From NCBI RefSeq assembly GCF_014844075.1, contig NZ_CP062165.1:3348001-3412000 (forward strand): a stretch of 64,000 nt of DNA, given 5' to 3'. The DNA is from Paenibacillus sp. JNUCC-31. Its GTDB lineage: Bacteria; Bacillota; Bacilli; Paenibacillales; Paenibacillaceae. Of the stretch, positions 1 through 64,000 are shown piece by piece (positions within the stretch are counted from its first letter, which is position 1; each line of letters opens with the position of its first letter). The notes below the pieces were generated by a model. That model did not search any database. It saw only the letters and a list, made by a program, of their open reading frames with translations, and was not told the DNA's origin. A program made the translations under genes and the position numbers.

Positions 1-380
1 ATCACTACCAAACAACGGATGCTGACCACTGTCATTTGGAGGAGAAGACTCCCTACCCCTAAATTTATCGCTGTTAGCTTTTCGTTCTCCCAGATAAGCT
101 AGGTCACTTCCAACTCGTAAATAGTTCATTTGAGTGGAACTTACGACATCTCAGTTATTTCTTTAAAAACATCTGTGTCTCTAAACAGCAAAAAACGCTC
201 TGGGAGCGGGTTTACACGATGGATCTGAGCCGTGGCTGTACAAAACCATAATCCACCGTCAGTATTTTCAGAATAAAGCATTTCTATAAGAAACACTTCG
301 TGAATCTATTGACAATGCTCATGATTTCGGAGCTACGGGTATGGATATCTCCGCCCATACCCACGTTACAATCTTTCGCC
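1..380. other. Non-coding left edge of the window
   Basis: I see no gene here. The only recognisable element is a terminator-like hairpin near 188-208 that would serve rlmH. The genes left of the window edge are unknown. Confidence 0.5.
188..208 (-). terminator. Probable terminator downstream of rlmH
   Basis: On the minus strand a short CGCTC/GAGCG stem with a 3-nt loop is followed by a run of T. It lies about 170 bp after the rlmH stop codon. The stem is only 5 bp, so it is a weak call. Confidence 0.45.
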
Positions 381-860
381 CTACTTGTGGTAAGGTTCAC
401 CGCGATTTATCTTCACTGCGCGATAAATCTGCTCCACCAGCACCAGCCGCATAAGCTGATGCGGCAGTGTCATGCGCCCGAAGCTCAAGCGCTGCTTCGC
501 GCGGCGCAGCACCTCATCGGAGAGCCCATGGCTTCCTCCGATGACAAACACGACATGGCTCGTCCCATACGTGCCGAGCTTGTCGATCTCCATGGCCAGC
601 TCCTCGGAACTCCAGAGCTGGCCATCCAATGCGAGCGCAACCACATGCGCCTCGCTCTTCACATGCGCGAGGATGCGTTCGCCCTCGCGCTCCTTTACCG
701 CCCGCACCTCGGCTTCGCTCAGGGTGTCGGGCGCCTTTTCGTCTGCGACCTCGATCATCTGAAACTTGATGTACGGGGCGAGGCGCTTGGCATATTCCTG
801 AATGCCCAGCGTCAAATATTTTTCCTTCAATTTGCCTACGCCAATAATCTGAATTAACAT
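381..860 (-). CDS. rlmH: 23S rRNA (pseudouridine-1915 N3)-methyltransferase RlmH
   Basis: RlmH is a small SPOUT-family enzyme that methylates N3 of pseudouridine 1915 in helix 69 of 23S rRNA, using S-adenosylmethionine, on the assembled ribosome. The 159-residue length is the family norm. The C-terminal half carries the SPOUT-knot SAM site: [13 protein letters not shown] near residues 103-115 and [17 protein letters not shown] near the end. The start ATG is preceded by GGAGGA at good spacing. In B. subtilis the orthologue also lies near the wal/htrA genes just before the origin, so the position fits. Open frames on the opposite strand here are antisense shadows. Confidence 0.97.
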
Positions 861-1013
861 GAAGATCCATTCCTCCTAATCGTCTTGCGAAATCATCTAT
901 ACGTAAAGATGCCTCAACGCATCGTTTGTTCCAAGAGTTATAATTAACACTTTCTACAGTCGTCCCCTTACTTACCACACATTTACGTCTCCATCCCGAC
1001 TCATTCCTATAAG

Positions 1014-1208
1014 ATAACGAATCCCTCACACCTTATTCGGCGCTTTTCCACTCCCTTTAAATTCCAAAGAATCTGAAACACGCTATCCCGCATAAAACAT
1101 GCTTTCCCCACCACCTTCGAGGCCATTTCAGTAATATAGCGTGTCTACGATTCGTTAGATTTCAAACAGGCGGTGTATCCCCCGAATAAGGAGTCTCAGG
1201 TTCGTTAG
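1014..1208. repeat. Palindromic interspersed element, copy 1 (TTCGTTAG arms)
   Basis: Two inverted arms of about 58 bp flank a centre of about 79 bp. The left arm carries TAACGAA at 1015-1021 and CAAAGAA at 1065-1071. The right arm carries TTCGTTAG at 1151-1158 and 1201-1208. Within each arm the two boundary motifs are exactly 50 bp apart, and the arms also share CCGAATAAGG at the same internal offset. The inner flanks ACACGCTAT (about 1078) and ATAGCGTGT (about 1136) are also complementary. Copy 2 at 6750-6944 has the same geometry. No coding potential is visible. Confidence 0.8.
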
Positions 1209-1265
1209 AGTTGCAACGCGCACCCGCGCGGCCCACGGTTTACCTACCCAATTCCCCCACAAACA

Positions 1266-1292
1266 CAAAGAGAGCGCTCATCACGCTCTCCT
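1266..1292 (-). terminator. Terminator of the CxxH/CxxC gene
   Basis: On the minus strand the stem GAGAGCG/CGCTCTC with a 7-nt loop is followed by a T-rich stretch. It begins about 95 bp after the stop codon of the small gene at 1386-1553. Confidence 0.65.
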
Positions 1293-1385
1293 TTGCTTCT
1301 TACTGTGATGTTCATACCGGATGGAAAGACCGGCCAGAATCGCCACCTGAAGTCGTGCCTCCGGCCGTCTAATTCCTACAGTACG

Positions 1386-1553
1386 CTAAACGACAAGGAA
1401 TTCCGCGTGCTGTTCGCACTCGGCGCATTTCGCAGGCGGGTCCCAGTCGGCAAATTCCGTCTCCTTCAGATCAACGATATCTGGAGCGTCCTCATACTCA
1501 TCGACAAACATGTCGATGGCAATGTCCACGTGTTCTTTGCATACAACGTACAT
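1386..1553 (-). CDS. CxxH/CxxC small protein (BA_5709 family)
   Basis: This 55-residue protein, read directly from the minus strand, begins MYVVCKEHVDIAIDMFVDEY. It has a CxxH pair (Cys5, His8) and a CxxC pair (Cys43, Cys46) separated by an acidic stretch. That is the pattern of the CxxH/CxxC family (TIGR04129), found beside rlmH in many Bacillales. Spacing of the pairs suggests binding of one metal ion, probably zinc, but this is inference and no function is established. AAAGGA lies 10 nt before the ATG and a terminator follows, so it looks monocistronic. A longer frame on the opposite strand is not supported by a ribosome-binding site. Confidence 0.85.
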   Translation of the reverse strand: MYVVCKEHVDIAIDMFVDEYEDAPDIVDLKETEFADWDPPAKCAECEQHAEFLVV

Positions 1554-1823
1554 CCGTTAAGCATCCTTTCTGTAACCAGCTATGTTCCCGATTCACAACC
1601 GCGTATCCCATTACAGGATAGCCACTTCTCAGTTCTATCACACCTGCCACCGAAAAGAAACCCCCAGCCCTAATTTATCGTGACCAACATCCACCAAACC
1701 TCTCCATACCGCAAAAATAAACATAAAAAGCATCTCTTCCGGATACCTCCCGGCACCACGAAAAGAATGCTCCTTAAGATCACTCTACATAACGAATGAA
1801 TTTTGCTCCTGGGCTTACACTCT

Positions 1824-2348
1824 TTAGTTCAATCCCGACTGAGCTTTCGTCAACAGCTTGCCACCTTGAAAAGCAATAACTGCATTGGCACCATTGCCGG
1901 CTGTGCCTTTATAGTTATAAACCACCATATTCTCCGCTTCACTCAGCGCTTCACCTTCGCCGCCAAGGATCTCGATGACATCTTCTACCGACATGCCAAC
2001 TTCAAGCTTCTCGTATTGGGCAAATGTAATCAGGATTCCGTCACCTTTCCCGGCCGATCCATTGTTGCCCGAGGCTGCAGACGTTAGACCACCAGTCTCA
2101 TTTGCCGCGATCACAGTCGTACTCAGCTCACTCAACTTGGTCTCAAGCTCTGCGATCTTTTGTTCCTGCTCCATACTCTTGGCTCCCTGTTCCACCAGTT
2201 TCTTTTCCAGGCCAGCAATCTTCTCCTGCAAAGCACTTGTATCAACAGATGCTCCTTGTGTAGCTACCTCAGATCCACAGGCAGACAGCACAAACAGCGA
2301 CAGTGCTACACTCGTTCCCCCAAGCATCTTTTTCCTCAATCGTTTCAT
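1824..2348 (-). CDS. Lipoprotein with coiled coil and BLIP/SmpA-like C-terminal domain
   Basis: This is a 174-residue predicted lipoprotein. Basic residues and a hydrophobic stretch precede the lipobox LSAC, with Cys24 as the expected lipidation site, so it should sit on the outer face of the membrane. Residues about 38-80 are rich in E, K, L and Q with heptad character and probably form a coiled coil. After a Gly/Ser linker, the last 70 residues (ITFAQYEKLEVGMSVEDVIE and following) resemble the repeat of DUF3862/SmpA-like proteins, which often bind other envelope proteins. That assignment is by eye and the function is unknown. A GGGAGGGG ribosome-binding site supports the start. Confidence 0.75.
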   Translation of the reverse strand: MKRLRKKMLGGTSVALSLFVLSACGSEVATQGASVDTSALQEKIAGLEKKLVEQGAKSMEQEQKIAELETKLSELSTTVIAANETGGLTSAASGNNGSAGKGDGILITFAQYEKLEVGMSVEDVIEILGGEGEALSEAENMVVYNYKGTAGNGANAVIAFQGGKLLTKAQSGLN

Positions 2349-2697
2349 TAAAAATACCCCTCCCTTTCTGAAATAAAAAATCAGATCGACAAACGGATGT
2401 TATTTGCATCAGCGACCGTCTCCAACATATTGACAACAGTTTACCACAGCCCGAGTCTTGTGTATCTGCTCCTTAGGCTCCGGGTCTAACTAATCATGGG
2501 AACATAAAAACGATTTATCTACTCATTTAATGTCGAACGAACACGTCCACCCATAATGGGCCAATGCTATTCAGTTACCTCTTGTCTTATAACATATTGC
2601 TGAACTAACAACTAAAAAAGAGTGGTCAGATATCTGATCACTCTTCTAGCATTGCCATTTCAAGCCACGTAACCGTATACGCTCCGTTAAACCTGCC
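2349..2697. other. Intergenic region between htrA and the lipoprotein gene
   Basis: It holds the htrA terminator near 2612-2646 and, presumably, the promoter of the lipoprotein gene. No gene is visible. Confidence 0.55.
2612..2646 (-). terminator. Terminator downstream of htrA
   Basis: On the minus strand the hairpin AGAGTGATCAGA/TATCTGACCACTCT is followed by six T residues. It starts about 50 bp after the htrA stop codon. Confidence 0.8.
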
Positions 2698-3966
2698 TTA
2701 CTCCGGTTTATCCGTCAGCTTCACCGACACCTTCTCGGCATTGCCGTCCCGGTAAAAGGTGATTTCAATCGTATCGCCGATCTTCTTCTTATCGTAGAGA
2801 TATTTCCGCAGATCGAGCGTAGAGGTAATTTTTTGCCCATCAAATTCCGTGATGACATCATTCAGCTTCATCCCCGCATCGGATGCCGGGCCGGATGCTT
2901 CCAGCACGACCACACCGCTGTCCACGTGAGAGGGTAATTTCAGATCCTTGCGCTGCTCGTCATCCAGTGGCGCATATGGATTGCTCAGATCGACGGTATA
3001 CACACCCAGATAGGGACGAGATACTTTGCCGTTCAGCAGCAGGGAATCAACGGTTTTCATCACTTCGTTCATCGGAATCGCAAAGCTGAGCCCTTCAACG
3101 CCTGTATCCGAGATTTTCATCGTGTTAATGCCGACGACTTTGCCGTTCAGATCGACCAGCGCACCGCCGCTGTTGCCTTCGTTAATCGCCGCATCCGTCT
3201 GGATTACGTTTTGTTCCCAGTCGTACACACCATCCTGATTAATGGATACCGGCAGTATGCGATCCGTGTAACTGACAATACCGGATGTCAGCGTGCCGCC
3301 CAGACCGAGCGGATTTCCGATCGCCAGCACCGTCTGACCCCGTTGGAGCTTGCTGGAATCACCGATCTCCGCTGCTGCACCCAAGCCTTTGTCTTCTGCC
3401 GACAATACAGCAATGTCGCTCACGCGGTCTTTACCAACCAGCTTCGCCTTGTGCGTTTCTCCATCCACGGTCACAATCTCCAGATCACTGGCACCTTCCA
3501 CGACGTGATGGTTGGTCATGATGTAGGCTTTGCCATCTTCCTTCTTGAAGATGACCCCTGATCCCAGTGCAGAATCCTCCATCGACACGCTGCTGCCCGT
3601 CTTATGATTCACGATGCTCACCACAGAAGGACGAACTTTCGCCGCTGCCTCAATGATCCGGTCGTAAGGATCAGCGGCCTGGGTCGTCTGCGTGCCTCCG
3701 CCACCGTTACCAGTGGCATTGGCCAGCGGTAGCGCTGTAGGCTGCGTAATAAAGCTGAACAGCGTTACCGTCACGATGGAGCTAATTACCGAACTGATTA
3801 CAGCGACCTTAACCGTAGAGCTAAAGCCTGTGCGAGACCTTCGCGGATTTCGCCAACGGTCACGTCCCCTGCCTCCAGGGCGAATGATCTGAAGTTTACC
3901 TTTCTGTTCAGGTTCGGCGCGTCTTGATACTTTGGTTGAATAAAAATCGTCTCCAAACAATCCCAT
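2698..3966 (-). CDS. htrA: HtrA/DegP-like serine protease with PDZ domain
   Basis: This is a membrane-anchored S1C serine protease for quality control of proteins outside the membrane. In this 422-residue reading the N-terminus is cytoplasmic and basic, and one transmembrane segment lies near residues 52-75. The trypsin-like domain has the triad His154 (TNHHVV), Asp184 (VSDIAVL) and Ser266 (GNSGGAL), and a PDZ domain occupies about 310-410. I chose the ATG at 3966 because GAGAGGG lies 6 nt upstream; an upstream GTG nine codons earlier has no such site. An htrA homologue (htrC/yyxA) closes the wal locus in B. subtilis, which fits the position here downstream of walJ. Confidence 0.93.
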   Translation of the reverse strand: MGLFGDDFYSTKVSRRAEPEQKGKLQIIRPGGRGRDRWRNPRRSRTGFSSTVKVAVISSVISSIVTVTLFSFITQPTALPLANATGNGGGGTQTTQAADPYDRIIEAAAKVRPSVVSIVNHKTGSSVSMEDSALGSGVIFKKEDGKAYIMTNHHVVEGASDLEIVTVDGETHKAKLVGKDRVSDIAVLSAEDKGLGAAAEIGDSSKLQRGQTVLAIGNPLGLGGTLTSGIVSYTDRILPVSINQDGVYDWEQNVIQTDAAINEGNSGGALVDLNGKVVGINTMKISDTGVEGLSFAIPMNEVMKTVDSLLLNGKVSRPYLGVYTVDLSNPYAPLDDEQRKDLKLPSHVDSGVVVLEASGPASDAGMKLNDVITEFDGQKITSTLDLRKYLYDKKKIGDTIEITFYRDGNAEKVSVKLTDKPE

Positions 3967-4741
3967 CGTGATCCCTCTCCCCTTCGTTGTCACGCATCAA
4001 GACCCTGACTGCCACCTAAGTTGTCGCATGGATCAACGATGGTGTCCTTACGTTACCCCACTCCAGCCACAGGCGAGATTCCGATCGCTGTTACTCACAA
4101 ATTTTTTTTATTTCTGTTTCCTAGGTAAAATTTGTCCATAGCGTATGCTTCCGAAGCAGCTTTCTTTCAGAAAGCTTTCAGGCGATCGCTACGCTTCTCC
4201 AGCCTCGTTCTGTGTCTTTCGTTACGTACGTACCGTAAATAACCTCTCGCTTTCCCATGCCTTTTTGCATTTACACAAAATGGTCTTGCATATCGCCGCA
4301 TCCCGCATCAAATCAGGATACAGCGTCTATGTACAACAGAACGGACACGCCATTCTGTCAGTGACTCTATCAATCATGCTCTCGCATTCTATGACATGCC
4401 ATTTCACACGCAAAACAGCCAAAATCACAATGCTCCTTATATACTAAACACGCCAAATCCCAAAAAGTTGCATAATTACGAAGATTAACGGGAATTTCCG
4501 CTATAACGCACTTAACAATAAAGGTCCATAGTATCTATCACCACAAAATTGGGTTCGCTAAGCGCTATTTTGCTTATTCGCAAGAACTTTTTCATCTTCT
4601 TATGCAAAAAGCTGCCCTTGGTTCAGCATACACGCCCCTTACATGTAATTATAGCGGCAAAAAGAGGAATGTTTTCCACCCAGCCTGACTACAATAATAG
4701 TAAAAGACAATTCGAAGCTTCATAGAAGGAGGATTCCCATT
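3967..4741. other. Long intergenic region between htrA and the 70-residue gene
   Basis: I find no convincing gene in these roughly 775 bp. An open frame of 100 codons at 4145-4447 lacks a ribosome-binding site and has an implausible His/Ser/Leu-rich composition. The region must contain the divergent promoters of htrA and the gene at 4742, but I could not fix them. Confidence 0.5.
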
Positions 4742-4954
4742 ATGGATCGCACGCGTACACTCACGGCCATGGATGAAGTTCATATGGCGGCCAAGCTGGC
4801 CGATCTCAAGGAGGAACATTACCGCAATACCCTTGCCCTAAGCACCATTATAGAACTGCTCGTCGACAAAGGTATTCTGACCCGTGAGGAAGTGGAGCGC
4901 AAAGCTACCGAACTCGACAGCTTTATGGCTCACCCACCCTATCCCATGGCGTAG
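4742..4954 (+). CDS. Small acidic protein of unknown function
   Basis: I do not recognise this 70-residue protein. It has a strong ribosome-binding site (AAGGAGG, 9 nt before ATG), no signal peptide and no membrane segment. The middle is probably helical (KLADLKEEHYRNTLALSTII), followed by LVDKGILTREEVERKA, a pattern often seen where a helix-turn-helix or oligomerisation segment meets a short linker. It is the only plus-strand gene among the wal-htrA genes. Its last 32 bp overlap the 3-prime end of walJ tail to tail, so the transcripts are antisense to each other there. The start and coding nature are well supported; the function is not. Confidence 0.75.
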   Translation: MDRTRTLTAMDEVHMAAKLADLKEEHYRNTLALSTIIELLVDKGILTREEVERKATELDSFMAHPPYPMA

Positions 4955-5729
4955 GCCGGTCGTAATACGTATCACAGAGCTTGAACTCATGATCCCGATA
5001 AAAGCAGCCACGGCTTTCCATTGCATCACGCACGGTCATTTTCGCCAAATCCATCATATTATGATCCCGGCTCAGATGTGCCAGATACGTGCGCTTGATG
5101 CGTCCGTTCATCAGTTCACTGAGTGCAGCTCCCGCCGCTTCGTTCGACAAATGGCCAATGTCGCTCAGAATGCGGCGCTTGGTGTTCCATGGATAACGCC
5201 CCATGCGCAGCAATTCGACATCATGATTCGCCTCCAGCACGAGTACATCTGAATCCGAGATCGCATCGCGAACCTTGTCGCTCATATAACCAAGATCCGT
5301 CGCGACGGACAGCTTCTCGCTGCCATCATCGAACGTGTACCCTACCGGTTCCGCCGCATCATGGGAGATGCCGAAGGATTCCACGCGCAGAGAGCCAAAA
5401 TCATGCTTTTCACCGGTCTCAAATACCCTACGGTTTTCCTCTGGAATCGCCCCAACGGACTTCTCCAGTGCCGCCCACGTATTCGTATTTGCATAGATTG
5501 GTAAATTATATTTCCGAGACATCGCGCCTAGTCCTTTAATGTGATCGGAATGTTCATGTGTAACCAGAATCCCGTCCAGCTCCGTTCCCGAAATCTCCCG
5601 TTCCAGGAACAATGCCTCCAGCCGCTTCGCACTGAGACCCGCATCAATCATGAGGGACGTGCCCCCATGCTGTATAACCGTGGCATTCCCTGTCGAACCG
5701 CTGGATAACACGGTAAAATAAATCCCCAT
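4923..5729 (-). CDS. walJ: WalJ (YycJ) metallo-beta-lactamase-fold hydrolase
   Basis: WalJ is a cytoplasmic MBL-fold protein of 268 residues encoded at the end of the wal locus in Bacillales. The metal-binding signature THEHSDHIKG is near residues 56-65, followed by downstream His/Asp ligands (GISHDAAE, YLAHLSRDHN). Family members resemble MBL nucleases, and in relatives walJ has been linked to DNA repair and to coordination of division with replication; the exact substrate is not settled. It starts 6 bp after walI, so the two are surely co-transcribed. The 3-prime end overlaps the convergent gene at 4742 by 32 bp. Confidence 0.93.
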   Translation of the reverse strand: MGIYFTVLSSGSTGNATVIQHGGTSLMIDAGLSAKRLEALFLEREISGTELDGILVTHEHSDHIKGLGAMSRKYNLPIYANTNTWAALEKSVGAIPEENRRVFETGEKHDFGSLRVESFGISHDAAEPVGYTFDDGSEKLSVATDLGYMSDKVRDAISDSDVLVLEANHDVELLRMGRYPWNTKRRILSDIGHLSNEAAGAALSELMNGRIKRTYLAHLSRDHNMMDLAKMTVRDAMESRGCFYRDHEFKLCDTYYDRPTPWDRVGEP

Positions 5730-5735
5730 AACGCA

Positions 5736-6479
5736 TTACTCCCCTGGTTTGTCTGTCTTGGGACTGAATACATCCCCGCTGATGCCCTGCACGTACAACA
5801 CTTCGCCACTTTCCAGCACGAACCGCCATGCCGGCATCGCAACCTGCATATCTGAATTGAACAACTGGCCGTAATAGCCCAGCTGGATGTCTTTTACAAT
5901 TGCATCGTTCGGCAAAAAGTTCTCAATCAGCGTGCCCAGCGCCTTTGACGCTGGAAGCACCTGCTGATCGCTCTCCTCTGCTGTCGTAATCTGCACCGGA
6001 GTCTGACGGTAACCCGTCATTTTCTGATCGCTGTAGAACAGCTCCAGACTGACATTGAAGAGTGGCCATTTGCCATCCACCAACGGATGCAGCACAAATG
6101 CCCCGTCCTCCGCCATCAGCTGATCCAATCGATACGTGCCGATCTGAGGAATCTCGCCTTCCAGCGCATCCTCCAGCTCGCTTTGCGAGAAGATCAGCTT
6201 GCTGTCCACAGGCTTTTCCAATTCAACCTCAATACCTGTCTTGTTATCTTCAATGAACTCATACGACAGCTTCGGCAGCTTAGGCGTCTCATTCGGAATA
6301 GGAGCCAGCACCTGAATGCCCTTTTCCTCCATCGCCTGCTGCGTATTATCCGCCAGCGAGGTGAAGTCCAGATTGGCTCCGGCCGTTTCCCGCGCATCCA
6401 TCCAGATCTGGTATCCCAGCACCAGATTGAGCAGCAGGAAGGCATAGATCAACACATTTTTCGCCCGTCCCCAATCCAA
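5736..6479 (-). CDS. walI: WalI (YycI) regulator of the WalK kinase
   Basis: WalI is a bitopic membrane protein that, with WalH, binds and restrains the sensor kinase WalK. One transmembrane segment near the N-terminus (NVLIYAFLLLNLVLGYQIW) is followed by an extracellular YycI domain. I place the start at the TTG of TTG-GAT-TGG: GGAGGTG lies 6 nt upstream and the resulting start M-D-W matches the B. subtilis protein. This gives 247 residues. Upstream ATG codons at 6494 and 6524 would put the ribosome-binding site inside the gene. Unlike the usual walRKHIJ operon, 578 bp with a palindromic element separate it from walH. Confidence 0.92.
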   Translation of the reverse strand: MDWGRAKNVLIYAFLLLNLVLGYQIWMDARETAGANLDFTSLADNTQQAMEEKGIQVLAPIPNETPKLPKLSYEFIEDNKTGIEVELEKPVDSKLIFSQSELEDALEGEIPQIGTYRLDQLMAEDGAFVLHPLVDGKWPLFNVSLELFYSDQKMTGYRQTPVQITTAEESDQQVLPASKALGTLIENFLPNDAIVKDIQLGYYGQLFNSDMQVAMPAWRFVLESGEVLYVQGISGDVFSPKTDKPGE

Positions 6480-6684
6480 ACCATTCACCTCCATAAGTTC
6501 ACTGTCTGCACTACTCTCAACCACTCTTTGTAAATAACTGCTCTATGTCCACGACAGCACTACGCGTTCACCACCGTAAACTGTCTACCTCAAAAATTCC
6601 GCTTCACCAGCGATAATACATGTCCCTACATGTGGCTGACCACTGTTGATCTGCAGCAGGCACCGCGCGCCGGGAACCTTATCG

Positions 6685-6714
6685 TATCTACTTTACATTA
6701 TCTTGGTTCGTCAA
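6685..6714 (-). promoter_or_regulatory. Possible promoter for walI-walJ
   Basis: On the minus strand TTGACG (6709-6714) is followed after 18 bp by TAGATA (6685-6690). The -35 is good and the -10 is weak. It lies just outside palindromic element copy 2 and about 200 bp before walI. Confidence 0.35.
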
Positions 6715-6749
6715 CATGAAGATGATGACACGCTTATCGTTATTTCCGG

Positions 6750-6944
6750 CTAACGAACTGTATACACCTAATTCACTCCATTTTCCACAAGTTTGTAATC
6801 TAATGAATCTGAGAGATCTTATTGGTGGAATTTATAGGGTTATCGTTGGTTCTGACCCCTTTATCGCTGAAATAAAGTCGCTGAAGTTCGTTAGATTTCG
6901 AGTTTGATGCTAATCCAGCATTTAAGGTGTGTCAGATTCGTTAG
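6750..6944. repeat. Palindromic interspersed element, copy 2 (TTCGTTAG arms)
   Basis: It has the same build as copy 1. TAACGAA lies at 6751-6757 and TAATGAA at 6801-6807 in the inverted left arm; TTCGTTAG lies at 6887-6894 and 6937-6944 in the right arm. The motifs within an arm are 50 bp apart and the inner motifs 86 bp apart, identical to copy 1. The left arm read backwards and the right arm share GATTC.TTAGATT and AGGTGT near their ends. The centre is not visibly conserved between copies. Confidence 0.8.
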
Positions 6945-7057
6945 CGTTTTAACCCGGCAAACCACCCTTGGAGCAGTTCATATATAGCGATTAGAAGGTT
7001 GTCCTTACCGCGAGTGGATAGTTGCAGCCCACCCTTATGTTTAATGACTATAACCCA

Positions 7058-8338
7058 TCAAGAAACGGTGGTCTCCTCCCCGTTGCCGAAACGGATTACC
7101 CATACCGGGATCAGCTTCAGCCCGTCCTCAATGCTGGATGGACGGTACGCCGGATACACATCTACGACCTTACGGTTGCTGCCCGCTACCTTCTGGATGA
7201 GAGCCTTGAGCTTGTCTCCACCAGGCAATTTGACCGACTTCTTGGTCTCGGCGCCTTCGTTCAGGTATTCGAGCGAACGTTCATAGCTGGACACCGTCTC
7301 CTGCTGCATCTCCATGCTGATCGTGCCGAACCTGAACTGCATCGAGTCCATAATCGGGAAGCTGCTGTAATATTGCTGGAACTGAAGTTTCGTCTTCGTA
7401 TCGGTAGTATCCAGCATCATGCGCGAACGACCTTTCCAGCCGCCATGCTGATTGACAAAATCAACTGCGGAGAGTGCATCCTTTGCTGCATCAATCTGTC
7501 CCGCAGGCGGTGCCGCCGGGTCGGTATAACTAATCCAGCGCTGTTCCTGTTTGACTTGCAGACTGCGTTTGCTGTCCGTATAGATCTCCGATCCATCCTT
7601 TTCCCGAATGTTCCGGGTCATGCTTGGATCAAAGAACAGGCTGCGCTGCATCTGCTCGACAGTGAACTGGCCTGTTGGCACATCAGCTTCAATCGTTTCC
7701 AACGATTCAGCCGGAATATAATATCCGCCATCCATCAACGTATAAGGCGTCCAGTTGCTGCCAAAGTCAACGTGCTGCTGCACGTCCTGTACCGTCAGAT
7801 CCGCCTGTGTTGCCTCGTAGACCACATCACCTTTGGCGCTGAAGAACAGTGCGTGAGCCTTTGTTTCATTTTTGACCGTATAGATCGAGATTCGGTTAAT
7901 CGTCTCTCCCTGGAAGAGAGAGTCTGTCCCGAGCCGCATCACACGCTGTAACAACGCTACAGGGATGCCCTCCTTGAACGACAGCTCAAAGCCAGGATTC
8001 TCCTTGCGTATCTGATCCCATTTGACGGATTGTACGCTACGACGCTGGAAATCATCAAATGTACGCCCCTGCAACCGTGAATAGATCAGCTGATAGAATG
8101 TATTGCCCGGATAAAATACCGTATGTTTATCCTCTCCAAGATGAATAATCATCTGATCGGGGAAAATTAGTTCTTCAATATTGCGTTCCTGGCCCATATT
8201 CTCAGTCTTTACATAGTTCGTCTCTGACGTCACAATCGAATCGCCCCCACCAGGCAAACGATAGATCAGAAAGTAGCTTTGCACCAAACTGGCAACGACA
8301 AGGGAAGCAAGCACCAGGGATTTAATCCGCTCTTTCAA
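7058..8338 (-). CDS. walH: WalH (YycH) regulator of the WalK kinase
   Basis: WalH forms a membrane complex with WalI and WalK and dampens WalK activity. This 426-residue protein has one N-terminal transmembrane segment (SLVLASLVVASLVQSYFLIY) and a long extracellular part, as in the YycH family. The start is TTG, supported by GGAGGGG a few bases upstream. Its first 17 bp overlap the end of walK, so translation is probably coupled. The gap that follows before walI is unusual. Confidence 0.93.
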   Translation of the reverse strand: MKERIKSLVLASLVVASLVQSYFLIYRLPGGGDSIVTSETNYVKTENMGQERNIEELIFPDQMIIHLGEDKHTVFYPGNTFYQLIYSRLQGRTFDDFQRRSVQSVKWDQIRKENPGFELSFKEGIPVALLQRVMRLGTDSLFQGETINRISIYTVKNETKAHALFFSAKGDVVYEATQADLTVQDVQQHVDFGSNWTPYTLMDGGYYIPAESLETIEADVPTGQFTVEQMQRSLFFDPSMTRNIREKDGSEIYTDSKRSLQVKQEQRWISYTDPAAPPAGQIDAAKDALSAVDFVNQHGGWKGRSRMMLDTTDTKTKLQFQQYYSSFPIMDSMQFRFGTISMEMQQETVSSYERSLEYLNEGAETKKSVKLPGGDKLKALIQKVAGSNRKVVDVYPAYRPSSIEDGLKLIPVWVIRFGNGEETTVS

Positions 8339-10172
8339 GGTGCTCCCCTCCTTCCTCGCGCATCGGCAGTGTGAACGTCACCGTTGTTCCCACGTCCACC
8401 TCGGACTCCAGTGAGATACTGCCATCATGGGCCTTCACAATTTCCCGGGCAATGGACAGCCCAAGCCCTGTGCCGCCCATACTTCGGGAACGAGCCTTGT
8501 CCACCCGATAAAAGCGTTCAAAAATACGATCCAGATCCCGCTGTGGAATCCCCATCCCTGTGTCCGTCACCGAAATGGCAAGCGTGTGTGCATCACTTCT
8601 TCTGGCTGCAATCGTAATCTTGCCGCCTTCCAGTGTATACTTCAACGCATTGGATACGACATTATCAAGCACCTGATCAATCTGGTCCCGATCCAGTGGA
8701 ACTGCCGGAATACCATTCTCAATGGATAATATCGGCTGAATATCCTTCTGATGCATTTGGAACGAGAACCGATCTGTCACTTCCTCCAGCATCTCCATAA
8801 TGTCTGTCGGCTGTTTGCGCAGCATCGCTTCCTTGGAATCTAGCCTGGACAGATGCAGCAAATCCGTAACCAAACGAATCATCCGCTCCGTCTCATTCTG
8901 GATCACTCCAACGAATCGTCCCGCGAGCTGCGGATCTTCCAGAGCTCCGTCATCCAGTGCTTCTGCATAACTCTTAATCGTGGTCAGCGGTGTACGCAGC
9001 TCATGGGATACATTCGCCACGAACTCACGACGCGACGCTTCCAGTTCTTCCTGCTCTGTAACGTCCTGAAGCACAGCGATCGTACCTGTAATACCCAGCT
9101 CACGACGATGAACAGGTGTAAACGTCATGCGAATGACGACAGGCTCTTCCTGTCCCGCTGGTGCAATCTGAAGAAGTGTTGAGCCCGTGAATCCACTCGC
9201 GAGAGCTTCCGCATCCTCCGGATCAATACCGAGCAGCACAGCAAAATGACGTCCTTCAATATCCGCAGGGCGCATGCCCAGAATGCTGCTAGCCCTTCGG
9301 TTCACCAGAATGACTTTGCCATACTCATCCGTTGCCACCACACCATCACTCATATTGGTGAGAATGGAGGTGAGCTTCTCCTTCTCCTCTTCGTTCTGGG
9401 AGAGTGCATCCCGCAGCCTGCTGGTCATATAGTTAAATGCCCGACTCAGCTGCCCAATCTCATCTGTTCCGAATACAGGGGTCTGCTGATCGAAGTTGCC
9501 TTCCGCAACGGCTGTCGCTCTTCGAGTAACTTCCTTAATCGGCTGTGTAATCGTATGCGACAGAATGACACCGAGCACTGCAGTTAATACCAGGGCAATC
9601 AAAATGCCCGAGATAAAAATCTTGTTAATGCCCTCCATTGTGGCATATAACTCATTCATTGAGGCCGCGATGTAGACTGCGCCGATAATCTTGCCGCCAG
9701 ACAGTACCGGCTTGGCAACGACCTTTTTGCGGACATTATCCTCGTCCACGATATATTCCTCGTTGTCCCGAATGCCTTGCAGTGCGCGGCTGACAACGGT
9801 TTGGGTGTTTTTGCGACCAATATAGTCCGAATGGGAACTTAGCGAGGTTGTCAGCACTTTGCCGCTGGCATCCAGCACCTGAATCTCAGCGCCGTTAATG
9901 TTGAACAGGTTGTTGACCAACACACGCAGGTTTTCCGTTTTGTCCTCGCCAGCCTCAGCCTCTCCACCAGCCATCGTCTCCCCCACAAGCACAGAGAGCA
10001 TCTCAGCACGCGCCTGCAAATCCTCCGTGAAGTTGCTGGTCAGCGAATTCTTCATCGCACTGACAAAATAAACACCGATCAATTGCATCGCAATCAGAAT
10101 CAGCAGTACATAGATAATAATCAGTTTCGCCTGAATCGTTCGAAAGAACGAAAATCGCGAGAAACGCCCCAT
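8322..10172 (-). CDS. walK: WalK (YycG) essential sensor histidine kinase
   Basis: WalK senses the state of the cell wall and phosphorylates WalR, controlling autolysins and wall metabolism. Order in the 616 residues: transmembrane segment (about 14-35), extracellular sensor domain, second transmembrane segment (about 183-205), HAMP, cytoplasmic PAS (about 265-365), HisKA with phospho-acceptor His390 in VSHELRTPL, and HATPase with N box (VVSNALKYT), DTGMGIP and GGTGLGLSIA. All catalytic motifs are intact. Start and walR stop overlap as TAATG. A Noc-site-like sequence lies inside the gene at 8440-8453. Confidence 0.97.
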   Translation of the reverse strand: MGRFSRFSFFRTIQAKLIIIYVLLILIAMQLIGVYFVSAMKNSLTSNFTEDLQARAEMLSVLVGETMAGGEAEAGEDKTENLRVLVNNLFNINGAEIQVLDASGKVLTTSLSSHSDYIGRKNTQTVVSRALQGIRDNEEYIVDEDNVRKKVVAKPVLSGGKIIGAVYIAASMNELYATMEGINKIFISGILIALVLTAVLGVILSHTITQPIKEVTRRATAVAEGNFDQQTPVFGTDEIGQLSRAFNYMTSRLRDALSQNEEEKEKLTSILTNMSDGVVATDEYGKVILVNRRASSILGMRPADIEGRHFAVLLGIDPEDAEALASGFTGSTLLQIAPAGQEEPVVIRMTFTPVHRRELGITGTIAVLQDVTEQEELEASRREFVANVSHELRTPLTTIKSYAEALDDGALEDPQLAGRFVGVIQNETERMIRLVTDLLHLSRLDSKEAMLRKQPTDIMEMLEEVTDRFSFQMHQKDIQPILSIENGIPAVPLDRDQIDQVLDNVVSNALKYTLEGGKITIAARRSDAHTLAISVTDTGMGIPQRDLDRIFERFYRVDKARSRSMGGTGLGLSIAREIVKAHDGSISLESEVDVGTTVTFTLPMREEGGEHLERAD

Positions 10173-10894
10173 TATATCCCCACGCTTTTGGGACTGCGCA
10201 CGAGATAACCCAGCCCGCGGCGAGTCAGAATCGTTTCCGGTTTGCTCGGATTCTCCTCAATCTTCTCACGCAGACGACGAATCGTAACATCCACGGTACG
10301 TACATCCCCGAAATATTCATATCCCCATACGGCCTGCAGCAGATGTTCCCGTGTCATCACCTTGCCGGAATGCTTCGCCATATAATAGAGAAGTTCGTAC
10401 TCGCGATGGGTCAGATCCAGCGGTTCGCCGCCTTTGTATGCCGTATACATGTCCATATCAAACGCCAGATCAAACAGCCGCATGATCTGCTTCTCATCGT
10501 CTTCTGGCGCTTCAGCCGTGATGGCAGGCTTCTGCCGTCTGCGCATCTGTGCTTTCACCCGGGCGAGCAGCTCGCGCGTACTGAAAGGCTTCGTCACGTA
10601 ATCATCCGCACCCAGCTCCAGACCGAGCACCTTGTCGATCTCGCCATCTTTTGCAGTCAGCATAATGATCGGCATCTCCAGATGAGCACGCACTTCGCGG
10701 CACACATCCATACCGTCCTTGCCTGGCAGCATCAGATCCAGCAGCATCAGATCCGGTTTTTCGGATAACGCCAGTTCAACCGCACGAATGCCATCAAAAG
10801 CGCAGATGACCTCGTATCCCTCTTTTTCCAAATTAAACTTCAGAATGTCCGCAATGGGCTGTTCATCGTCCACCACCAAAATCTTCCCCTGCAT
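10172..10894 (-). CDS. walR: WalR (YycF) essential response regulator
   Basis: WalR is an OmpR/PhoB-type DNA-binding response regulator of 240 residues that controls cell-wall hydrolases and related genes. The receiver domain has the acidic pair at residues 9-10, the phosphorylated Asp53 ([11 protein letters not shown]) and KPF near 101. The C-terminal winged helix contains [27 protein letters not shown] upstream supports the ATG. It is the first gene of the wal transcript, and an 11-bp inverted repeat lies about 90 bp upstream. Confidence 0.97.
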
Positions 10895-10985
10895 CGGCTG
10901 TCTTCACCCCTATATCCTGCTTGATCCGCCTGAGCGGTCTATCTCTCTTGTTCTTCTTATATACAATGGTGTTTCTCACGATTTC

Positions 10986-11029
10986 ATAGACTATAGTGCA
11001 TATCATATGGCTTGTTGCCTATAGTCTAT
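10986..11029. promoter_or_regulatory. Inverted repeat upstream of walR
   Basis: Perfect 11-bp arms ATAGACTATAG (10986-10996) and CTATAGTCTAT (11019-11029) are separated by 22 bp, about 90-135 bp before the walR start codon. Each arm is itself nearly palindromic. It could be an operator or a transcript hairpin. It does not match the WalR direct-repeat consensus. Confidence 0.5.
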
Positions 11030-11107
11030 AGTTTAACATACCTGAAGCACCGTCACATCCCGATCAGGGTCAATGTGGACCCCAAACTGAAAAAATTTTA
11101 CAGCAGC

Positions 11108-11140
11108 AAAAAACAAGGCCAGCATCCTGTGCCAACCTTG
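11108..11140 (-). terminator. Terminator of the M23 peptidase gene
   Basis: On the minus strand CAAGG/CCTTG with further G-U-rich pairs closes a hairpin followed by TTTTTT. It lies about 20 bp after the stop codon. Confidence 0.75.
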
Positions 11141-11160
11141 CCTTAGATTGCAATATAAAA

Positions 11161-12693
11161 CTAGTTCAAGTATGTCAACGGATTTTCCACTGTTCCGTTC
11201 TTGATAATCTCGAAATGCAGATGCGTTCCGGTCGAACGGCCCGTGTTGCCCATTACGCCGATGCTTTCGCCTTTCTCGACGACTTGTCCAACCTTAACGC
11301 CAATGCTGTTCAAGTGCCCATAAAGGGTTTCGTATCCATTACGATGGTTAATAATAATAACATTGCCATAACCACTTTTCTGTCCTGCAAAAGTAATCAC
11401 GCCCTCATCAGACGCTTTCACGTCCCGGTTACCGACAAGATCAACCCCTTTGTGCTGACGACCCCATCGTTGTCCAAAGCTGCTGCTCATCGTAGCATTC
11501 GATACGGGCCAAGCGAACTCACCTGTACCTTCACCAACTACCTTGGTTCCACTCAGGACCACTTCAGTAACCGCTGCTTTGATGACTTCTTGGCCTAGCC
11601 ATTCTTCCTGAACGACTTCACCATTTTCCTTCGTTATTCGATATTGCATGCTTTTCAGACCACTTTGACCTGGACGCACCACTTTTGTTGTGCCTGCTTT
11701 GAGCTCAGCACTTTTGCGTACTTCCACCTGCGGTTTAATCTCAATTTGTTCAACCACCTGCTCCACCGATTTAACAGTAACGGCGGGTTTTGGCACGGTC
11801 AGCGTAAGCTCGTCCCCAATTTGCAGCGACGTTTCTTTGATGCCCGGATTATGTTTGCGAATTTCGCTCTGCGTAATTTCGTATCTGGCAGCGATGGATG
11901 AGATCGTATCTCCTTCACGCACGACATAGGTTACGGGCGCGTCTTTACCAACGGTTAAAGCTTCAACCGCCTCGGACACATCCCATATTTTGTTTGGATC
12001 AGCCTTCACCACATCTGTCGCCACATCTTCCTTGATACCCACGGATTTTAGCGTAGTGCTTGGCCCCTCTGCTTTCTTGGAGGCGTTAGCAGATACCGAC
12101 TTCGTCTTGAACGAACTGCGTACAGCCGATGCCGATATGTATTTGTTCTGCACTTGTTCCAGAATCGCGTCTGCTGTTGCCTGATCCTTCACAATGCCGA
12201 TCACTTCACCGTCTACCTTGAGCTCTACACCCTTGGCGTAAGCGGTAAGCATGTCTCCGAGCTTGTCCAGTGTCTCATCACTGTTCACAACGGGCTTGTA
12301 TGCTTTAATAGTTTCAGTCGTGATGCCGTCTGTGTTCAGCACCATTTCCGCTTCTGGATATTTATTTTGGAATTCCTCAGTTTTGTCTGCAAATAATTTC
12401 TGTAATTGTGCCTCATCCGTGATGGTGCCAATCTCATTTCCTTTAACCGTCACTTTATAATACGGGACAGTGTTTGCAGCAACGTATTGTTTGCCTGCGA
12501 ATCCGATCGATGCAGCGATGAATAAACCGCATGCTGCTGTAATGATCCATTTGCGCGAGGCCAGAACGCGCTTTTTATTACCACTGAAGTTGGACATGCT
12601 CATGTTGTTTTTGTCTTCGGCCGTCCGGTGTTCCCCGGATTGTTCGTGTTCCCGGTTCTTGCCCGGTTGGCGTATGCCTCTGAAACCTTTCAT
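11161..12693 (-). CDS. M23 peptidoglycan endopeptidase with LysM and G5 domains
   Basis: This is a 510-residue envelope enzyme predicted to cut peptide crosslinks in peptidoglycan. After a basic cytoplasmic tail there is a membrane segment (WIITAACGLFIAASIGFAG, about 49-67). A region of about 130 residues with GNEIGTI- and GEVIGIV-type motifs follows, then LysM (YVVREGDTISSIAARYEI), a G5 domain, and a C-terminal M23 domain. Zinc ligands are visible in GQRWGRQHKGVDL and GTHLHFEI. The arrangement resembles B. subtilis M23 proteins active in sporulation or wall maintenance. AAGGAGAG supports the ATG. Its place behind the wal promoter region suggests, but does not show, WalR control. Confidence 0.92.
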   Translation of the reverse strand: MKGFRGIRQPGKNREHEQSGEHRTAEDKNNMSMSNFSGNKKRVLASRKWIITAACGLFIAASIGFAGKQYVAANTVPYYKVTVKGNEIGTITDEAQLQKLFADKTEEFQNKYPEAEMVLNTDGITTETIKAYKPVVNSDETLDKLGDMLTAYAKGVELKVDGEVIGIVKDQATADAILEQVQNKYISASAVRSSFKTKSVSANASKKAEGPSTTLKSVGIKEDVATDVVKADPNKIWDVSEAVEALTVGKDAPVTYVVREGDTISSIAARYEITQSEIRKHNPGIKETSLQIGDELTLTVPKPAVTVKSVEQVVEQIEIKPQVEVRKSAELKAGTTKVVRPGQSGLKSMQYRITKENGEVVQEEWLGQEVIKAAVTEVVLSGTKVVGEGTGEFAWPVSNATMSSSFGQRWGRQHKGVDLVGNRDVKASDEGVITFAGQKSGYGNVIIINHRNGYETLYGHLNSIGVKVGQVVEKGESIGVMGNTGRSTGTHLHFEIIKNGTVENPLTYLN

Positions 12694-13255
12694 GATTCTC
12701 TCCTTTTCAGCACTTCTTAGTTCGCATTTCTGTTAAGACAACACCCATTGTGCCTGTCCTATGCTTGTCGATATTTGTATTCGGGCGTCCGAAAATCAGG
12801 ACTTTGGCTGCGCTCTTAAAAGTGTCAAAATTTTAACCTTTAATCACACCCGTATACTTTAACACAGGTTTTACACTCATTTCAACTCTACTCGTCACAG
12901 TGCAAAGCCGCACCACGCATGGTTTTCCTATATTATCCACAAGATAGCAGGCCAGTATTCTTACCCATTATGCCTCTATCTCAGTCATACTATGTACTTT
13001 TGGTCACTTTTTGAGACTAGGTTCTAAGACCCACTGAAAATTGTTTTTATTTTCATAAAAATACAAATTCAAAAATCCCCACCAGATCAGATCCGGTGAA
13101 GGACTTTACGTTTTTTTGGATTGCCGCTATGCTATTATTTCCCGAGTGGACTTTTCAAGGGACCCTTGCTAGATTGCTCTCCTACATGATTTCCACGCAA
13201 CCGTATCGAATGACTCTAATATGAAAATCCATTCAAGGCAGGCATGTAACTCGGC
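12694..13255. other. Intergenic region upstream of the M23 peptidase gene
   Basis: These roughly 560 bp hold a terminator at 13070-13103 and presumably the M23 promoter. No coding sequence is visible. Confidence 0.55.
13070..13103 (-). terminator. Terminator of the gene at 13256
   Basis: On the minus strand CACCGGATC/GATCTGGTG pairs into a hairpin followed by GGGGATTTTTG. It is about 150 bp after the stop codon. Confidence 0.65.
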
Positions 13256-14041
13256 TCACTCAGCTTGGAGGACCTCCATCAGGTTGTCATACTCCTCACT
13301 AGTCAGATACTTGGAGATCACCTGCTCAATATCGCTCAGCTCCTGTTCAGTCAGACCGCCTTCCATAGCGCCTGAGATCTGCTGCATCTCTTTCTGGGGC
13401 AGTTTGTTCATCAACAGGCTGAATATTTTCTCTTTTTCCTCCAGTGGCAGCTTGTCCTTCTTGCCAGTAATGTCATCTGGAGATACCACAATCTCATCAT
13501 TACCCGACGAACCTGTACCATTGGAATTTGTACCAGCTCCGTTGCCTGATGCTGTACCTTTACCCGTTGCTGTACCTGAACCAGTACCTGCATTTGTGTT
13601 GGCATCCGCGTCTGTTCCCTTGTCTGAGTTCCCCTCTGAGCTCGATCCCGTAGCCGATGTGTCTGTTCCTGAATCTGCTCCATGACCCTGGTCTGAGCCC
13701 GTAGATTCTCCTGAGCTGTTGCCTGTGTCACCAGATTCTCCTTTTTCTGTCCCATTGCCCATAACCGATATCGCATCTTCTGGAACGTGTTCCTCCTCCG
13801 CTCCTGCCGGCTGATCTGTCGTGCCCCCCGTTCCCTGCTTCTTCTCTTCACCGGACTTACCTCCCAGTGCCCCCTGAAACATGGCCGTTAGCCCCATCGG
13901 CTGGCCCTCCCACTGTATATTGAAACTCGCCAGCAGCGATTTGACATAAGACTGAACAATTAATCCGGTTGTCAGCAGAGTCAGTGAACTGACCAGCAGC
14001 ACGGTAAGCAATACTTTAATGAACCATTGAAGCAACTTCAT
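13256..14041 (-). CDS. Membrane-anchored protein with long disordered Gly/Ser/Thr segment
   Basis: I do not recognise this 261-residue protein. Residues 1-40 contain a transmembrane segment (VLLTVLLVSSLTLLTTGLIV). About residues 60-185 are low complexity: Gly, Ser, Thr, Asn, Asp and Glu with runs such as GTGSGTATGKGTASGNGAG, clearly disordered. The last 70 residues are ordered and helical, with LSLLMNKLP-like and LTEQELSDIEQVISKYLTSE segments. A GGAGGG site supports the start and a terminator follows. The layout suggests a membrane anchor joined by a flexible tether to a helical module outside or inside the cell; the topology is not decidable by eye. It stands alone between purA and an M23 peptidase. 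Confidence 0.75.
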   Translation of the reverse strand: MKLLQWFIKVLLTVLLVSSLTLLTTGLIVQSYVKSLLASFNIQWEGQPMGLTAMFQGALGGKSGEEKKQGTGGTTDQPAGAEEEHVPEDAISVMGNGTEKGESGDTGNSSGESTGSDQGHGADSGTDTSATGSSSEGNSDKGTDADANTNAGTGSGTATGKGTASGNGAGTNSNGTGSSGNDEIVVSPDDITGKKDKLPLEEKEKIFSLLMNKLPQKEMQQISGAMEGGLTEQELSDIEQVISKYLTSEEYDNLMEVLQAE

Positions 14042-14152
14042 ACCCGTTTCCCTCCGATTTCCGACCCCCTATACCATTCGATATGCAGGGCCTATGAGTC
14101 TACTGTTAACCAGTATTGACGGAAATTCGAGGATTATATCAGGGTACCATGC

Positions 14153-14190
14153 GAAAAAACCCCAGCCATCGCTATTCAAGCGACAACTGG
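14153..14190 (-). terminator. Terminator of purA
   Basis: On the minus strand CCAGTTGTCGCT pairs with AGCGATGGCTGG, allowing G-U pairs, and is followed by GGTTTTTT. It lies about 60 bp after the purA stop codon. Confidence 0.75.
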
Positions 14191-14251
14191 AGCTCTATTC
14201 TGCTTCAACAGCAGCTTAAAATTCAATTCTTTCTTCACTTCTTCTCTTCAA

Positions 14252-15637
<1,386 letters not shown>

Positions 15638-15709
15638 CTAACGGACAGTGAAAATCCCCCTCTATTTACATCCAAGGGAAGGTTTTCGCTACTTTAACGC
15701 AGCAGTACT

Positions 15710-15738
15710 AGTGTACCAGTCCCTTTTTTCAAAGTCAA
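15710..15738 (-). promoter_or_regulatory. purA promoter
   Basis: On the minus strand TTGACT (15733-15738) and TACACT (15710-15715) are separated by exactly 17 bp. The leader before the purA ATG is about 165 nt. Confidence 0.75.
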
Positions 15739-15742
15739 ATCA

Positions 15743-15786
15743 AATGGCGAACAATTAGATATAGACAAACCCTAATGTTCGGAATT
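15743..15786. promoter_or_regulatory. PurR operator: two inverted PurBoxes
   Basis: The B. subtilis PurBox is AWWWCCGAACWWT. On the minus strand AATTCCGAACATT (15774-15786) matches at all 13 positions. In the opposite orientation AATGGCGAACAAT (15743-15755) matches at 11. The boxes face each other 18 bp apart and sit immediately upstream of the purA -35, as expected for repression by PurR that is relieved by PRPP. Confidence 0.85.
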
Positions 15787-15803
15787 GACCCCAAATTCCG
15801 ACG

Positions 15804-15853
15804 CAAAAAACCGGCGAAGCCAGTCAAAGCTTGCTTGACGGCTAACCCCGGTT
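15804..15853 (-). terminator. Terminator of the rplI-dnaC transcript
   Basis: On the minus strand AACCGG/CCGGTT, AGCC/GGCT and GTCAAG/CTTTGAC stack into a long hairpin followed by TTTTTTG, about 130 bp after the dnaC stop codon. Confidence 0.85.
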
Positions 15854-15981
15854 ATACCATGCGTATTCCAATTCAACGCTATATCTCGTATTCGCAACGT
15901 ATTTATGAGTTCATATGATCTAATGGTTGATGCCAGGACAGACGATTTCACTTCCATATCGAAGCAGTCTGTGCCTGTCCC

Positions 15982-17343
15982 CTACATGGCAAAGGCATCA
16001 TTATGTGCCCGCTCATAGTTAACGAATTTATTAAAGTTTTTCAAGAAGACCAGTTCCACCGTACCTACCGGACCATTACGCTGTTTGGCGATAATAATCT
16101 CGATAATGTTTTTCTTCTCGGTCTCCTGATTATAGTAGTCATCCCGGTACAGGAACGCTACGATGTCGGCATCTTGCTCGATCGAACCTGATTCCCGCAA
16201 GTCACTCATCATCGGACGTTTATCCTGACGCTGCTCTACCCCCCGGCTCAGCTGAGACAAGGCAATAACTGGAACTTCCAGTTCCCGGCCAATCTGTTTC
16301 AGTGTACGCGAGATCTCCGATACCTCTTGTTGACGGTTCTCGCCAGCTTTACCGCGTCCACTAATCAGTTGAAGGTAGTCAATCAGAATCATGCCAAGGC
16401 CTTTCTCTTTCTTGAGACGACGGCATTTGGCACGAATGTCGGCCACCGTGATCCCTGGCGTATCGTCAATGTAGATGTTTGCTTCGTTCAAGGCTGCAAT
16501 GCCCATCGTCAGCTTCTGCCAATCTTCATCACCTTTGAAGTCACCCATACGCATAACACCCGCATCCAGATTGGCCTCTGCACAGATCATACGCTGTACG
16601 AGCTGTGCGGCTGACATCTCCAGACTGAATATCGCAACCGTCTCCTGCGCCCGAATCGCTACGTTCTGAGCGATATTCAGGGCGAAGGCGGTCTTCCCTA
16701 CAGATGGACGTGCCGCTACAATGATCAAGTCACTCCGCTGGAATCCCGCGGTCATCTTGTCCAGATCGATGAAACCGGACGGAATGCCCGTTGTAGTGCC
16801 CTTGTTCTGATGCAGCGTCTCTACACGATCGAATACTTCCATCAGTACATCCTGAATGGCTATAAAACCGCTACTGGAGCGTCGGTTGGAAATCTCCAGA
16901 ATGCGCCGCTCTGCTTCTCCTAGCATAGCCGCAACATCCTCACCGCCCGTGTATCCTTCACTCACAATCTGGGTAGCGGTACGAATCAGGCGACGCAGCA
17001 TGGATTTCTCTTCAATAATCTGCGCGTAATAATCCACGTTGGCGGCGGTTGGTACACCATGAGCCAGCTTCGCCAGATAACTGACGCCGCCGATGTCCTC
17101 CAGCTCGCCTTTATCCTTCAGAAGCGAAGTCAGTGTCACGAGGTCAATCGGTTGATTTCCCTCGCCAAGCTGGATCATCGCTTCAAAGATTAATTGATGG
17201 GGTTTATCATAGAAATCCTCGGTTTGCACCCGTTCCATCGCTGTAATCAGGGCTTCGCCCTGCAACAGGATTGCACCCAGCACAGCCTGTTCGGCTTCCA
17301 GGTTCTGTGGGGGAATCCGGTCGAATAACATTTCGCCGCCCAT
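15982..17343 (-). CDS. dnaC: Replicative DNA helicase (DnaB-type; dnaC in B. subtilis)
   Basis: This is the hexameric ring helicase that unwinds DNA 5-prime to 3-prime on the lagging strand at the replication fork and recruits primase. The 453-residue protein has the N-terminal helical collar domain and a RecA-like motor with Walker A ARPSVGKTAFAL near residue 210, Walker B MILIDYLQLI and a C-terminal DnaB motif (AKQRNGPVGTVEL). No intein interrupts it. GGAGGAG at the end of rplI supports the first ATG. The gene starts 1 bp after the rplI stop. Confidence 0.97.
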   Translation of the reverse strand: MGGEMLFDRIPPQNLEAEQAVLGAILLQGEALITAMERVQTEDFYDKPHQLIFEAMIQLGEGNQPIDLVTLTSLLKDKGELEDIGGVSYLAKLAHGVPTAANVDYYAQIIEEKSMLRRLIRTATQIVSEGYTGGEDVAAMLGEAERRILEISNRRSSSGFIAIQDVLMEVFDRVETLHQNKGTTTGIPSGFIDLDKMTAGFQRSDLIIVAARPSVGKTAFALNIAQNVAIRAQETVAIFSLEMSAAQLVQRMICAEANLDAGVMRMGDFKGDEDWQKLTMGIAALNEANIYIDDTPGITVADIRAKCRRLKKEKGLGMILIDYLQLISGRGKAGENRQQEVSEISRTLKQIGRELEVPVIALSQLSRGVEQRQDKRPMMSDLRESGSIEQDADIVAFLYRDDYYNQETEKKNIIEIIIAKQRNGPVGTVELVFLKNFNKFVNYERAHNDAFAM

Positions 17344-17344
17344 C

Positions 17345-17788
17345 TTACTCCTCCGTTACCTGTACCTTCAAGGTAGCCTTCACTTCAGGGTGAACCTTGA
17401 CGGTGACTTGCGTTACGCCGAGTGTGCGAATAGGCTCGTCCAGTTCAATTTTGCGTTTGTCGACTTTCAGACCTTTCGCTGCCAGAGCTTCTGCAATTTG
17501 TTTGCTTGTAATTGCACCAAACAGACGACCGCCTTCGCCGGATTTAGCTTTCAATTCGGTTGTTTCTGCTTCCAGCTTTTTGGCGAGTGCTTCCGCTTCT
17601 GCCTTCTCTTCCTGTTTGCGTCTATCTTCTGCAGCCTTCTGGTTATCCAGTGTTTTCATGTTTCCGTCTGTTGCTGGACGTGCGATTCCCCGTGGCAGAA
17701 GGAAGTTCTGTGCGTAACCCTCAGATACTTCCTTCACTTGTCCTTTTTTGCCTTGACCCTTCATATCTTTTATAAAAATGACTTTCAT
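17345..17788 (-). CDS. rplI: 50S ribosomal protein L9
   Basis: L9 binds 23S rRNA at the base of the L1 stalk and helps keep the reading frame. The 147-residue protein has the canonical start MKVIFIKDMKGQGKKGQVKE, the long connecting helix rich in E, K and A, and the C-terminal domain. It overlaps the end of gdpP by 4 bp (ATGA) and leads into dnaC, the conserved gdpP-rplI-dnaC order of Bacillales. Confidence 0.98.
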   Translation of the reverse strand: MKVIFIKDMKGQGKKGQVKEVSEGYAQNFLLPRGIARPATDGNMKTLDNQKAAEDRRKQEEKAEAEALAKKLEAETTELKAKSGEGGRLFGAITSKQIAEALAAKGLKVDKRKIELDEPIRTLGVTQVTVKVHPEVKATLKVQVTEE

Positions 17789-19773
17789 TCGAACAAACCC
17801 TCTTCCTTTTCGATTTCAGCCAGTACGTTCGTCAGCCGTTTTTCCGCCTCTCCAAGCGTTCCTTCAAGCTGCACGGCAGCATTCGTCAAATGCCCGCCAC
17901 CGCCCAGTCGTTCCATAACCACCTGAACATTCATTCGCCCCAGTGATCTCGCGCTGATACCGATCAGCCCATCCGGACGTTCACTAATAACAAATGAAGC
18001 GACCACGTCGGTCATATTGAGCAAGATGTCCGCCACTTGGGCGATCATCATCTGTGGAATCTTGCTGCCAGGGTCCGTGACCGCCAGCGCAATGTTCCCG
18101 TATACCATTTTAGCATGCTTTATGATTTCTGCCTTAGCAATATATTCTGACAGATCCTCCTTCATCAGCCGCTGGATCATAATGGTATCTGCACCACTAC
18201 GACGCAGGAAACCTGCGGCTTCAAACGTTCTCGAACCCGTATGGAGTGCAAAATGCTTCGTATCCACCGTGATTCCGGCTAATAGCGCCGTCGCTTCCAG
18301 CGGAGTGAATTGCACCTTGTCATGAATATACTGAAGAAGCTCCGTCACCAGTTCTGCTGCCGAGGAAGCATATGGCTCCAGGTAGATCAGAACTGCATCG
18401 TTGATGAATTCCTCACCCCGACGATGGTGATCCACGACCACTACACGTGTAGCGGATTGAACCAGCTTTGGCTCCATTGTCATGGATGCTTTGTGTGTAT
18501 CAACAACGACAAGCAGGGTATGCTCTGTCATCATCTGGGTCGCCTGTTCCGGTAATACAAATGCTTTGGACAACTTCTCATCCTTGCTCACCTGTTCCAT
18601 CAGGCGTTCGATGGATGGGTTAGGTCCGTCGAGCACGATTCGTGCCTCCACGTTATACAAGCTCGCGGCCTTCCATACCCCGATCGAGGCACCAATCGCA
18701 TCCATATCGGGCATTTTGTGTCCCATAATAATGACCCGATCGCTCTCTTGCATCAAATCACGCAACGCATGGGCAATAACCCGGGCTCTTACCCGTGTAC
18801 GTTTCTCCACCGCGTTGGACTTTCCACCGTAAAAGGATAACCGCTGGCCCGACTTCACGGCAGCCTGATCGCCACCGCGGCCAAGTGCCATATCCAGACT
18901 GGACTGAGCCAGTTCACCCATCTCACTGATGCTATCCGAACCGAATGCCAGTCCAACACTTAGGGTCATCGGCACCTTAAGATCAGCAGTCATCTCCCGG
19001 ACTTCATCCAAAATGATGAACCGACTTTGCTCCAGCTCCTGTAAAGACTTATGGTTTAACATCATGAGGTAACGATCAGAGGACAGGCGACGCAGATATA
19101 CTTCATACCGCTTCGCCCAAGATGTTATCTCACTCGTCACACGAGCAATCAGCGCCGTTCGCTGCTGATCGTCCATGCCCTGAGCTGCTTCGTCCAGGTT
19201 ATCCAGCACCAAAATTCCCAGTGCAATACGTTCATTCTCATATTTGTCACGGAGAATGGCTAGCTCCGTAATCTCGTATACATATACATACCGCTCCTGC
19301 GGATTATGAATAACTCCATAATACCGATCGTCCAACTGAAATTCATCATGAAGTTCCTTGGACGGCTCCTTGGACCCATCCTTCTTCTCTTTTGGTTGAG
19401 GAAGTTTGGGAAACAAATTTTGCAGCGGATTGCCAACCATCGTCTTCTCCTGGAACATGTCTGCGACGAAGCGATTGTGCCACTCTACCGTACGATCTTC
19501 GCTATACAGCACAATACCGAATGGGAGCATGCTGACCGCTTCCCCCTCCATCCGTTTGATCCGGATGGACAGGCCATTAATATAGTCGTTAAGCTCACGG
19601 CGGAACGCGAGTTCCGCCTTAATCATGACGATTCCCAGCGCCGAAGCGAGTATCAGACTAATCAAACCAAGCTCCCAATTATAGATGGTCACGAACATAA
19701 CAAGCAGTAGCAGCAGTATGAACGCCCATACGGTATAGTAGCCGTGCCAGCGTTTCTTGAGAAATTTAGGCAT
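17785..19773 (-). CDS. gdpP: GdpP cyclic-di-AMP phosphodiesterase
   Basis: GdpP is a membrane enzyme that hydrolyses cyclic di-AMP to pApA and so affects wall stress, beta-lactam tolerance and potassium balance. Order in the 662 residues: two transmembrane segments (about 12-55), PAS (about 80-150), degenerate GGDEF (about 170-310), DHH (about 340-500) with GHKMPDMDAIG, VVDTHK and VVDHHRRG, and DHHA1 with GGGHLTNAA. All metal-binding motifs appear intact. In the GGDEF domain the signature is not preserved, as usual for the family. Confidence 0.97.
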   Translation of the reverse strand: MPKFLKKRWHGYYTVWAFILLLLLVMFVTIYNWELGLISLILASALGIVMIKAELAFRRELNDYINGLSIRIKRMEGEAVSMLPFGIVLYSEDRTVEWHNRFVADMFQEKTMVGNPLQNLFPKLPQPKEKKDGSKEPSKELHDEFQLDDRYYGVIHNPQERYVYVYEITELAILRDKYENERIALGILVLDNLDEAAQGMDDQQRTALIARVTSEITSWAKRYEVYLRRLSSDRYLMMLNHKSLQELEQSRFIILDEVREMTADLKVPMTLSVGLAFGSDSISEMGELAQSSLDMALGRGGDQAAVKSGQRLSFYGGKSNAVEKRTRVRARVIAHALRDLMQESDRVIIMGHKMPDMDAIGASIGVWKAASLYNVEARIVLDGPNPSIERLMEQVSKDEKLSKAFVLPEQATQMMTEHTLLVVVDTHKASMTMEPKLVQSATRVVVVDHHRRGEEFINDAVLIYLEPYASSAAELVTELLQYIHDKVQFTPLEATALLAGITVDTKHFALHTGSRTFEAAGFLRRSGADTIMIQRLMKEDLSEYIAKAEIIKHAKMVYGNIALAVTDPGSKIPQMMIAQVADILLNMTDVVASFVISERPDGLIGISARSLGRMNVQVVMERLGGGGHLTNAAVQLEGTLGEAEKRLTNVLAEIEKEEGLFE

Positions 19774-19784
19774 GACTCATCACC

Positions 19785-20705
19785 CTATCGTTTTGGTTTC
19801 GATATTGCCTCGCGAAGCGGGAACGCCAGATCGATAATCCCGATAATCCGCAGCGGTCCGATAAAGAATACGGCTGCCGCCAGCAAATACGGTACAACCG
19901 GATTCCATTTCTTTGCATGCGAGAGAAAGAAAAAGAATCCGATGGCTTGAATCATGAAGCCGAGGTTAATCAGAGGCGACAGATTCATGGCAATCATGGT
20001 CCAGTACGTTCCGTCACTCTGTCTGGATATAACTTCGAACAACAATGCTAGGAAATAATACCAGATCAGGGCACGCGGCATACGCCATTCACGCGCAGGT
20101 GGAAATTTAGGTACAATAACGCCCATGACATTCAGAATTGGACGGGCAATCAAATGTGTAATTAGAGCCATGACCAGGGACGTGACCACCAAGGCGAATG
20201 GAATCATAAGTTGTGTCTGCCGAGCGACATCCTGAGTCATTTCAGGTGTCCATGCAAACCCATTTACCATCTGGTTGGATGTATTCGTCAGAGGTTCAAT
20301 GGTCAGCCTGACCACATCATCAATATAACTCGACAAATCAAATTGGAAGATTACACTTCCAATCAACAGGAGCAGCAGATATTCGGCCAGCATGGCTCCA
20401 CTTCCCGCCATTAGTGCGAACAGGGCCGATTTCTTTTTCTTGTACGCATTGCCCATGATGATGGCCGGCAGGGTGAACAATAGCAGTAGTAACAGATAAA
20501 TGGGACTAAACACAGTCAAAATAATCGCCACAGGGACGAGATGCCATATAAATGATTTCACCGATAGAGAAGCAAACAAAATCACTCCTGGAATCATCAT
20601 GAAAAATATGGCCAAGACCGATAAAGGCGTTAACAGCGAAAGTAGCAAGAGCAGATAAACGACGCTCCAGACAGCTGATTTAAAGCTAAATTTCAACAAA
20701 TTCAC
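19785..20705 (-). CDS. yybS: YybS family membrane protein (DUF2232)
   Basis: This is a polytopic membrane protein of 306 residues with about eight hydrophobic segments, located immediately upstream of gdpP as in B. subtilis (yybS). DUF2232 proteins have a fold related to the S-component of ECF transporters, but no substrate is known. It overlaps the upstream mazG-like gene by 4 bp and is followed by gdpP after 11 bp, so one transcript covers all of them. Confidence 0.88.
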   Translation of the reverse strand: MNLLKFSFKSAVWSVVYLLLLLSLLTPLSVLAIFFMMIPGVILFASLSVKSFIWHLVPVAIILTVFSPIYLLLLLLFTLPAIIMGNAYKKKKSALFALMAGSGAMLAEYLLLLLIGSVIFQFDLSSYIDDVVRLTIEPLTNTSNQMVNGFAWTPEMTQDVARQTQLMIPFALVVTSLVMALITHLIARPILNVMGVIVPKFPPAREWRMPRALIWYYFLALLFEVISRQSDGTYWTMIAMNLSPLINLGFMIQAIGFFFFLSHAKKWNPVVPYLLAAAVFFIGPLRIIGIIDLAFPLREAISKPKR

Positions 20706-21046
20706 CTCTTACGCATGTGATCTTCTAGCGCGGAAATATCCTGGTACCAGTCTTCCAGCTGGTGACCTTCCTGTTTATGCTTTCTCAATTTCTCAACAAG
20801 CAGTGCATCCAAATCCTTGAAAGGAATACCGAGCCTGCGGCCCAATATGTAACTACTCATCATCAAGCTGGCGAGACTGTCCCCGATCCGGGTCGTACTT
20901 CCTTCCCACAACGCTTTGAATAATCGGGATACCTGATCAAGCACTTCGGTTTTCAGCCATTCAATCACTTTAGCGCGTTTGGCTACATCCAGTTCTTTAG
21001 GCATATTGGCGAAAGTCACTCTCCCCGAAAAAGCTTTATTCTCCAT
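20702..21046 (-). CDS. MazG-like protein
   Basis: This small helical protein of up to 114 residues belongs to the MazG-like family (PF12643), distant relatives of all-alpha NTP pyrophosphohydrolases. The canonical metal-binding EExxE motif is not obvious, so catalytic activity is doubtful. It heads the yybS-gdpP-rplI-dnaC transcript. The exact start is uncertain: TATAAT overlaps the first ATG (21046), so transcription may begin inside this frame. In that case the real start could be the ATG at 21004 (MPKELDVAKRAK), giving 100 residues. Confidence 0.8.
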   Translation of the reverse strand: MENKAFSGRVTFANMPKELDVAKRAKVIEWLKTEVLDQVSRLFKALWEGSTTRIGDSLASLMMSSYILGRRLGIPFKDLDALLVEKLRKHKQEGHQLEDWYQDISALEDHMRKR

Positions 21047-21264
21047 TATAGCATAAAAAGGGGGGCCGCAAAATTACCCCAAAAAGCGGAGTCATCCTCC
21101 GAGACTCATCTAGGTACTTTGCGGGAACCCCGTACAACAAATCATCTCTTCATTACTAGAAAATTCATTTAAGTTCGCTATTGTTCAGCTCATCTTAAGT
21201 TTAACATGATACCGGACGGCTTTGATTATCCGCGATACGGCAACAAATATGAAATTTGTACGAC

Positions 21265-21690
21265 TTACTTAGCCTTTATGGATTCCTTGGACACAATACC
21301 TTCGCAATATTCAATGATCTGACTCCGTCTTACAATACCAATGAAACGCTCCATATCATCAACAACCGGTACAAAGTTCTGGACTTTAGCCAGATTGATC
21401 AGATCCTCCATATTAGCGTCAATGGATACTGGCTTGATATCGAGTCGAAGCGGAACGTCCTTGAGCAGAAATTTTGAAGCGTTTTCAAATGAAATCTTTC
21501 CCTCAGAGTTCTTCATATACCACAGCAGGTCACCTTCGGTTACTGTGCCGATATATTTGCCTTCCTTATTCAAAATGGGCACCGCCGTAAACCGATGATA
21601 TTCCATCCGTTCCAACGTTTGCCGCAGAGTAGAATCCGACGTTACACATGTAACTTCTTGTTTGGGCAGCAAAAAAAATGCGATGTTCAT
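21265..21690 (-). CDS. CBS-pair domain protein
   Basis: Two CBS motifs in tandem make up almost all of this 141-residue protein: residues about 8-65 (TAVPILNKEGKYIGTVTEGD) and about 75-135 (FVPVVDDMERFIGIVRRSQI). CBS pairs bind adenine nucleotides and regulate partner proteins. No catalytic domain is attached. I start at the ATG at 21690 because AAGGAGG lies just upstream; ten further codons upstream would place that site inside the gene. It resembles stand-alone CBS proteins of Bacillales, partner unknown. Confidence 0.85.
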   Translation of the reverse strand: MNIAFFLLPKQEVTCVTSDSTLRQTLERMEYHRFTAVPILNKEGKYIGTVTEGDLLWYMKNSEGKISFENASKFLLKDVPLRLDIKPVSIDANMEDLINLAKVQNFVPVVDDMERFIGIVRRSQIIEYCEGIVSKESIKAK

Positions 21691-21802
21691 ACCCTTACGT
21701 ATCCTCCTTGTGAATTTCATCGTTCAACTTTTCTCGCTCAACTTACATAGTACGAATCAGAACGCAAGATGTTCCAAAAGGACATGATTTCTTCTACAAA
21801 GT

Positions 21803-21839
21803 AAAAAAAAACAGCAGCCCGCCAATAAACGCACTGCTG
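21803..21839 (-). terminator. Terminator of the LCP gene
   Basis: On the minus strand CAGCAGTGC/GGCTGCTG forms a stem followed by nine T residues, about 40 bp after the stop codon of the LCP gene. Confidence 0.85.
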
Positions 21840-21875
21840 ATTGTTGTCTGAAACATAACGTCTGTATGGAATTGG

Positions 21876-22910
21876 TTACTCGATCTGCTGCCGGTCAGGA
21901 ATCATCACTTCACCGGCTGGGGTCGATTGATCCATCCAGTTGTTAATCAGCTCTTTGGCATATTGGACGTCTTTCTCATCTGCCTTGCCGTAATAAATTC
22001 CGTCTTTCCGCATCCCCTCGCCCAGAATGGTGAAGCTTGAGATTTGCGGTTTCTCCTGAGTCAGTACCTGTTTGGCGAGATCAATAATAAAGGAAGGCTG
22101 CATATCCGTCTGGAAGCTGTCCCCCATAATCTGAATCAACTCCGGAATTTTACCGATGGCGTTGAGGTTAAGCATTTCATTTGCCATCGCATTCAGGAAA
22201 ATCTGCTGCCGCTTGGTCCGATTAAAATCGCTATCCTCACGGTATCGTACATAATATAGTGCTTCCTGTCCGTCGTAGATCGGCTTACCACCTTCAATCG
22301 TGAACTGCACATGTTCCGGGTTCTTGTTCACAATGTCCTCATCAATGGGCAGCTTCACGCCGCCAAGTGCATCAACCACTTTTTTAATCCCGTCAAAGTT
22401 AATCGTTGCATAGTAACCTACATCCGCATCGAGAAACTTCTCCACCGTATTGATAGACATATTCTCCCCACCGAAAGCGTAGGCATGCGCGAGCTTGTCA
22501 TAATCATCCTCACCATCCTTGTTCGCATCTCGTCCAACAATCTGCACATACGTGTCACGAGGAATGGATACCAGGAGCACACGGGATTCTTTCGGACGAA
22601 CAACGGCATAGATGACCGTATCTGAGCGACCACGCGTCTTCTCATAGGCACGTTTGTCCGAGCCTAGTAACAACACTGAGAACGGTTCTTTGCGATAAAC
22701 AGTGGGATCAGGTGTGTTATTGCCTTCCTGGGGCACATAGGAACGGGACAACTGATCTTCTACCGAACTAGCAAGAAACAGATCGAAGGCTGCTACAGCA
22801 AGCTGCTGGCGAAACAAATAGCCCCCGATTAACAAAACTACGAGCGATACGAGCGTTATATATAGACCTTTTCTTCGTTTCTTCTTCTTATCTTTAGTTC
22901 TGCTTGTCAT
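21876..22910 (-). CDS. LytR-CpsA-Psr (LCP) family glycopolymer transferase
   Basis: LCP enzymes transfer teichoic acid or other secondary wall polymers from lipid carriers to peptidoglycan on the outer face of the membrane. The 344-residue protein has a basic cytoplasmic N-terminus, one transmembrane segment (LYITLVSLVVLLIGGYLF) and the LCP domain with LLLGSDKR, SDTVIYAVV, SIPRDTYV and the arginines of YYVRYREDSDFNRTKRQQ. AAGGA precedes the ATG. It has its own terminator. Which polymer it attaches cannot be told from sequence. Confidence 0.93.
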   Translation of the reverse strand: MTSRTKDKKKKRRKGLYITLVSLVVLLIGGYLFRQQLAVAAFDLFLASSVEDQLSRSYVPQEGNNTPDPTVYRKEPFSVLLLGSDKRAYEKTRGRSDTVIYAVVRPKESRVLLVSIPRDTYVQIVGRDANKDGEDDYDKLAHAYAFGGENMSINTVEKFLDADVGYYATINFDGIKKVVDALGGVKLPIDEDIVNKNPEHVQFTIEGGKPIYDGQEALYYVRYREDSDFNRTKRQQIFLNAMANEMLNLNAIGKIPELIQIMGDSFQTDMQPSFIIDLAKQVLTQEKPQISSFTILGEGMRKDGIYYGKADEKDVQYAKELINNWMDQSTPAGEVMIPDRQQIE

Positions 22911-23098
22911 CCATCGATTCCTTCTTCTCTGTCAAAATGAATTGCTCTTCATTCCTGCTAAACATCATTAAACTTTGGCGATGGCCTATGACACGGTGTC
23001 CTCTGAAGTTTTCTCTATTTGAAAGAGGATACCGCTCACGCTCGTTCTATTGTAATCATTGCTGGATGATGAAAAGTTACAATACGGTTAAATTGAAC

Positions 23099-23141
23099 AG
23101 AACAGTGTGTCCTTTTGGGGATCAAAAAAGGGCACTGTTCT
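23099..23141. terminator. Hairpin between the LCP gene and the efflux gene
   Basis: AGAACAGTG/CACTGTTCT arms extended by TGTCCTTTT/AAAAAGGGCA form a long stem just after the stop codon of the efflux gene. No long T run follows directly, so it may be a terminator or a processing hairpin. Confidence 0.55.
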
Positions 23142-23164
23142 ATTCATATGAACTATTTATTCAT

Positions 23165-24757
23165 TTATCTCGTTGATGCTGTCTCCACAAGATTCCTCTT
23201 CTCGTTATGACGCAGACGTCCTGTAATAAGCGCCGCCACCAGCGTGAGTATACTGAAAATGACTGCCGACCAGAACAGTCCACTATAACCCTGGCCTGTC
23301 GTATGGTGAACAGCTTGTAACAATACATCCCGAATGCCCGGATCAGGGATTTGAGACAGGCCTTCTGTTAGGCTGGAGAGATCGCTGCCTGACGCTGCAC
23401 TGACGCCGGAGGCATATTGCTGAAGCACCTCAGGTGGCACTTGAATGCCCTGATCTGCAAGTCCACTCTGAATGTTCGTGCCCAGGTTAGAGAAGGAGCG
23501 AGCAAGAAAGCCGGCAAAAATGGTAGGCGCAATTGCCATAGCCATCTGACGGAACAGGGAACTGGTTGCGACTGCGATACCCTTGTTGTTATCACCCGCC
23601 TGCTCGGTAACCAGCACGTTCACTGGTGCTCCCAGCATCATGCCAAAGCCGACCCCTACGAGTATGCTCGCAATTACAAACTGCCAGATATGCTCTACCC
23701 ATAGCGGGAATAACAGGAAGCCAATAGCGGATAACAGTCCGGCCACCGATAACGTCCAGATCGGCCCTTTGCGGTCCACAAGATAACCGCCTCCACCCGC
23801 TCCGATCCCGGAAGCCAGAGCAAGCGGTGTAAACCAATAGCCAGAAGCTGTGTTGGATACCCCAAGGTATTGTTCAACAAAACCTGGAATGAAGATTACG
23901 GATGCGAGAATGGCACCCGAGAAAAAAGCGATCAACAGTGTCCAACGGAAGGACGCGATGCCCAGAAGCTGAGTGGATACGACAGGCTCACGTTGTGATC
24001 CTTCCAGCCTTTTTTCAAGAAAATAGAAGAGAACCAGAATGACCACACCTGCCAGGAAGAAGCCGTAGAACATCGGTGAGCCGAGACTTTGCAGCATATT
24101 TACACCGTCCAGGTTGCTGAAGCTATACATCAGACTGAGCACGCCAAGCGTCAAGACCGCGATACCACTCCAGTCTACCGCCGAACGGCTCAGTTCCTGT
24201 TCTTCATGAATATAACGGATGCCTGCAATAAACAGTAAAATGGCGATCGGTACGTTGATCAGGAACAACCAATGCCAATTCCCTGTAATATCCAGAATAA
24301 AAGCACCAATATTCGGTCCCAGAATCGCAGCAACACCGTTCATGCCACCCAGCAGACCCAGCGCTGTACCCTGCCGTTCTGCGGGGAACTTACTCAGTAC
24401 ATACGAACTGGCAATAATGAAAATGCCGCCACCACCTAACGCTTGAATGACACGAGCGATCAGGAAGAAGGTAAATGATGTGCTTAGTGCTACAAGCAAT
24501 GACCCAACCCCAAAGAGAGCCACTTCAATCAGAAACAGCTTCTTGCGACCATAACGGTCGGAGAGCTTACCTGCAATCGGCACACTCACCGCAAGTCCCA
24601 GCGTATAGAGCGTGATTGTCCATGCTCCCCAAGTCGGTGACACTCCAAACGATGCATTTAGAGTCGTTAGGGACGAGGTAATAATCCCATTATCCAGCGC
24701 AGCCATAAACACCCCAATAGCAAACAGGATAAGCGGCCACTTCATTTGTTTTTGCAT
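23165..24757 (-). CDS. DHA2-family (EmrB/QacA) multidrug efflux transporter
   Basis: This is a proton-coupled major-facilitator exporter with 14 predicted membrane segments over about 530 residues. Motif A is GKLSDRYGRKKLF in the first cytoplasmic loop, and the antiporter motif C is seen in LGPNIGAFI; the early segment contains ALDNGIITSSLTTL, typical of DHA2. The loop of about 80 residues before the last segment (SGLADQGIQVPPEVLQQYAS) is also typical. Both ATG (24757) and the preceding GTG fit GGGAGG; I prefer ATG. No regulator gene is adjacent, and the substrate is unknown. Confidence 0.92.
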   Translation of the reverse strand: MQKQMKWPLILFAIGVFMAALDNGIITSSLTTLNASFGVSPTWGAWTITLYTLGLAVSVPIAGKLSDRYGRKKLFLIEVALFGVGSLLVALSTSFTFFLIARVIQALGGGGIFIIASSYVLSKFPAERQGTALGLLGGMNGVAAILGPNIGAFILDITGNWHWLFLINVPIAILLFIAGIRYIHEEQELSRSAVDWSGIAVLTLGVLSLMYSFSNLDGVNMLQSLGSPMFYGFFLAGVVILVLFYFLEKRLEGSQREPVVSTQLLGIASFRWTLLIAFFSGAILASVIFIPGFVEQYLGVSNTASGYWFTPLALASGIGAGGGGYLVDRKGPIWTLSVAGLLSAIGFLLFPLWVEHIWQFVIASILVGVGFGMMLGAPVNVLVTEQAGDNNKGIAVATSSLFRQMAMAIAPTIFAGFLARSFSNLGTNIQSGLADQGIQVPPEVLQQYASGVSAASGSDLSSLTEGLSQIPDPGIRDVLLQAVHHTTGQGYSGLFWSAVIFSILTLVAALITGRLRHNEKRNLVETASTR

Positions 24758-24929
24758 CACATGTTTCCTCCCGATCAGAATGCAATTTAGCAGCGTAAGG
24801 CTGGAATGTTACATATATATTAAACTTGATTAAACAATTATGACTCATTGGTCATTTTAAATGAGATGGATTCCTTATGTCAATTCAATACTATGTTACC
24901 TCCATCTGTTTAATCCCTGCTCCATAAAA

Positions 24930-24976
24930 TAAAACCGTCCCACAGATTCTTCGGAACCTGCGGGCGGCTTTCATTT
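24930..24976 (-). terminator. Terminator of the SLH-S9 peptidase gene
   Basis: On the minus strand CCGCCCGCAG pairs with CTGTGGGACGG and is followed by TTTTATTTTA, about 13 bp after the stop codon. Confidence 0.85.
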
Positions 24977-24988
24977 TTAACTCTACTA

Positions 24989-27418
24989 CTATTGCTCCAT
25001 CAGATGTCGATTCAGAAATTTCTCAATTGCACGGTACAGATCAAGCTGATTCTCCACATTGGCGAATCCATGTCCTTCATTGGCCTTTAACATATATGGC
25101 ACATCCACGCCACGTTTGCGCAGAGCCTCCACAATCTGATCGGACTCCGCCTGTTTGACACGTGGATCATTGGCACCCTGGACTACGAACAATGGAGCTT
25201 TCATCTGATCGATATGGAACAGTGGTGAGACAGCTGTCAGCAGCTCCTTGTCTTTCTCTGGATCACCCATGCGTTCATAGAACATGTTGCGCTCGGACTC
25301 CCAATATGGCGGTAGTGAATCGAGCAGAGTGAACAGGTTAGATGGACCAACATAGCTAATGCCTGCAGCATAGACATCCGGTGTAAAAGCTAATCCTGCG
25401 AGAGCGGCATATCCGCCGTATGACCCACCATAGATGGCTACACGCTTCGGATCAACTGTTCCCTCTTTAACCAGCCAGTTTACGCCGTCTGTGAGATCAT
25501 CTTGCATAGCTTTCCCCCACTCTTTATTCCCGGCATCCAGGAATGCCTTTCCGTATCCGGTCGACCCACGGAAATTCACCTGTAGTACGGCATAGCCACG
25601 GCTTGCAAGAAATTGGATTTCCGGGCTAAAGCCCCACGAATCTCGAGCCCATGGACCCCCATGCGGAACAACAACCAGCGGCAATTGGGAAGCTTCAGCA
25701 CCGTTTGGCAATGTCAGATAACCATGAAGCGTTAAGCCATCACGCGACTTATACGTAATAGGTTTTACATCCGACATTTTGCTCTCATCGATCCAAGGAG
25801 CCGCATCAGCTAATTTATCCAGCTTACCCGTCTTGGAATCGTAAAAGTAATAGGTACCCATCGATTTATCGCTATACGCAACAAACAGAACCTGGCCTTC
25901 ACCACTTATGTTTGAAATACTCACTTCTTTACCTGGAACCTTTACCTGAATATCCTGCATCATTTTTTTGAAATCATTGTCGAAGTATTCATAGTTCAAC
26001 TTGTCCGTCTCATAGACAGCTGCAAGGATAGTGCCCTTTTCTTTAGAAGGAACGAAACTGGATACATCCACATCTTTATTTTCATAGATGGTTTTCGTTA
26101 CTTTTTTGCTGCTTGGGTTGTATTCGACAATAGCTGTTTTATCCCGATCCAAATTGGATACAGCATAGATGTTTTTGTTTTCATACGTGAACATCACCGG
26201 AGCAAATGTTTCTCCAAGTTTGGTGGTCATCAAATTCTCAAATGGTTTATCTTCCGATTCACGATACATCAACGACGAGACATTACCATCACTGGATATG
26301 GCCACACGGATTTTACCCTCATGGTCCGTAAGCCAGCCCGTGATATTGCCCGGGTTCTCTGCAGCAAGCACAGCCTCACCTGTCTTGATGTTAATCCGGT
26401 ACACGTCAAAGATCCGAGGATCACGTTTGTTCATTCCCACAAGAATCTCATCCGGAATATTCTCCAGAGAGTCTACCAGGATCGCTCTTGTATTCGGATA
26501 TGGGGTCAGATCCTTGCTGTTTTTGCCATCGATATCCGTTACATAAATATGATAGTTCTCATCCCCAGCTTCATCTTTTACATACAGTAGCTTATCTTTC
26601 GTTGCCCACACAAATGCAGCTATGCTGCGCTCTGTCTCACCTGTAATACGTACCGGCTTGTCCTGACCATTTTCTTTCACCACAATATTCATTCGATTGT
26701 TCCAAGGCTCCATGTAAGCCAGATGTTTACCATCCGGAGACATTTGGAATCCTGCTTGAGCCGGCTGTTTGAAGAAGTCTTCCAGAGGTGTAAGACCTTC
26801 TGACTGCACATCAAGTCCAAGAGCGAGGTACAGCGCATCAGCGAACTCACCATGGGTCACAGATTTTTTGGCGTTAAACGCACTGCCTTCAATAATAAAA
26901 TGCTGCTTCAGACGAATGGCATCCTCCGTATGTACCTTCGGAATCTGCTCCATATCACTGTATACAACCTGAATGCCATTATCCTTCAGTTCAAATGCCC
27001 GAGTAAACAACGATGCCATCTGTGCTCTTGTGAGAGCTGCATCTGGTGCATATCCTTTGGCCTGTCCTTGAATAAGTCTGCTTTGCTTCAGCGCGTAAAT
27101 GGCGGGCGCAGCTTCATCTTTGGCCAGAACATCTGCGAAGCCTGTAAGAGAGGCTGGAGCATCCAGTTTAAGTACACGCTGTAGAATGATTGCCGCCTCG
27201 GCGCGAGTAATTGGTGTTTGTGACTCTTTCATTCCATCTGTTATGCCGTCTATGTATCCCAGTTGCTGTAGTGTCTGTGTTGCCTTCGAAGCAATGGTTT
27301 CTGCGACTGTCGCCGTCGGCTTAACCGCTTCTGCTGCCTGGACCGCTGGTTGAATCAGAGCGATGGACATCGCCATGCTAAGCGTAAGAGCATATACCTT
27401 TTTACTCATTGCGTTCAA
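24989..27418 (-). CDS. SLH-domain S9 (prolyl oligopeptidase family) peptidase
   Basis: This is a predicted surface-attached peptidase of 809 residues. A signal peptide ends near AVQAAE (about 30). Three SLH-like repeats follow (about 32-205: PITRAEAAIILQRV, LTRAQMASLFTRAF, VTHGEFADALYLAL), which in Paenibacillus anchor proteins to pyruvylated wall polymer. A beta-propeller covers about 210-530, and an alpha/beta-hydrolase domain the rest, with Ser666 (GGSYGGY), Asp751 (GANDPR) and His783 (EGHGF). Most S9 enzymes of this type are cytoplasmic, so the SLH fusion is notable. The start is TTG with GAGGGGG 7 nt upstream; ATG at 27409 is the alternative. Confidence 0.92.
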   Translation of the reverse strand: MNAMSKKVYALTLSMAMSIALIQPAVQAAEAVKPTATVAETIASKATQTLQQLGYIDGITDGMKESQTPITRAEAAIILQRVLKLDAPASLTGFADVLAKDEAAPAIYALKQSRLIQGQAKGYAPDAALTRAQMASLFTRAFELKDNGIQVVYSDMEQIPKVHTEDAIRLKQHFIIEGSAFNAKKSVTHGEFADALYLALGLDVQSEGLTPLEDFFKQPAQAGFQMSPDGKHLAYMEPWNNRMNIVVKENGQDKPVRITGETERSIAAFVWATKDKLLYVKDEAGDENYHIYVTDIDGKNSKDLTPYPNTRAILVDSLENIPDEILVGMNKRDPRIFDVYRINIKTGEAVLAAENPGNITGWLTDHEGKIRVAISSDGNVSSLMYRESEDKPFENLMTTKLGETFAPVMFTYENKNIYAVSNLDRDKTAIVEYNPSSKKVTKTIYENKDVDVSSFVPSKEKGTILAAVYETDKLNYEYFDNDFKKMMQDIQVKVPGKEVSISNISGEGQVLFVAYSDKSMGTYYFYDSKTGKLDKLADAAPWIDESKMSDVKPITYKSRDGLTLHGYLTLPNGAEASQLPLVVVPHGGPWARDSWGFSPEIQFLASRGYAVLQVNFRGSTGYGKAFLDAGNKEWGKAMQDDLTDGVNWLVKEGTVDPKRVAIYGGSYGGYAALAGLAFTPDVYAAGISYVGPSNLFTLLDSLPPYWESERNMFYERMGDPEKDKELLTAVSPLFHIDQMKAPLFVVQGANDPRVKQAESDQIVEALRKRGVDVPYMLKANEGHGFANVENQLDLYRAIEKFLNRHLMEQ

Positions 27419-27575
27419 ACCAATTCCCCCTCTTAAAGTGAATTACAAGATAATTTGGGATTATACGTAAATCATTTTACCATGCTCAACCACAGGTTAA
27501 CAGCGTAGAGCACCTCGAATATCGATTACGGAGTACGGGTTGTATAACACCGTCAAGTAATGTTCGAAATATGGT

Positions 27576-28466
27576 CTACTTAGAACCGGAAAAACCATAA
27601 TTGAACAGCTTGCGCGTTTCGATGAAACGCCCTTCTTGACTATCCGAACCCAGCACAACTGAAATCAGCCGCTTGCCATCCCGCTCTGCTGTTCCAACGA
27701 AGTGATATCCGGAGGCCTCATCATAACCGGTCTTCAATCCATCATTTCCATCATAGGCATATGGTCCACCGATGGAAGACAACATCCAGTTGGTGTTACT
27801 CATGTACATTCCCTTTTGGTGCATCGACACCTGCATCTGGCTGGATACGCTCAAGAATTCAGGGTGATTATGGAGCAGATAACGTGCAAGCTTGCATGCA
27901 TCTACAGCAGTCATTACGGTCTGCCCTTGTATTTCCTTTGGATGATTGGGGCCAAGCCGCTTCTCACTTAGACCTGTTGAATTGGTAAACACTGTCTTAT
28001 CAGACAATCCTAATTCCGCCGCCTTCTGATTCATCTTTTGTGTAAAAGTTTGCTCTGTCCCACTGATATGTTCAGCCAGAGCAACGGCAGCATCATTCGC
28101 GGAATAGACGGCTACAATCTGGAATAGTTCCTGTACAGTGAACTGTTCTCCTTGTTTCAAAGCCAGATGGTTGCCTCCTACCGAGCTCGCATACAAGCTA
28201 ATATTAACTGGATCGTCCCAACGCACCTCTCCGTTGATAACAGCTTCCATCACAAGCAGTTCTGTCATCAATTTACTGATCCCTGCAGGTGCAATAGATT
28301 CGGAACCATTATAGTTGATTAGGATCTGTTCGGAGTTCATATCCATTAGTACTGCCGCTTCAGCTTTGATTCCGGGTTTGCCTACCAGCATGTCCGGTTT
28401 CAAACCCACATATATAATGACCAGCAGAGCCAGCAGCATTCCTGCCCGTTTCCACCATATTCTCAT
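27576..28466 (-). CDS. D-alanyl-D-alanine carboxypeptidase homologue lacking the catalytic serine
   Basis: This 296-residue exported protein belongs to the S11/DacA penicillin-binding family that trims D-Ala from peptidoglycan stem peptides. The membrane segment is near residues 7-25. The second motif (YSAND, residues 121-125) and third motif (LKTG, 244-247) are present. The first motif should read SxxK, but here it is APAGISK: Gly62 stands where the nucleophilic Ser should be, with Lys65 kept. The codon is GGG, so more than one base differs from any Ser codon. It is probably catalytically dead, perhaps a binding protein. The typical C-terminal beta domain is also missing or very short. AGAGGTGA fixes the ATG. 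Confidence 0.85.
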   Translation of the reverse strand: MRIWWKRAGMLLALLVIIYVGLKPDMLVGKPGIKAEAAVLMDMNSEQILINYNGSESIAPAGISKLMTELLVMEAVINGEVRWDDPVNISLYASSVGGNHLALKQGEQFTVQELFQIVAVYSANDAAVALAEHISGTEQTFTQKMNQKAAELGLSDKTVFTNSTGLSEKRLGPNHPKEIQGQTVMTAVDACKLARYLLHNHPEFLSVSSQMQVSMHQKGMYMSNTNWMLSSIGGPYAYDGNDGLKTGYDEASGYHFVGTAERDGKRLISVVLGSDSQEGRFIETRKLFNYGFSGSK

Positions 28467-28560
28467 CAGAAAATCACCTCTTACTGATATAGACGAAGTG
28501 AAGAGGCATTTTGTCTGCAATTTTTATAAAAAAAGTTAAATTTTTTTTATTTTTTTGTAA

Positions 28561-28617
28561 CCATAAAAAACATGGACTCCATACCCCCATGCCAGAGTGT
28601 ACAGAATCCATGTTTTT
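28561..28617. terminator. Terminator of the opp operon
   Basis: The long hairpin AACATGGA.TC/GA.TCCATGTT has T runs on both strands. It lies about 150 bp after the oppA stop codon and between it and the next minus-strand gene. Confidence 0.8.
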
Positions 28618-28765
28618 CAAGACTTTTTCTATCATAACCTAGAAGCACTTTTTAATTAGATCTAGCAACCGAACTCTTAAAAGGACCCCAATCCCTACCG
28701 TTGCTACGTAATTGAAAGTAACCTTTTACTGAAATCAGGACACTTAAAGTTATACAGAGTTTTTA

Positions 28766-30592
28766 TTACTCAGCTACAACCGCTTTATCTGCATTAACAG
28801 CCAGATCATTCAGGTAGATACCCGTTCCATCGCCAATCGCATAGTTCATTACACGTTTGTTCACCGGCACTACTTCTGCACGGTATAAAGTCGGGAATAC
28901 AGGAACTTCATCAACCATGTACTGCTGCCATTGGTTATAGATCTCTTTACGTTTGTCTACGTCAAATGCTTCAGCAGATACACCTTGTGCCAGCAATTTG
29001 TCGTTTTCTTCACTAGAGAATCTGGAGAAGTTATACAGTGCATCGCGGCCATACAGACCTGCTGGGTCTACGTCAATACCAACGCCCCAAGCAGCTTGAT
29101 ACACGTCAATTTTTGGATCATCTTTACCCGTGTTACCTACACGATCATAGAAGTTGTTGAACTCAACCATTTCCAGGTTTACTTTCAGACCGATTGCTGC
29201 CCATGATTGAACATAGTAACGTGCCAGTGGTTCAGCCGTGTCGCCACCTGTCATGGATACAAAGTTGATTTCAAGTGGGGAACCGTCTGGTTTCGTACGG
29301 AATTCACCATCCATTTTGTAACCTGCTTCGTCCAGTAATTTCTTCGCTGCTTCAGGGTCGTAAGTTACACCCGGATTGTTCGAATCATGGAATTCTGGGT
29401 GAGACGGTGGAATCAGCGTTGTTGCATTCCAGCGCAAACCGTTATAGAAACGTTTACCAACTTGGTCGTTATCTACTGCCATCCACATCGCTTTACGCAG
29501 ATTTTTGTCAGCCATTTTTGCATCCGGGTTTGTTACCACTTTTCCATTGGCTTCATCCCATGTACCCAGTTTGAAACCGATGTACGTGTATGCACGATCG
29601 ATCGTGCCCAGGAATTCAACGTTGGACATATTGGCATTGTCTTTATATTGATCTGTCGGGAATGAATCCACGAGGTCTACCCCGCCAGATTTCAATTCTT
29701 GAACAACCGTTGTTGGGTTGATTACTTTCAAAGTCACTTTGTCCAGTTTTGGAGCTCCACGCCAGTAGTCATCGTTTTTAACGAAGGTTACCGACTCTCC
29801 TGGAGTGATCGTTTCCACTTTAAATGGACCAAAACCGATTGGTTTCTCACGTACTTCTTTGGAAGAAGACATCTTGGCTACATCCATATCACCAAAGATA
29901 TGTTTAGCCAGCGGATATGTCCACACGCCACCTGTTAACAGGGAAGGTGTAGACTCCTTGTATGTGATGCTGATTTGTTTGTCGCTAAGAACTTTGATTC
30001 CAGAGATCGTTTTTGCTTTTCCAGCATGGTATTCATCCATACCTACTACACTTGTGAAGTTGGAATCGTAACGAGGACCATCATAGGCCTTGTTACCGAT
30101 GACTTCGTAAGCAAATTGCAGATCTTCTGCTGTTACTGGCTTGCCATCATGCCAGTTAACATTATCATGAATGGTCAGTGTGAACGTTTTGCCATCTTCC
30201 GATGTTTCATACGTTGCTGCACCATCGTTGGTATATACATAGTCTTTATCCCAAGTCAGCAAACCTTCATCAAACCATTGTAGAACATTTGCATCCGGGT
30301 TACCGGAGTAGAAGTTAAAGTTCAAAGTTCCTTCAAAGGCTGTATCGGATACAAGTCCGTATGTGATGGATCCACCCTCAATTGCAGTGCCTTCATTCGT
30401 TTTGACATTGCTAAAATCTTCGATAGAGTAAACGCCCTCTTCTTTAGCAGGCTTTTCCTCCGTTTTTGTTTCTCCTGTGTTCGTAGAAGGCGTTGGTGTC
30501 GCCGCCTCTTTCTCCGAGCACGCCGCAAGCGCCAGTACGAAGACCAACATCATCGTGAAAAATAGTCCCCTTGAAAAAATTCCCTTTTTCAT
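28766..30592 (-). CDS. oppA: Oligopeptide ABC transporter substrate-binding lipoprotein
   Basis: OppA-type proteins capture peptides outside the cell for the cognate permease. This 608-residue lipoprotein has signal residues followed by the lipobox ALAAC, then an acidic, Thr-rich linker and the SBP_bac_5 fold (VNWHDGKPVTAEDLQFAYEV, FGPFKVE, NLRKAMWMAVD). The ATG at 30592 is preceded by GGGAGGAAAGG. It is the last gene of the opp transcript D-F-B-C-A; hairpins downstream end the unit. Whether it prefers oligopeptides, dipeptides or a signalling peptide cannot be read from sequence. I use the symbol for the family. Confidence 0.9.
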   Translation of the reverse strand: MKKGIFSRGLFFTMMLVFVLALAACSEKEAATPTPSTNTGETKTEEKPAKEEGVYSIEDFSNVKTNEGTAIEGGSITYGLVSDTAFEGTLNFNFYSGNPDANVLQWFDEGLLTWDKDYVYTNDGAATYETSEDGKTFTLTIHDNVNWHDGKPVTAEDLQFAYEVIGNKAYDGPRYDSNFTSVVGMDEYHAGKAKTISGIKVLSDKQISITYKESTPSLLTGGVWTYPLAKHIFGDMDVAKMSSSKEVREKPIGFGPFKVETITPGESVTFVKNDDYWRGAPKLDKVTLKVINPTTVVQELKSGGVDLVDSFPTDQYKDNANMSNVEFLGTIDRAYTYIGFKLGTWDEANGKVVTNPDAKMADKNLRKAMWMAVDNDQVGKRFYNGLRWNATTLIPPSHPEFHDSNNPGVTYDPEAAKKLLDEAGYKMDGEFRTKPDGSPLEINFVSMTGGDTAEPLARYYVQSWAAIGLKVNLEMVEFNNFYDRVGNTGKDDPKIDVYQAAWGVGIDVDPAGLYGRDALYNFSRFSSEENDKLLAQGVSAEAFDVDKRKEIYNQWQQYMVDEVPVFPTLYRAEVVPVNKRVMNYAIGDGTGIYLNDLAVNADKAVVAE

Positions 30593-30611
30593 GAACCTTT
30601 CCTCCCTTTTT

Positions 30612-31517
30612 TTAACCTCTTCTTTGTCTTGCATCAGTCGCACGCTTCAGGGCCTGTCCGACATTATTTATACTCAACATCAATACCAGAATAAGTACTG
30701 ACGCGGGTAGCCATATCCACCATCTGGATTCCAGTGTTTGCGGATTACGAGCATAGCTTACGAGTGTTCCAAGACTGGGTGTGCTTTCGGGAAAACCAAA
30801 TCCCAGGAAAGACAGCCCGGATTCGAGGCCAATGTTGGCAGCGAGGTTTAGCGTCATCGTTACGATGATAATGGAGCTAAGATTAGGAAGAACCTGTGAG
30901 AGCATGATCTTCAGATGGGAAGAGCCTAATGTTTTTGAAGCTTTTACATAGTCCAGCTCCCGTTCCTGTAATGCCTTGGAGCGGATCAACCTGGCAATTC
31001 CCATCCAGAGAAAGGCTGTCATAATCAATGAGAAAGATACAATATTATATTTGGGCACTGCTGTTACAAACGCGATAACAATCATCAGCATCGGAAGAAT
31101 CATAAAGAAATCTACAACGCGCATGAACAGGTTATCGATCATTCCGCCGAAGTAACCGGATAACAGACCGATCAATATACCTATAAATCCAGTCATTAGC
31201 GTTACGATAATACCAATGGTTAGAGAGTTACGCGTACCGATGACCAGTTGTCCAAATACGTCGCGACCACCGTAGTCTGTCCCTAGCCAATATTGCGCAG
31301 AAGGTGGTTCATATAATGCGAACAAGTCGACCTTAACAATCTCCGCTTGATCCAGGATCAAAGAAGTGCCATAGACCAGCAGTATGACCAGTCCCAAAAA
31401 TATGAGCGAGATTAGTGCCACCTTATCTCTGACAAGCTCCCTCCACAAGATACTCAGGCTGGAGGGGCTCTTATCAATCTTCTGTGAAGTTATAACGACA
31501 TCATTGGTCTTGCTCAT
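30612..31517 (-). CDS. oppC: Oligopeptide ABC transporter permease OppC
   Basis: This is one of the two membrane subunits of the peptide importer. The 301-residue protein has six predicted membrane segments, an N-terminal OppC_N segment (LWRELVRDKVALISLIFLGL) and the EAA loop that contacts the ATPases (YVKASKTLGSSHLKIMLSQVLPN, shown in part as the region about 190-212). GGGGTGA precedes the ATG. It lies between oppB (30 bp gap) and oppA (20 bp gap). Confidence 0.92.
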   Translation of the reverse strand: MSKTNDVVITSQKIDKSPSSLSILWRELVRDKVALISLIFLGLVILLVYGTSLILDQAEIVKVDLFALYEPPSAQYWLGTDYGGRDVFGQLVIGTRNSLTIGIIVTLMTGFIGILIGLLSGYFGGMIDNLFMRVVDFFMILPMLMIVIAFVTAVPKYNIVSFSLIMTAFLWMGIARLIRSKALQERELDYVKASKTLGSSHLKIMLSQVLPNLSSIIIVTMTLNLAANIGLESGLSFLGFGFPESTPSLGTLVSYARNPQTLESRWWIWLPASVLILVLMLSINNVGQALKRATDARQRRG

Positions 31518-31546
31518 CTTATTTTCACCCCGAAATCTTCAAGTTC

Positions 31547-32509
31547 TTACTTGATCCGTATACGTGGATCAACAATTCCCAGAATAATGTCAGACAACAG
31601 CGATCCCAGGATTGTAGCTATGCCATATAACAGGACAAGTGCGGTCACCACACTGAAATCCCGAAGGGAAATTGAATTCAGGAATAACTGTCCCATACCC
31701 GGATAACTGAATATGCTTTCAATGAAGATGGTACCGCCGATAAGTCCCGTAATCTCATAACCGAAAAATGCGGCGATCGGCAACAGGGAATTTCTTAAAA
31801 TATGCCTATTGTAGATTCGGGATTCCGAGGCGCCCTTGGCTCTCGCAGTAAGAACGAATTCCTTGTGCTTGATATCGATAATTTCACTACGCAAATATTG
31901 AACGGTAGATACCGTTGTAATCAATGCCATTGATAATGCCGGTAATAATAGATGATAGAATTTGCTAGCTACATAGTTGAACGTACCTGGCGTAAGTCCA
32001 GGTTCCACACTTCCCCCGGTTGGGAACCAACCAAAATGGAATCCAAAAATCCACAACATCACCAATGCGAAGATAAACAACGGGGCTGCAAAGCCCAAGT
32101 AAGTGTAACCTGTGATTAATCGATCGGACCAAGTATCGTTGTAACGTCCGCTGATAATGCCAAGTGGAATGGCAATCAGATAAGTTAACACAAGTGTAGC
32201 CAACGCAAGCCAGAACGTATTGGCAACACGTTGCCCAATCAGATCAGATACGGGCATTTTGAATCGGAAAGATTGTCCAAAATCGCCTTGTGCAGCATTT
32301 TTGATCCAATCCCAATATTGCACATACCATGGATTGTTTAATCCCAGTCGTTCCCGCTGTTCCTCAAGTGCTTTGGGGTCAATACTCGGGTCGAGTAATC
32401 CGGTAAGTGCATCCCCAGGCATCGCTTTTGCCATCAGAAAGACCAACAGGCTAAGCAAAAAGATCTGAGGGATCATAATGATAATTCTGCGTACTATCGT
32501 TTTCCACAT
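31547..32509 (-). CDS. oppB: Oligopeptide ABC transporter permease OppB
   Basis: The first permease subunit has 320 residues. The N-terminal segment IPQIFLLSLLVFLMAKAMPG is characteristic of OppB/DppB, followed by an extracellular loop with LGLNNPWYVQYWDWI and further membrane segments. The EAA loop lies around LTARAKGASESRIYNRH. It pairs with OppC to form the channel and is 7 bp downstream of oppF. Confidence 0.93.
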   Translation of the reverse strand: MWKTIVRRIIIMIPQIFLLSLLVFLMAKAMPGDALTGLLDPSIDPKALEEQRERLGLNNPWYVQYWDWIKNAAQGDFGQSFRFKMPVSDLIGQRVANTFWLALATLVLTYLIAIPLGIISGRYNDTWSDRLITGYTYLGFAAPLFIFALVMLWIFGFHFGWFPTGGSVEPGLTPGTFNYVASKFYHLLLPALSMALITTVSTVQYLRSEIIDIKHKEFVLTARAKGASESRIYNRHILRNSLLPIAAFFGYEITGLIGGTIFIESIFSYPGMGQLFLNSISLRDFSVVTALVLLYGIATILGSLLSDIILGIVDPRIRIK

Positions 32510-32516
32510 ATGGTCT

Positions 32517-33449
32517 TCAACCTTTCTGAGGTAGAGCTACTCGGTGAGTATCGGAAATGGATTGGAGCGAGTAAGCCAGCCCTTCCTCATCAAAGAAATT
32601 TCGGTATGAATGTTCATACTCGGATTTGACCTGTTGACGGAAGGCTACCATTTCTTCACGTTTGGTTGGGTCCATATCCGGAATGGCTGCAATTAAACGC
32701 TTGGTGTAGATATGTTGAGGATTCTCAAAAATATCATCGGTTGTGCCCTGTTCCACATATCGGCCTTTATACATAATTCCAATCTCATCACACATATGAC
32801 GGATAATACCTAAATCGTGACTGATGAACAGATAGGTCAGATTTAATTCTTTTTGAATTTCCTGCATGAAATTAAGCACCTGAGCTTGCACCGATACATC
32901 CAATGCAGATACCGGCTCATCAGCGATGATTAGCTTTGGCTTCAGTGCAATCGCACGAGCAATCCCAATCCGCTGCCGCTGTCCTCCGGAAAACTCATGA
33001 GGGTACTTATAGATCGACTCAGGGCTCAGTCCTACCTTCTCCAGAAGATCTCTGACCTGGCGTTTCTCTTCCGTAGCCGTTAGTCGTTCATAATTGCGGA
33101 GCGGTTCAGCAATGATGTCGATTACCCGTTTCTTGGGATTAAGAGAAGAGTACGGGTCCTGGAAGATCATCTGCACATCCCGCTGCAGCTGTCGATCTTT
33201 CCGCCTCTCTTTTGCCAGATCCCTTCCATTAAAAAGAATTCTCCCGTCCGTCACATGATTCAGACCGATAATGGCTCTGCCTGTCGTGGTTTTGCCTGAG
33301 CCAGACTCACCTACAAGACCATAGGTCTGACCTTGCTCAATGGAGAAACTCACATCGTCAACTGCCTTGATGTTGCCAATTTCACGCTTGATCAACCCGC
33401 CGCGAATTGGAAAGTGTATTTTGAGTCCTTCTACTTCGAGTAGTGCCAT
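32517..33449 (-). CDS. oppF: Oligopeptide ABC transporter ATPase OppF
   Basis: OppF is one of two ATPases that drive the importer. Over 310 residues the Walker A (GESGSGKTT), Q-loop (MIFQDPYSSLNP), signature (FSGGQRQR) and Walker B (LIIADEPVSALD) motifs are complete, and the C-terminal oligopeptide-ATPase extension follows. The ATG at 33449 has GAGGAGG upstream and lies 4 bp after oppD; a longer reading of 39 codons into oppD is not supported. Confidence 0.94.
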   Translation of the reverse strand: MALLEVEGLKIHFPIRGGLIKREIGNIKAVDDVSFSIEQGQTYGLVGESGSGKTTTGRAIIGLNHVTDGRILFNGRDLAKERRKDRQLQRDVQMIFQDPYSSLNPKKRVIDIIAEPLRNYERLTATEEKRQVRDLLEKVGLSPESIYKYPHEFSGGQRQRIGIARAIALKPKLIIADEPVSALDVSVQAQVLNFMQEIQKELNLTYLFISHDLGIIRHMCDEIGIMYKGRYVEQGTTDDIFENPQHIYTKRLIAAIPDMDPTKREEMVAFRQQVKSEYEHSYRNFFDEEGLAYSLQSISDTHRVALPQKG

Positions 33450-33453
33450 TATG

Positions 33454-34452
33454 TTATTCCTCCTCAGCTTGATCAGGAAAATGAAAGTGCTGGTAGCAGG
33501 TACACCGTACAAAGTGACCTGGAGCAATTTCATGCATCTGTGGGTTTTCTTCATGAGCCGAATCACTTATCCATGGAATTCGAGCCTTGAATCGGCACCC
33601 TTGGCGAGGAAGATTTTTCAGTGAAGGAACAATGCCTTGAATGACATGAAGCTTCGATTTTTCTTCAGAAATGGTAGGAATCGAGTTTAGTAGAGAACGT
33701 GTGTATGGATGTTTGGCATTCGTCATCAGAGTATAGATATCTGCAATCTCAACAATTTCACCTGCATACATGACCGCTACGCGATCAGCCATCTCGGCGA
33801 CCACTCCCAGATCATGCGTGATCAGGATGATTCCTGCGTTAATCTCGTTCTTCAATTCCCGGATAAGCTCCAGAATTTGCAGTTGGATCGTAACGTCAAG
33901 CGCTGTCGTTGGTTCATCAGCAATCAGCAATTCAGGTTTGTTGGCAATCGCAATCGCGATAACAACTCTCTGTCTCATACCACCCGATAGTTCGTGAGGA
34001 TACTGCTTGTATATATGTTCGGGACGTGGAATCCCTACTTGGTTAAGCAAATCAATAACTTTGTCTTTCTTCTCTTTCGAAGATAACTTGGGTTGATGCA
34101 ATGTCAGAATCTCTTCGATCTGGTCACCGATCAACATCAGAGGGTTTAGTGCGGAAAGTGGGTCCTGAAAGATCATTCCCATTTCTTTACCGCGGAGTTT
34201 GTTTAACTTATTAGGCGATATATTCGCTATATTTTGCCCTTTGTACAGAATCTCACCATCAATTTTAGCTTTGTTATGTAGCCCCATAATTGAAAATGCA
34301 AAAGCACTTTTGCCTGATCCTGATTCTCCCACAATAGCCAACACTTCATTTTTCTTAACCGAAAGGTTAACGTGATCCACTGCCGCATAATAGTCATCTT
34401 CAATTCTGAATGATGTAGTTAGATTTCTGACTTCCAGTAGCTCTGTATTCAA
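33454..34452 (-). CDS. oppD: Oligopeptide ABC transporter ATPase OppD
   Basis: This is the first gene of the opp transcript and the second ATPase. Walker A is GESGSGKSA, signature LSGGMRQR and Walker B LLIADEPTTALD. The C-terminal part has the cysteine cluster typical of OppD/DppD (QGCRFKARIPW, HFVRCTCYQ), which binds an iron-sulfur cluster in some relatives. I prefer the TTG start at 34452 because AGGGTGA lies 5 nt before it and the domain begins at once (NTELLEVRNL), giving 332 residues. A GTG at 34461 or start codons further upstream are possible. Confidence 0.9.
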   Translation of the reverse strand: MNTELLEVRNLTTSFRIEDDYYAAVDHVNLSVKKNEVLAIVGESGSGKSAFAFSIMGLHNKAKIDGEILYKGQNIANISPNKLNKLRGKEMGMIFQDPLSALNPLMLIGDQIEEILTLHQPKLSSKEKKDKVIDLLNQVGIPRPEHIYKQYPHELSGGMRQRVVIAIAIANKPELLIADEPTTALDVTIQLQILELIRELKNEINAGIILITHDLGVVAEMADRVAVMYAGEIVEIADIYTLMTNAKHPYTRSLLNSIPTISEEKSKLHVIQGIVPSLKNLPRQGCRFKARIPWISDSAHEENPQMHEIAPGHFVRCTCYQHFHFPDQAEEE

Positions 34453-35180
34453 ATCAATCACCCTAACCCCATAATTTCTGCAGACTGTATTCAAGTGTAG
34501 AAGAATGCATTCTCTGTATATTTCCATGTTCTTGAAGATAATGAACGAAAGTTTATACAAAATACCAATTCATTAGGAAAACCAAGTTTCCGTACTGGTA
34601 TTTAGACCGATGGTCAATTAATGTTGATAATTCCTAGCGGGATTATTAAGCAAAATAATTAATGTAATCATACGTGTAAATTTAGATGACGTCAATGCTT
34701 ATTTTGAGATTTTTGGTATAAATGTTTTTAATAATACAGTTATGGATATTTGTTATACTTTAAAGGTAAATATCAAGGGTTTTAGAGACCAGGGTGTCCT
34801 TTTATGGGTCAGAGAAAAATAGGCAGAAGCTTGATCATTCTGAATATATTACATTAACATTACATAAGATGTATAACTAAATGTTAAATATTGTTATATA
34901 AACAATTATAATGTCATGTATGAGGGATGTATAGAGGTGGATTTCAATCTTGAAGTACATTTGATTAATAACTAAATTATGCAAGCACAGCTATGCTTTA
35001 TATAATCTACCGTATCGTAATGAAAAATCTAGTTATTATAGTATAGTTTTATTTATTCGCGTATGTAAAGAGCAAATTGTAATCTTTTATCATTTATTTT
35101 ACAAAAGAAAGAAAAAAGCCCTGCAAAATGCAAGGCATCTCTAATATTTATACAGTTACATGTATATATAATACCAATGT
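34453..35180. other. A+T-rich intergenic region upstream of the opp operon
   Basis: About 730 bp without a gene, markedly richer in A and T than the surrounding coding sequence from about 34600 onwards. It should hold the opp promoter. I could not find a riboswitch, T-box or convincing operator by eye. Confidence 0.5.
35111..35136 (-). terminator. Terminator of the cwlK-like gene
   Basis: On the minus strand GCCTTGCA/TGCAGGGC is followed by TTTTTTC, about 45 bp after the stop codon. Confidence 0.85.
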
Positions 35181-35774
35181 TCAATGGGGTTCTGGTGGTC
35201 TTTTACCACGCTTTAATTCATTGATACTAAGTCCGAAGTTCATTTGCAGATGAGGATAATCCGGAAAGTTGGCCCAATCCCCGCCCCATGTAAACCCCAA
35301 TTCCTTGGCAAGGTCAACAACCTCCATCCAATCGGCCTGCCCATTCCCGTTATCATCACGATCCATGTCCCAGACCACATCACCTTCAGGAGTACGCAAT
35401 GCAAAATCAATCGCTAGTCCATAATTGTGATAAGAGTCTCCTCCTTGCGCGTTGGTCACAATACTGCCCGCACTCGAACGCCCTTGATTATACAGCGCAT
35501 CTTGTTCCTCCATGCTACGGTAACCGTGTGTAACTACGATCTCTATTCCTCGCCTTGCCGCCTTCCGAACCAACAATTTCTCACTTTCTGCTACGACCGG
35601 GTGAAGTCCTGTAATTGGTATCGCTTCTTGCACGTTATTTCCTGGCCTTATGTCATAGGTGTCTCCTTTTTGCTGTAGCCAGATATATATAATGGAAAGC
35701 AACAACGTAGCTACAATCCAGAATCGCAGACTACTCCTTCGTTGCTGTTTTACTTTACGTTTCGTTGTATTCAT
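35181..35774 (-). CDS. M15 family peptidoglycan peptidase, CwlK-like
   Basis: This is a predicted L-alanyl-D-glutamate or D,D-peptidase acting on peptidoglycan. The 197-residue protein has a basic N-terminus and a membrane anchor (FWIVATLLLSIIYIWL). The M15 zinc motifs are intact: THGYRSMEEQ, SYHNYGLAIDF (His and Asp ligands), and a C-terminal WGGDWANFPDYPHLQM with the last His. The insert DMDRDDNGNGQADW looks like a calcium-binding loop and is common in this family. The gene is alone, with its own terminator. Confidence 0.88.
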   Translation of the reverse strand: MNTTKRKVKQQRRSSLRFWIVATLLLSIIYIWLQQKGDTYDIRPGNNVQEAIPITGLHPVVAESEKLLVRKAARRGIEIVVTHGYRSMEEQDALYNQGRSSAGSIVTNAQGGDSYHNYGLAIDFALRTPEGDVVWDMDRDDNGNGQADWMEVVDLAKELGFTWGGDWANFPDYPHLQMNFGLSINELKRGKRPPEPH

Positions 35775-35939
35775 ACTCTCTCCTGATGGTGGAATCTATA
35801 TTCGTTTGAGCGCAACCTACCAACTAACCCAATACTACAATAGATTCTATTATAAAACATTTGAGCGTTAATTGCTTCATCACCGCAACCTTCCACGTCC
35901 TACCATTAAGGAGTTGCCTTTATTTTATGTAAATATATG

Positions 35940-35972
35940 CAAAAAAGCAGCCGGCTATAAGCCGACTGCTTT
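35940..35972 (-). terminator. Terminator of the rpsF-ssb-rpsR operon
   Basis: On the minus strand AGCAGTCGGC/GCCGGCTGCT with a 5-nt loop is followed by TTTTTTG, directly after the rpsR stop. Confidence 0.9.
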
Positions 35973-35991
35973 GTATCCATACTGAGTAAGA

Positions 35992-36264
35992 CTACTCAGT
36001 TGTGTATGGCAGCAATGCGATTTGACGGGAGCGTTTGATGGCAATCGTCAGCATGCGTTGATATTTAGCGCTAGTACCTGTTACACGGCGCGGCAAAATT
36101 TTTCCACGTTCGCTGATAAATTTACGAAGCAAGTCCGTATCTTTATAATCGATGTGAGTAATTTTGTTGGCTGTGAAGAAGCACACTTTACGACGTTTAT
36201 TACGGCCGCCACGACGTGCCGGTCTTTTATCGTTGTCTCCGCCTTCTCTTTGCTTGAAGCCCAT
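35992..36264 (-). CDS. rpsR: 30S ribosomal protein S18
   Basis: S18 of 90 residues with the conserved core [20 protein letters not shown] and the arginine-rich C-terminal half ([20 protein letters not shown]). It binds the platform of the 30S subunit next to S6. The N-terminal 20 residues are basic and Gly-rich. It is the third gene of rpsF-ssb-rpsR. Confidence 0.98.
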
Positions 36265-36319
36265 GCTTTTCAGTCCTTTCCTATCGTTAAACCAATCACT
36301 CTAAGAGTGTCGATTCACG

Positions 36320-36805
36320 TTAAAATGGCAAATCATCATCCGATATATCAATCGGTTTTCCGTCATCGGAAAAAGGATCCTGATTGTTGCTACGCGAATT
36401 ATTGTTATTGTTCGCGCGCCCGCCGCCTCCATAAGAAGGCTCTTCACGCATCGGTTGCCCACCGCCGCCACCGTTATTATCACGGTTAGCTGACTCCAAG
36501 AAACGGACGTTATCGGCAATGACTTCGGTCACGTATACACGTTTTCCTTCGTTATTCTCGTAATTCCGTACTTGAATGCGTCCTTCGACTGCAGCTAGGC
36601 GTCCTTTGCGCAAATAGTTTGCACAAGTCTCAGCAAGCTGTCTCCAGGTTACGACCGGAATGAAATCCGCTTCCCGTTCTCCCCCTTGGCTTGTAAACGG
36701 TCTGTCCACTGCCAAAGTAAATTGCGTAACTGCTACTCCAGCTGGAGTATAACGCAACTCAGGATCCCGGGTTAACCGGCCGATCAGAATGACACGGTTC
36801 AACAA
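36320..36805 (-). CDS. ssb: Single-stranded DNA-binding protein
   Basis: SSB coats single-stranded DNA in replication and repair and recruits partners by its C-terminal tip. The 161 residues comprise an OB-fold (about 1-105), a Gly/Asn-rich flexible linker ([18 protein letters not shown]) and the acidic tip DDDLPF. The start is one of two adjacent TTG codons, with GGAGGGG 6 nt upstream of the first. Replication is the main role, as expected of the copy in the rpsF operon. Confidence 0.97.
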
Positions 36806-36853
36806 TGTAATCCCCTCCTTCAGAGCGTATTGGTGCGTTGATCACGAGTTGTC

Positions 36854-37147
36854 TTAAGCAGACTTAACGTCGTTTGTAATGAGATAACGAATAACTTCGT
36901 CAGAAATCTTCATGAGACGCTCAAGTTCAGTAACAACTGCTGGTTCAGCAGTGAAGTGTACCAGAACATAAACACCATCACGGAATTTCTTGATCTCATA
37001 CGCAAGACGGCGTTTACCCATAACGTCGTGAGCTGTAACTTCACCACCGCCGTTGGAGATGATGCCTTGGAATTTATCGACTGTAGCTTGAACAACTTCT
37101 TGCTCAACATCAGGACGAATAATGTACATCACTTCATATTTGCGCAT
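36854..37147 (-). CDS. rpsF: 30S ribosomal protein S6
   Basis: S6 pairs with S18 in the small subunit. The 97-residue protein begins MRKYEVMYIIRPDVEQE and ends EVIRYLITNDVKSA, as in the family. AGGAGGTG before the ATG at 37147 fixes the start; an upstream extension of 20 codons would include that site. In many bacteria the leader binds S6-S18 for autoregulation; I did not identify that fold here. Confidence 0.98.
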   Translation of the reverse strand: MRKYEVMYIIRPDVEQEVVQATVDKFQGIISNGGGEVTAHDVMGKRRLAYEIKKFRDGVYVLVHFTAEPAVVTELERLMKISDEVIRYLITNDVKSA

Positions 37148-37348
37148 AATTTTCACCTCCTTATGGACTCTGGCCCTCAATCTAGGTTGAGAGCAAGGAA
37201 CGAGCACAAACTCGAACTATATTAATATAACAAAAATGCCGTCTCAATGCAAGCAAACGTTCCCTCTTCTTATTACACATGAACATAACTCCAATGGAGC
37301 ACACTACAGAAGTAACATTGAAATCCATTATGCCAAGGAGGTTTTATC

Positions 37349-37543
37349 ATGGGTGAAAAAACCGAGTTTGAACCAGGAGACAAAGCTCCAAACGATGGTG
37401 AGTACACCGAGGTTGGTGAGAAGAGCTTTCATACAGAAATTAACAACCCGAAACGGGTAACCCTGCAAAGGGGTGAAACTTTCCCTGAAACAAGCAATCA
37501 CAATCGCAAGTGGAAGAAGCTTACCAAGGCTCGTGTCCACTAA
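37349..37543 (+). CDS. YjzC family small protein
   Basis: A 64-residue, hydrophilic protein matching YjzC of Bacillales: the N-terminal FEPGDKAPNDGEYTEVG is typical, then NNPKRVTLQRGETFPETSNH and a basic tail (RKWKKLTKARVH). AAGGAGG precedes the ATG. Its function is not known. It is divergent from rpsF and probably monocistronic; the nearest plus-strand hairpin is about 265 bp downstream. Confidence 0.85.
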   Translation: MGEKTEFEPGDKAPNDGEYTEVGEKSFHTEINNPKRVTLQRGETFPETSNHNRKWKKLTKARVH

Positions 37544-37807
37544 TTGTAATGATTTTTTTCAGACTGATGTATACAAAACGTACTAATGCACATAATACAA
37601 TTAGGCGGTGCACGAGAGAGGTGTGGTTCCGTTGGACAACGAAGCCGAACATTTAATGTTGGAGATTCATCACGTAATTTAAGAAGCAAGATGGTTGTGT
37701 GTAAGGCCTTTGTCTGAAACACGAGTATTGCGATAGCAGTACGTACGCCAGGTTTCTTGATCGTTACGACCGATTGTTTCCTAACAAACCGAATGCACCG
37801 CCGAATG

Positions 37808-37834
37808 AAGAGCCCTTAGGGGCTCTTTGTTTTG
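37808..37834 (+). terminator. Plus-strand terminator
   Basis: AAGAGCCC/GGGCTCTT with a short loop followed by TGTTTTGTTT. It could end a long yjzC-like transcript. Confidence 0.7.
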
Positions 37835-37867
37835 TTTAAGCTTGAATTATTAAATAAGAAAATCCAA

Positions 37868-37894
37868 ACAAAAAAACCTCCCAATAATGGAGGT
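37868..37894 (-). terminator. Terminator of tRNA-Ser
   Basis: On the minus strand ACCTCC/GGAGGT with a short loop is followed by seven T residues, about 70 bp after the tRNA. Confidence 0.85.
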
Positions 37895-37962
37895 CATATT
37901 ACATATATAAAGCTCGACTCACGTGGAGTAAATTACAATTTCACTAAACAAGATTGATTAGT

Positions 37963-38054
37963 GGCGGAAAGGGTGGGATTCGAACCCACGCACGCTGTGA
38001 CACGCCTAACTGATTTCGAGTCAGCCCCCTTGGGCCTCTTGGGTACCTTTCCGC
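37963..38054 (-). tRNA. tRNA-Ser (anticodon CGA)
   Basis: The acceptor stem is GCGGAAA/TTTCCGC and the T-arm GTGGG-TTCGAAT-CCCAC. The anticodon arm is GCTGA-CTCGAAA-TCAGT, so the anticodon is CGA, reading UCG. The long variable arm is that of a class II serine tRNA. CCA is not encoded. The base after the acceptor stem is C, whereas bacterial tRNA-Ser usually has G. Confidence 0.95.
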
Positions 38055-38162
38055 AGCAATAATGATTATAGCATGATCATTTACAGAACGCAATACCTAA
38101 GCCATGCCTCCATGTAAACGTTATTATAGGCTGCACAAAAAGTAAAATTCCCTGTATTATTC

Positions 38163-38372
38163 CTAGGATTCAGCTGTATCTTCTGTCGAGCGCAGGACCT
38201 TTTTCATGTTTTTTTCAAATTTCGCTCTGGGAATTAGTACGCTGTGTTTACACCCTACACACTTGATGCGGATATCCATACCCATCCGGATGATTTCCAT
38301 CTCATTGCTGCCACATGGATGCTGCTTTTTCATTTGTACAATGTCCCCAAGCTGAAAAATTTTACGCTCCAC
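38163..38372 (-). CDS. DUF951 family protein
   Basis: A 69-residue protein with QLGDIVQMKKQHPCGSNEME and IKCVGCKHSV, the DUF951 (YyzM-like) pattern. Three cysteines (CG and CVGC) suggest zinc binding. It starts with GTG and overlaps the end of the channel gene by 11 bp, so the pair is translationally coupled, as in many Bacillales. The function is unknown. Confidence 0.87.
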   Translation of the reverse strand: MERKIFQLGDIVQMKKQHPCGSNEMEIIRMGMDIRIKCVGCKHSVLIPRAKFEKNMKKVLRSTEDTAES

Positions 38373-39321
38373 CTATGCCATCCCCCTCATCCTTCTCCTG
38401 AGCTGCTGCTTGCTCTAATGCTGCCTGATTGCTCATCTCATGATACTCCATTGTTTTCTTCACATCACTCTGAATTTGACGCTCTACAGAGGCTCTGGAG
38501 TTCGGCAGGCACTCAGCAACAATGCGAACCACATATTCCGAGGTAGACATCGACTGAATACCAAGCACGTCAGGTACTTTAACGATATTCAGATCACGAT
38601 CCTCAATTCCAGCCAATGCTCGTTTTACCAAGTGTACTGACTCGTCCAGAGCCTGTTCACCCTTCATCGGAATATCCACAACCGCAAGTGAATTCGACAT
38701 CGAGAAGTTGGTTACACTTGCAATCGTACCATTTGGAATGATGTGCACCTCACCCTGCCAGCTAACCAGCTTGGTCGTTCTCAGGCCAATGACCTCAACC
38801 GTTCCTTTATAGGTTCCTGTTTGAATAACATCACCTACTGCAAATTGATCCTCCAATATAATGAAGAAACCGGTAATAACATCTTTCACCAATCCCTGGG
38901 CACCAAAACCAATGGCAAGTCCAAGCACACCCGCACTTGCTAACAAGGGTCCAACTTTCACATTGATCTCAGATAACAGTAACAGAATCATAATGAAATT
39001 ACATGTTATGGATGTCGCATTTTTCATCAACTCTCCAACCGTTATAAATCGGCGCGGATTGACGCGGATCTTGCCTTCCTGCTTACGTGCCATCGTACGA
39101 TCTATAATACGTGATACAATCTTGATCACAATACGCGTAATAATGAAAATAATAACGATACGGATCGAACTGAACAGAATATTAAACCACATATCTGCAT
39201 CGGCGACTTTGTTCCATAATCGATCTGTCCAGCTTATAGCACTTTTTACAGTGTCTTCTATAGCGTTAGGGTCATCCACCGGATCAGTAGGAGCTGCAGC
39301 AGCAAATTTAAATGGCAGCAT
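38362..39321 (-). CDS. MscS-family mechanosensitive channel
   Basis: This is a small-conductance mechanosensitive channel of 319 residues that releases solutes on osmotic downshock. A short N-terminal domain is followed by three membrane segments, the pore-lining helix and the beta domain: LGLAIGFGAQGLVKDVITG, then EDQFAVGDVIQTGTYKGTVE and IPNGTIASVTNFSM. GAGGAGG supports the ATG. It begins 14 bp after the DUF3343 gene, so the DUF3343-mscS-DUF951 genes form an operon. Confidence 0.93.
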   Translation of the reverse strand: MLPFKFAAAAPTDPVDDPNAIEDTVKSAISWTDRLWNKVADADMWFNILFSSIRIVIIFIITRIVIKIVSRIIDRTMARKQEGKIRVNPRRFITVGELMKNATSITCNFIMILLLLSEINVKVGPLLASAGVLGLAIGFGAQGLVKDVITGFFIILEDQFAVGDVIQTGTYKGTVEVIGLRTTKLVSWQGEVHIIPNGTIASVTNFSMSNSLAVVDIPMKGEQALDESVHLVKRALAGIEDRDLNIVKVPDVLGIQSMSTSEYVVRIVAECLPNSRASVERQIQSDVKKTMEYHEMSNQAALEQAAAQEKDEGDGIGGA

Positions 39322-39335
39322 AGATCAAACCTCCT

Positions 39336-39599
39336 CTACATGGGTATGTTATCATAGCTGTCTGCAGTTTTGAAATAGAGGCCACGGATCTCAACAAACT
39401 CATTACGAATGATCTGCTTCACTCTCTCCAGGTCTTCTTTCGGAAATTGAATACATAGAGCACATCCCGCTGTGATCTCTTTGGGGGTGGGGAATAAATC
39501 AATCTCTATCTCGGCAAACTCCAACAACATCTCTGCCCGCAGCGCCTGCTGGGTAGAATCAAAAGCAATTAGCATCCAATCATCTATCCACTCGTCCAT
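39336..39599 (-). CDS. DUF3343 family protein
   Basis: An 87-residue protein with LIAFDSTQQALRAEMLLEF, followed by LFPTPKEITAGCALCIQFP, typical of DUF3343. In many Firmicutes such genes stand with cysteine desulfurases and YedF-type sulfur or selenium carriers, with the central Cys pair (GCALC) as a possible acceptor. A cysteine desulfurase is encoded 1.4 kb away here, but no yedF is seen. The role is inference. AAAGGAG precedes the ATG. Confidence 0.85.
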   Translation of the reverse strand: MDEWIDDWMLIAFDSTQQALRAEMLLEFAEIEIDLFPTPKEITAGCALCIQFPKEDLERVKQIIRNEFVEIRGLYFKTADSYDNIPM

Positions 39600-39705
39600 G
39601 TCCTGCTCCTTTCAATCCCTTTGAAAAAGCTTGTCCTCACGAAGTATAAAACGTTCTATCCTTCCATATACTGTTACTACCATTCCAAGGGAAAGGATAG
39701 ATCCT

Positions 39706-40311
39706 ATGAATCCCATCTCGCATTCCTTTTCATCTCAAGACATGACCAGTCTGAAAATCCCACATACAGATCCAGGTATTCACTCAGCCATCATTCATCG
39801 TTTAATGTTTCATCTCTATAAAGCCCATTCACTGCAAAATGTAGTCGTTGTCTGCATCGGTACAGACCGATCTACCGGAGACTGCCTCGGCCCCCTCGTT
39901 GGCTCGTCGCTTGCCAAGTGGGACAGCCCTCTATTCCATCTCTATGGCACACTGGATGAACCCGTACATGCGATGAACCTGCAGGACACCCTTCACAAAA
40001 TACAAGCCACCCATCACAACCCTTATGTGATTGGCATTGATGCCTGTCTGGGACAGTCTTCGAGTGTCGGATGCATCCAGGTCGTGAATGGACCGCTCAA
40101 ACCGGGAGCAGGTGTAAATAAAGAATTACCGCCGGTCGGCGATATCCATCTTACAGGTATCGTTAACGTCGGCGGCTTTATGGAATACTTTGTTTTGCAG
40201 AATACACGTCTCAGTCTTGTCATGCGTATGTCCGAGATTATATCCAGCAGCCTATACTCGGCCATTCGCGAATGGCACACACGCTCTACTCTGCTTGCTG
40301 TGCCAGAGTAA
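39706..40311 (+). CDS. yyaC: YyaC, sporulation protein (DUF1256)
   Basis: A 201-residue member of the DUF1256 family (YyaC), distantly related to the germination protease GPR and expressed in sporulation in B. subtilis. Conserved stretches are VVVCIGTDRSTGDCLGPLVG, YGTLDEPVHAMNL, GIDACLG and GPLKPGAGVNKELPPVGD. A start at 39706 is preceded by AAAGGA. It is one of the few plus-strand genes here and overlaps the convergent DUF4446 gene by 26 bp. Confidence 0.92.
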   Translation: MNPISHSFSSQDMTSLKIPHTDPGIHSAIIHRLMFHLYKAHSLQNVVVVCIGTDRSTGDCLGPLVGSSLAKWDSPLFHLYGTLDEPVHAMNLQDTLHKIQATHHNPYVIGIDACLGQSSSVGCIQVVNGPLKPGAGVNKELPPVGDIHLTGIVNVGGFMEYFVLQNTRLSLVMRMSEIISSSLYSAIREWHTRSTLLAVPE

Positions 40312-40786
40312 TGGCTTCCTTCTCCTCAGGGGATAGTGTATACGTGGACTCTCCCCCCTTCAGAGGTTTGGCATATACATAGGAGCCGTCACGATTATAA
40401 ATACCAGTAAGTACCATGCCGTCTTGGTTATCGTTCACCATGGCCATGGAGAAACTCAGGTCACTGCCAAGCTCTCCATAAGCGTTGTACCTTTTCACAC
40501 CCACTTTACCCTGAATGCGGGTCAACTTCTGCATGACAGTCTTTAGCTGATCCGTTTGCAGCTTATGTTCGTCCTCAATGCTGTCCATCTGAATTTTTAG
40601 ATTGATCAACAGTGACTCCAGATCTTCCACTCCACTGCCAGCCATCATGGCTTCATATTTCCGTTTTAACTTTCGTAACTTTGCGCCTTGAGCGATACTA
40701 ACGATGAGCAAAATCACCATAAGTAATGCCATGCCGCCAACAATCCATATCAGCTGTTCCAGAATCAGCTCATTTAATTCAGCCAT
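40286..40786 (-). CDS. DUF4446 family membrane protein
   Basis: A protein of about 166 residues with one N-terminal transmembrane segment (IWIVGGMALLMVILLIVSIA), a coiled-coil part (KLRKLKRKYEAMMAG; LKIQMDSIEDEHKLQTD) and the DUF4446 C-terminal domain (YNAYGELGSDLSFSMAMVND). The function is unknown. It lies near parB and yyaC in many Bacillales. The start may instead be TTG at 40795. The last 26 bp overlap yyaC tail to tail. Confidence 0.87.
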   Translation of the reverse strand: MAELNELILEQLIWIVGGMALLMVILLIVSIAQGAKLRKLKRKYEAMMAGSGVEDLESLLINLKIQMDSIEDEHKLQTDQLKTVMQKLTRIQGKVGVKRYNAYGELGSDLSFSMAMVNDNQDGMVLTGIYNRDGSYVYAKPLKGGESTYTLSPEEKEAITLAQQAE

Positions 40787-41005
40787 GTAGTGCAACTACC
40801 CCTCTGTTGGTTTGTTCAGATTAACGTCTGTAGCATCAAGCCCGTTCCACTTCATCGATCATTGCATCCAGCATGCCATCACACGTTCAAATGATCTCTC
40901 AAGCATACCTATCATTCACCAGATAACCCTCGTAGTTAATCATCGTTTTACGCTGTTGAATCATGCTCTTTGAGCATTAGAAATTCAGGTTTTATTGGTG
41001 TTGCT

Positions 41006-42166
41006 TCATATGAGTTTTGATGCAGTTAATTCAATAACCGCTTCGATCAACGAGTCGACATCTCCTCTTGATGTACTGTACCCCACACTCGCTCTGACAG
41101 CCCCACTAGCTGTTGTCCCTGCCGATTCATGGGCAAGAGGTGTGCAATGGAAACCTGAACGCACAGCAATGCCATAATTTCGGTCTAATTGGAACGCCAG
41201 CTGAGCCGAATCATATCCCTCAACAGTAAAGGATAACAATCCGGTACGCGGCTGTCCAATTTCAGGACCAAGCATTCGAATCCCCTGTACCGATGATAAC
41301 CTATTCATCATATGCTGAGTCAAATCCCACTCCTGTTTATAAATCAATTCAGGTGTCAGTTCAAGCACATGCTGGACTCCAGCTGTTAGCCCTGCTATAC
41401 CTACAGTATTCGGCGTACCCGCCTCATATCGGTCAGGACGAACAAGCGGCTGCTCAATCGCCTCCGATTGGCTGCCTGTCCCTCCATGAAGTAACGGCTG
41501 CACATCCAACTCAGGGGCTATATACAGGCCACCTGTTCCCTGTGGCCCCAATAGTCCCTTATGACCTGGAAAGGCGAGCATATCAATACCTAGTTGCTTC
41601 ACATCTACCGGCATCACCCCAGCACTTTGAGCAGCATCCACAAGTAAAGTCACCTGATGTTTTTGACACATTAGTGCAATCTCACCAATTGGCAGAATAC
41701 TACCAAGCAGGTTCGAGCTATGTGTGCAGACAACCAATCTAGTATTGGATCGAAACAGGCGTGCGAATTGAACAAGATCGATCGCCCCAGCAGCATTAAC
41801 AGGTACATAATCGATCTCTACATTTCGTATTCTGCGCATATACTCCAGTGGCCGCCTTACTGAATTATGTTCAGCCATGGTAGCAATGACATGATCGCCT
41901 TCTCTTAACCAACCTTGAATAGCCAGATTTAAAGCTTCTGTAGTATTAGCACCCAATGCAATGTCATTGGCATTACCAATACCAAAGAGAGTAGATATCG
42001 CTTTTCTGGCACCAAATAATACCCTGCTCGCCTGTACAGCCATCCGATGACTGCCTCTGCCCGGATTGGCTCCTGCAATGTCCAGAGCTTTCATCATGGC
42101 TTCACCGACAGTAGGTGGTTTAGGCCAAGATGTCGCCGCATGATCCAGATAGATAACTCCCTCCAC
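41006..42166 (-). CDS. Class V aminotransferase, probable cysteine desulfurase
   Basis: A PLP-dependent enzyme of 386 residues predicted to take sulfur from cysteine. IYLDHAATSWPKP marks the N-terminus. The PLP lysine is in FPGHKGLLGPQGTGG, the aspartate in LVDAAQSAG, and the active-site Cys in VRSGFHCTPLAHE. It is closest to the CsdB/SufS-like group found with DUF3343 genes. I chose GTG at 42166 because AGAGGTGG lies 7 nt upstream and the protein then starts close to the family start; ATG at 42235 is an alternative with a weaker site. Confidence 0.88.
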   Translation of the reverse strand: MEGVIYLDHAATSWPKPPTVGEAMMKALDIAGANPGRGSHRMAVQASRVLFGARKAISTLFGIGNANDIALGANTTEALNLAIQGWLREGDHVIATMAEHNSVRRPLEYMRRIRNVEIDYVPVNAAGAIDLVQFARLFRSNTRLVVCTHSSNLLGSILPIGEIALMCQKHQVTLLVDAAQSAGVMPVDVKQLGIDMLAFPGHKGLLGPQGTGGLYIAPELDVQPLLHGGTGSQSEAIEQPLVRPDRYEAGTPNTVGIAGLTAGVQHVLELTPELIYKQEWDLTQHMMNRLSSVQGIRMLGPEIGQPRTGLLSFTVEGYDSAQLAFQLDRNYGIAVRSGFHCTPLAHESAGTTASGAVRASVGYSTSRGDVDSLIEAVIELTASKLI

Positions 42167-42318
42167 CTCATAACCACCTCTGTCCCTAATTGATTGTTCT
42201 TCTTTCTGGTAGGTTCCATAAACAAATAATGACATATCGTTTCTCCATGGTACAGAGGCGATATGTCATCAAATGAAAAAGCCCCGCATGTTGTAAATGG
42301 ATCATGGAATCATGACTA

Positions 42319-43164
42319 TTATTGCAACAGTTCCAACAGTCGCTCCAGATCTTGTTTGCTGTAGTAGTTGAGCTCAATTTTCCCTTTATCCTTGTTATGC
42401 TTGATTTTCACTGTTGTTTTAAACCGTTCACGCAATGACTCTTCTAATGTATCAATAAATGGATCTTTTTTCTTCACCTTGGATTTGGCTTTGACCTCAC
42501 CCGATTTGGAACGATCCAACTGTTGTACAGCTTCCTCAAGTTCACGAACACTCCATTGCTGATCGATGGTTTGTTTTGCTAGTTGTTTAACAAGGGCTTC
42601 ATCTTTAACCCCGACAATAGCACGGGCATGTCCCATCGATAATGTTCCACGTGAAACATGATCCTTCACTTCTTCAGGCAATGATAATAATCGGAGGAAG
42701 TTAGCAATGTGAGAACGGGATTTGCCCACTTTTACAGAAAGCTCTTCTTGGGTTAACCCGAACTGGTCCATCAACCCCTGATAAGCAAATGCAACCTCCA
42801 TCGCATTCAGATTTTCCCGTTGCAGGTTCTCGATCAACGCAATCTCCATAACCTGCTGGTCACTGAAATTACGAACTACGGCAGGCACGGTCGCGTTACC
42901 GCAATATTGGGAAGCTCTGAAACGCCGTTCACCAGCGATAATCTCATAACCTCTCAGAACAGAACGTACAATAATGGGCTGTATAACACCATGTTGACGA
43001 ATTGACTCGGCTAATTCATGTATTGCATCTTCATCAAACACTTTGCGAGGTTGGTAAGGGTTTGCCCGCAGCTGACTAATCGGGATTTCTACGACTTTAT
43101 CATCGTCATTAATTGAAAGCGAAGGAATGAGGGCATCAAGGCCTTTTCCAAGCCGCTTACTCAT
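42319..43164 (-). CDS. parB: Chromosome partitioning protein ParB (Spo0J)
   Basis: ParB binds parS near the origin, spreads as a CTP-dependent clamp and recruits SMC. The 281 residues show the N-terminal ParB box (NPYQPRKVFD; GERRFRAS; the CTP-binding region around VMEIALIENLQRENLNAMEVA), a helix-turn-helix (TQEELSVKVGKSRSHIANFLRLL) and a C-terminal dimer domain. It overlaps parA by 8 bp. A perfect parS lies within the gene at 42643-42658, as in B. subtilis spo0J. Confidence 0.97.
   Translation of the reverse strand: MSKRLGKGLDALIPSLSINDDDKVVEIPISQLRANPYQPRKVFDEDAIHELAESIRQHGVIQPIIVRSVLRGYEIIAGERRFRASQYCGNATVPAVVRNFSDQQVMEIALIENLQRENLNAMEVAFAYQGLMDQFGLTQEELSVKVGKSRSHIANFLRLLSLPEEVKDHVSRGTLSMGHARAIVGVKDEALVKQLAKQTIDQQWSVRELEEAVQQLDRSKSGEVKAKSKVKKKDPFIDTLEESLRERFKTTVKIKHNKDKGKIELNYYSKQDLERLLELLQ
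42643..42658. other. parS site inside parB
   Basis: TGTTCCACGTGAAACA matches the Bacillus parS consensus TGTTNCACGTGAAACA at every position. Confidence 0.93.
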
Positions 43165-43918
43165 AAGAAATCACTTCCTTTGCGAGCTCTAAATACACTT
43201 CTGCCCCTCGGGATCGAGGATCATACGTAATGATGGACTGTCCGTGAGACGGTGCTTCACTAAGCCGCACGTTGCGCGGAATAATCGTCTGGTACACCTT
43301 TTGTTGAAAATACTTCTTTACTTCTTCAATCACTTGAATGCCCAGATTCGTACGCGCGTCAAACATCGTCAGTAATACGCCTTCAATCTGCAGGGAAGTA
43401 TTCAGATGTTTCTGCACCAGACGAACGGTGTTGAGCAATTGGCTCAAGCCCTCAAGCGCATAATATTCACACTGAATCGGAATGATCACCGAATCGGAAG
43501 CTGTCAACGAGTTGATCGTTAACATGCCAAGGGAGGGTGGGCAATCGATCAGTATGTAATCATAGTTTTTTTTCACCATGGCGAGTGATTTTTTCAGGCG
43601 CACTTCCCGTGATATCGTGGATACCAATTCAATCTCGGCTCCGGCAAGCTGAATCGTTGCAGGTATGATGTGAAGGCCTTCAATCTGAGTTTCCACAATC
43701 GCTTCCTGGGGGGGGATATCATTAATAATGACATCATATATACAATTGGCCACATCTGCCTTGTTGATTCCGACTCCGCTGGTTGTATTCCCCTGGGGGT
43801 CAATATCGACAAGCAATACCCTTTTCCCGAGTGAAGCCAGTCCTGCACCCAAGTTAACAGATGTCGTCGTTTTCCCCACACCGCCCTTTTGATTTGCTAC
43901 GGCCATAATCTTAGACAA
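43157..43918 (-). CDS. parA: Chromosome partitioning ATPase ParA (Soj)
   Basis: A deviant-Walker ATPase of 253 residues that works with ParB in origin segregation and affects DnaA activity. It begins MSKIMAVANQKGGVGKTTTS, with both lysines of the deviant Walker A motif, then VDIDPQGNTTSG and LIDCPPSLGMLT. All motifs are intact. It lies immediately upstream of parB and downstream of noc, as in Bacillales generally. Confidence 0.97.
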   Translation of the reverse strand: MSKIMAVANQKGGVGKTTTSVNLGAGLASLGKRVLLVDIDPQGNTTSGVGINKADVANCIYDVIINDIPPQEAIVETQIEGLHIIPATIQLAGAEIELVSTISREVRLKKSLAMVKKNYDYILIDCPPSLGMLTINSLTASDSVIIPIQCEYYALEGLSQLLNTVRLVQKHLNTSLQIEGVLLTMFDARTNLGIQVIEEVKKYFQQKVYQTIIPRNVRLSEAPSHGQSIITYDPRSRGAEVYLELAKEVISYE

Positions 43919-44070
43919 TTACTTCACCTCAAATAAAATAGGAGTCTTTTCTTGTAGGTTGTGAACTACAGTTAACAACAAGCAGGTGGCTATCATCCAC
44001 TCAAACATCAACTACCGTTTTCTTCATGGTTGCTCTTCTAAGCTGTTCAGAACATTCTCCACTTTATAGA

Positions 44071-44094
44071 CAGAAAAAGCGGCCCATTGCCGCT
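44071..44094 (-). terminator. Terminator of noc
   Basis: On the minus strand AGCGGC/GCCGCT with a 5-nt loop is followed by TTTTTC, just after the noc stop codon. Confidence 0.85.
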
Positions 44095-44107
44095 GTAAGA
44101 GCTTCAA

Positions 44108-44926
44108 CTATTTGCGTTTCGGGATATGGATAACGATCTCGTAATGGTCCTCATGATCTGCTTCCTTAGTCTTGATGTCCAGACCGGAGCCTGATACCAT
44201 ATCAATGGATTGACGTATCGTATTAAGAGCAAGTCTAACGTCCTTGGTGAAAGAGACACGTCTGGATTTTTTGATCTTCGAGGCTTCCTTGTAAAAGGCA
44301 ACCCTTGCTTCCGTTTGTTTAACATTTAACTCTTTGTCAATAATTTCTCCGAGCAATTTCATTTGCAGCTCTTCCGTATCCAGCGAAAGCAATGCTCTGG
44401 CATGGCGCTCCGAAATTTTACGTTCCATCAATGCCGTCTTAATGCCGTCTGGAAGCTGCAACAATCGAATTTTGTTCGCAATGGTTGACTGACTTTTACC
44501 CAATCGCTGTGCAAGACTTTCCTGTGTAAGTTGGTGCAAATCAATCAATTTCTGATAAGCAACAGCCTCTTCAATGGAAGTCAGTCCCTCACGCTGCAGA
44601 TTCTCAATCAATGCGATGGATGCTGCCTGAGAATCGTTGAATTCCCGTACAATGGCTGGAATGTGATCCAAGCCAAGTTTTCGAACTGCACGCCAGCGAC
44701 GTTCCCCAGCGATAATCTCATATGATCCATTTCGTACGCGGACGACTATAGGCTGAATAACTCCATGTGTCTTGATCGTCTGCAACAACTCATCAATTTT
44801 ATCATCATCAAAAATAGTACGGGGTTGATATGGGCTGCTCACAATTTCATTGACCGGAATTTGTTTAATCTCATCTCCGTTATTGCGCTCCGCCAAACCA
44901 AACAACTTCGAAAATTGTTCTTTCAT
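44108..44926 (-). CDS. noc: Nucleoid occlusion protein Noc
   Basis: Noc is a ParB paralogue that binds its own sites across the chromosome and, with CTP, associates with the membrane and blocks division over the nucleoid. The N-terminus MKEQFSKLFGLAER is the amphipathic helix used for membrane binding. The ParB-type fold follows (SPYQPRTIFDDDKID; GERRWRAV; helix-turn-helix TQESLAQRLGKSQSTIANKI). I start at ATG 44926, as in B. subtilis; a GTG five codons upstream is less likely. It has 272 residues. Confidence 0.95.
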   Translation of the reverse strand: MKEQFSKLFGLAERNNGDEIKQIPVNEIVSSPYQPRTIFDDDKIDELLQTIKTHGVIQPIVVRVRNGSYEIIAGERRWRAVRKLGLDHIPAIVREFNDSQAASIALIENLQREGLTSIEEAVAYQKLIDLHQLTQESLAQRLGKSQSTIANKIRLLQLPDGIKTALMERKISERHARALLSLDTEELQMKLLGEIIDKELNVKQTEARVAFYKEASKIKKSRRVSFTKDVRLALNTIRQSIDMVSGSGLDIKTKEADHEDHYEIVIHIPKRK

Positions 44927-45542
44927 TCCGTATATTACCACCTAGTTTCGTAATAGCTCCCGCAGAGTTGCAGGTGCTTCTTATTCAATAAGCGACCCTT
45001 TCATATGCTGTCGTTGTTCGAATAAGTTGTGCCTTCCAAGACGCCTTCTGTAACCCACACAATAATACTCCAAAATCTATCTATACATATAATCTATGCT
45101 CTCTGTAATCCAGAACCGGATACTTCTATTCTATCATCTTTTCTTCCATAATCCTATGTTTACCTATTCTTTAAACTCTTCTAATTTTCCTGCTTTTTCT
45201 TCATAAACATTAGCCATATGACTACTCACACACAGTAAGATATGAATGACCTCTACACATAGCACTTGCTCATAGTAGCTGCCTTGTGTGCCTGCTGAAT
45301 ACAGCTTGAATTTCGACTTCCCATTCCATCATGGGCAGAACAACCCTATGCTTTGCTGTCTCCCCTATATCTTTCTTTCTCCAAGAATAGCAATCCATTC
45401 AACCGAGTATAGGTGTACCACAGAAATAATCTATCGCATGGATCGTTTTTTTCTATAAAAATAGTTCCTGGCTTTCTTTTTTCAGTTCAATGTAATGAAG
45501 GTGTAGAGGCTATCTATACAATGATGATAAATAAAAACACAA

Positions 45543-45574
45543 AAAGAGGATGTTTCACGTGAAACATCCTCTTT
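45543..45574 (-). terminator. Terminator of mnmE-mnmG-rsmG with parS as its core
   Basis: A perfect 32-bp palindrome with arms AAAGAGGATGTTTCAC / GTGAAACATCCTCTTT. On the minus strand it is followed by TTGTGTTTTT, a good intrinsic terminator about 115 bp after the rsmG stop. Its middle 16 bp are a perfect parS. Confidence 0.8.
45551..45566. other. parS site between noc and rsmG
   Basis: TGTTTCACGTGAAACA is a perfect palindrome and a full match to the parS consensus. A ParB dimer would bind here, about 13.8 kb from the DnaA-trio region. Confidence 0.95.
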
Positions 45575-45688
45575 ACTCTTATTCCATATTCTTCGTTAAT
45601 AAAACGAACAATTATCATCTTACCTTTTAAACTACATACGATGTTGCATAGAAAACTCTGATCAAGTAAACCAGTCCAACCTACAAGA

Positions 45689-46411
45689 CTATATCAAAGG
45701 TGTTTTTAGTGGTGTTCCCGGTTTACGTGGATATTTATATGGAGTTCTGTCAAACTTCTGAATCAGAATGATATGGCGTTCCGATTCTTCAACCGGCAGC
45801 TGGAACGGATGTACTGCTTTTACCCGTCCTTTCAGCTGATTAAAGCTGAATTCAGCTTCCTTCATTTCTTCGCGAGGGTCTCCGCCCTTCATTGCAGCGA
45901 ATAATCCACCTTTACGAACAAATGGCAGACAGAATTCGTTAAGCACCGCCAGCTTGGCTACTGCACGCGCTGTAACCAGATCGTAGCTGTCACGGTATCC
46001 TTCCTTGCGCCCCAGTTCCTCAGCACGCCCGTGAATCAGTTCTACATCCGTTAAGCCGAGTGTGTTCACGACATGCTGTAGAAAGCCAATACGTTTATTC
46101 AGTGAATCAACGATGGTCAGCTTGATATGCGGGAAACAAATTTTAAGTGGCAGTCCAGGGAACCCTGCCCCTGAACCAATGTCTGCAAGTTTGTTTACCT
46201 TCGACATATCTGTATAAAACGCCAGTGATACCGAATCATAGAAATGCTTTGTATATACTTGTTCACGTTCGGTAATCCCGGTTAGATTCATCTTTTCATT
46301 CCAGGTCACCAGCTCCTGAAAATACAATTCGAATTGTTCCAGCTGGCGTTCATCCAGCTCCAATCCATGTTTCTTCAGACGCCGTTGTAACTGCTGTTGA
46401 ATATCGTCCAT
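45689..46411 (-). CDS. rsmG: 16S rRNA (guanine-527 N7)-methyltransferase RsmG
   Basis: RsmG methylates N7 of G527 in 16S rRNA; loss gives low-level streptomycin resistance. The 240-residue protein has the class I SAM fold with LADIGSGAGFPGLPLKI, LTIVDSLNKRI and LVTARAVAKL. It begins on the last base of mnmG (TAATG). Confidence 0.97.
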   Translation of the reverse strand: MDDIQQQLQRRLKKHGLELDERQLEQFELYFQELVTWNEKMNLTGITEREQVYTKHFYDSVSLAFYTDMSKVNKLADIGSGAGFPGLPLKICFPHIKLTIVDSLNKRIGFLQHVVNTLGLTDVELIHGRAEELGRKEGYRDSYDLVTARAVAKLAVLNEFCLPFVRKGGLFAAMKGGDPREEMKEAEFSFNQLKGRVKAVHPFQLPVEESERHIILIQKFDRTPYKYPRKPGTPLKTPLI

Positions 46412-48300
46412 TATTGTCCCCTTGCTGCGGTTACACGGTTATAATGCTCCAGGTAAACCAGCAGAATGGAGATATCCGCAGGAGTGACTCCGGCAATACG
46501 GGACGCCTGTCCGATCGAGATTGGACGAATCTTAGCGAGCTTCTGCTTTGCTTCCATAGCAAGGCCATGAATTTCGTCATATACAATCGTATCCGGAATT
46601 TTCTTTTTCTCCATTTTTAGCAAACGTTCCACGTGGATCAATTGTTTCTCAATATAACCCGCATATTTAATTTGAATTTCCACTTGCTCTTTCATATCTG
46701 GACTCAGTTCCACTTCAGAAGGTGAGATCTGTTCAACCCAGTCATATCCGATTTCTGGACGGCGCATCAATGTAAGAAGTGTACTGCCATCCTGAATCGG
46801 TGTAGAGCCGATCTCTTCCAGCTTCGAATTTACCTCGACAGGGCGAACTTTTGCCACTTTCAGTCGAGCTACTTCCTGCTCAACTTTTGCCTTTTTATCC
46901 AGGAATTTGGCGTAACGTTCTTCAGTGATCAATCCAATATCATGACCGATTTCTGTCAAACGCATATCTGCATTATCATGACGAAGCAACAAACGGTATT
47001 CTGCACGGGAAGTCAGCAGACGGTAGGGTTCATTCGTACCTTTGGTTACAAGATCATCAATCAGTACACCAATGTAACCTTGGGAGCGGTCAAGTACGAT
47101 TGGATCTTTTCCCTGTACTTTACGTGCTGCGTTGATGCCGGCCATCACACCTTGTCCTGCCGCTTCCTCGTACCCGGAAGTACCGTTAATCTGCCCTGCT
47201 GTAAACAGACCTGGCAGACGTTTCGTTTCCAGTGAAGGCCACAGCTGTGTAGGTACCATTGCATCATATTCAATAGCGTATCCGTTACGCATCATTTCTA
47301 CTTTTTCCATACCCGGGATTGAACGTAGAACCGCCAATTGAACATCCTCTGGCAGACTGGTTGACAGCCCTTGTACATAGTACTCCGATGTGTTTTTGCC
47401 TTCTGGTTCCAGGAAAATCTGATGCTTCGGCTTGTCGCTGAAACGCACAATTTTATCCTCGATCGATGGGCAATAACGCGGTCCAGTACCTTCAATCACC
47501 CCCGAGAACATGGGTGCACGGTGAAGATTATCGTTAATAATCTGGTGTGTTTCCACAGACGTATACGTCAACCAACAAGGCAGCTGCTCATTATCAGAAG
47601 ATTCTGTTTCATAAGAAAAGAACTTCGGCTCGTCATCACCCGGCTGAATTTCCGTTTTGCTAAAATCAATCGTATCCTTATGCACACGCGGTGGTGTACC
47701 TGTTTTGAATCGAACCAGTTCGAAGCCAAGCTCCCGCAGATGCTCAGACAGTTTAAGCGAAGGCTGTTGATTATTTGGGCCACTTTCGTACATCAATTCG
47801 CCCATAATAACTTTACCGCGCAGGTACGTACCTGTTGTCAAAACTATGGCTTTGGCACGGTACTCTGTGCCTGTCTGCGTAACCACACCCACACACTGTC
47901 CATCCTCAACGATCAAGCGATCAACCATACCTTGACGCATCGTCAGGTTGCGTTCATTCTCCATCGTTTCTTTCATCGTATGTTGGTAAGAGAACTTATC
48001 CGCCTGCGCACGAAGTGCATGAACCGCAGGTCCTTTACCTGTGTTAAGCATCCGCATCTGAATAAAGGTCTTATCGATATTCCGTCCCATCTCTCCACCA
48101 AGTGCATCAATCTCACGTACCACATGTCCTTTTGCCGGTCCCCCAATAGATGGGTTACAAGGCATGAAGGCCACCATATCCAGATTGATTGTAATCATTA
48201 GTGTTTTGGACCCCATACGGGCTGCAGCCAGTGCCGATTCCACACCAGCATGTCCTGCACCAACGACGATTACATCATAATTTCCGCCATCAAAAGCCAT
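46411..48300 (-). CDS. mnmG: tRNA uridine 5-carboxymethylaminomethyl synthase subunit MnmG
   Basis: The FAD-dependent MnmG works with MnmE to place the cmnm5 group on wobble U34 of certain tRNAs. The 629 residues show the N-terminal dinucleotide fold ([21 protein letters not shown]), conserved [12 protein letters not shown] and a C-terminal helical domain. Length and motifs are canonical. It is downstream of mnmE and overlaps rsmG by one base. Confidence 0.97.
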
Positions 48301-48513
48301 CCCTACTTACCTCCCTTTTGCCGCTGCACTTGTTAATACACGTACGCGAACTATGTTGTTTAAAACGCGAACACGCTCCACATACACGCGTATCCGATAT
48401 ATATTAAGCCATCAAGTCTATATTCACTTCAGACATTTTCGCGGATTCTTTGACCATCCACAGATGGACTTTATTATCATACTACTTTTCAGAGCCGGTA
48501 TGTTTGTCCGGTG

Positions 48514-49890
48514 TTATTTTCCGAGGCAGAATTGAGAGAAAATCTGATCGATCAACGCATCATGTGCCGTATCACCTACGATTTCACCCAACTGCTCCCA
48601 TGCCAGACGGACATCAATCTGGATCATATCAATGGGAATCAGCTGTTCGGCTGCTTCATAGGCATCAATGAGCGACTGTTTCGCTTTTTTGAGCAAAGCG
48701 ATGTGACGCACATTGCTGACATACGTCAGATCGGCTGACTCCAGCTTGCCACTGAAGAACAACGTTGAGATGGCATCTTCCAATCGGTCTACGCCCAGAT
48801 CATCTTTTACCGACATCGGAACAAGCCGTTCTTCTGGTATATAACGAAGCAGGACTTCACGGTCTGCCTGCGGCGCTAAGTCCATTTTATTCATTATAAT
48901 AATGGATTGTCTACCGCGTATTTGTTCCAATAATTCAATTTCATCCTCATGCACCGGCTCCGCAGCATTAATGACCATCAATATCAGATCCGCCTCATTC
49001 ACAGCAGAACGCGAACGTTCCACCCCGATCTTCTCCACGACATCCATCGTTTCCCGAATACCTGCTGTATCGAGCAGCTTGAGCGGTATATTGTTAATTG
49101 TAACAAATTCCTCAATAACATCACGTGTTGTACCTGGAATGTCCGTTACAATGGCGCGATTATCCTGGGCCAACGTATTGAGCAATGAGGATTTGCCTAC
49201 GTTGGGTCGTCCAACGATCGCCGTTGTAATCCCTTCCCGCAGTATCTTTCCTTGCTCTGCTGTAACCAGCAATTTATCGATTTCAGTCATGACCTGACTG
49301 GACTTTTCTTTAATAAAATCGGATGTCAACGACTCTACATCATGCTCCGGATAGTCAATATTTACTTCAATGTGAGCAAGTGTCTCGACCAAAGTGTACC
49401 TGAGATCACGGAGTTTGGATGACAATTTCCCTTCAACTTGCTTGAGCGCGACCGAGAATGCCCGATCGGACTTGGATCGAATGAGATCCATGACGCCTTC
49501 CGCCTGGGACAGATCAATCCGTCCATTAAGAAAGGCACGCTTTGTGAACTCTCCGGGCTCAGCGAGACGAATATCCAGCTGCAACAGCAGATCCATGACA
49601 CGTTTAACAGACACCACACCGCCATGGGCACTGATCTCTACGACATCCTCTGTTGTGAAGGAACGAGGCGCCCGCATCACCGTAACCAAGACTTCCTCGA
49701 TCTTCTCACCAGTCCCCGGATCTATAATATGACCGTAATGAACCGTGTGGGATGCTGCCTGTGTTAGTGGGGTTTTACTGCGAAAAATCTTCTCCGTCTC
49801 CGACACCGCATCCGGGCCGCTGACCCGGATTACTGCGATTCCCGCCTCTCCGACAGCCGTTGATATCGCTGTGATCGTATCACTGATCAT
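48514..49890 (-). CDS. mnmE: tRNA modification GTPase MnmE
   Basis: MnmE is the GTPase partner of MnmG in wobble-uridine modification. Its N-terminal folate-binding domain comes first; the G domain is inserted in a helical region and has GRPNVGKSSL, DTAGIRET and NKMD. The protein ends with the conserved FCLGK, with the cysteine needed for activity. It has 458 residues and opens with MISDTITAISTAVGEAGIAV. It heads the mnmE-mnmG-rsmG transcript. Confidence 0.97.
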   Translation of the reverse strand: MISDTITAISTAVGEAGIAVIRVSGPDAVSETEKIFRSKTPLTQAASHTVHYGHIIDPGTGEKIEEVLVTVMRAPRSFTTEDVVEISAHGGVVSVKRVMDLLLQLDIRLAEPGEFTKRAFLNGRIDLSQAEGVMDLIRSKSDRAFSVALKQVEGKLSSKLRDLRYTLVETLAHIEVNIDYPEHDVESLTSDFIKEKSSQVMTEIDKLLVTAEQGKILREGITTAIVGRPNVGKSSLLNTLAQDNRAIVTDIPGTTRDVIEEFVTINNIPLKLLDTAGIRETMDVVEKIGVERSRSAVNEADLILMVINAAEPVHEDEIELLEQIRGRQSIIIMNKMDLAPQADREVLLRYIPEERLVPMSVKDDLGVDRLEDAISTLFFSGKLESADLTYVSNVRHIALLKKAKQSLIDAYEAAEQLIPIDMIQIDVRLAWEQLGEIVGDTAHDALIDQIFSQFCLGK

Positions 49891-50010
49891 GGTTATCTCT
49901 CCCCTTGCTCTATTTTAAAATTGCGCCCCGCAAGACGCTATATTGATTTCAAATGGGTCAAGGCACATGCCTCTAAAGCCACTATTTAAATGTTCATAAA
50001 ATGCTTCTGT

Positions 50011-50055
50011 ACGAAAAAAGCAATGGCTTCTGCACCGGGCAGGAAGCCATTGCGT
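50011..50055 (-). terminator. Terminator of the rnpA-yidC-jag operon
   Basis: On the minus strand GCAATGGCTTC/GAAGCCATTGC is an 11-bp perfect stem followed by TTTTTTC, directly after the jag stop codon. Confidence 0.92.
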
Positions 50056-50067
50056 CTTCAATTCGGG

Positions 50068-50772
50068 TTATTTCGTCGTAATGACCACGCGTCGATTAGG
50101 CTCCTCGCCTTTACTGTAGGTCTTAATCTGCGGGTTATTTTGCAACTTAGCATGAATGACTTTTCGCTCGAGCGGAGGCATAGGCTCCAGTACAACTTCT
50201 TTACCAGTGCGAATGGCTTGTCCAGCTAAGCGTTCTGCCAGTTCCTCCAGCGTCTTGCGTCGACGTTGGCGGAAATTTTCTGCATCCAGTACGATTCGAA
50301 CGAAGCTTTCCGAATATCGGTTCGCCACAATGTTCGTTAAATATTGAAGTGCATCCAGCGTCTGTCCGCGTCTCCCAATAATCATGCCCAAGTCTTCCCC
50401 GGCAATATTAAAGATATGTCCGTCACGCTGTTTTTTGATATGCACCTCAACATCCAGTCCCATACCTGCTGCCACTTCTTTTAAGAAAGCAGCCGCTTCC
50501 TCATAGGGATTTTTAGCTGCCACACCCTCAAGTGTCGTTTTTTCAACCTGAGGTATATGTGCGGCTGGTTTGATCGGCTGTGGAACAGGTTCAGGCACAG
50601 GTAGAAGTTTCAGTTCAACTTTAGCGGCCTTTACCCCGAACAAACCCAGGAATCCTTTTGACGGCTGCTCTAACACTTGTATCTCGACCTTGTCCCGGCT
50701 TACGCCAAGCTCAGCCAATCCTTCGTTTACAGCATCTTCAACGGTTTTTCCTGACGCAATGACTTTGGTCAT
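50068..50772 (-). CDS. jag: RNA-binding protein Jag (KhpB)
   Basis: Jag/KhpB pairs with KhpA to bind RNA and in relatives influences cell elongation. The 234 residues comprise a Jag N-terminal domain (1-52), a Pro-rich linker, a KH domain (GMIIGRRGQTLDALQYL) and a C-terminal R3H domain (MPPLERKVIHAKLQNN). It overlaps yidC by 4 bp (ATGA). Confidence 0.95.
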   Translation of the reverse strand: MTKVIASGKTVEDAVNEGLAELGVSRDKVEIQVLEQPSKGFLGLFGVKAAKVELKLLPVPEPVPQPIKPAAHIPQVEKTTLEGVAAKNPYEEAAAFLKEVAAGMGLDVEVHIKKQRDGHIFNIAGEDLGMIIGRRGQTLDALQYLTNIVANRYSESFVRIVLDAENFRQRRRKTLEELAERLAGQAIRTGKEVVLEPMPPLERKVIHAKLQNNPQIKTYSKGEEPNRRVVITTK

Positions 50773-51653
50773 TTCGATTTTTTGGCCCCTTTCGACCCTT
50801 TTCCAGAGACAGTTGCTTTGCCACCGTTTTTGCGTTTAGCTCCATTTCCATTTTTGGAAGAGCTGTTCTGCTTCACGTTGACCTCAGCCACGATTTTATC
50901 ATTATTCCGGTAAAGGAAATAGTTTTGCACAATCGTGTAGATATTACTGTAGAACCAGTACAGCGGCAATGCAGCCGGGAACTGATAAGACATCACGAAG
51001 ATCAAAATGGGGTAAACCCACAGCATAAACTGCATCGGTCCCACCTGCTGTGCAGGGTTCATACGCATCATCATCCACGTTTGCACGAATGTAGTGATGG
51101 CAGCCAGCACTGGCAAAATAAACAGGTGATCCGGGGCTCCGAGTTGAAGCCACAAGAAATCATGTGTTCTCAGACTCGAGTTTCCGTAAATTGAGTTATA
51201 AAGTGCGATGTAAATCGGCATCTGAATCAGAAGTGGCAGACAACCCGCCATTGGATTAACTTTGTTCTCCTGAAACAACTTCATTGTTTCTTGCTGAACT
51301 TTCTCAGGTGTATCTTTATACTTGGCTTGAATTTCTTTCAACTGCGGCTGAATAGCCTGCATCGCCTTGGAGCTGCGTACCTGCTTCATTGTCAGCGGCA
51401 AGATTAACGTCCGTACAATTAGCACCATCACAAGGACGGCTAGTCCATATTCGCCGTTAAACCAGTTGGCGAATGTATCGAGCGCCAGTGAGAACCAATA
51501 AATAACATTGCTTTGCCAGAATGATTCACTGTTTCTAAGATCTTCCGTAGTAACCCCGGAACCTTGCGGAGTACATCCGGCCAGTACGGTGACCATTGCA
51601 ATGACTGCAATGAGGAGAATCCACTTCCCCTTTGATGTCTTCAATCGCGACAC
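50769..51653 (-). CDS. yidC: YidC/Oxa1 membrane protein insertase (SpoIIIJ type)
   Basis: YidC inserts membrane proteins with or without the Sec translocon. It is a lipoprotein here: signal peptide followed by TVLAGC. Five membrane segments follow, with the positively charged groove residue in LIVRTLILPLTMKQVRSSKAM and the hairpin (LKEIQAKYKDTPEKVQQETM). The C-terminal tail is rich in Lys, Asn and Gly (about residues 255-294), suited to ribosome binding. GTG start with AGAGGGG upstream. It lies between rnpA and jag, the place of spoIIIJ in B. subtilis. Confidence 0.96.
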   Translation of the reverse strand: MSRLKTSKGKWILLIAVIAMVTVLAGCTPQGSGVTTEDLRNSESFWQSNVIYWFSLALDTFANWFNGEYGLAVLVMVLIVRTLILPLTMKQVRSSKAMQAIQPQLKEIQAKYKDTPEKVQQETMKLFQENKVNPMAGCLPLLIQMPIYIALYNSIYGNSSLRTHDFLWLQLGAPDHLFILPVLAAITTFVQTWMMMRMNPAQQVGPMQFMLWVYPILIFVMSYQFPAALPLYWFYSNIYTIVQNYFLYRNNDKIVAEVNVKQNSSSKNGNGAKRKNGGKATVSGKGSKGAKKSK

Positions 51654-51727
51654 TTCATAACCCCTCTCTTAACCATTCCATTCCACCGTAAATCATACCA
51701 TAATTAGGAGGACAAATAAACCGAAGC

Positions 51728-52078
51728 TTACCGCTTGCCCGACTTCAAAAGAGAGCCCTTGCGCATCGCATGCAGCAGGCTTTTTTCCATCTCCTTATAG
51801 GACATGTCCAATGCACCTTTTCTGACGATAAAGATCAGATCCATCTGCGTGACAATCTCTTTCTCATGATGGCGTACAATTTCCTTTATCATGCGTCTCA
51901 TTCGGTTGCGAACGACAGCGTTCCCGATTTTCTTGCTACAGGATACGCCGACACGGAATTGTTCTGTATCTTTACGACGACAGCCATACACCACAAATTG
52001 ATGATTGGCAAACGATTTCCCATACCGGTATACGCGACTAAAGTCGGCCCGGTTCCGTAAACGCAGTCTTTTATACAC
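51728..52078 (-). CDS. rnpA: Ribonuclease P protein component
   Basis: RnpA helps the RNase P RNA to bind precursor tRNA. The 116-residue protein has the central RNR motif in KKIGNAVVRNRMRRMIKE and is highly basic. It starts with GTG, with AAGGAG upstream. The gene is downstream of rpmH as in nearly all bacteria, but a hairpin separates the two here. Confidence 0.97.
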   Translation of the reverse strand: MYKRLRLRNRADFSRVYRYGKSFANHQFVVYGCRRKDTEQFRVGVSCSKKIGNAVVRNRMRRMIKEIVRHHEKEIVTQMDLIFIVRKGALDMSYKEMEKSLLHAMRKGSLLKSGKR

Positions 52079-52395
52079 GGCGCTTCTCCTTGCTGTTCTC
52101 CACCATCATTATTGACGGAGGCCTCATTACTGATTTAGTATAGGCTTTCTTGAATAACGATAAACCGTCTTGGCGGCAACTTCATTCGGGATGATTGCTG
52201 ATCGGCCAACTTGAACCGGGCAAGCGATCATCCTTATATAAGGAACGTTTTCGAAAAAACGGACAACTCATTCATCGAGCATAGATGTATACTCAGGCTT
52301 TTGCGCAGCCAATTCAGACCTGATCTATACGAGCATCCAGTCTGAAATGACCTATTTAAGAAAAAAAAGACCACCTCGGTGGTCTTCACATGCAT
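52079..52395. other. Intergenic region between rpmH and rnpA
   Basis: About 317 bp, longer than usual for this gene pair. It holds the rpmH terminator. I see no gene; a promoter for rnpA-yidC-jag is expected but I could not place it. Confidence 0.55.
52361..52386 (-). terminator. Terminator downstream of rpmH
   Basis: On the minus strand AAGACCACC/GGTGGTCTT with a 2-nt loop region is followed by eight T residues, ten bases after the rpmH stop. Confidence 0.9.
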
Positions 52396-52530
52396 TTAAG
52401 CACTCAGGACTTTACGGCCTTTAAGGCGACGTGCAGCCAGAACTTTACGTCCGTTGCTCGTGCTCATTCTTTTCCGGAAACCATGAACTTTTTTACGTTT
52501 GCTAACGTTCGGTTTGAATGTAGGTCTCAA
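52396..52530 (-). CDS. rpmH: 50S ribosomal protein L34
   Basis: L34 has 44 residues. It has the family core [20 protein letters not shown] and the end [11 protein letters not shown]. The start is TTG with AAGGAGGTG 7 nt upstream, which also explains why the frame begins with Met-Arg-Pro-Thr-Phe. It is the last gene before the change of coding strand, so it marks the left side of the origin. Confidence 0.97.
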
Positions 52531-52747
52531 TGTATTGCACCTCCTTACAAGGAAATACTTATGTGATGAATCATTTTCATCTTCACAGAAAACACCTTTA
52601 TATATTTAACCATGAACACCTGGAAAAGTCAACTGTGAGCCTCTTGACTCCCTCCTCCTTTTATTGCCTGTTCCAACCTCCCTTAGAAGTTCACCCTGCC
52701 TATCTCTGTTTATAACCTTTTAGAGTCGTATTTAGAAGTCTCTAAAG

Positions 52748-52861
52748 TTATCCCCAATACCTGATTGGATTCATCAAAAGGCCTTTTTTTGTTTATCCAC
52801 ACCCTCTGAACCCTCCATATACCATATTTACACTCATATAAAGTTATTCACATGTGGATAA
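52748..52861. other. DnaA-box cluster A (left part of oriC)
   Basis: Consensus boxes TTATCCACA at 52793-52801 and, on the other strand, TGTGGATAA at 52853-52861. One-mismatch boxes TTATCCCCA at 52748-52756 and TTATTCACA at 52844-52852. The last two form an inverted pair, TTATTCACATGTGGATAA. Confidence 0.8.
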
Positions 52862-52942
52862 GGATTTTCATTCGATATTTAATCAATATGGCTCTATAGC
52901 CTAATGAATTTAAAATTTAATGTATCCGCTTTACTCTTATGG

Positions 52943-52971
52943 TTTACAAGTTTTCTAGAAAGGTGTAGGAT
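52943..52971 (+). promoter_or_regulatory. gntR promoter
   Basis: TTTACA (52943-52948) and TAGGAT (52966-52971) are 17 bp apart. The GntR operator would lie just after the transcription start. The leader before gntR would be about 215 nt. Confidence 0.5.
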
Positions 52972-52980
52972 AAAAATCAC

Positions 52981-52997
52981 ATCTTGTATACAAGTAT
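52981..52997. promoter_or_regulatory. GntR operator upstream of gntR
   Basis: ATCTTGTATACAAGTAT contains the 12-bp palindrome CTTGTATACAAG and matches the core of the B. subtilis GntR operator ATACTTGTATACAAGTAT. This suggests autoregulation released by gluconate. Confidence 0.8.
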
Positions 52998-53194
52998 ACT
53001 TAAGGGGAGATATCTCACCTTGTAGCTCCTTGAAAAATCCATTTATATTTTTAGACAATGTAAGACATTAAACATGCATGGTGCATTCTGGCGTTTTGAT
53101 CGTTCTCCGGATTGGGACAAAATGCTTAACCCGTAAAATAGTTGTGATATGATCAGTATTGAACTGATTACTTACAATAGGAGCGTTAGCCAAT

Positions 53195-53869
53195 ATGCTA
53201 TTTCCTTCTTCCTGGCTTCAAGGAGCTTCCCGCGGGGAAGCGATTGCCTGCGAATTAAGGCTGCGGATCATCAGCGGAACCCTTCGTCCTGGAGAGATTT
53301 TGTCAGAAAATCGGATTGCCGCTGATTTTGACAGCAGTCGATCACCTGTACGTGAAGCGTTAAGAACCTTGTCGAATGAAGGGCTTATTCGGCTGGAACG
53401 CATGGGTGTAGTTGTTTTGGGATTGAAAATTAAGGATGTCGAAGAATTGTATGATGTCCGTTTCCTGATTGAGAGTTTTGTACAACAGCGACTCGCAAAT
53501 GATGTTCCAGAACCATTAATCACACATCTTCGCAACGTGTTGGACAAGATGGAACTCGCCGGGCGTCATCAGGATGCGGTTGAATTCGCTTACCAGGACC
53601 TGACTTTTCACGAGAGTATTATCGAAGCTGCCCAGCATGCTCGTATTTTACATCTATGGAAAAGCATTCGTTATGTCGTTATGACCGTCATGCTGCTGAC
53701 GACCCGCAGGGTATTTGTTCAGGGCGAACAGAAGGTAAGCGCTGTAATTAACAAACATCGTTTGCTGATTGAGGCGCTTGAATCGGGTGACAAAGCACGG
53801 ATTCAGGCTGGAGTCCGCACCTATTTTAAGGATTCCGGCAAGACGTTGAATGAAAGCTTTGATTCCTAA
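53195..53869 (+). CDS. gntR: Gluconate operon transcriptional repressor GntR
   Basis: A FadR-subfamily GntR repressor of 224 residues. The N-terminal winged helix reads AIACELRLRIISGTLRPGEI, LSENRIAADFDSSRSPVREALRTL and IRLERMGVVVLGL (segments of the domain about 15-78), closely like B. subtilis GntR; the C-terminal helical domain binds the effector, in B. subtilis gluconate. It stands ahead of gluconate permease and kinase genes, and GntR-type operators precede both gntR and gntP. GntR in B. subtilis heads the operon gntR-K-P-Z; here the order is R-P-K and no gntZ is seen. Confidence 0.93.
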   Translation: MLFPSSWLQGASRGEAIACELRLRIISGTLRPGEILSENRIAADFDSSRSPVREALRTLSNEGLIRLERMGVVVLGLKIKDVEELYDVRFLIESFVQQRLANDVPEPLITHLRNVLDKMELAGRHQDAVEFAYQDLTFHESIIEAAQHARILHLWKSIRYVVMTVMLLTTRRVFVQGEQKVSAVINKHRLLIEALESGDKARIQAGVRTYFKDSGKTLNESFDS

Positions 53870-53952
53870 CAAAGCTATGATGAATTTCCATTCACCTATG
53901 GGTTGTTCGTCTATAGTGTTGGGAGCTGCGCAATCATATCCATTGTGAATGA

Positions 53953-53981
53953 TTGCGCCATAACTTGTCGACAAGTATACA
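53953..53981 (+). promoter_or_regulatory. gntP promoter with GntR operator between -35 and -10
   Basis: TTGCGC (53953-53958) and TATACA (53976-53981) are 17 bp apart. The palindrome ACTTGTCGACAAGT (53963-53976) fills the spacer; it shares CTTGT..ACAAG with the site upstream of gntR. Repressor binding would block RNA polymerase. Confidence 0.7.
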
Positions 53982-54087
53982 AAATGCGATTTTCTTTAAT
54001 TTTTTGGGTATATTAAGAGTGAATCAAGCTCACCTGAACTGCATGGTTCATAAAATTTCCGTTTCACTGACCGATGTTTATCTCACT

Positions 54088-54101
54088 TGTAAGCGTTATA
54101 T
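54088..54101. promoter_or_regulatory. Possible cre (CcpA) site before gntP
   Basis: TGTAAGCGTTATAT matches the cre consensus TGWAANCGNTNWCA at 12 of 14 positions. It lies in the gntP leader, so catabolite repression by CcpA as in the B. subtilis gnt operon is plausible. Confidence 0.5.
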
Positions 54102-54124
54102 ATCAGATAAAAGGAGCATACCTC

Positions 54125-55486
54125 ATGAGCACTCTTTTTGGACTATCTCACAATGCAACATTGTTGATCTGGACATTGATTGCAATTGTATTTCTGATCG
54201 TATTGATTTCCAAGTACAAATGGAATCCCTTCATTACTCTTTTGATATCTGCATTAATGCTTGGTTTACTTGCAGGCATGAAGCCTGCTGACGTCATTAC
54301 CTCCATTACGGGAGGACTTGGCGGTACACTCGGAACAATCGCCATCGTTATCGGTCTGGGCACTATGCTCGGTAAGATGATGGCCGAGTCCGGCGGTGCT
54401 GAACGGATTGCCACTACGCTTGTGGATCGTTTCGGTGTAAAACGCGTGCACTGGGCAATGATGATCGTTGGATTTATCGTCGGTATTCCCGTTTTCTTCG
54501 AAGTCGGCGTCATTCTGCTAATTCCGATCATTTTCACCGTTGCGCGTAAAACCAATATGTCACTGCTGCAGATCGGTATTCCGATTTTGGCAGGTCTCTC
54601 CACAGTACATGGTCTGGTTCCGCCTCATCCGGCTCCCATGATTGCCATCGAAGCATTCAGCGCCGATTTGGGTAAAACGATCCTGTACTCCCTTATTGTA
54701 GGTATCCCAACAGCCATTATCGCAGGGCCCTTGTTCGGTAAATTTATCGGTAAAAGAATACATACCGAGCCGCCAGCGGAGCTGGCTGAACAATTTGCTG
54801 CGAAAAAAAGTAATAGCTTGCCCGGTTTCGGAATCACCCTGTTTACAATCTTGCTGCCGGTCATTCTGATGCTCATTGGTTCCATCGCCAATATTGTGGA
54901 CCCGGATGCTACAAGCGGATTTACGGTCTTCTGTGAATTTATCGGCCATGAAATTATAGCTTTGCTGATCTCTGTTGTGTTTGCCCTCTTTTCACTCGGA
55001 TTCTCACGCGGCTTCAACAAACATGACATCTCCCGTTTCACCAGTGAATGTCTGGCGCCTACGGCGACGATCATCCTCATTATTGGCGGAGGTGGTGCAT
55101 TCAAGCAGGTCCTGATCAATAGTGGTGTAGGAAATGCCATTGCAGAAGTGGCCACACATGCGAATATTAACGTCATTCTATTCGCCTGGCTTGTCGCCGC
55201 ACTCATTCGGGTAGCCACCGGTTCAGCAACCGTTGCGATGACGACAGCAGCTGGTATTGTTGCTCCAGTTCTTGCGCTCACACCAGGGGCCAATATTGAG
55301 CTGGTTGTACTCGCTACCGGTGCAGGCTCCCTTGTTCTGTCCCATGTGAATGACGCTGGCTTCTGGATGATCAAGGAGTTCTTTAATATGAGCGTCTCTC
55401 AAACGTTGAAAACGTGGACCGTTATGGAAACACTATTATCTGTCGTTGGACTGATCTTTATTTTGCTGTTGAGTACAGTCGTTTAA
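54125..55486 (+). CDS. gntP: Gluconate permease GntP
   Basis: A gluconate:proton symporter of the GntP family, 453 residues with about 12-14 membrane segments. Typical stretches are GGLGGTLGTIAIVIGLGTML, the loop VPPHPAPMIA and RVATGSATVAMTTAAG. The start at 54125 is preceded by AAAGGAG; an upstream extension of 17 codons lacks support. It is separated from gntR by a promoter-operator region, so it has its own start point, and is followed by gntK. Confidence 0.95.
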   Translation: MSTLFGLSHNATLLIWTLIAIVFLIVLISKYKWNPFITLLISALMLGLLAGMKPADVITSITGGLGGTLGTIAIVIGLGTMLGKMMAESGGAERIATTLVDRFGVKRVHWAMMIVGFIVGIPVFFEVGVILLIPIIFTVARKTNMSLLQIGIPILAGLSTVHGLVPPHPAPMIAIEAFSADLGKTILYSLIVGIPTAIIAGPLFGKFIGKRIHTEPPAELAEQFAAKKSNSLPGFGITLFTILLPVILMLIGSIANIVDPDATSGFTVFCEFIGHEIIALLISVVFALFSLGFSRGFNKHDISRFTSECLAPTATIILIIGGGGAFKQVLINSGVGNAIAEVATHANINVILFAWLVAALIRVATGSATVAMTTAAGIVAPVLALTPGANIELVVLATGAGSLVLSHVNDAGFWMIKEFFNMSVSQTLKTWTVMETLLSVVGLIFILLLSTVV

Positions 55487-55548
55487 CTTAACTTGATATA
55501 TAGAAGAAAAAATTCTGAAGGGTTCACTGGAAAGAAGGTTTAAATCGA

Positions 55549-57096
55549 ATGAACAACTATATGATTGGTATGGATATTGGGACGACCAGCACAAAATCTG
55601 TACTATTTACGGAACAGGGTGAAGTCGTAAGTACTTCAACTCAGGAGTATCCTTTATACACTCCTGCTCCTGATGTCGCTGAACAGGACCCGGAACAAAT
55701 CATGCAAGCCGCCACTCGCTCTGTGCGCTGCGTCATGGATCAGAGCGGCGTATCCGCGGAACAAATCATGTTCGTTTCCTGCAGCTCGGCCATGCACAGT
55801 GTCATCGCTATGAGCGAGGATGGCAACCCCCTGACCCGTTGCATTACTTGGGCTGACAACCGGAGTGCTGCCTGGTCCGAGAAACTGCAAGAGAATGGGC
55901 TTGGACATCGCATTTATTTGCGAACAGGTACACCGATTCACCCCATGTCTCCACTGACCAAATTAATGTGGCTACGCCACGACGAACCGGAACTTTTTCA
56001 ACGCACAGCCAAATTCATTTCTATTAAAGAATATCTGTTCTTTCGTTTGTTCGGTCAGTATGTGGTGGATCACTCCATCGCCTCCTGTACAGGCCTGCTC
56101 AATCTGGAACAACTGGATTGGGATGCCGAGGCCCTTGAGGTTGCAGGCATTACACCAGACCATCTGTCGAAGCTTGTTCCAACCACACATACTATAGAGG
56201 GAATGGATACGACCTGGGCTGATAAAATGGCGCTTTCCCCCTCTACTCCCTTCGTCATCGGAGCGAGTGACGGTGTATTGTCCAATCTCGGGGTAAATGC
56301 GATAGAACCCGGTGTTGTCGCAGCGACCATCGGTACCAGTGGTGCCATTCGTACGGTCGTTGACCGACCCATTACAGATCCAAAAGGTCGAACCTTCTGT
56401 TATGCTCTCACCGAAAATCTTTGGGTCATCGGCGGACCAGTGAATAATGGCGGAATGTTGTTCCGCTGGGTGCGGGACGAATTTGCTGCATCTGAAGTGG
56501 AGACAGCCAAGCGGCTCGGCATCAATTCCTACGACGTGCTCACCAAGATTGCGGAACGGGTCAGTCCCGGCTCGGAGGGACTTCTGTTCCACCCATACCT
56601 TTCGGGCGAACGCGCCCCACTGTGGAATCCGGATGCTCGTGGTTCCTTCTTTGGTTTGACCCTCCATCATCAGAAAGAACATATGATCCGTGCTGTACTG
56701 GAAGGAGTTATTTTCAACCTGTACACCGTTTTGCTCGCCATGGAGGAACAGTTTGGGCAGCCTACCTCCATTCAGGCTACCGGCGGCTTCGCTCGCTCCC
56801 CCCTCTGGCGTCAGATGATGTCGGATATTTTCAACCAGGAAGTCGTTGTACCCGAAAGTTTCGAAAGTTCATGCCTGGGAGCTGTTGTGCTTGGTCTCTA
56901 TGCTACAGGGCGAATTAAGTCGCTTCATGCCGTTTCATCCATGGTAGGTACAACGCATAAGCATACCCCTGTTAAAGAACACGCATCGATCTATCAGGAA
57001 CTGCTCCCCATCTTCATTCGCATCTCGCGGAAGTTGGAAGAAGAATATGCAGACATCGCGGAATTTCAACGCAAATGGTACGTCCATACGAAGTAA
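55549..57096 (+). CDS. gntK: Gluconokinase (FGGY family)
   Basis: Phosphorylates gluconate to 6-phosphogluconate, the entry into the pentose phosphate pathway. The 515-residue protein has the FGGY fold: GMDIGTTSTKSVLF, CITWADNRS, GASDGVLSNLG, AATIGTSGA and ATGGFARSPLW. GAAGG precedes the ATG. It ends the gnt operon, with a long symmetrical terminator 20 bp downstream. Confidence 0.95.
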   Translation: MNNYMIGMDIGTTSTKSVLFTEQGEVVSTSTQEYPLYTPAPDVAEQDPEQIMQAATRSVRCVMDQSGVSAEQIMFVSCSSAMHSVIAMSEDGNPLTRCITWADNRSAAWSEKLQENGLGHRIYLRTGTPIHPMSPLTKLMWLRHDEPELFQRTAKFISIKEYLFFRLFGQYVVDHSIASCTGLLNLEQLDWDAEALEVAGITPDHLSKLVPTTHTIEGMDTTWADKMALSPSTPFVIGASDGVLSNLGVNAIEPGVVAATIGTSGAIRTVVDRPITDPKGRTFCYALTENLWVIGGPVNNGGMLFRWVRDEFAASEVETAKRLGINSYDVLTKIAERVSPGSEGLLFHPYLSGERAPLWNPDARGSFFGLTLHHQKEHMIRAVLEGVIFNLYTVLLAMEEQFGQPTSIQATGGFARSPLWRQMMSDIFNQEVVVPESFESSCLGAVVLGLYATGRIKSLHAVSSMVGTTHKHTPVKEHASIYQELLPIFIRISRKLEEEYADIAEFQRKWYVHTK

Positions 57097-57117
57097 TTCC
57101 TTCCTCATATAACAACC

Positions 57118-57176
57118 CAAAAAGAGGTTATTCCCTTAGACCCCCATTCGGCCTTAAGGAGCAACCTCTTTTTGGT
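57118..57176. terminator. Terminator downstream of gntK
   Basis: CCAAAAAGAGGTT/AACCTCTTTTTGG with an inner CCCTTA/TTAAGG pairing forms a very long hairpin ending in a T run. The A run on the other side makes it likely bidirectional, protecting the dnaA promoter region from gnt read-through. Confidence 0.88.
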
Positions 57177-57488
57177 ATGCGTTCAAATCCATTGAAAATG
57201 GTCCTGACCACTTTAGTGTCTCCAATTTTCTCAGGCCTCTTCTACCTCTTTTACTACCAGTATTCAATATCTGCTTAGAAAATGCATTTCAAAAGACCTT
57301 CTATTCAAACAGGCCTTTCGTTAAATTGCTCTACTTTCATGTTCACTGATTAAGGTGACCTCCGTCCATTCGTCCCTTTCAGGCGTCTGATTCTGCCGTC
57401 CTTCTATATCTGTCTCTTTGATAAATGAAAATGAGGATGAAGGTCGGCCACCTGTTGAATCCCCCATACGGTCATTTCCACATCACGG

Positions 57489-57792
57489 TTATCCACAGAG
57501 AGGTTATTCACAAACAGAGAATACTTTTACACACAATTCAGCATAATCTGACGGATAACCTGTGTATAAAATAATTTGGGTTTTTGGGTCATCTTGTCGA
57601 AAGTTAAACAATTTATAAACAATATATTGTGTTGTGATTAAAAATTATACACAAGTTATTGAATTTGTGGATAAAATCACGCGATACATTGAAATGCCGG
57701 GCTTCTTTTGCTATGATTGTATTACTTTTGGATGTGAATATGTGATCTGACCCATAATATTATCAACAGCCTGTGGATAAAGTTGTGAACAA
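57489..57792. other. DnaA-box cluster B (upstream of dnaA)
   Basis: Consensus boxes: TTATCCACA at 57489-57497, and on the other strand TGTGGATAA at 57666-57674 and 57772-57780. One-mismatch boxes: TTATTCACA 57504-57512, TGTGTATAA 57561-57569, TTATACACA 57645-57653, TTATCAACA 57760-57768. Weaker: TTTTACACA 57525-57533, TGTGAATAT 57734-57742, TGTGAACAA 57784-57792. The cluster corresponds to the B. subtilis origin part before dnaA, which also autoregulates dnaA. Confidence 0.88.
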
Positions 57793-57924
57793 TTTTCCGT
57801 TGTTCATTCTTTTTTTGTTTTCGACCTGCGGGGGTTTGGGGATAAATTCAACAATATATCTCGTATTTCGACACTGCATCATGGCTTAAGCCACACTTGG
57901 AACATGTAAAAGGAGTGACAGTCT

Positions 57925-59271
57925 GTGGACAGCCATACTTCTGATTTATGGCAGCAAATTTTATCAATCATACAAAACAAACTCAGCAAACCCAGCTTTG
58001 ACACTTGGTTCAAAGCAACCAAAGCAACCAAGCTGAATGATCGTTCAATCGTCATTTCCGCGCCAACCACGTTTGCCGTCGAATGGCTGGAGAGCCGTTA
58101 CACGAAACTGGTTGGATCAACGGTATATGAACTGCTTGGCAAACAGGTCGATGTGAAATTTGTCATCGAAGAGAATAAGCCTGTTGAACCGGACCCTCAA
58201 CTGCCGGCACCAACGCCTACGGTTGTACAGGAAGAAGCGGTACTCAGCATGCTTAATCCAAAATATACGTTCGATACATTTGTCATTGGTCCGGGCAACC
58301 GTTTTGCCCACGCCGCGTCGCTGGCGGTCGCTGAAGCGCCCGCCAAAGCATACAATCCTCTGTTTCTATATGGGGGAGTAGGTCTCGGCAAAACTCACTT
58401 GATGCATGCGATCGGACATTACGTACTGGAACATGATCCGGGCAGTAAAGTCGTTTATTTGTCGTCTGAGAAATTTACGAATGAGTTCATTAACTCCATC
58501 CGTGATAACCGTGGGGAGAGTTTCCGCAACAAATATCGTAGTGTCGATATCCTGCTCATAGATGATATTCAGTTCTTAGCTGGAAAAGAATCGACACAAG
58601 AGGAATTTTTCCATACGTTTAATGCGCTGCATGAGGAACGGAAACAGATCATCATCTCCAGCGACAGACCACCGAAGGAAATTCCGACACTGGAAGAACG
58701 GCTTCGTTCCCGTTTTGAATGGGGATTAATTACGGATATTCAGCCTCCGGATCTGGAGACACGGATTGCAATTTTGCGTAAAAAAGCACGTGCGGAAAAC
58801 CTGGATATTCCGAATGAAGCGATGATGTATATCGCTAATCAGATTGACACCAATATTCGCGAACTGGAAGGGGCCCTCATTCGGGTCGTTGCTTATTCTT
58901 CGCTGACGAATCAAGATGTGACCACGCATCTGGCCGCTGAAGCATTGAAGGATATCATTCCGTCCAGCCGTCCAAAAATGATCACTATTCACGACATCCA
59001 ACAAAAGGTCGGCGAGTATTACAGCCTTAAGCTTGAAGATTTCAAAGCACGGAAACGGACCAAGGCCGTTGCCTTTCCAAGACAGATTGCCATGTATCTC
59101 TCTCGAGAACTAACAGACTTCTCTCTACCCAAGATTGGGGAGGCATTCGGAGGCCGAGATCACACGACGGTCATACATGCGCACGAAAAGATCTCACAGG
59201 CGATTAAAAACGATCAGGATCTCTATAAAGTTATCAACAACTTAACCGAAAAAATTAAGAATCCAACCTGA
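57925..59271 (+). CDS. dnaA: Chromosomal replication initiator DnaA
   Basis: DnaA binds the boxes in the origin, forms an ATP-bound filament and opens the DNA. In the 448 residues, domain I (1-85) contains [10 protein letters not shown], a linker is Pro/Glu-rich (about 86-112), the AAA+ domain has [11 protein letters not shown] and [14 protein letters not shown], and the DNA-binding domain IV ends with [20 protein letters not shown] and [15 protein letters not shown]. It starts with GTG (57925), with AAAGGAG upstream. All motifs are intact. Confidence 0.98.
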
Positions 59272-59277
59272 ACAAGT

Positions 59278-59320
59278 CCCAAGCCTATGCACAACGTGTA
59301 CACATGTGGATAGGCTTGGG
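59278..59320 (+). terminator. Hairpin after dnaA containing a DnaA box
   Basis: CCCAAGCCTAT/ATAGGCTTGGG is a perfect 11-bp stem starting six bases after the dnaA stop. The downstream arm contains TGTGGATAG (59305-59313), one mismatch from a DnaA box. No T run follows, so it could be an mRNA 3-prime structure, a cruciform or both. Confidence 0.6.
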
Positions 59321-59378
59321 ATTACGGGTTTATACCCACTTATCCACATATTCAGTGCCCCTATTACTATTATTACTA
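59305..59378 (+). other. oriC unwinding region: DnaA boxes and DnaA-trios
   Basis: Boxes TGTGGATAG (59305-59313) and TTATCCACA (59340-59348, consensus) are followed by a 12-bp spacer ending in GTGCCCC and then six triplets CTA-TTA-CTA-TTA-TTA-CTA (59361-59378). Read on the opposite strand these are 3-prime-GAT/AAT-5-prime, the DnaA-trio motif described for B. subtilis. A+T-rich sequence follows. The position between dnaA and dnaN is that of the B. subtilis unwinding site. Confidence 0.85.
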
Positions 59379-59492
59379 TAAAGATCTAAAAGATATCATC
59401 TCCAAAACAGCCATTTCGAAGCTCGGCCTCCGGCCTTTTGAAAAAGTACAATTCAACACCAAACACCCAAAAAAACCGCTAGGAGTGAAACC

Positions 59493-60635
59493 ATGAAAAT
59501 CAGCATAATGAAAAACTACTTGAACGATTCCATCCAGCAAGTATCCAAAGCCATCTCTAGCCGTACAACTATTCCAATTCTGAGCGGCATCAAATTCGAC
59601 GTGAATCATCAAGGCGTGACGTTGACAGCAAGCGACACCGATATTTCCATCCAATCTTTTATTCCGCTTGAAGATGGCGATAAAAGTGTTGTTCAGGTGG
59701 AACAACCAGGTAGCGTTGTGCTTCCAGCCAAGTTTTTTGTCGAGATTATTAAGAAGCTGCCATCACAAGAAGTGCACATGGAGGTCAAAGAAAACTTCAA
59801 CACCTTTATCTCTGCTGGGGCCACTGAAATTCAGCTGGTTGGCCTAGATCCGGAAGAATTCCCTGTATTGCCAAGCATCGAAGAAAATCAAACCGTCTCC
59901 ATTCCAGGAGATTTGCTGAAAAATATGATCAAACAAACCGTGTTCTCCATCTCCACACATGAAACAACCCCGATTCTGACAGGCGTCCTTTGGAGTCTGG
60001 GGGATAATGAACTGAAATTTGTGGCAACAGATCGTCACCGGCTTGCTACTCGTTCAGCAATGCTGGATAATGCAGAGGGCATACGTTTCAACAATGTGGT
60101 GATTTCGGGTAAAACGCTGAACGAACTCAGCAAAATTGTGCCTGATCAAAATACCCTCGTGGATATCGTTGTCGCTGACAATCAGGTGTTGTTCAAAATC
60201 GATCGTGTTCTCTTTTATTCGCGTATTTTGGACGGAACTTATCCGGATACTTCTAGGATTATTCCGACTTCGTACAAAACAGAACTGGTTTTGGATACAA
60301 AAAAATTAAGCGAATCCATTGACCGGGCTTATTTGCTGTCGCGTGAAGAAAAAACAAACATTGTGCGGATGCAAACGATGGATTCCGGGTCGATCGAAAT
60401 TTCATCAAGCTCTTCCGAGCTGGGTAAAGTAAGAGAAGAAATCGAGCCTGCCGACTTTAACGGTGAACCACTGAAAATCTCGTTCAACTCCAAATATATG
60501 CTGGATGTGCTGAAAGTGGTGGAGAGTGAGCAGCTGATGATCGCTTTTACCGGTGTCATGAGCCCGATCATCCTCAAACCACTTGACGACAGTCACAGCT
60601 TGTACGTCATATTGCCTTACCGGACAACCAACTAA
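59493..60635 (+). CDS. dnaN: DNA polymerase III beta subunit (sliding clamp)
   Basis: The clamp is a ring-shaped homodimer that tethers polymerase to DNA. It has 380 residues in three repeated domains, starting MKISIMKNYLNDSIQQVSKA and ending with YVILPYRTTN. The hydrophobic binding pocket residues are expected in the last domain (PIILKPL). The ribosome-binding site AGGAGTG precedes the ATG. Confidence 0.98.
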   Translation: MKISIMKNYLNDSIQQVSKAISSRTTIPILSGIKFDVNHQGVTLTASDTDISIQSFIPLEDGDKSVVQVEQPGSVVLPAKFFVEIIKKLPSQEVHMEVKENFNTFISAGATEIQLVGLDPEEFPVLPSIEENQTVSIPGDLLKNMIKQTVFSISTHETTPILTGVLWSLGDNELKFVATDRHRLATRSAMLDNAEGIRFNNVVISGKTLNELSKIVPDQNTLVDIVVADNQVLFKIDRVLFYSRILDGTYPDTSRIIPTSYKTELVLDTKKLSESIDRAYLLSREEKTNIVRMQTMDSGSIEISSSSSELGKVREEIEPADFNGEPLKISFNSKYMLDVLKVVESEQLMIAFTGVMSPIILKPLDDSHSLYVILPYRTTN

Positions 60636-60651
60636 CGAAAGGAAGATCATA

Positions 60652-60867
60652 GTGAATCAAGTGCCGATTCGAACAGAATTTATTAAGCTTGACCAATTTT
60701 TGAAACTGGCCGATTGTATACCAACCGGAGGTATGGCCAAAGCACTGCTTCAGGATGGACTTGTACGTGTGAATAAAGAGCCTGAGGAACGCCGGGGACG
60801 CAAGTTATACCCTGGGGATATCGTTGAGGTGGACGGAGAAGGTTCGTTCGAAGTTGTTGCACAATAA
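60652..60867 (+). CDS. yaaA: S4 domain protein YaaA
   Basis: A small S4-type RNA-binding protein of 71 residues, found between dnaN and recF in Firmicutes. Core: IKLDQFLKLADCIPTGGMAK, ALLQDGLVRVNKEPEERRGR and LYPGDIVEVDG. The start is GTG at 60652 with AAAGGAAG upstream; the frame is open further into dnaN but without a site. In relatives it is linked to ribosome assembly; the exact role is uncertain. Confidence 0.93.
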   Translation: MNQVPIRTEFIKLDQFLKLADCIPTGGMAKALLQDGLVRVNKEPEERRGRKLYPGDIVEVDGEGSFEVVAQ

Positions 60868-60924
60868 GAAAACCAGTTGGATCCTGCTGCCTCCTGACGG
60901 ACGGGATAAAAGGGAGGGTACCGC

Positions 60925-62037
60925 GTGTTTGTCAACAGCATTGATCTGCAGCAATTCCGCAATTATGAACATCTGAGACTGGATTCTTTCGGTCCTGTGA
61001 ACCTGTTGATCGGGCAAAATGCCCAAGGTAAAACCAATCTTGCAGAAGCCATTTTTGTGCTCGCACTCACCAAAAGCCACCGTACTTCCCGCGACAAGGA
61101 ATTAATCCGTTTCGGAGAAGAACGTGCCAGACTTGCAGCAGAGGTCGACAAAAAGTACGGGTCGGTCAAGCTCGAGTTATCTTTGTCGCAACAAGGAAAA
61201 AAAGCAAAGATCAACGGACTGGAACAGCGCAAACTGAGTGATTTTGTCGGAGCACTTAATGTGGTGATGTTTGCACCGGAGGATCTCGAAATTGTCAAAG
61301 GTACACCGGGGGTCCGCCGCCGGTTTCTTGACATGGAGATCGGACAGGTCGCCCCAGGTTACCTGTATCATCTGCAGCAATATCAAAAAGTGCTCGTCCA
61401 GCGTAACAATTTGCTCAAGCAATTATGGGGAAAGAGTGCTTCAGCTCAGACCATGCTTGAGGTGTGGAACGAACAACTGGTGGAGCATGGTGTTAAAATC
61501 GTCAAAAAAAGGAAACAATTTATAAAGAAACTGCAAAAGTGGGCAGAAACGATCCATCAGGGGATCACCGGAGGCGGAGAAGTACTGCGCCTGGCCTATC
61601 TTCCTTCCTTCAGCGAAGCCGCTGAGGAAGATGAAGCTGTCTTAATGGACCAATTTATGATAAAATTATCACAAATGAAAGAGCAGGAGATTCGCCGAGG
61701 CACAACCCTTAGTGGGCCGCATCGGGATGACCTGTCCTTTTTCATTAACGATCGGGAAGTACAAACATATGGCTCGCAGGGGCAGCAGCGCACAACGGCG
61801 TTGTCCCTTAAACTTGCGGAAATTGAACTGATTCATGAAGAAATTGGAGAATATCCGGTCCTGCTGCTCGATGACGTATTGTCTGAACTGGACCCTTTTC
61901 GTCAGACACAGCTGATTGAAACGTTCCAGAGCAAGGTGCAAACCTTTATTACGGCTACCGGGATCGAGAGCCTGAACGTTGACAAGCTCAAAGATGCCAG
62001 TATTTATCACGTTCATGCCGGACAGGTTGAACGCTAA
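60925..62037 (+). CDS. recF: DNA replication and repair protein RecF
   Basis: RecF is an SMC-like ATPase that loads RecA at gaps in single-stranded DNA. The 370-residue protein has Walker A GQNAQGKTN, signature TYGSQGQQRT and Walker B VLLLDDVLSELD. Start GTG at 60925, with AGGGAGGG upstream. The order dnaN-yaaA-recF-remB-gyrB is that of B. subtilis. Confidence 0.97.
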   Translation: MFVNSIDLQQFRNYEHLRLDSFGPVNLLIGQNAQGKTNLAEAIFVLALTKSHRTSRDKELIRFGEERARLAAEVDKKYGSVKLELSLSQQGKKAKINGLEQRKLSDFVGALNVVMFAPEDLEIVKGTPGVRRRFLDMEIGQVAPGYLYHLQQYQKVLVQRNNLLKQLWGKSASAQTMLEVWNEQLVEHGVKIVKKRKQFIKKLQKWAETIHQGITGGGEVLRLAYLPSFSEAAEEDEAVLMDQFMIKLSQMKEQEIRRGTTLSGPHRDDLSFFINDREVQTYGSQGQQRTTALSLKLAEIELIHEEIGEYPVLLLDDVLSELDPFRQTQLIETFQSKVQTFITATGIESLNVDKLKDASIYHVHAGQVER

Positions 62038-62050
62038 GGAGTGAGGGCTT

Positions 62051-62299
62051 ATGTACATTCATCTGGGCGGTGAGAAAATCATCCGTTCTTCCGAATTGGT
62101 CGCTATTTTTGATATATCGATTGAAAAATCCTCAAAAATCTCCAAGCAGTATGTCACACATGCCGAACAGGAAAAAACAGTGGAGCATATTGGCGAAGAG
62201 GAAGCCAAGTCCATTGTCGTGACCAAAAACATTGTGTACTACTCGCCTATTTCCTCAGCAACGCTCAAGAAGCGGGCTCACATTTTTCCTGATCTCTAG
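62051..62299 (+). CDS. remB: Extracellular matrix regulator RemB (YaaB)
   Basis: An 82-residue DUF370 protein that in B. subtilis favours expression of biofilm matrix genes together with RemA. It begins MYIHLGGEKIIRSSELVAIF, with VVTKNIVYYSPISSATLKKR near the end, both typical. AAGGAGTGAGG precedes the ATG. It is 13 bp after recF and lies in the same transcript. Confidence 0.92.
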   Translation: MYIHLGGEKIIRSSELVAIFDISIEKSSKISKQYVTHAEQEKTVEHIGEEEAKSIVVTKNIVYYSPISSATLKKRAHIFPDL

Positions 62300-62350
62300 C
62301 ATCTGCGGTACGAGTTATTGTGCCTTCTGCTGCTTGTCTTTATTTAGACA

Positions 62351-62389
62351 GCATGCCGAAATCAAGGGAAGATCCCCATTTCAGCATGC
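62351..62389 (+). terminator. Hairpin between remB and gyrB
   Basis: GCATGCCGAAAT/ATTTCAGCATGC form a stem around a loop of about 15 nt. Only a weak T stretch (ATTCTTA) follows, so it may be an attenuator or a partial terminator. Confidence 0.5.
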
Positions 62390-62397
62390 ATTCTTAG

Positions 62398-64000
<1,603 letters not shown>

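What the first reader, a model, noticed from the sequence alone, without database searches (positions are those of the whole stretch)
1014..1208. A ~200-bp palindromic repeat with rigid 50/86/50-bp geometry (copy 1)
Seen directly: TTCGTTAG-type octamers at 1151 and 1201 are 50 bp apart; their inverted partners at 1015 and 1065 are also 50 bp apart; the inner distance is 86 bp. Copy 2 at 6751/6801/6887/6937 has exactly the same four distances although much of the sequence between has diverged. Arms share further internal words at the same offsets. Conserved spacing with diverged sequence suggests selection on structure, such as a long RNA hairpin or a protein bound at fixed helical phase (50 bp is close to five turns), or an old non-autonomous mobile element. 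I know of no named family that fits.
Basis: seen in the sequence. Interest (0 to 1): 0.75.

Follow-up and report, generated by a model that had tools for sequence, protein, structure and literature searches.

The report
Fixed-geometry DNA elements in Paenibacillus relatives
Scattered between the genes of many Paenibacillus relatives are 185- or 195-letter DNA elements whose wording drifts while their spacing stays locked to the turns of the double helix, which suggests that an unknown protein wraps DNA there much as histones do in our own cells.

Summary
The genome holds 56 paired elements, each with four copies of a 24-bp unit (AATAACGTGTCTGAGGTTCGTTAG) in two inverted pairs. Unit spacing is exactly 50 bp in 106 of 112 halves. 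The central gap is 77-80 bp in 49 and 69 bp in 7, none between: one helical turn. A/T content oscillates about every 10 bp through the element, spacers included, and stops at its ends. An RNA hairpin is refuted. By my gene caller all 56 are intergenic, none between divergent genes; 44 lie in the origin-proximal half. At 17 positions shared with another species, octamers are 90% identical, adjoining flanks 32%. Across the order the recognition word changes (CTAACGAA, CTAACGGAA, CTAACGGAC, CTAACGGCGG) while the geometry stays; in a phylum sample only three single hits lay beyond the order. Best reading: an unknown sequence-specific protein wraps about 20 helical turns here, an architectural site. 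Binder and function are unknown. Nearest in print: unexplained 52-nt constant-size repeats of Bacillus, whose published consensus units also carry a five-turn A/T wave.

The parts
1014..1208 (.). Element copy 1, 195 bp, four units, central gap 79
1014..1037 (-). Copy 1 outer left unit (octamer 1014-1021, 1 mismatch)
1064..1087 (-). Copy 1 inner left unit (octamer 1064-1071, 2 mismatches, degenerate)
1135..1158 (+). Copy 1 inner right unit (octamer 1151-1158)
1185..1208 (+). Copy 1 outer right unit (octamer 1201-1208)
6750..6944 (.). Element copy 2, 195 bp, four units, central gap 79; same position occupied in 12 further species' loci
6750..6773 (-). Copy 2 outer left unit (octamer 6750-6757)
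6800..6823 (-). Copy 2 inner left unit (octamer 6800-6807, 1 mismatch)
6871..6894 (+). Copy 2 inner right unit (octamer 6887-6894)
6921..6944 (+). Copy 2 outer right unit (octamer 6937-6944)

Best explanation
Each element is a site on double-stranded DNA that one nucleoprotein complex wraps over about 19-20 helical turns (185 or 195 bp). Shown: four recognition units in dyad symmetry at fixed spacing (50 bp within each pair; the centre comes in two lengths one turn apart); the DNA between them carries an A/T wave of about ten base pairs that runs unbroken through the dyad; units and spacing are conserved between species while adjoining DNA is not; across the order the words change together within genomes while the spacing stays. 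Inferred: a sequence-specific, multimeric DNA-binding protein, patchily present in the order and drifting in specificity, bends DNA into a nucleosome-like coil at some fifty intergenic sites, mostly in the origin-proximal half and away from divergent promoters, and so acts on chromosome architecture or topology rather than on one promoter. The protein is not identified; wrapping, its handedness and the function are inferences.
For: 50 bp exactly in 106 of 112 halves, A/T wave 1.77 at 10.0 bp against 0.26 in flanks, and 1.52 with units masked against at most 0.37 in 200 shuffles. Central gaps 77-80 (49) or 69 (7) of 56; in 88 elements of named organisms, found by a pattern allowing 67-80, gaps 68-70 (63) or 78-79 (25), none 71-77. 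A/T maxima at 0, 11, 21 bp from the dyad in the 69 class and at 5, 16, 26 in the 79 class. Shared positions between species: octamers 90%, rest 62%, 30-bp flanks 32% identical, 17 positions. Different words, same spacing, in other families; two word families inside G471 and inside G559. No divergent position among 56; origin bias in three genomes. RNA structure excluded.
Against: No binding data and no candidate protein; clustering neighbour genes gave none. Many genomes of the order lack the element by these searches: 15 of 35 same-genus relatives, 199 of 296 genomes by spacing alone (which misses imperfect copies), so it is dispensable. Because units repeat every 50 bp, a peak at exactly 10.0 bp is partly built in. 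Near-identical copies and MITE-like flanks show that some copies spread as mobile DNA does. The avoidance of divergent gaps is weaker in other organisms (8 of 58). Origin bias is absent in subfamily B (4 of 8) and could reflect retention in the conserved part of the chromosome. Six of 17 shared positions hold elements no more alike than unrelated ones outside the octamers.
Confidence: 0.6

Rival explanations
1. A non-autonomous mobile element family (MITE- or REP-like): the units are transposase sites, the geometry is needed for transposition, and the gene-end location reflects tolerance or target choice. No host function.
For: Three copies 97-99% identical at unlinked loci, with likeness continuing some tens of bases into flanks that resemble inverted ends; patchy presence; tandemly duplicated copies in G036.
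Against: Octamers 90% identical at 17 shared positions while flanks are 32%; spacing exact in 106 of 112 halves although spacers have diverged: dead copies should collect indels. No consistent target-site duplication by eye in three recent copies. No transposase identified; not searched for systematically.
Confidence: 0.2
2. Strong DNA gyrase sites, a Gram-positive counterpart of BIME-2 elements.
For: Phased A/T-G/C alternation, length near gyrase's reach, intergenic and often convergent location. In E. coli the gyrase motif is phased and gyrase cuts some BIME-2 elements (PMC6379681, passages).
Against: The E. coli motif is 130 bp with a 10.75-bp period and a non-periodic centre (PMC6379681, passages); here 185-195 bp, about 10.0-10.2 bp and a periodic centre. 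Explicit words that differ by lineage and absence in many relatives do not suit a universal enzyme.
Confidence: 0.08
3. A chromosome segregation or anchoring site of the origin region (parS- or ram-like in role), with or without wrapping.
For: Origin-proximal half: 44 of 56, 31 of 34, 48 of 55 in three genomes; dyad sites; fixed number of units.
Against: About 50 sites spread over megabases, some near the terminus; subfamily B shows no bias; absent in many relatives.
Confidence: 0.09
4. A structured RNA, for example a long hairpin in 3' untranslated regions.
For: Each window copy folds better than all 200 of its shuffles (z -4.6), as inverted motifs do.
Against: Own arms match in the spacers no better than foreign arms (0.279 against 0.321); own arms fold better than swapped arms in 17 and 16 of 46; no Rfam match.
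Confidence: 0.03

Closest known systems
Constant-size, variable-sequence tandem repeats (52 nt) of Bacillus and other Firmicutes (Subirana and Messeguer 2021, PMC8161180; parts 1, 2, 3 and 5 of 5 read)
   Same: Constant size with variable sequence, several families per genome sharing short words, patchy among species, said there to be particularly abundant in Paenibacillus, function unknown. Their 27 published consensus units have a dominant fifth harmonic (10.4 bp) of A/T content, 3.00 against at most 1.61 in 500 shuffles.
   Different: They are head-to-tail arrays of at least four 51-53-nt repeats; here two plus two units at 50 bp in dyad symmetry with a fixed 69- or 79-bp centre. The A/T wave and the link are mine.
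REP/BIME elements (PMC2817692, PMC3733652: search listing only)
   Same: Multicopy, intergenic, inverted arrangement; an IS110-family transposon sits in an element of G036, as some insertion sequences target REPs (PMC1525189, abstract).
   Different: REPs are 20-40-bp palindromes with GTAG or CGTC tags; here 24-bp units in a rigid 185/195-bp frame.
E. coli DNA gyrase motif (PMC6379681, passages)
   Same: Phased A/T-G/C alternation along wrapped DNA, dyad symmetric.
   Different: 10.75 bp, 130 bp, non-periodic centre, degenerate; here about 10.0-10.2 bp, 185-195 bp, periodic centre and explicit words.
Nucleosome positioning sequences (recalled)
   Same: About 10-bp A/T and G/C alternation in antiphase.
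   Different: No histone has been tied to these sites; word-specific units at fixed places.
parS, matS, ram-type chromosome sites (recalled)
   Same: Multicopy chromosomal sites with a position bias.
   Different: Those are single short palindromes; here four phased units in a fixed frame.

Membership tests
52-nt constant-size tandem repeats (PMC8161180) | At least four head-to-tail repeats | tested here: not met
   two direct units per half; one own element has three (6286008)
52-nt constant-size tandem repeats (PMC8161180) | Repeat length 51-53 nt | tested here: not met
   50 bp in 106 of 112 halves, others 48, 49, 51
52-nt constant-size tandem repeats (PMC8161180) | Constant size with variable sequence, several families per genome | tested here: met
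REP/BIME | 20-40-bp palindromic unit tagged GTAG or CGTC | tested here: not met
   24-bp unit consensus AATAACGTGTCTGAGGTTCGTTAG, only an imperfect TAACG-N11-CGTTA inverted repeat
REP/BIME | Associated RAYT transposase | not tested
   no search made
MITE | Terminal inverted repeats at the boundary of likeness | tested here: inconclusive
   subfamily A flanks look like imperfect inverted ends by eye; other copies end at the outer octamer
MITE | Target-site duplication | tested here: inconclusive
   by eye none consistent in three recent copies
Gyrase motif | 10.75-bp periodic arms around a non-periodic centre | tested here: not met
   peak at 10.0-10.2 bp and waves through the dyad
Gyrase motif | Cleaved by gyrase in cells | not testable with these tools
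   needs Topo-Seq
Structured RNA family | Match to a curated model | tested here: not met
Structured RNA family | Covarying pairing between arms | tested here: not met
parS/matS/ram-type site | Bound by a segregation or anchoring protein | not testable with these tools
   binder unknown

The most novel reading that the evidence does not exclude
Bacteria of this order carry a sequence-programmed, nucleosome-like particle: an unknown multimeric protein, whose recognition word drifts from lineage to lineage, wraps exactly 185 or 195 bp at about fifty origin-biased sites per chromosome; the unexplained 52-nt five-turn repeats of Bacillus are polymeric relatives of the same wrapping code.
Probability: 0.3. 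Interest if true: 0.95.

Novelty: categorically new. Interest (0 to 1): 0.85.

Why it matters
If true, this is a DNA-wrapping code in bacteria that can be read from sequence: four words and a 10-bp A/T wave at fixed helical phase, kept while the words themselves change. It gives a bait of known length and symmetry for isolating the protein, a built-in control (10-bp against 5-bp insertions), and a handle on chromosome sites beyond the few known kinds. It also offers a physical reason, five helical turns, for the constant-size repeats of Bacillus that their describers call enigmatic.

Tried and rejected
RNA hairpin: rejected by two arm-swap tests. Rfam: no match to the elements. Plasmids: no match with copy 2; phage records were not searched. 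Viral contigs: 16 loci with the two-octamer pattern (chance expectation not computed); of these only L121 also matches the model at E up to 1. Cognate gene by neighbourhood: of 443 neighbour proteins in 80 loci the largest clusters look by eye like ABC transporters and permeases. Seven genomes with few model hits (loci fetched from six, G051 left out) show no shared neighbour by eye, and in four of the six the octamers read TCCGTTA(G), which led to the wider searches. Literature: nine searches of an open-access library (one search was for comparison only) found no description of the element; subscription papers, and the earlier paper cited as [3] in PMC8161180 (its title was not seen; PMC6749651, read as abstract, does not name Paenibacillus), were not seen.

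Full report
What was seen. In the 7.55-Mb genome of the window the pattern TTCGTTAG-N42-TTCGTTAG with up to 2 mismatches has 97 matches against 10 for the reversed control.

Anatomy. Each half holds two copies of a 24-bp unit, AATAACGTGTCTGAGGTTCGTTAG in consensus, and the halves face each other. The best offset between the units of a half is 50 bp in 106 of 112 halves and 48, 49 or 51 in the other 6. The central gap between inner octamers is 79 (25), 78 (21, counting the element with a fifth unit), 80 (2), 77 (1) or 69 (7) of 56, with nothing from 70 to 76. Along the element A/T-rich and G/C-rich positions alternate about every ten base pairs; the profile of 112 halves goes flat a few bases beyond the outer octamer. 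Spectral power over the 56 elements peaks at 10.0 bp (1.77; flanks 0.26), also with the units masked (1.52; largest of 200 shuffles 0.37). Because the units repeat every 50 bp, exactly 10.0 is partly built in; what counts is that the fifth harmonic dominates and that the wave crosses the centre. In the gap-69 class A/T maxima lie 0, 11 and 21 bp from the dyad, in the gap-79 class 5, 16 and 26 bp (54 and 17 elements of named organisms): the longer class simply has one more wave.

Not RNA. Both window copies fold well as RNA, as inverted motifs do. But the two arms of one element match in the spacers no better than arms of different elements (0.279 against 0.321, standard deviation 0.017), and own arms fold better than swapped arms in 17 and 16 of the 46 elements with gaps of 78 or 79 on the two strands.

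Where they lie. With a simple gene caller of my own, all 56 are intergenic: 33 between convergent genes, 23 between tandem genes, none between divergent ones. The other consecutive gene pairs in the same stretches are 20 convergent, 141 tandem and 41 divergent of 202. In 80 loci of named organisms the trend is weaker: of 88 elements 30 were too near a locus edge; of the other 58, 21 were convergent, 29 tandem and 8 divergent, against 13 convergent and 29 divergent of 112 element-free gaps. dnaA lies inside the window (57949-59256). In the origin-proximal half are 44 of 56 own elements, 31 of 34 in G025 and 48 of 55 in G016 (Kolmogorov-Smirnov p below 1e-5 in each). The bias holds for subfamily A (14 of 16) and for the remaining copies (26 of 32), not for subfamily B (4 of 8).

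Constraint. The region of copy 2 was sought in 60 same-genus genomes, 56 of which matched. Of the 30 loci fetched (own included), 13 carry an element between the same genes by an octamer scan and 17 do not (best score 17-20 of 32). Twelve have the centre at 78-80 bp and keep 31 or 32 of 32 octamer bases in 11 cases (24 in the twelfth, L120); their right-hand and left-hand neighbours differ at once outside the octamers. The thirteenth, L105, has a centre of 68 bp (28 of 32): the other length class at the same place. Of the 36 paired G016 elements, 17 sit at positions shared with own elements; octamers are 90%, other element bases 62% and the adjoining 30-bp flanks 32% identical on average, and in two the gap is 69 against 79. 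Non-orthologous own and G016 elements share 45% of those other bases (3,998 comparisons, standard deviation 6.6 points, 99th percentile 68%). Of the 17, 8 lie above that percentile (0.70-0.80), 3 at 0.60-0.64, and 6 at background (0.38-0.49). The six may be replacements or saturated orthologues; I leave that open. Against a purely conserved picture stand three subfamily A copies, 97-99% identical at unlinked loci: elements can still spread.

Range and turnover. Model matches at E up to 0.001 were found in 29 of 59 genomes (own included): 20 of 35 other same-genus genomes and 8 of 23 from other families of the order. In 398 genomes of the class 28 matched at E up to 1e-5, all in the same family, in a draw with few other families of the order. 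With gaps of 67-80 allowed, the 88 elements in them have gaps of 68-70 (63) or 78-79 (25) and none of 71-77. Other families use another word in the same frame: a pattern admitting TTCGTTAG and TCCGTTAG gives 132 half-elements in G044, 114 in G041, 65 in G046, 45 in G038, 21 in G039 and 20 in G040, controls 0-6, and the listed places in G038, G039 and G046 read TCCGTTAG. G010, G020 and G029 have 72-75 model matches but 0-4 by this pattern, so a further word is likely there. A search for spacing alone (CTAA-46-CTAA-72 to 91-TTAG-46-TTAG) matched 97 of 296 genomes of the order, up to 70 elements each; the reversed control matched 17 by my count, once each except G577 with 11, so single hits are weak and many hits are not. 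In the 30 loci fetched from that search 33 of 34 matches have the gap equivalent of 68-70; L359 (74) looks like chance and L379 (69) is a tandem repeat. With these 33 the A/T power at 10.0 bp is 2.68 against 0.40 in flanks. The words run CTAACGAA, CTAACGGAA, CTAACGGAC, CTAACGGCGG, CTAACGGTT, CTAACGATT; the shared frame is CTAACG - about ten bases - CG(C/T)TATT. G471 and G559 each show two word families. Ten of the 15 model-negative same-genus relatives were in this draw and had no match. In 398 genomes of the phylum 7 matched: four same-genus genomes and three distant ones with one hit each that lack the unit sequence. So within these samples the element belongs to one order, its geometry is wider spread than any word, and words differ between genomes. 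That is what a trans-acting, sequence-specific factor would leave behind.

Mechanism. Shown: a dyad of four sites at 50 bp, a centre of two lengths one turn apart, and 50 bp, a phased A/T signal between them, and conservation of both. Inferred: a multimeric protein holds the four sites and the DNA between is wrapped. Likeness to nucleosomal DNA or strong gyrase sites is a comparison of pattern, not membership; the E. coli gyrase motif has a 10.75-bp period, 130 bp and a plain centre (PMC6379681, passages), and these differ here. Function is least certain; the location speaks for architecture or topology rather than promoter control.

Prior knowledge. Nine searches found no description of the element. 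The nearest report describes 52-nt and 20-21-nt tandem repeats of constant size and variable sequence in Bacillus, particularly abundant in Paenibacillus, function unknown, with a protein polymerising on DNA as one suggestion (PMC8161180, parts 1, 2, 3 and 5 read). I tested the 27 consensus units of its table: the fifth harmonic (10.4 bp for 52 nt) of A/T content is the strongest of 25, 3.00 against a null mean of 1.03 and maximum of 1.61 in 500 shuffles. Those repeats and these elements may share a five-turn logic; that link is mine and rests on this test. Arrays of period 45-56 are few in the 2.3 Mb gathered here (13).

Verdict. Chance, local duplication and an RNA hairpin are excluded, and each known repeat family compared fails a defining feature or could not be tested. 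I call the element a new kind of chromosomal site; a stricter reader who files it with the constant-size repeats would call it a variant of those. The wrapping reading is likely; protein and purpose are unknown.

Noticed in passing
L172:10582-12459 and L173:9194-11001 (G036): An IS110-family transposon (NF033542 match) is inserted in the inner octamer of two elements at the same point (GTTC|TTAG). The two regions are 96.8% alike over 2,158 bp, so it may be one insertion later duplicated.
   Followed up: partly
G471 and G559 (listing): Two word families, CTAACGAATC and CTAACGGCGG/CTAACGGAAG, coexist in one genome with the same element length, as if two paralogous binders were present.
   Followed up: no
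window 6200-7500 and L105 (G012): At the position of window copy 2 one relative has a 68-bp-centre element instead of a 79-bp one; 17 of 30 loci have none.
   Followed up: partly
flanks of subfamily A, for example own 2738060, 4716011, 4929668: Hairpins such as GGATGTCCCATAAGTCATGAATATGACGGGGGACATCC lie some tens of bases outside the left end, and GAGACAGCCCC outside the right; several other elements have terminator-like hairpins at similar distance.
   Followed up: partly
L265:1078-1280, L375:795-1052, L281:1672-1943, L140:2022-2200: Tandem arrays with units of 46-51 nt in or near carriers; L265 holds the word GATTCGTTAGATTTTG. They may bridge these elements and the constant-size repeats.
   Followed up: no
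L121:8797-8990 (IMGVR_UViG_2911024274_000003): A contig filed as viral carries a weak element match (E 5.1e-06).
   Followed up: no
G036:C1:411029-411946, 674181-674551, 1204541-1204986, 2230659-2231109: Elements in direct tandem duplicates, some with an extra 50-bp unit.
   Followed up: partly
window 5736-10172: Copy 2 sits between two same-strand genes just downstream of walK (NF033092, 8322-10172). The flanking ORFs 7058-8338 and 5736-6524 have no NCBIfam match and look like yycH and yycI by position only (recalled).
   Followed up: partly
own genome, subfamily B (for example 1236345, 6664872, 6926103): A subfamily with TTCCTTAG-type octamers and different flanks, without the origin bias.
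   Followed up: partly
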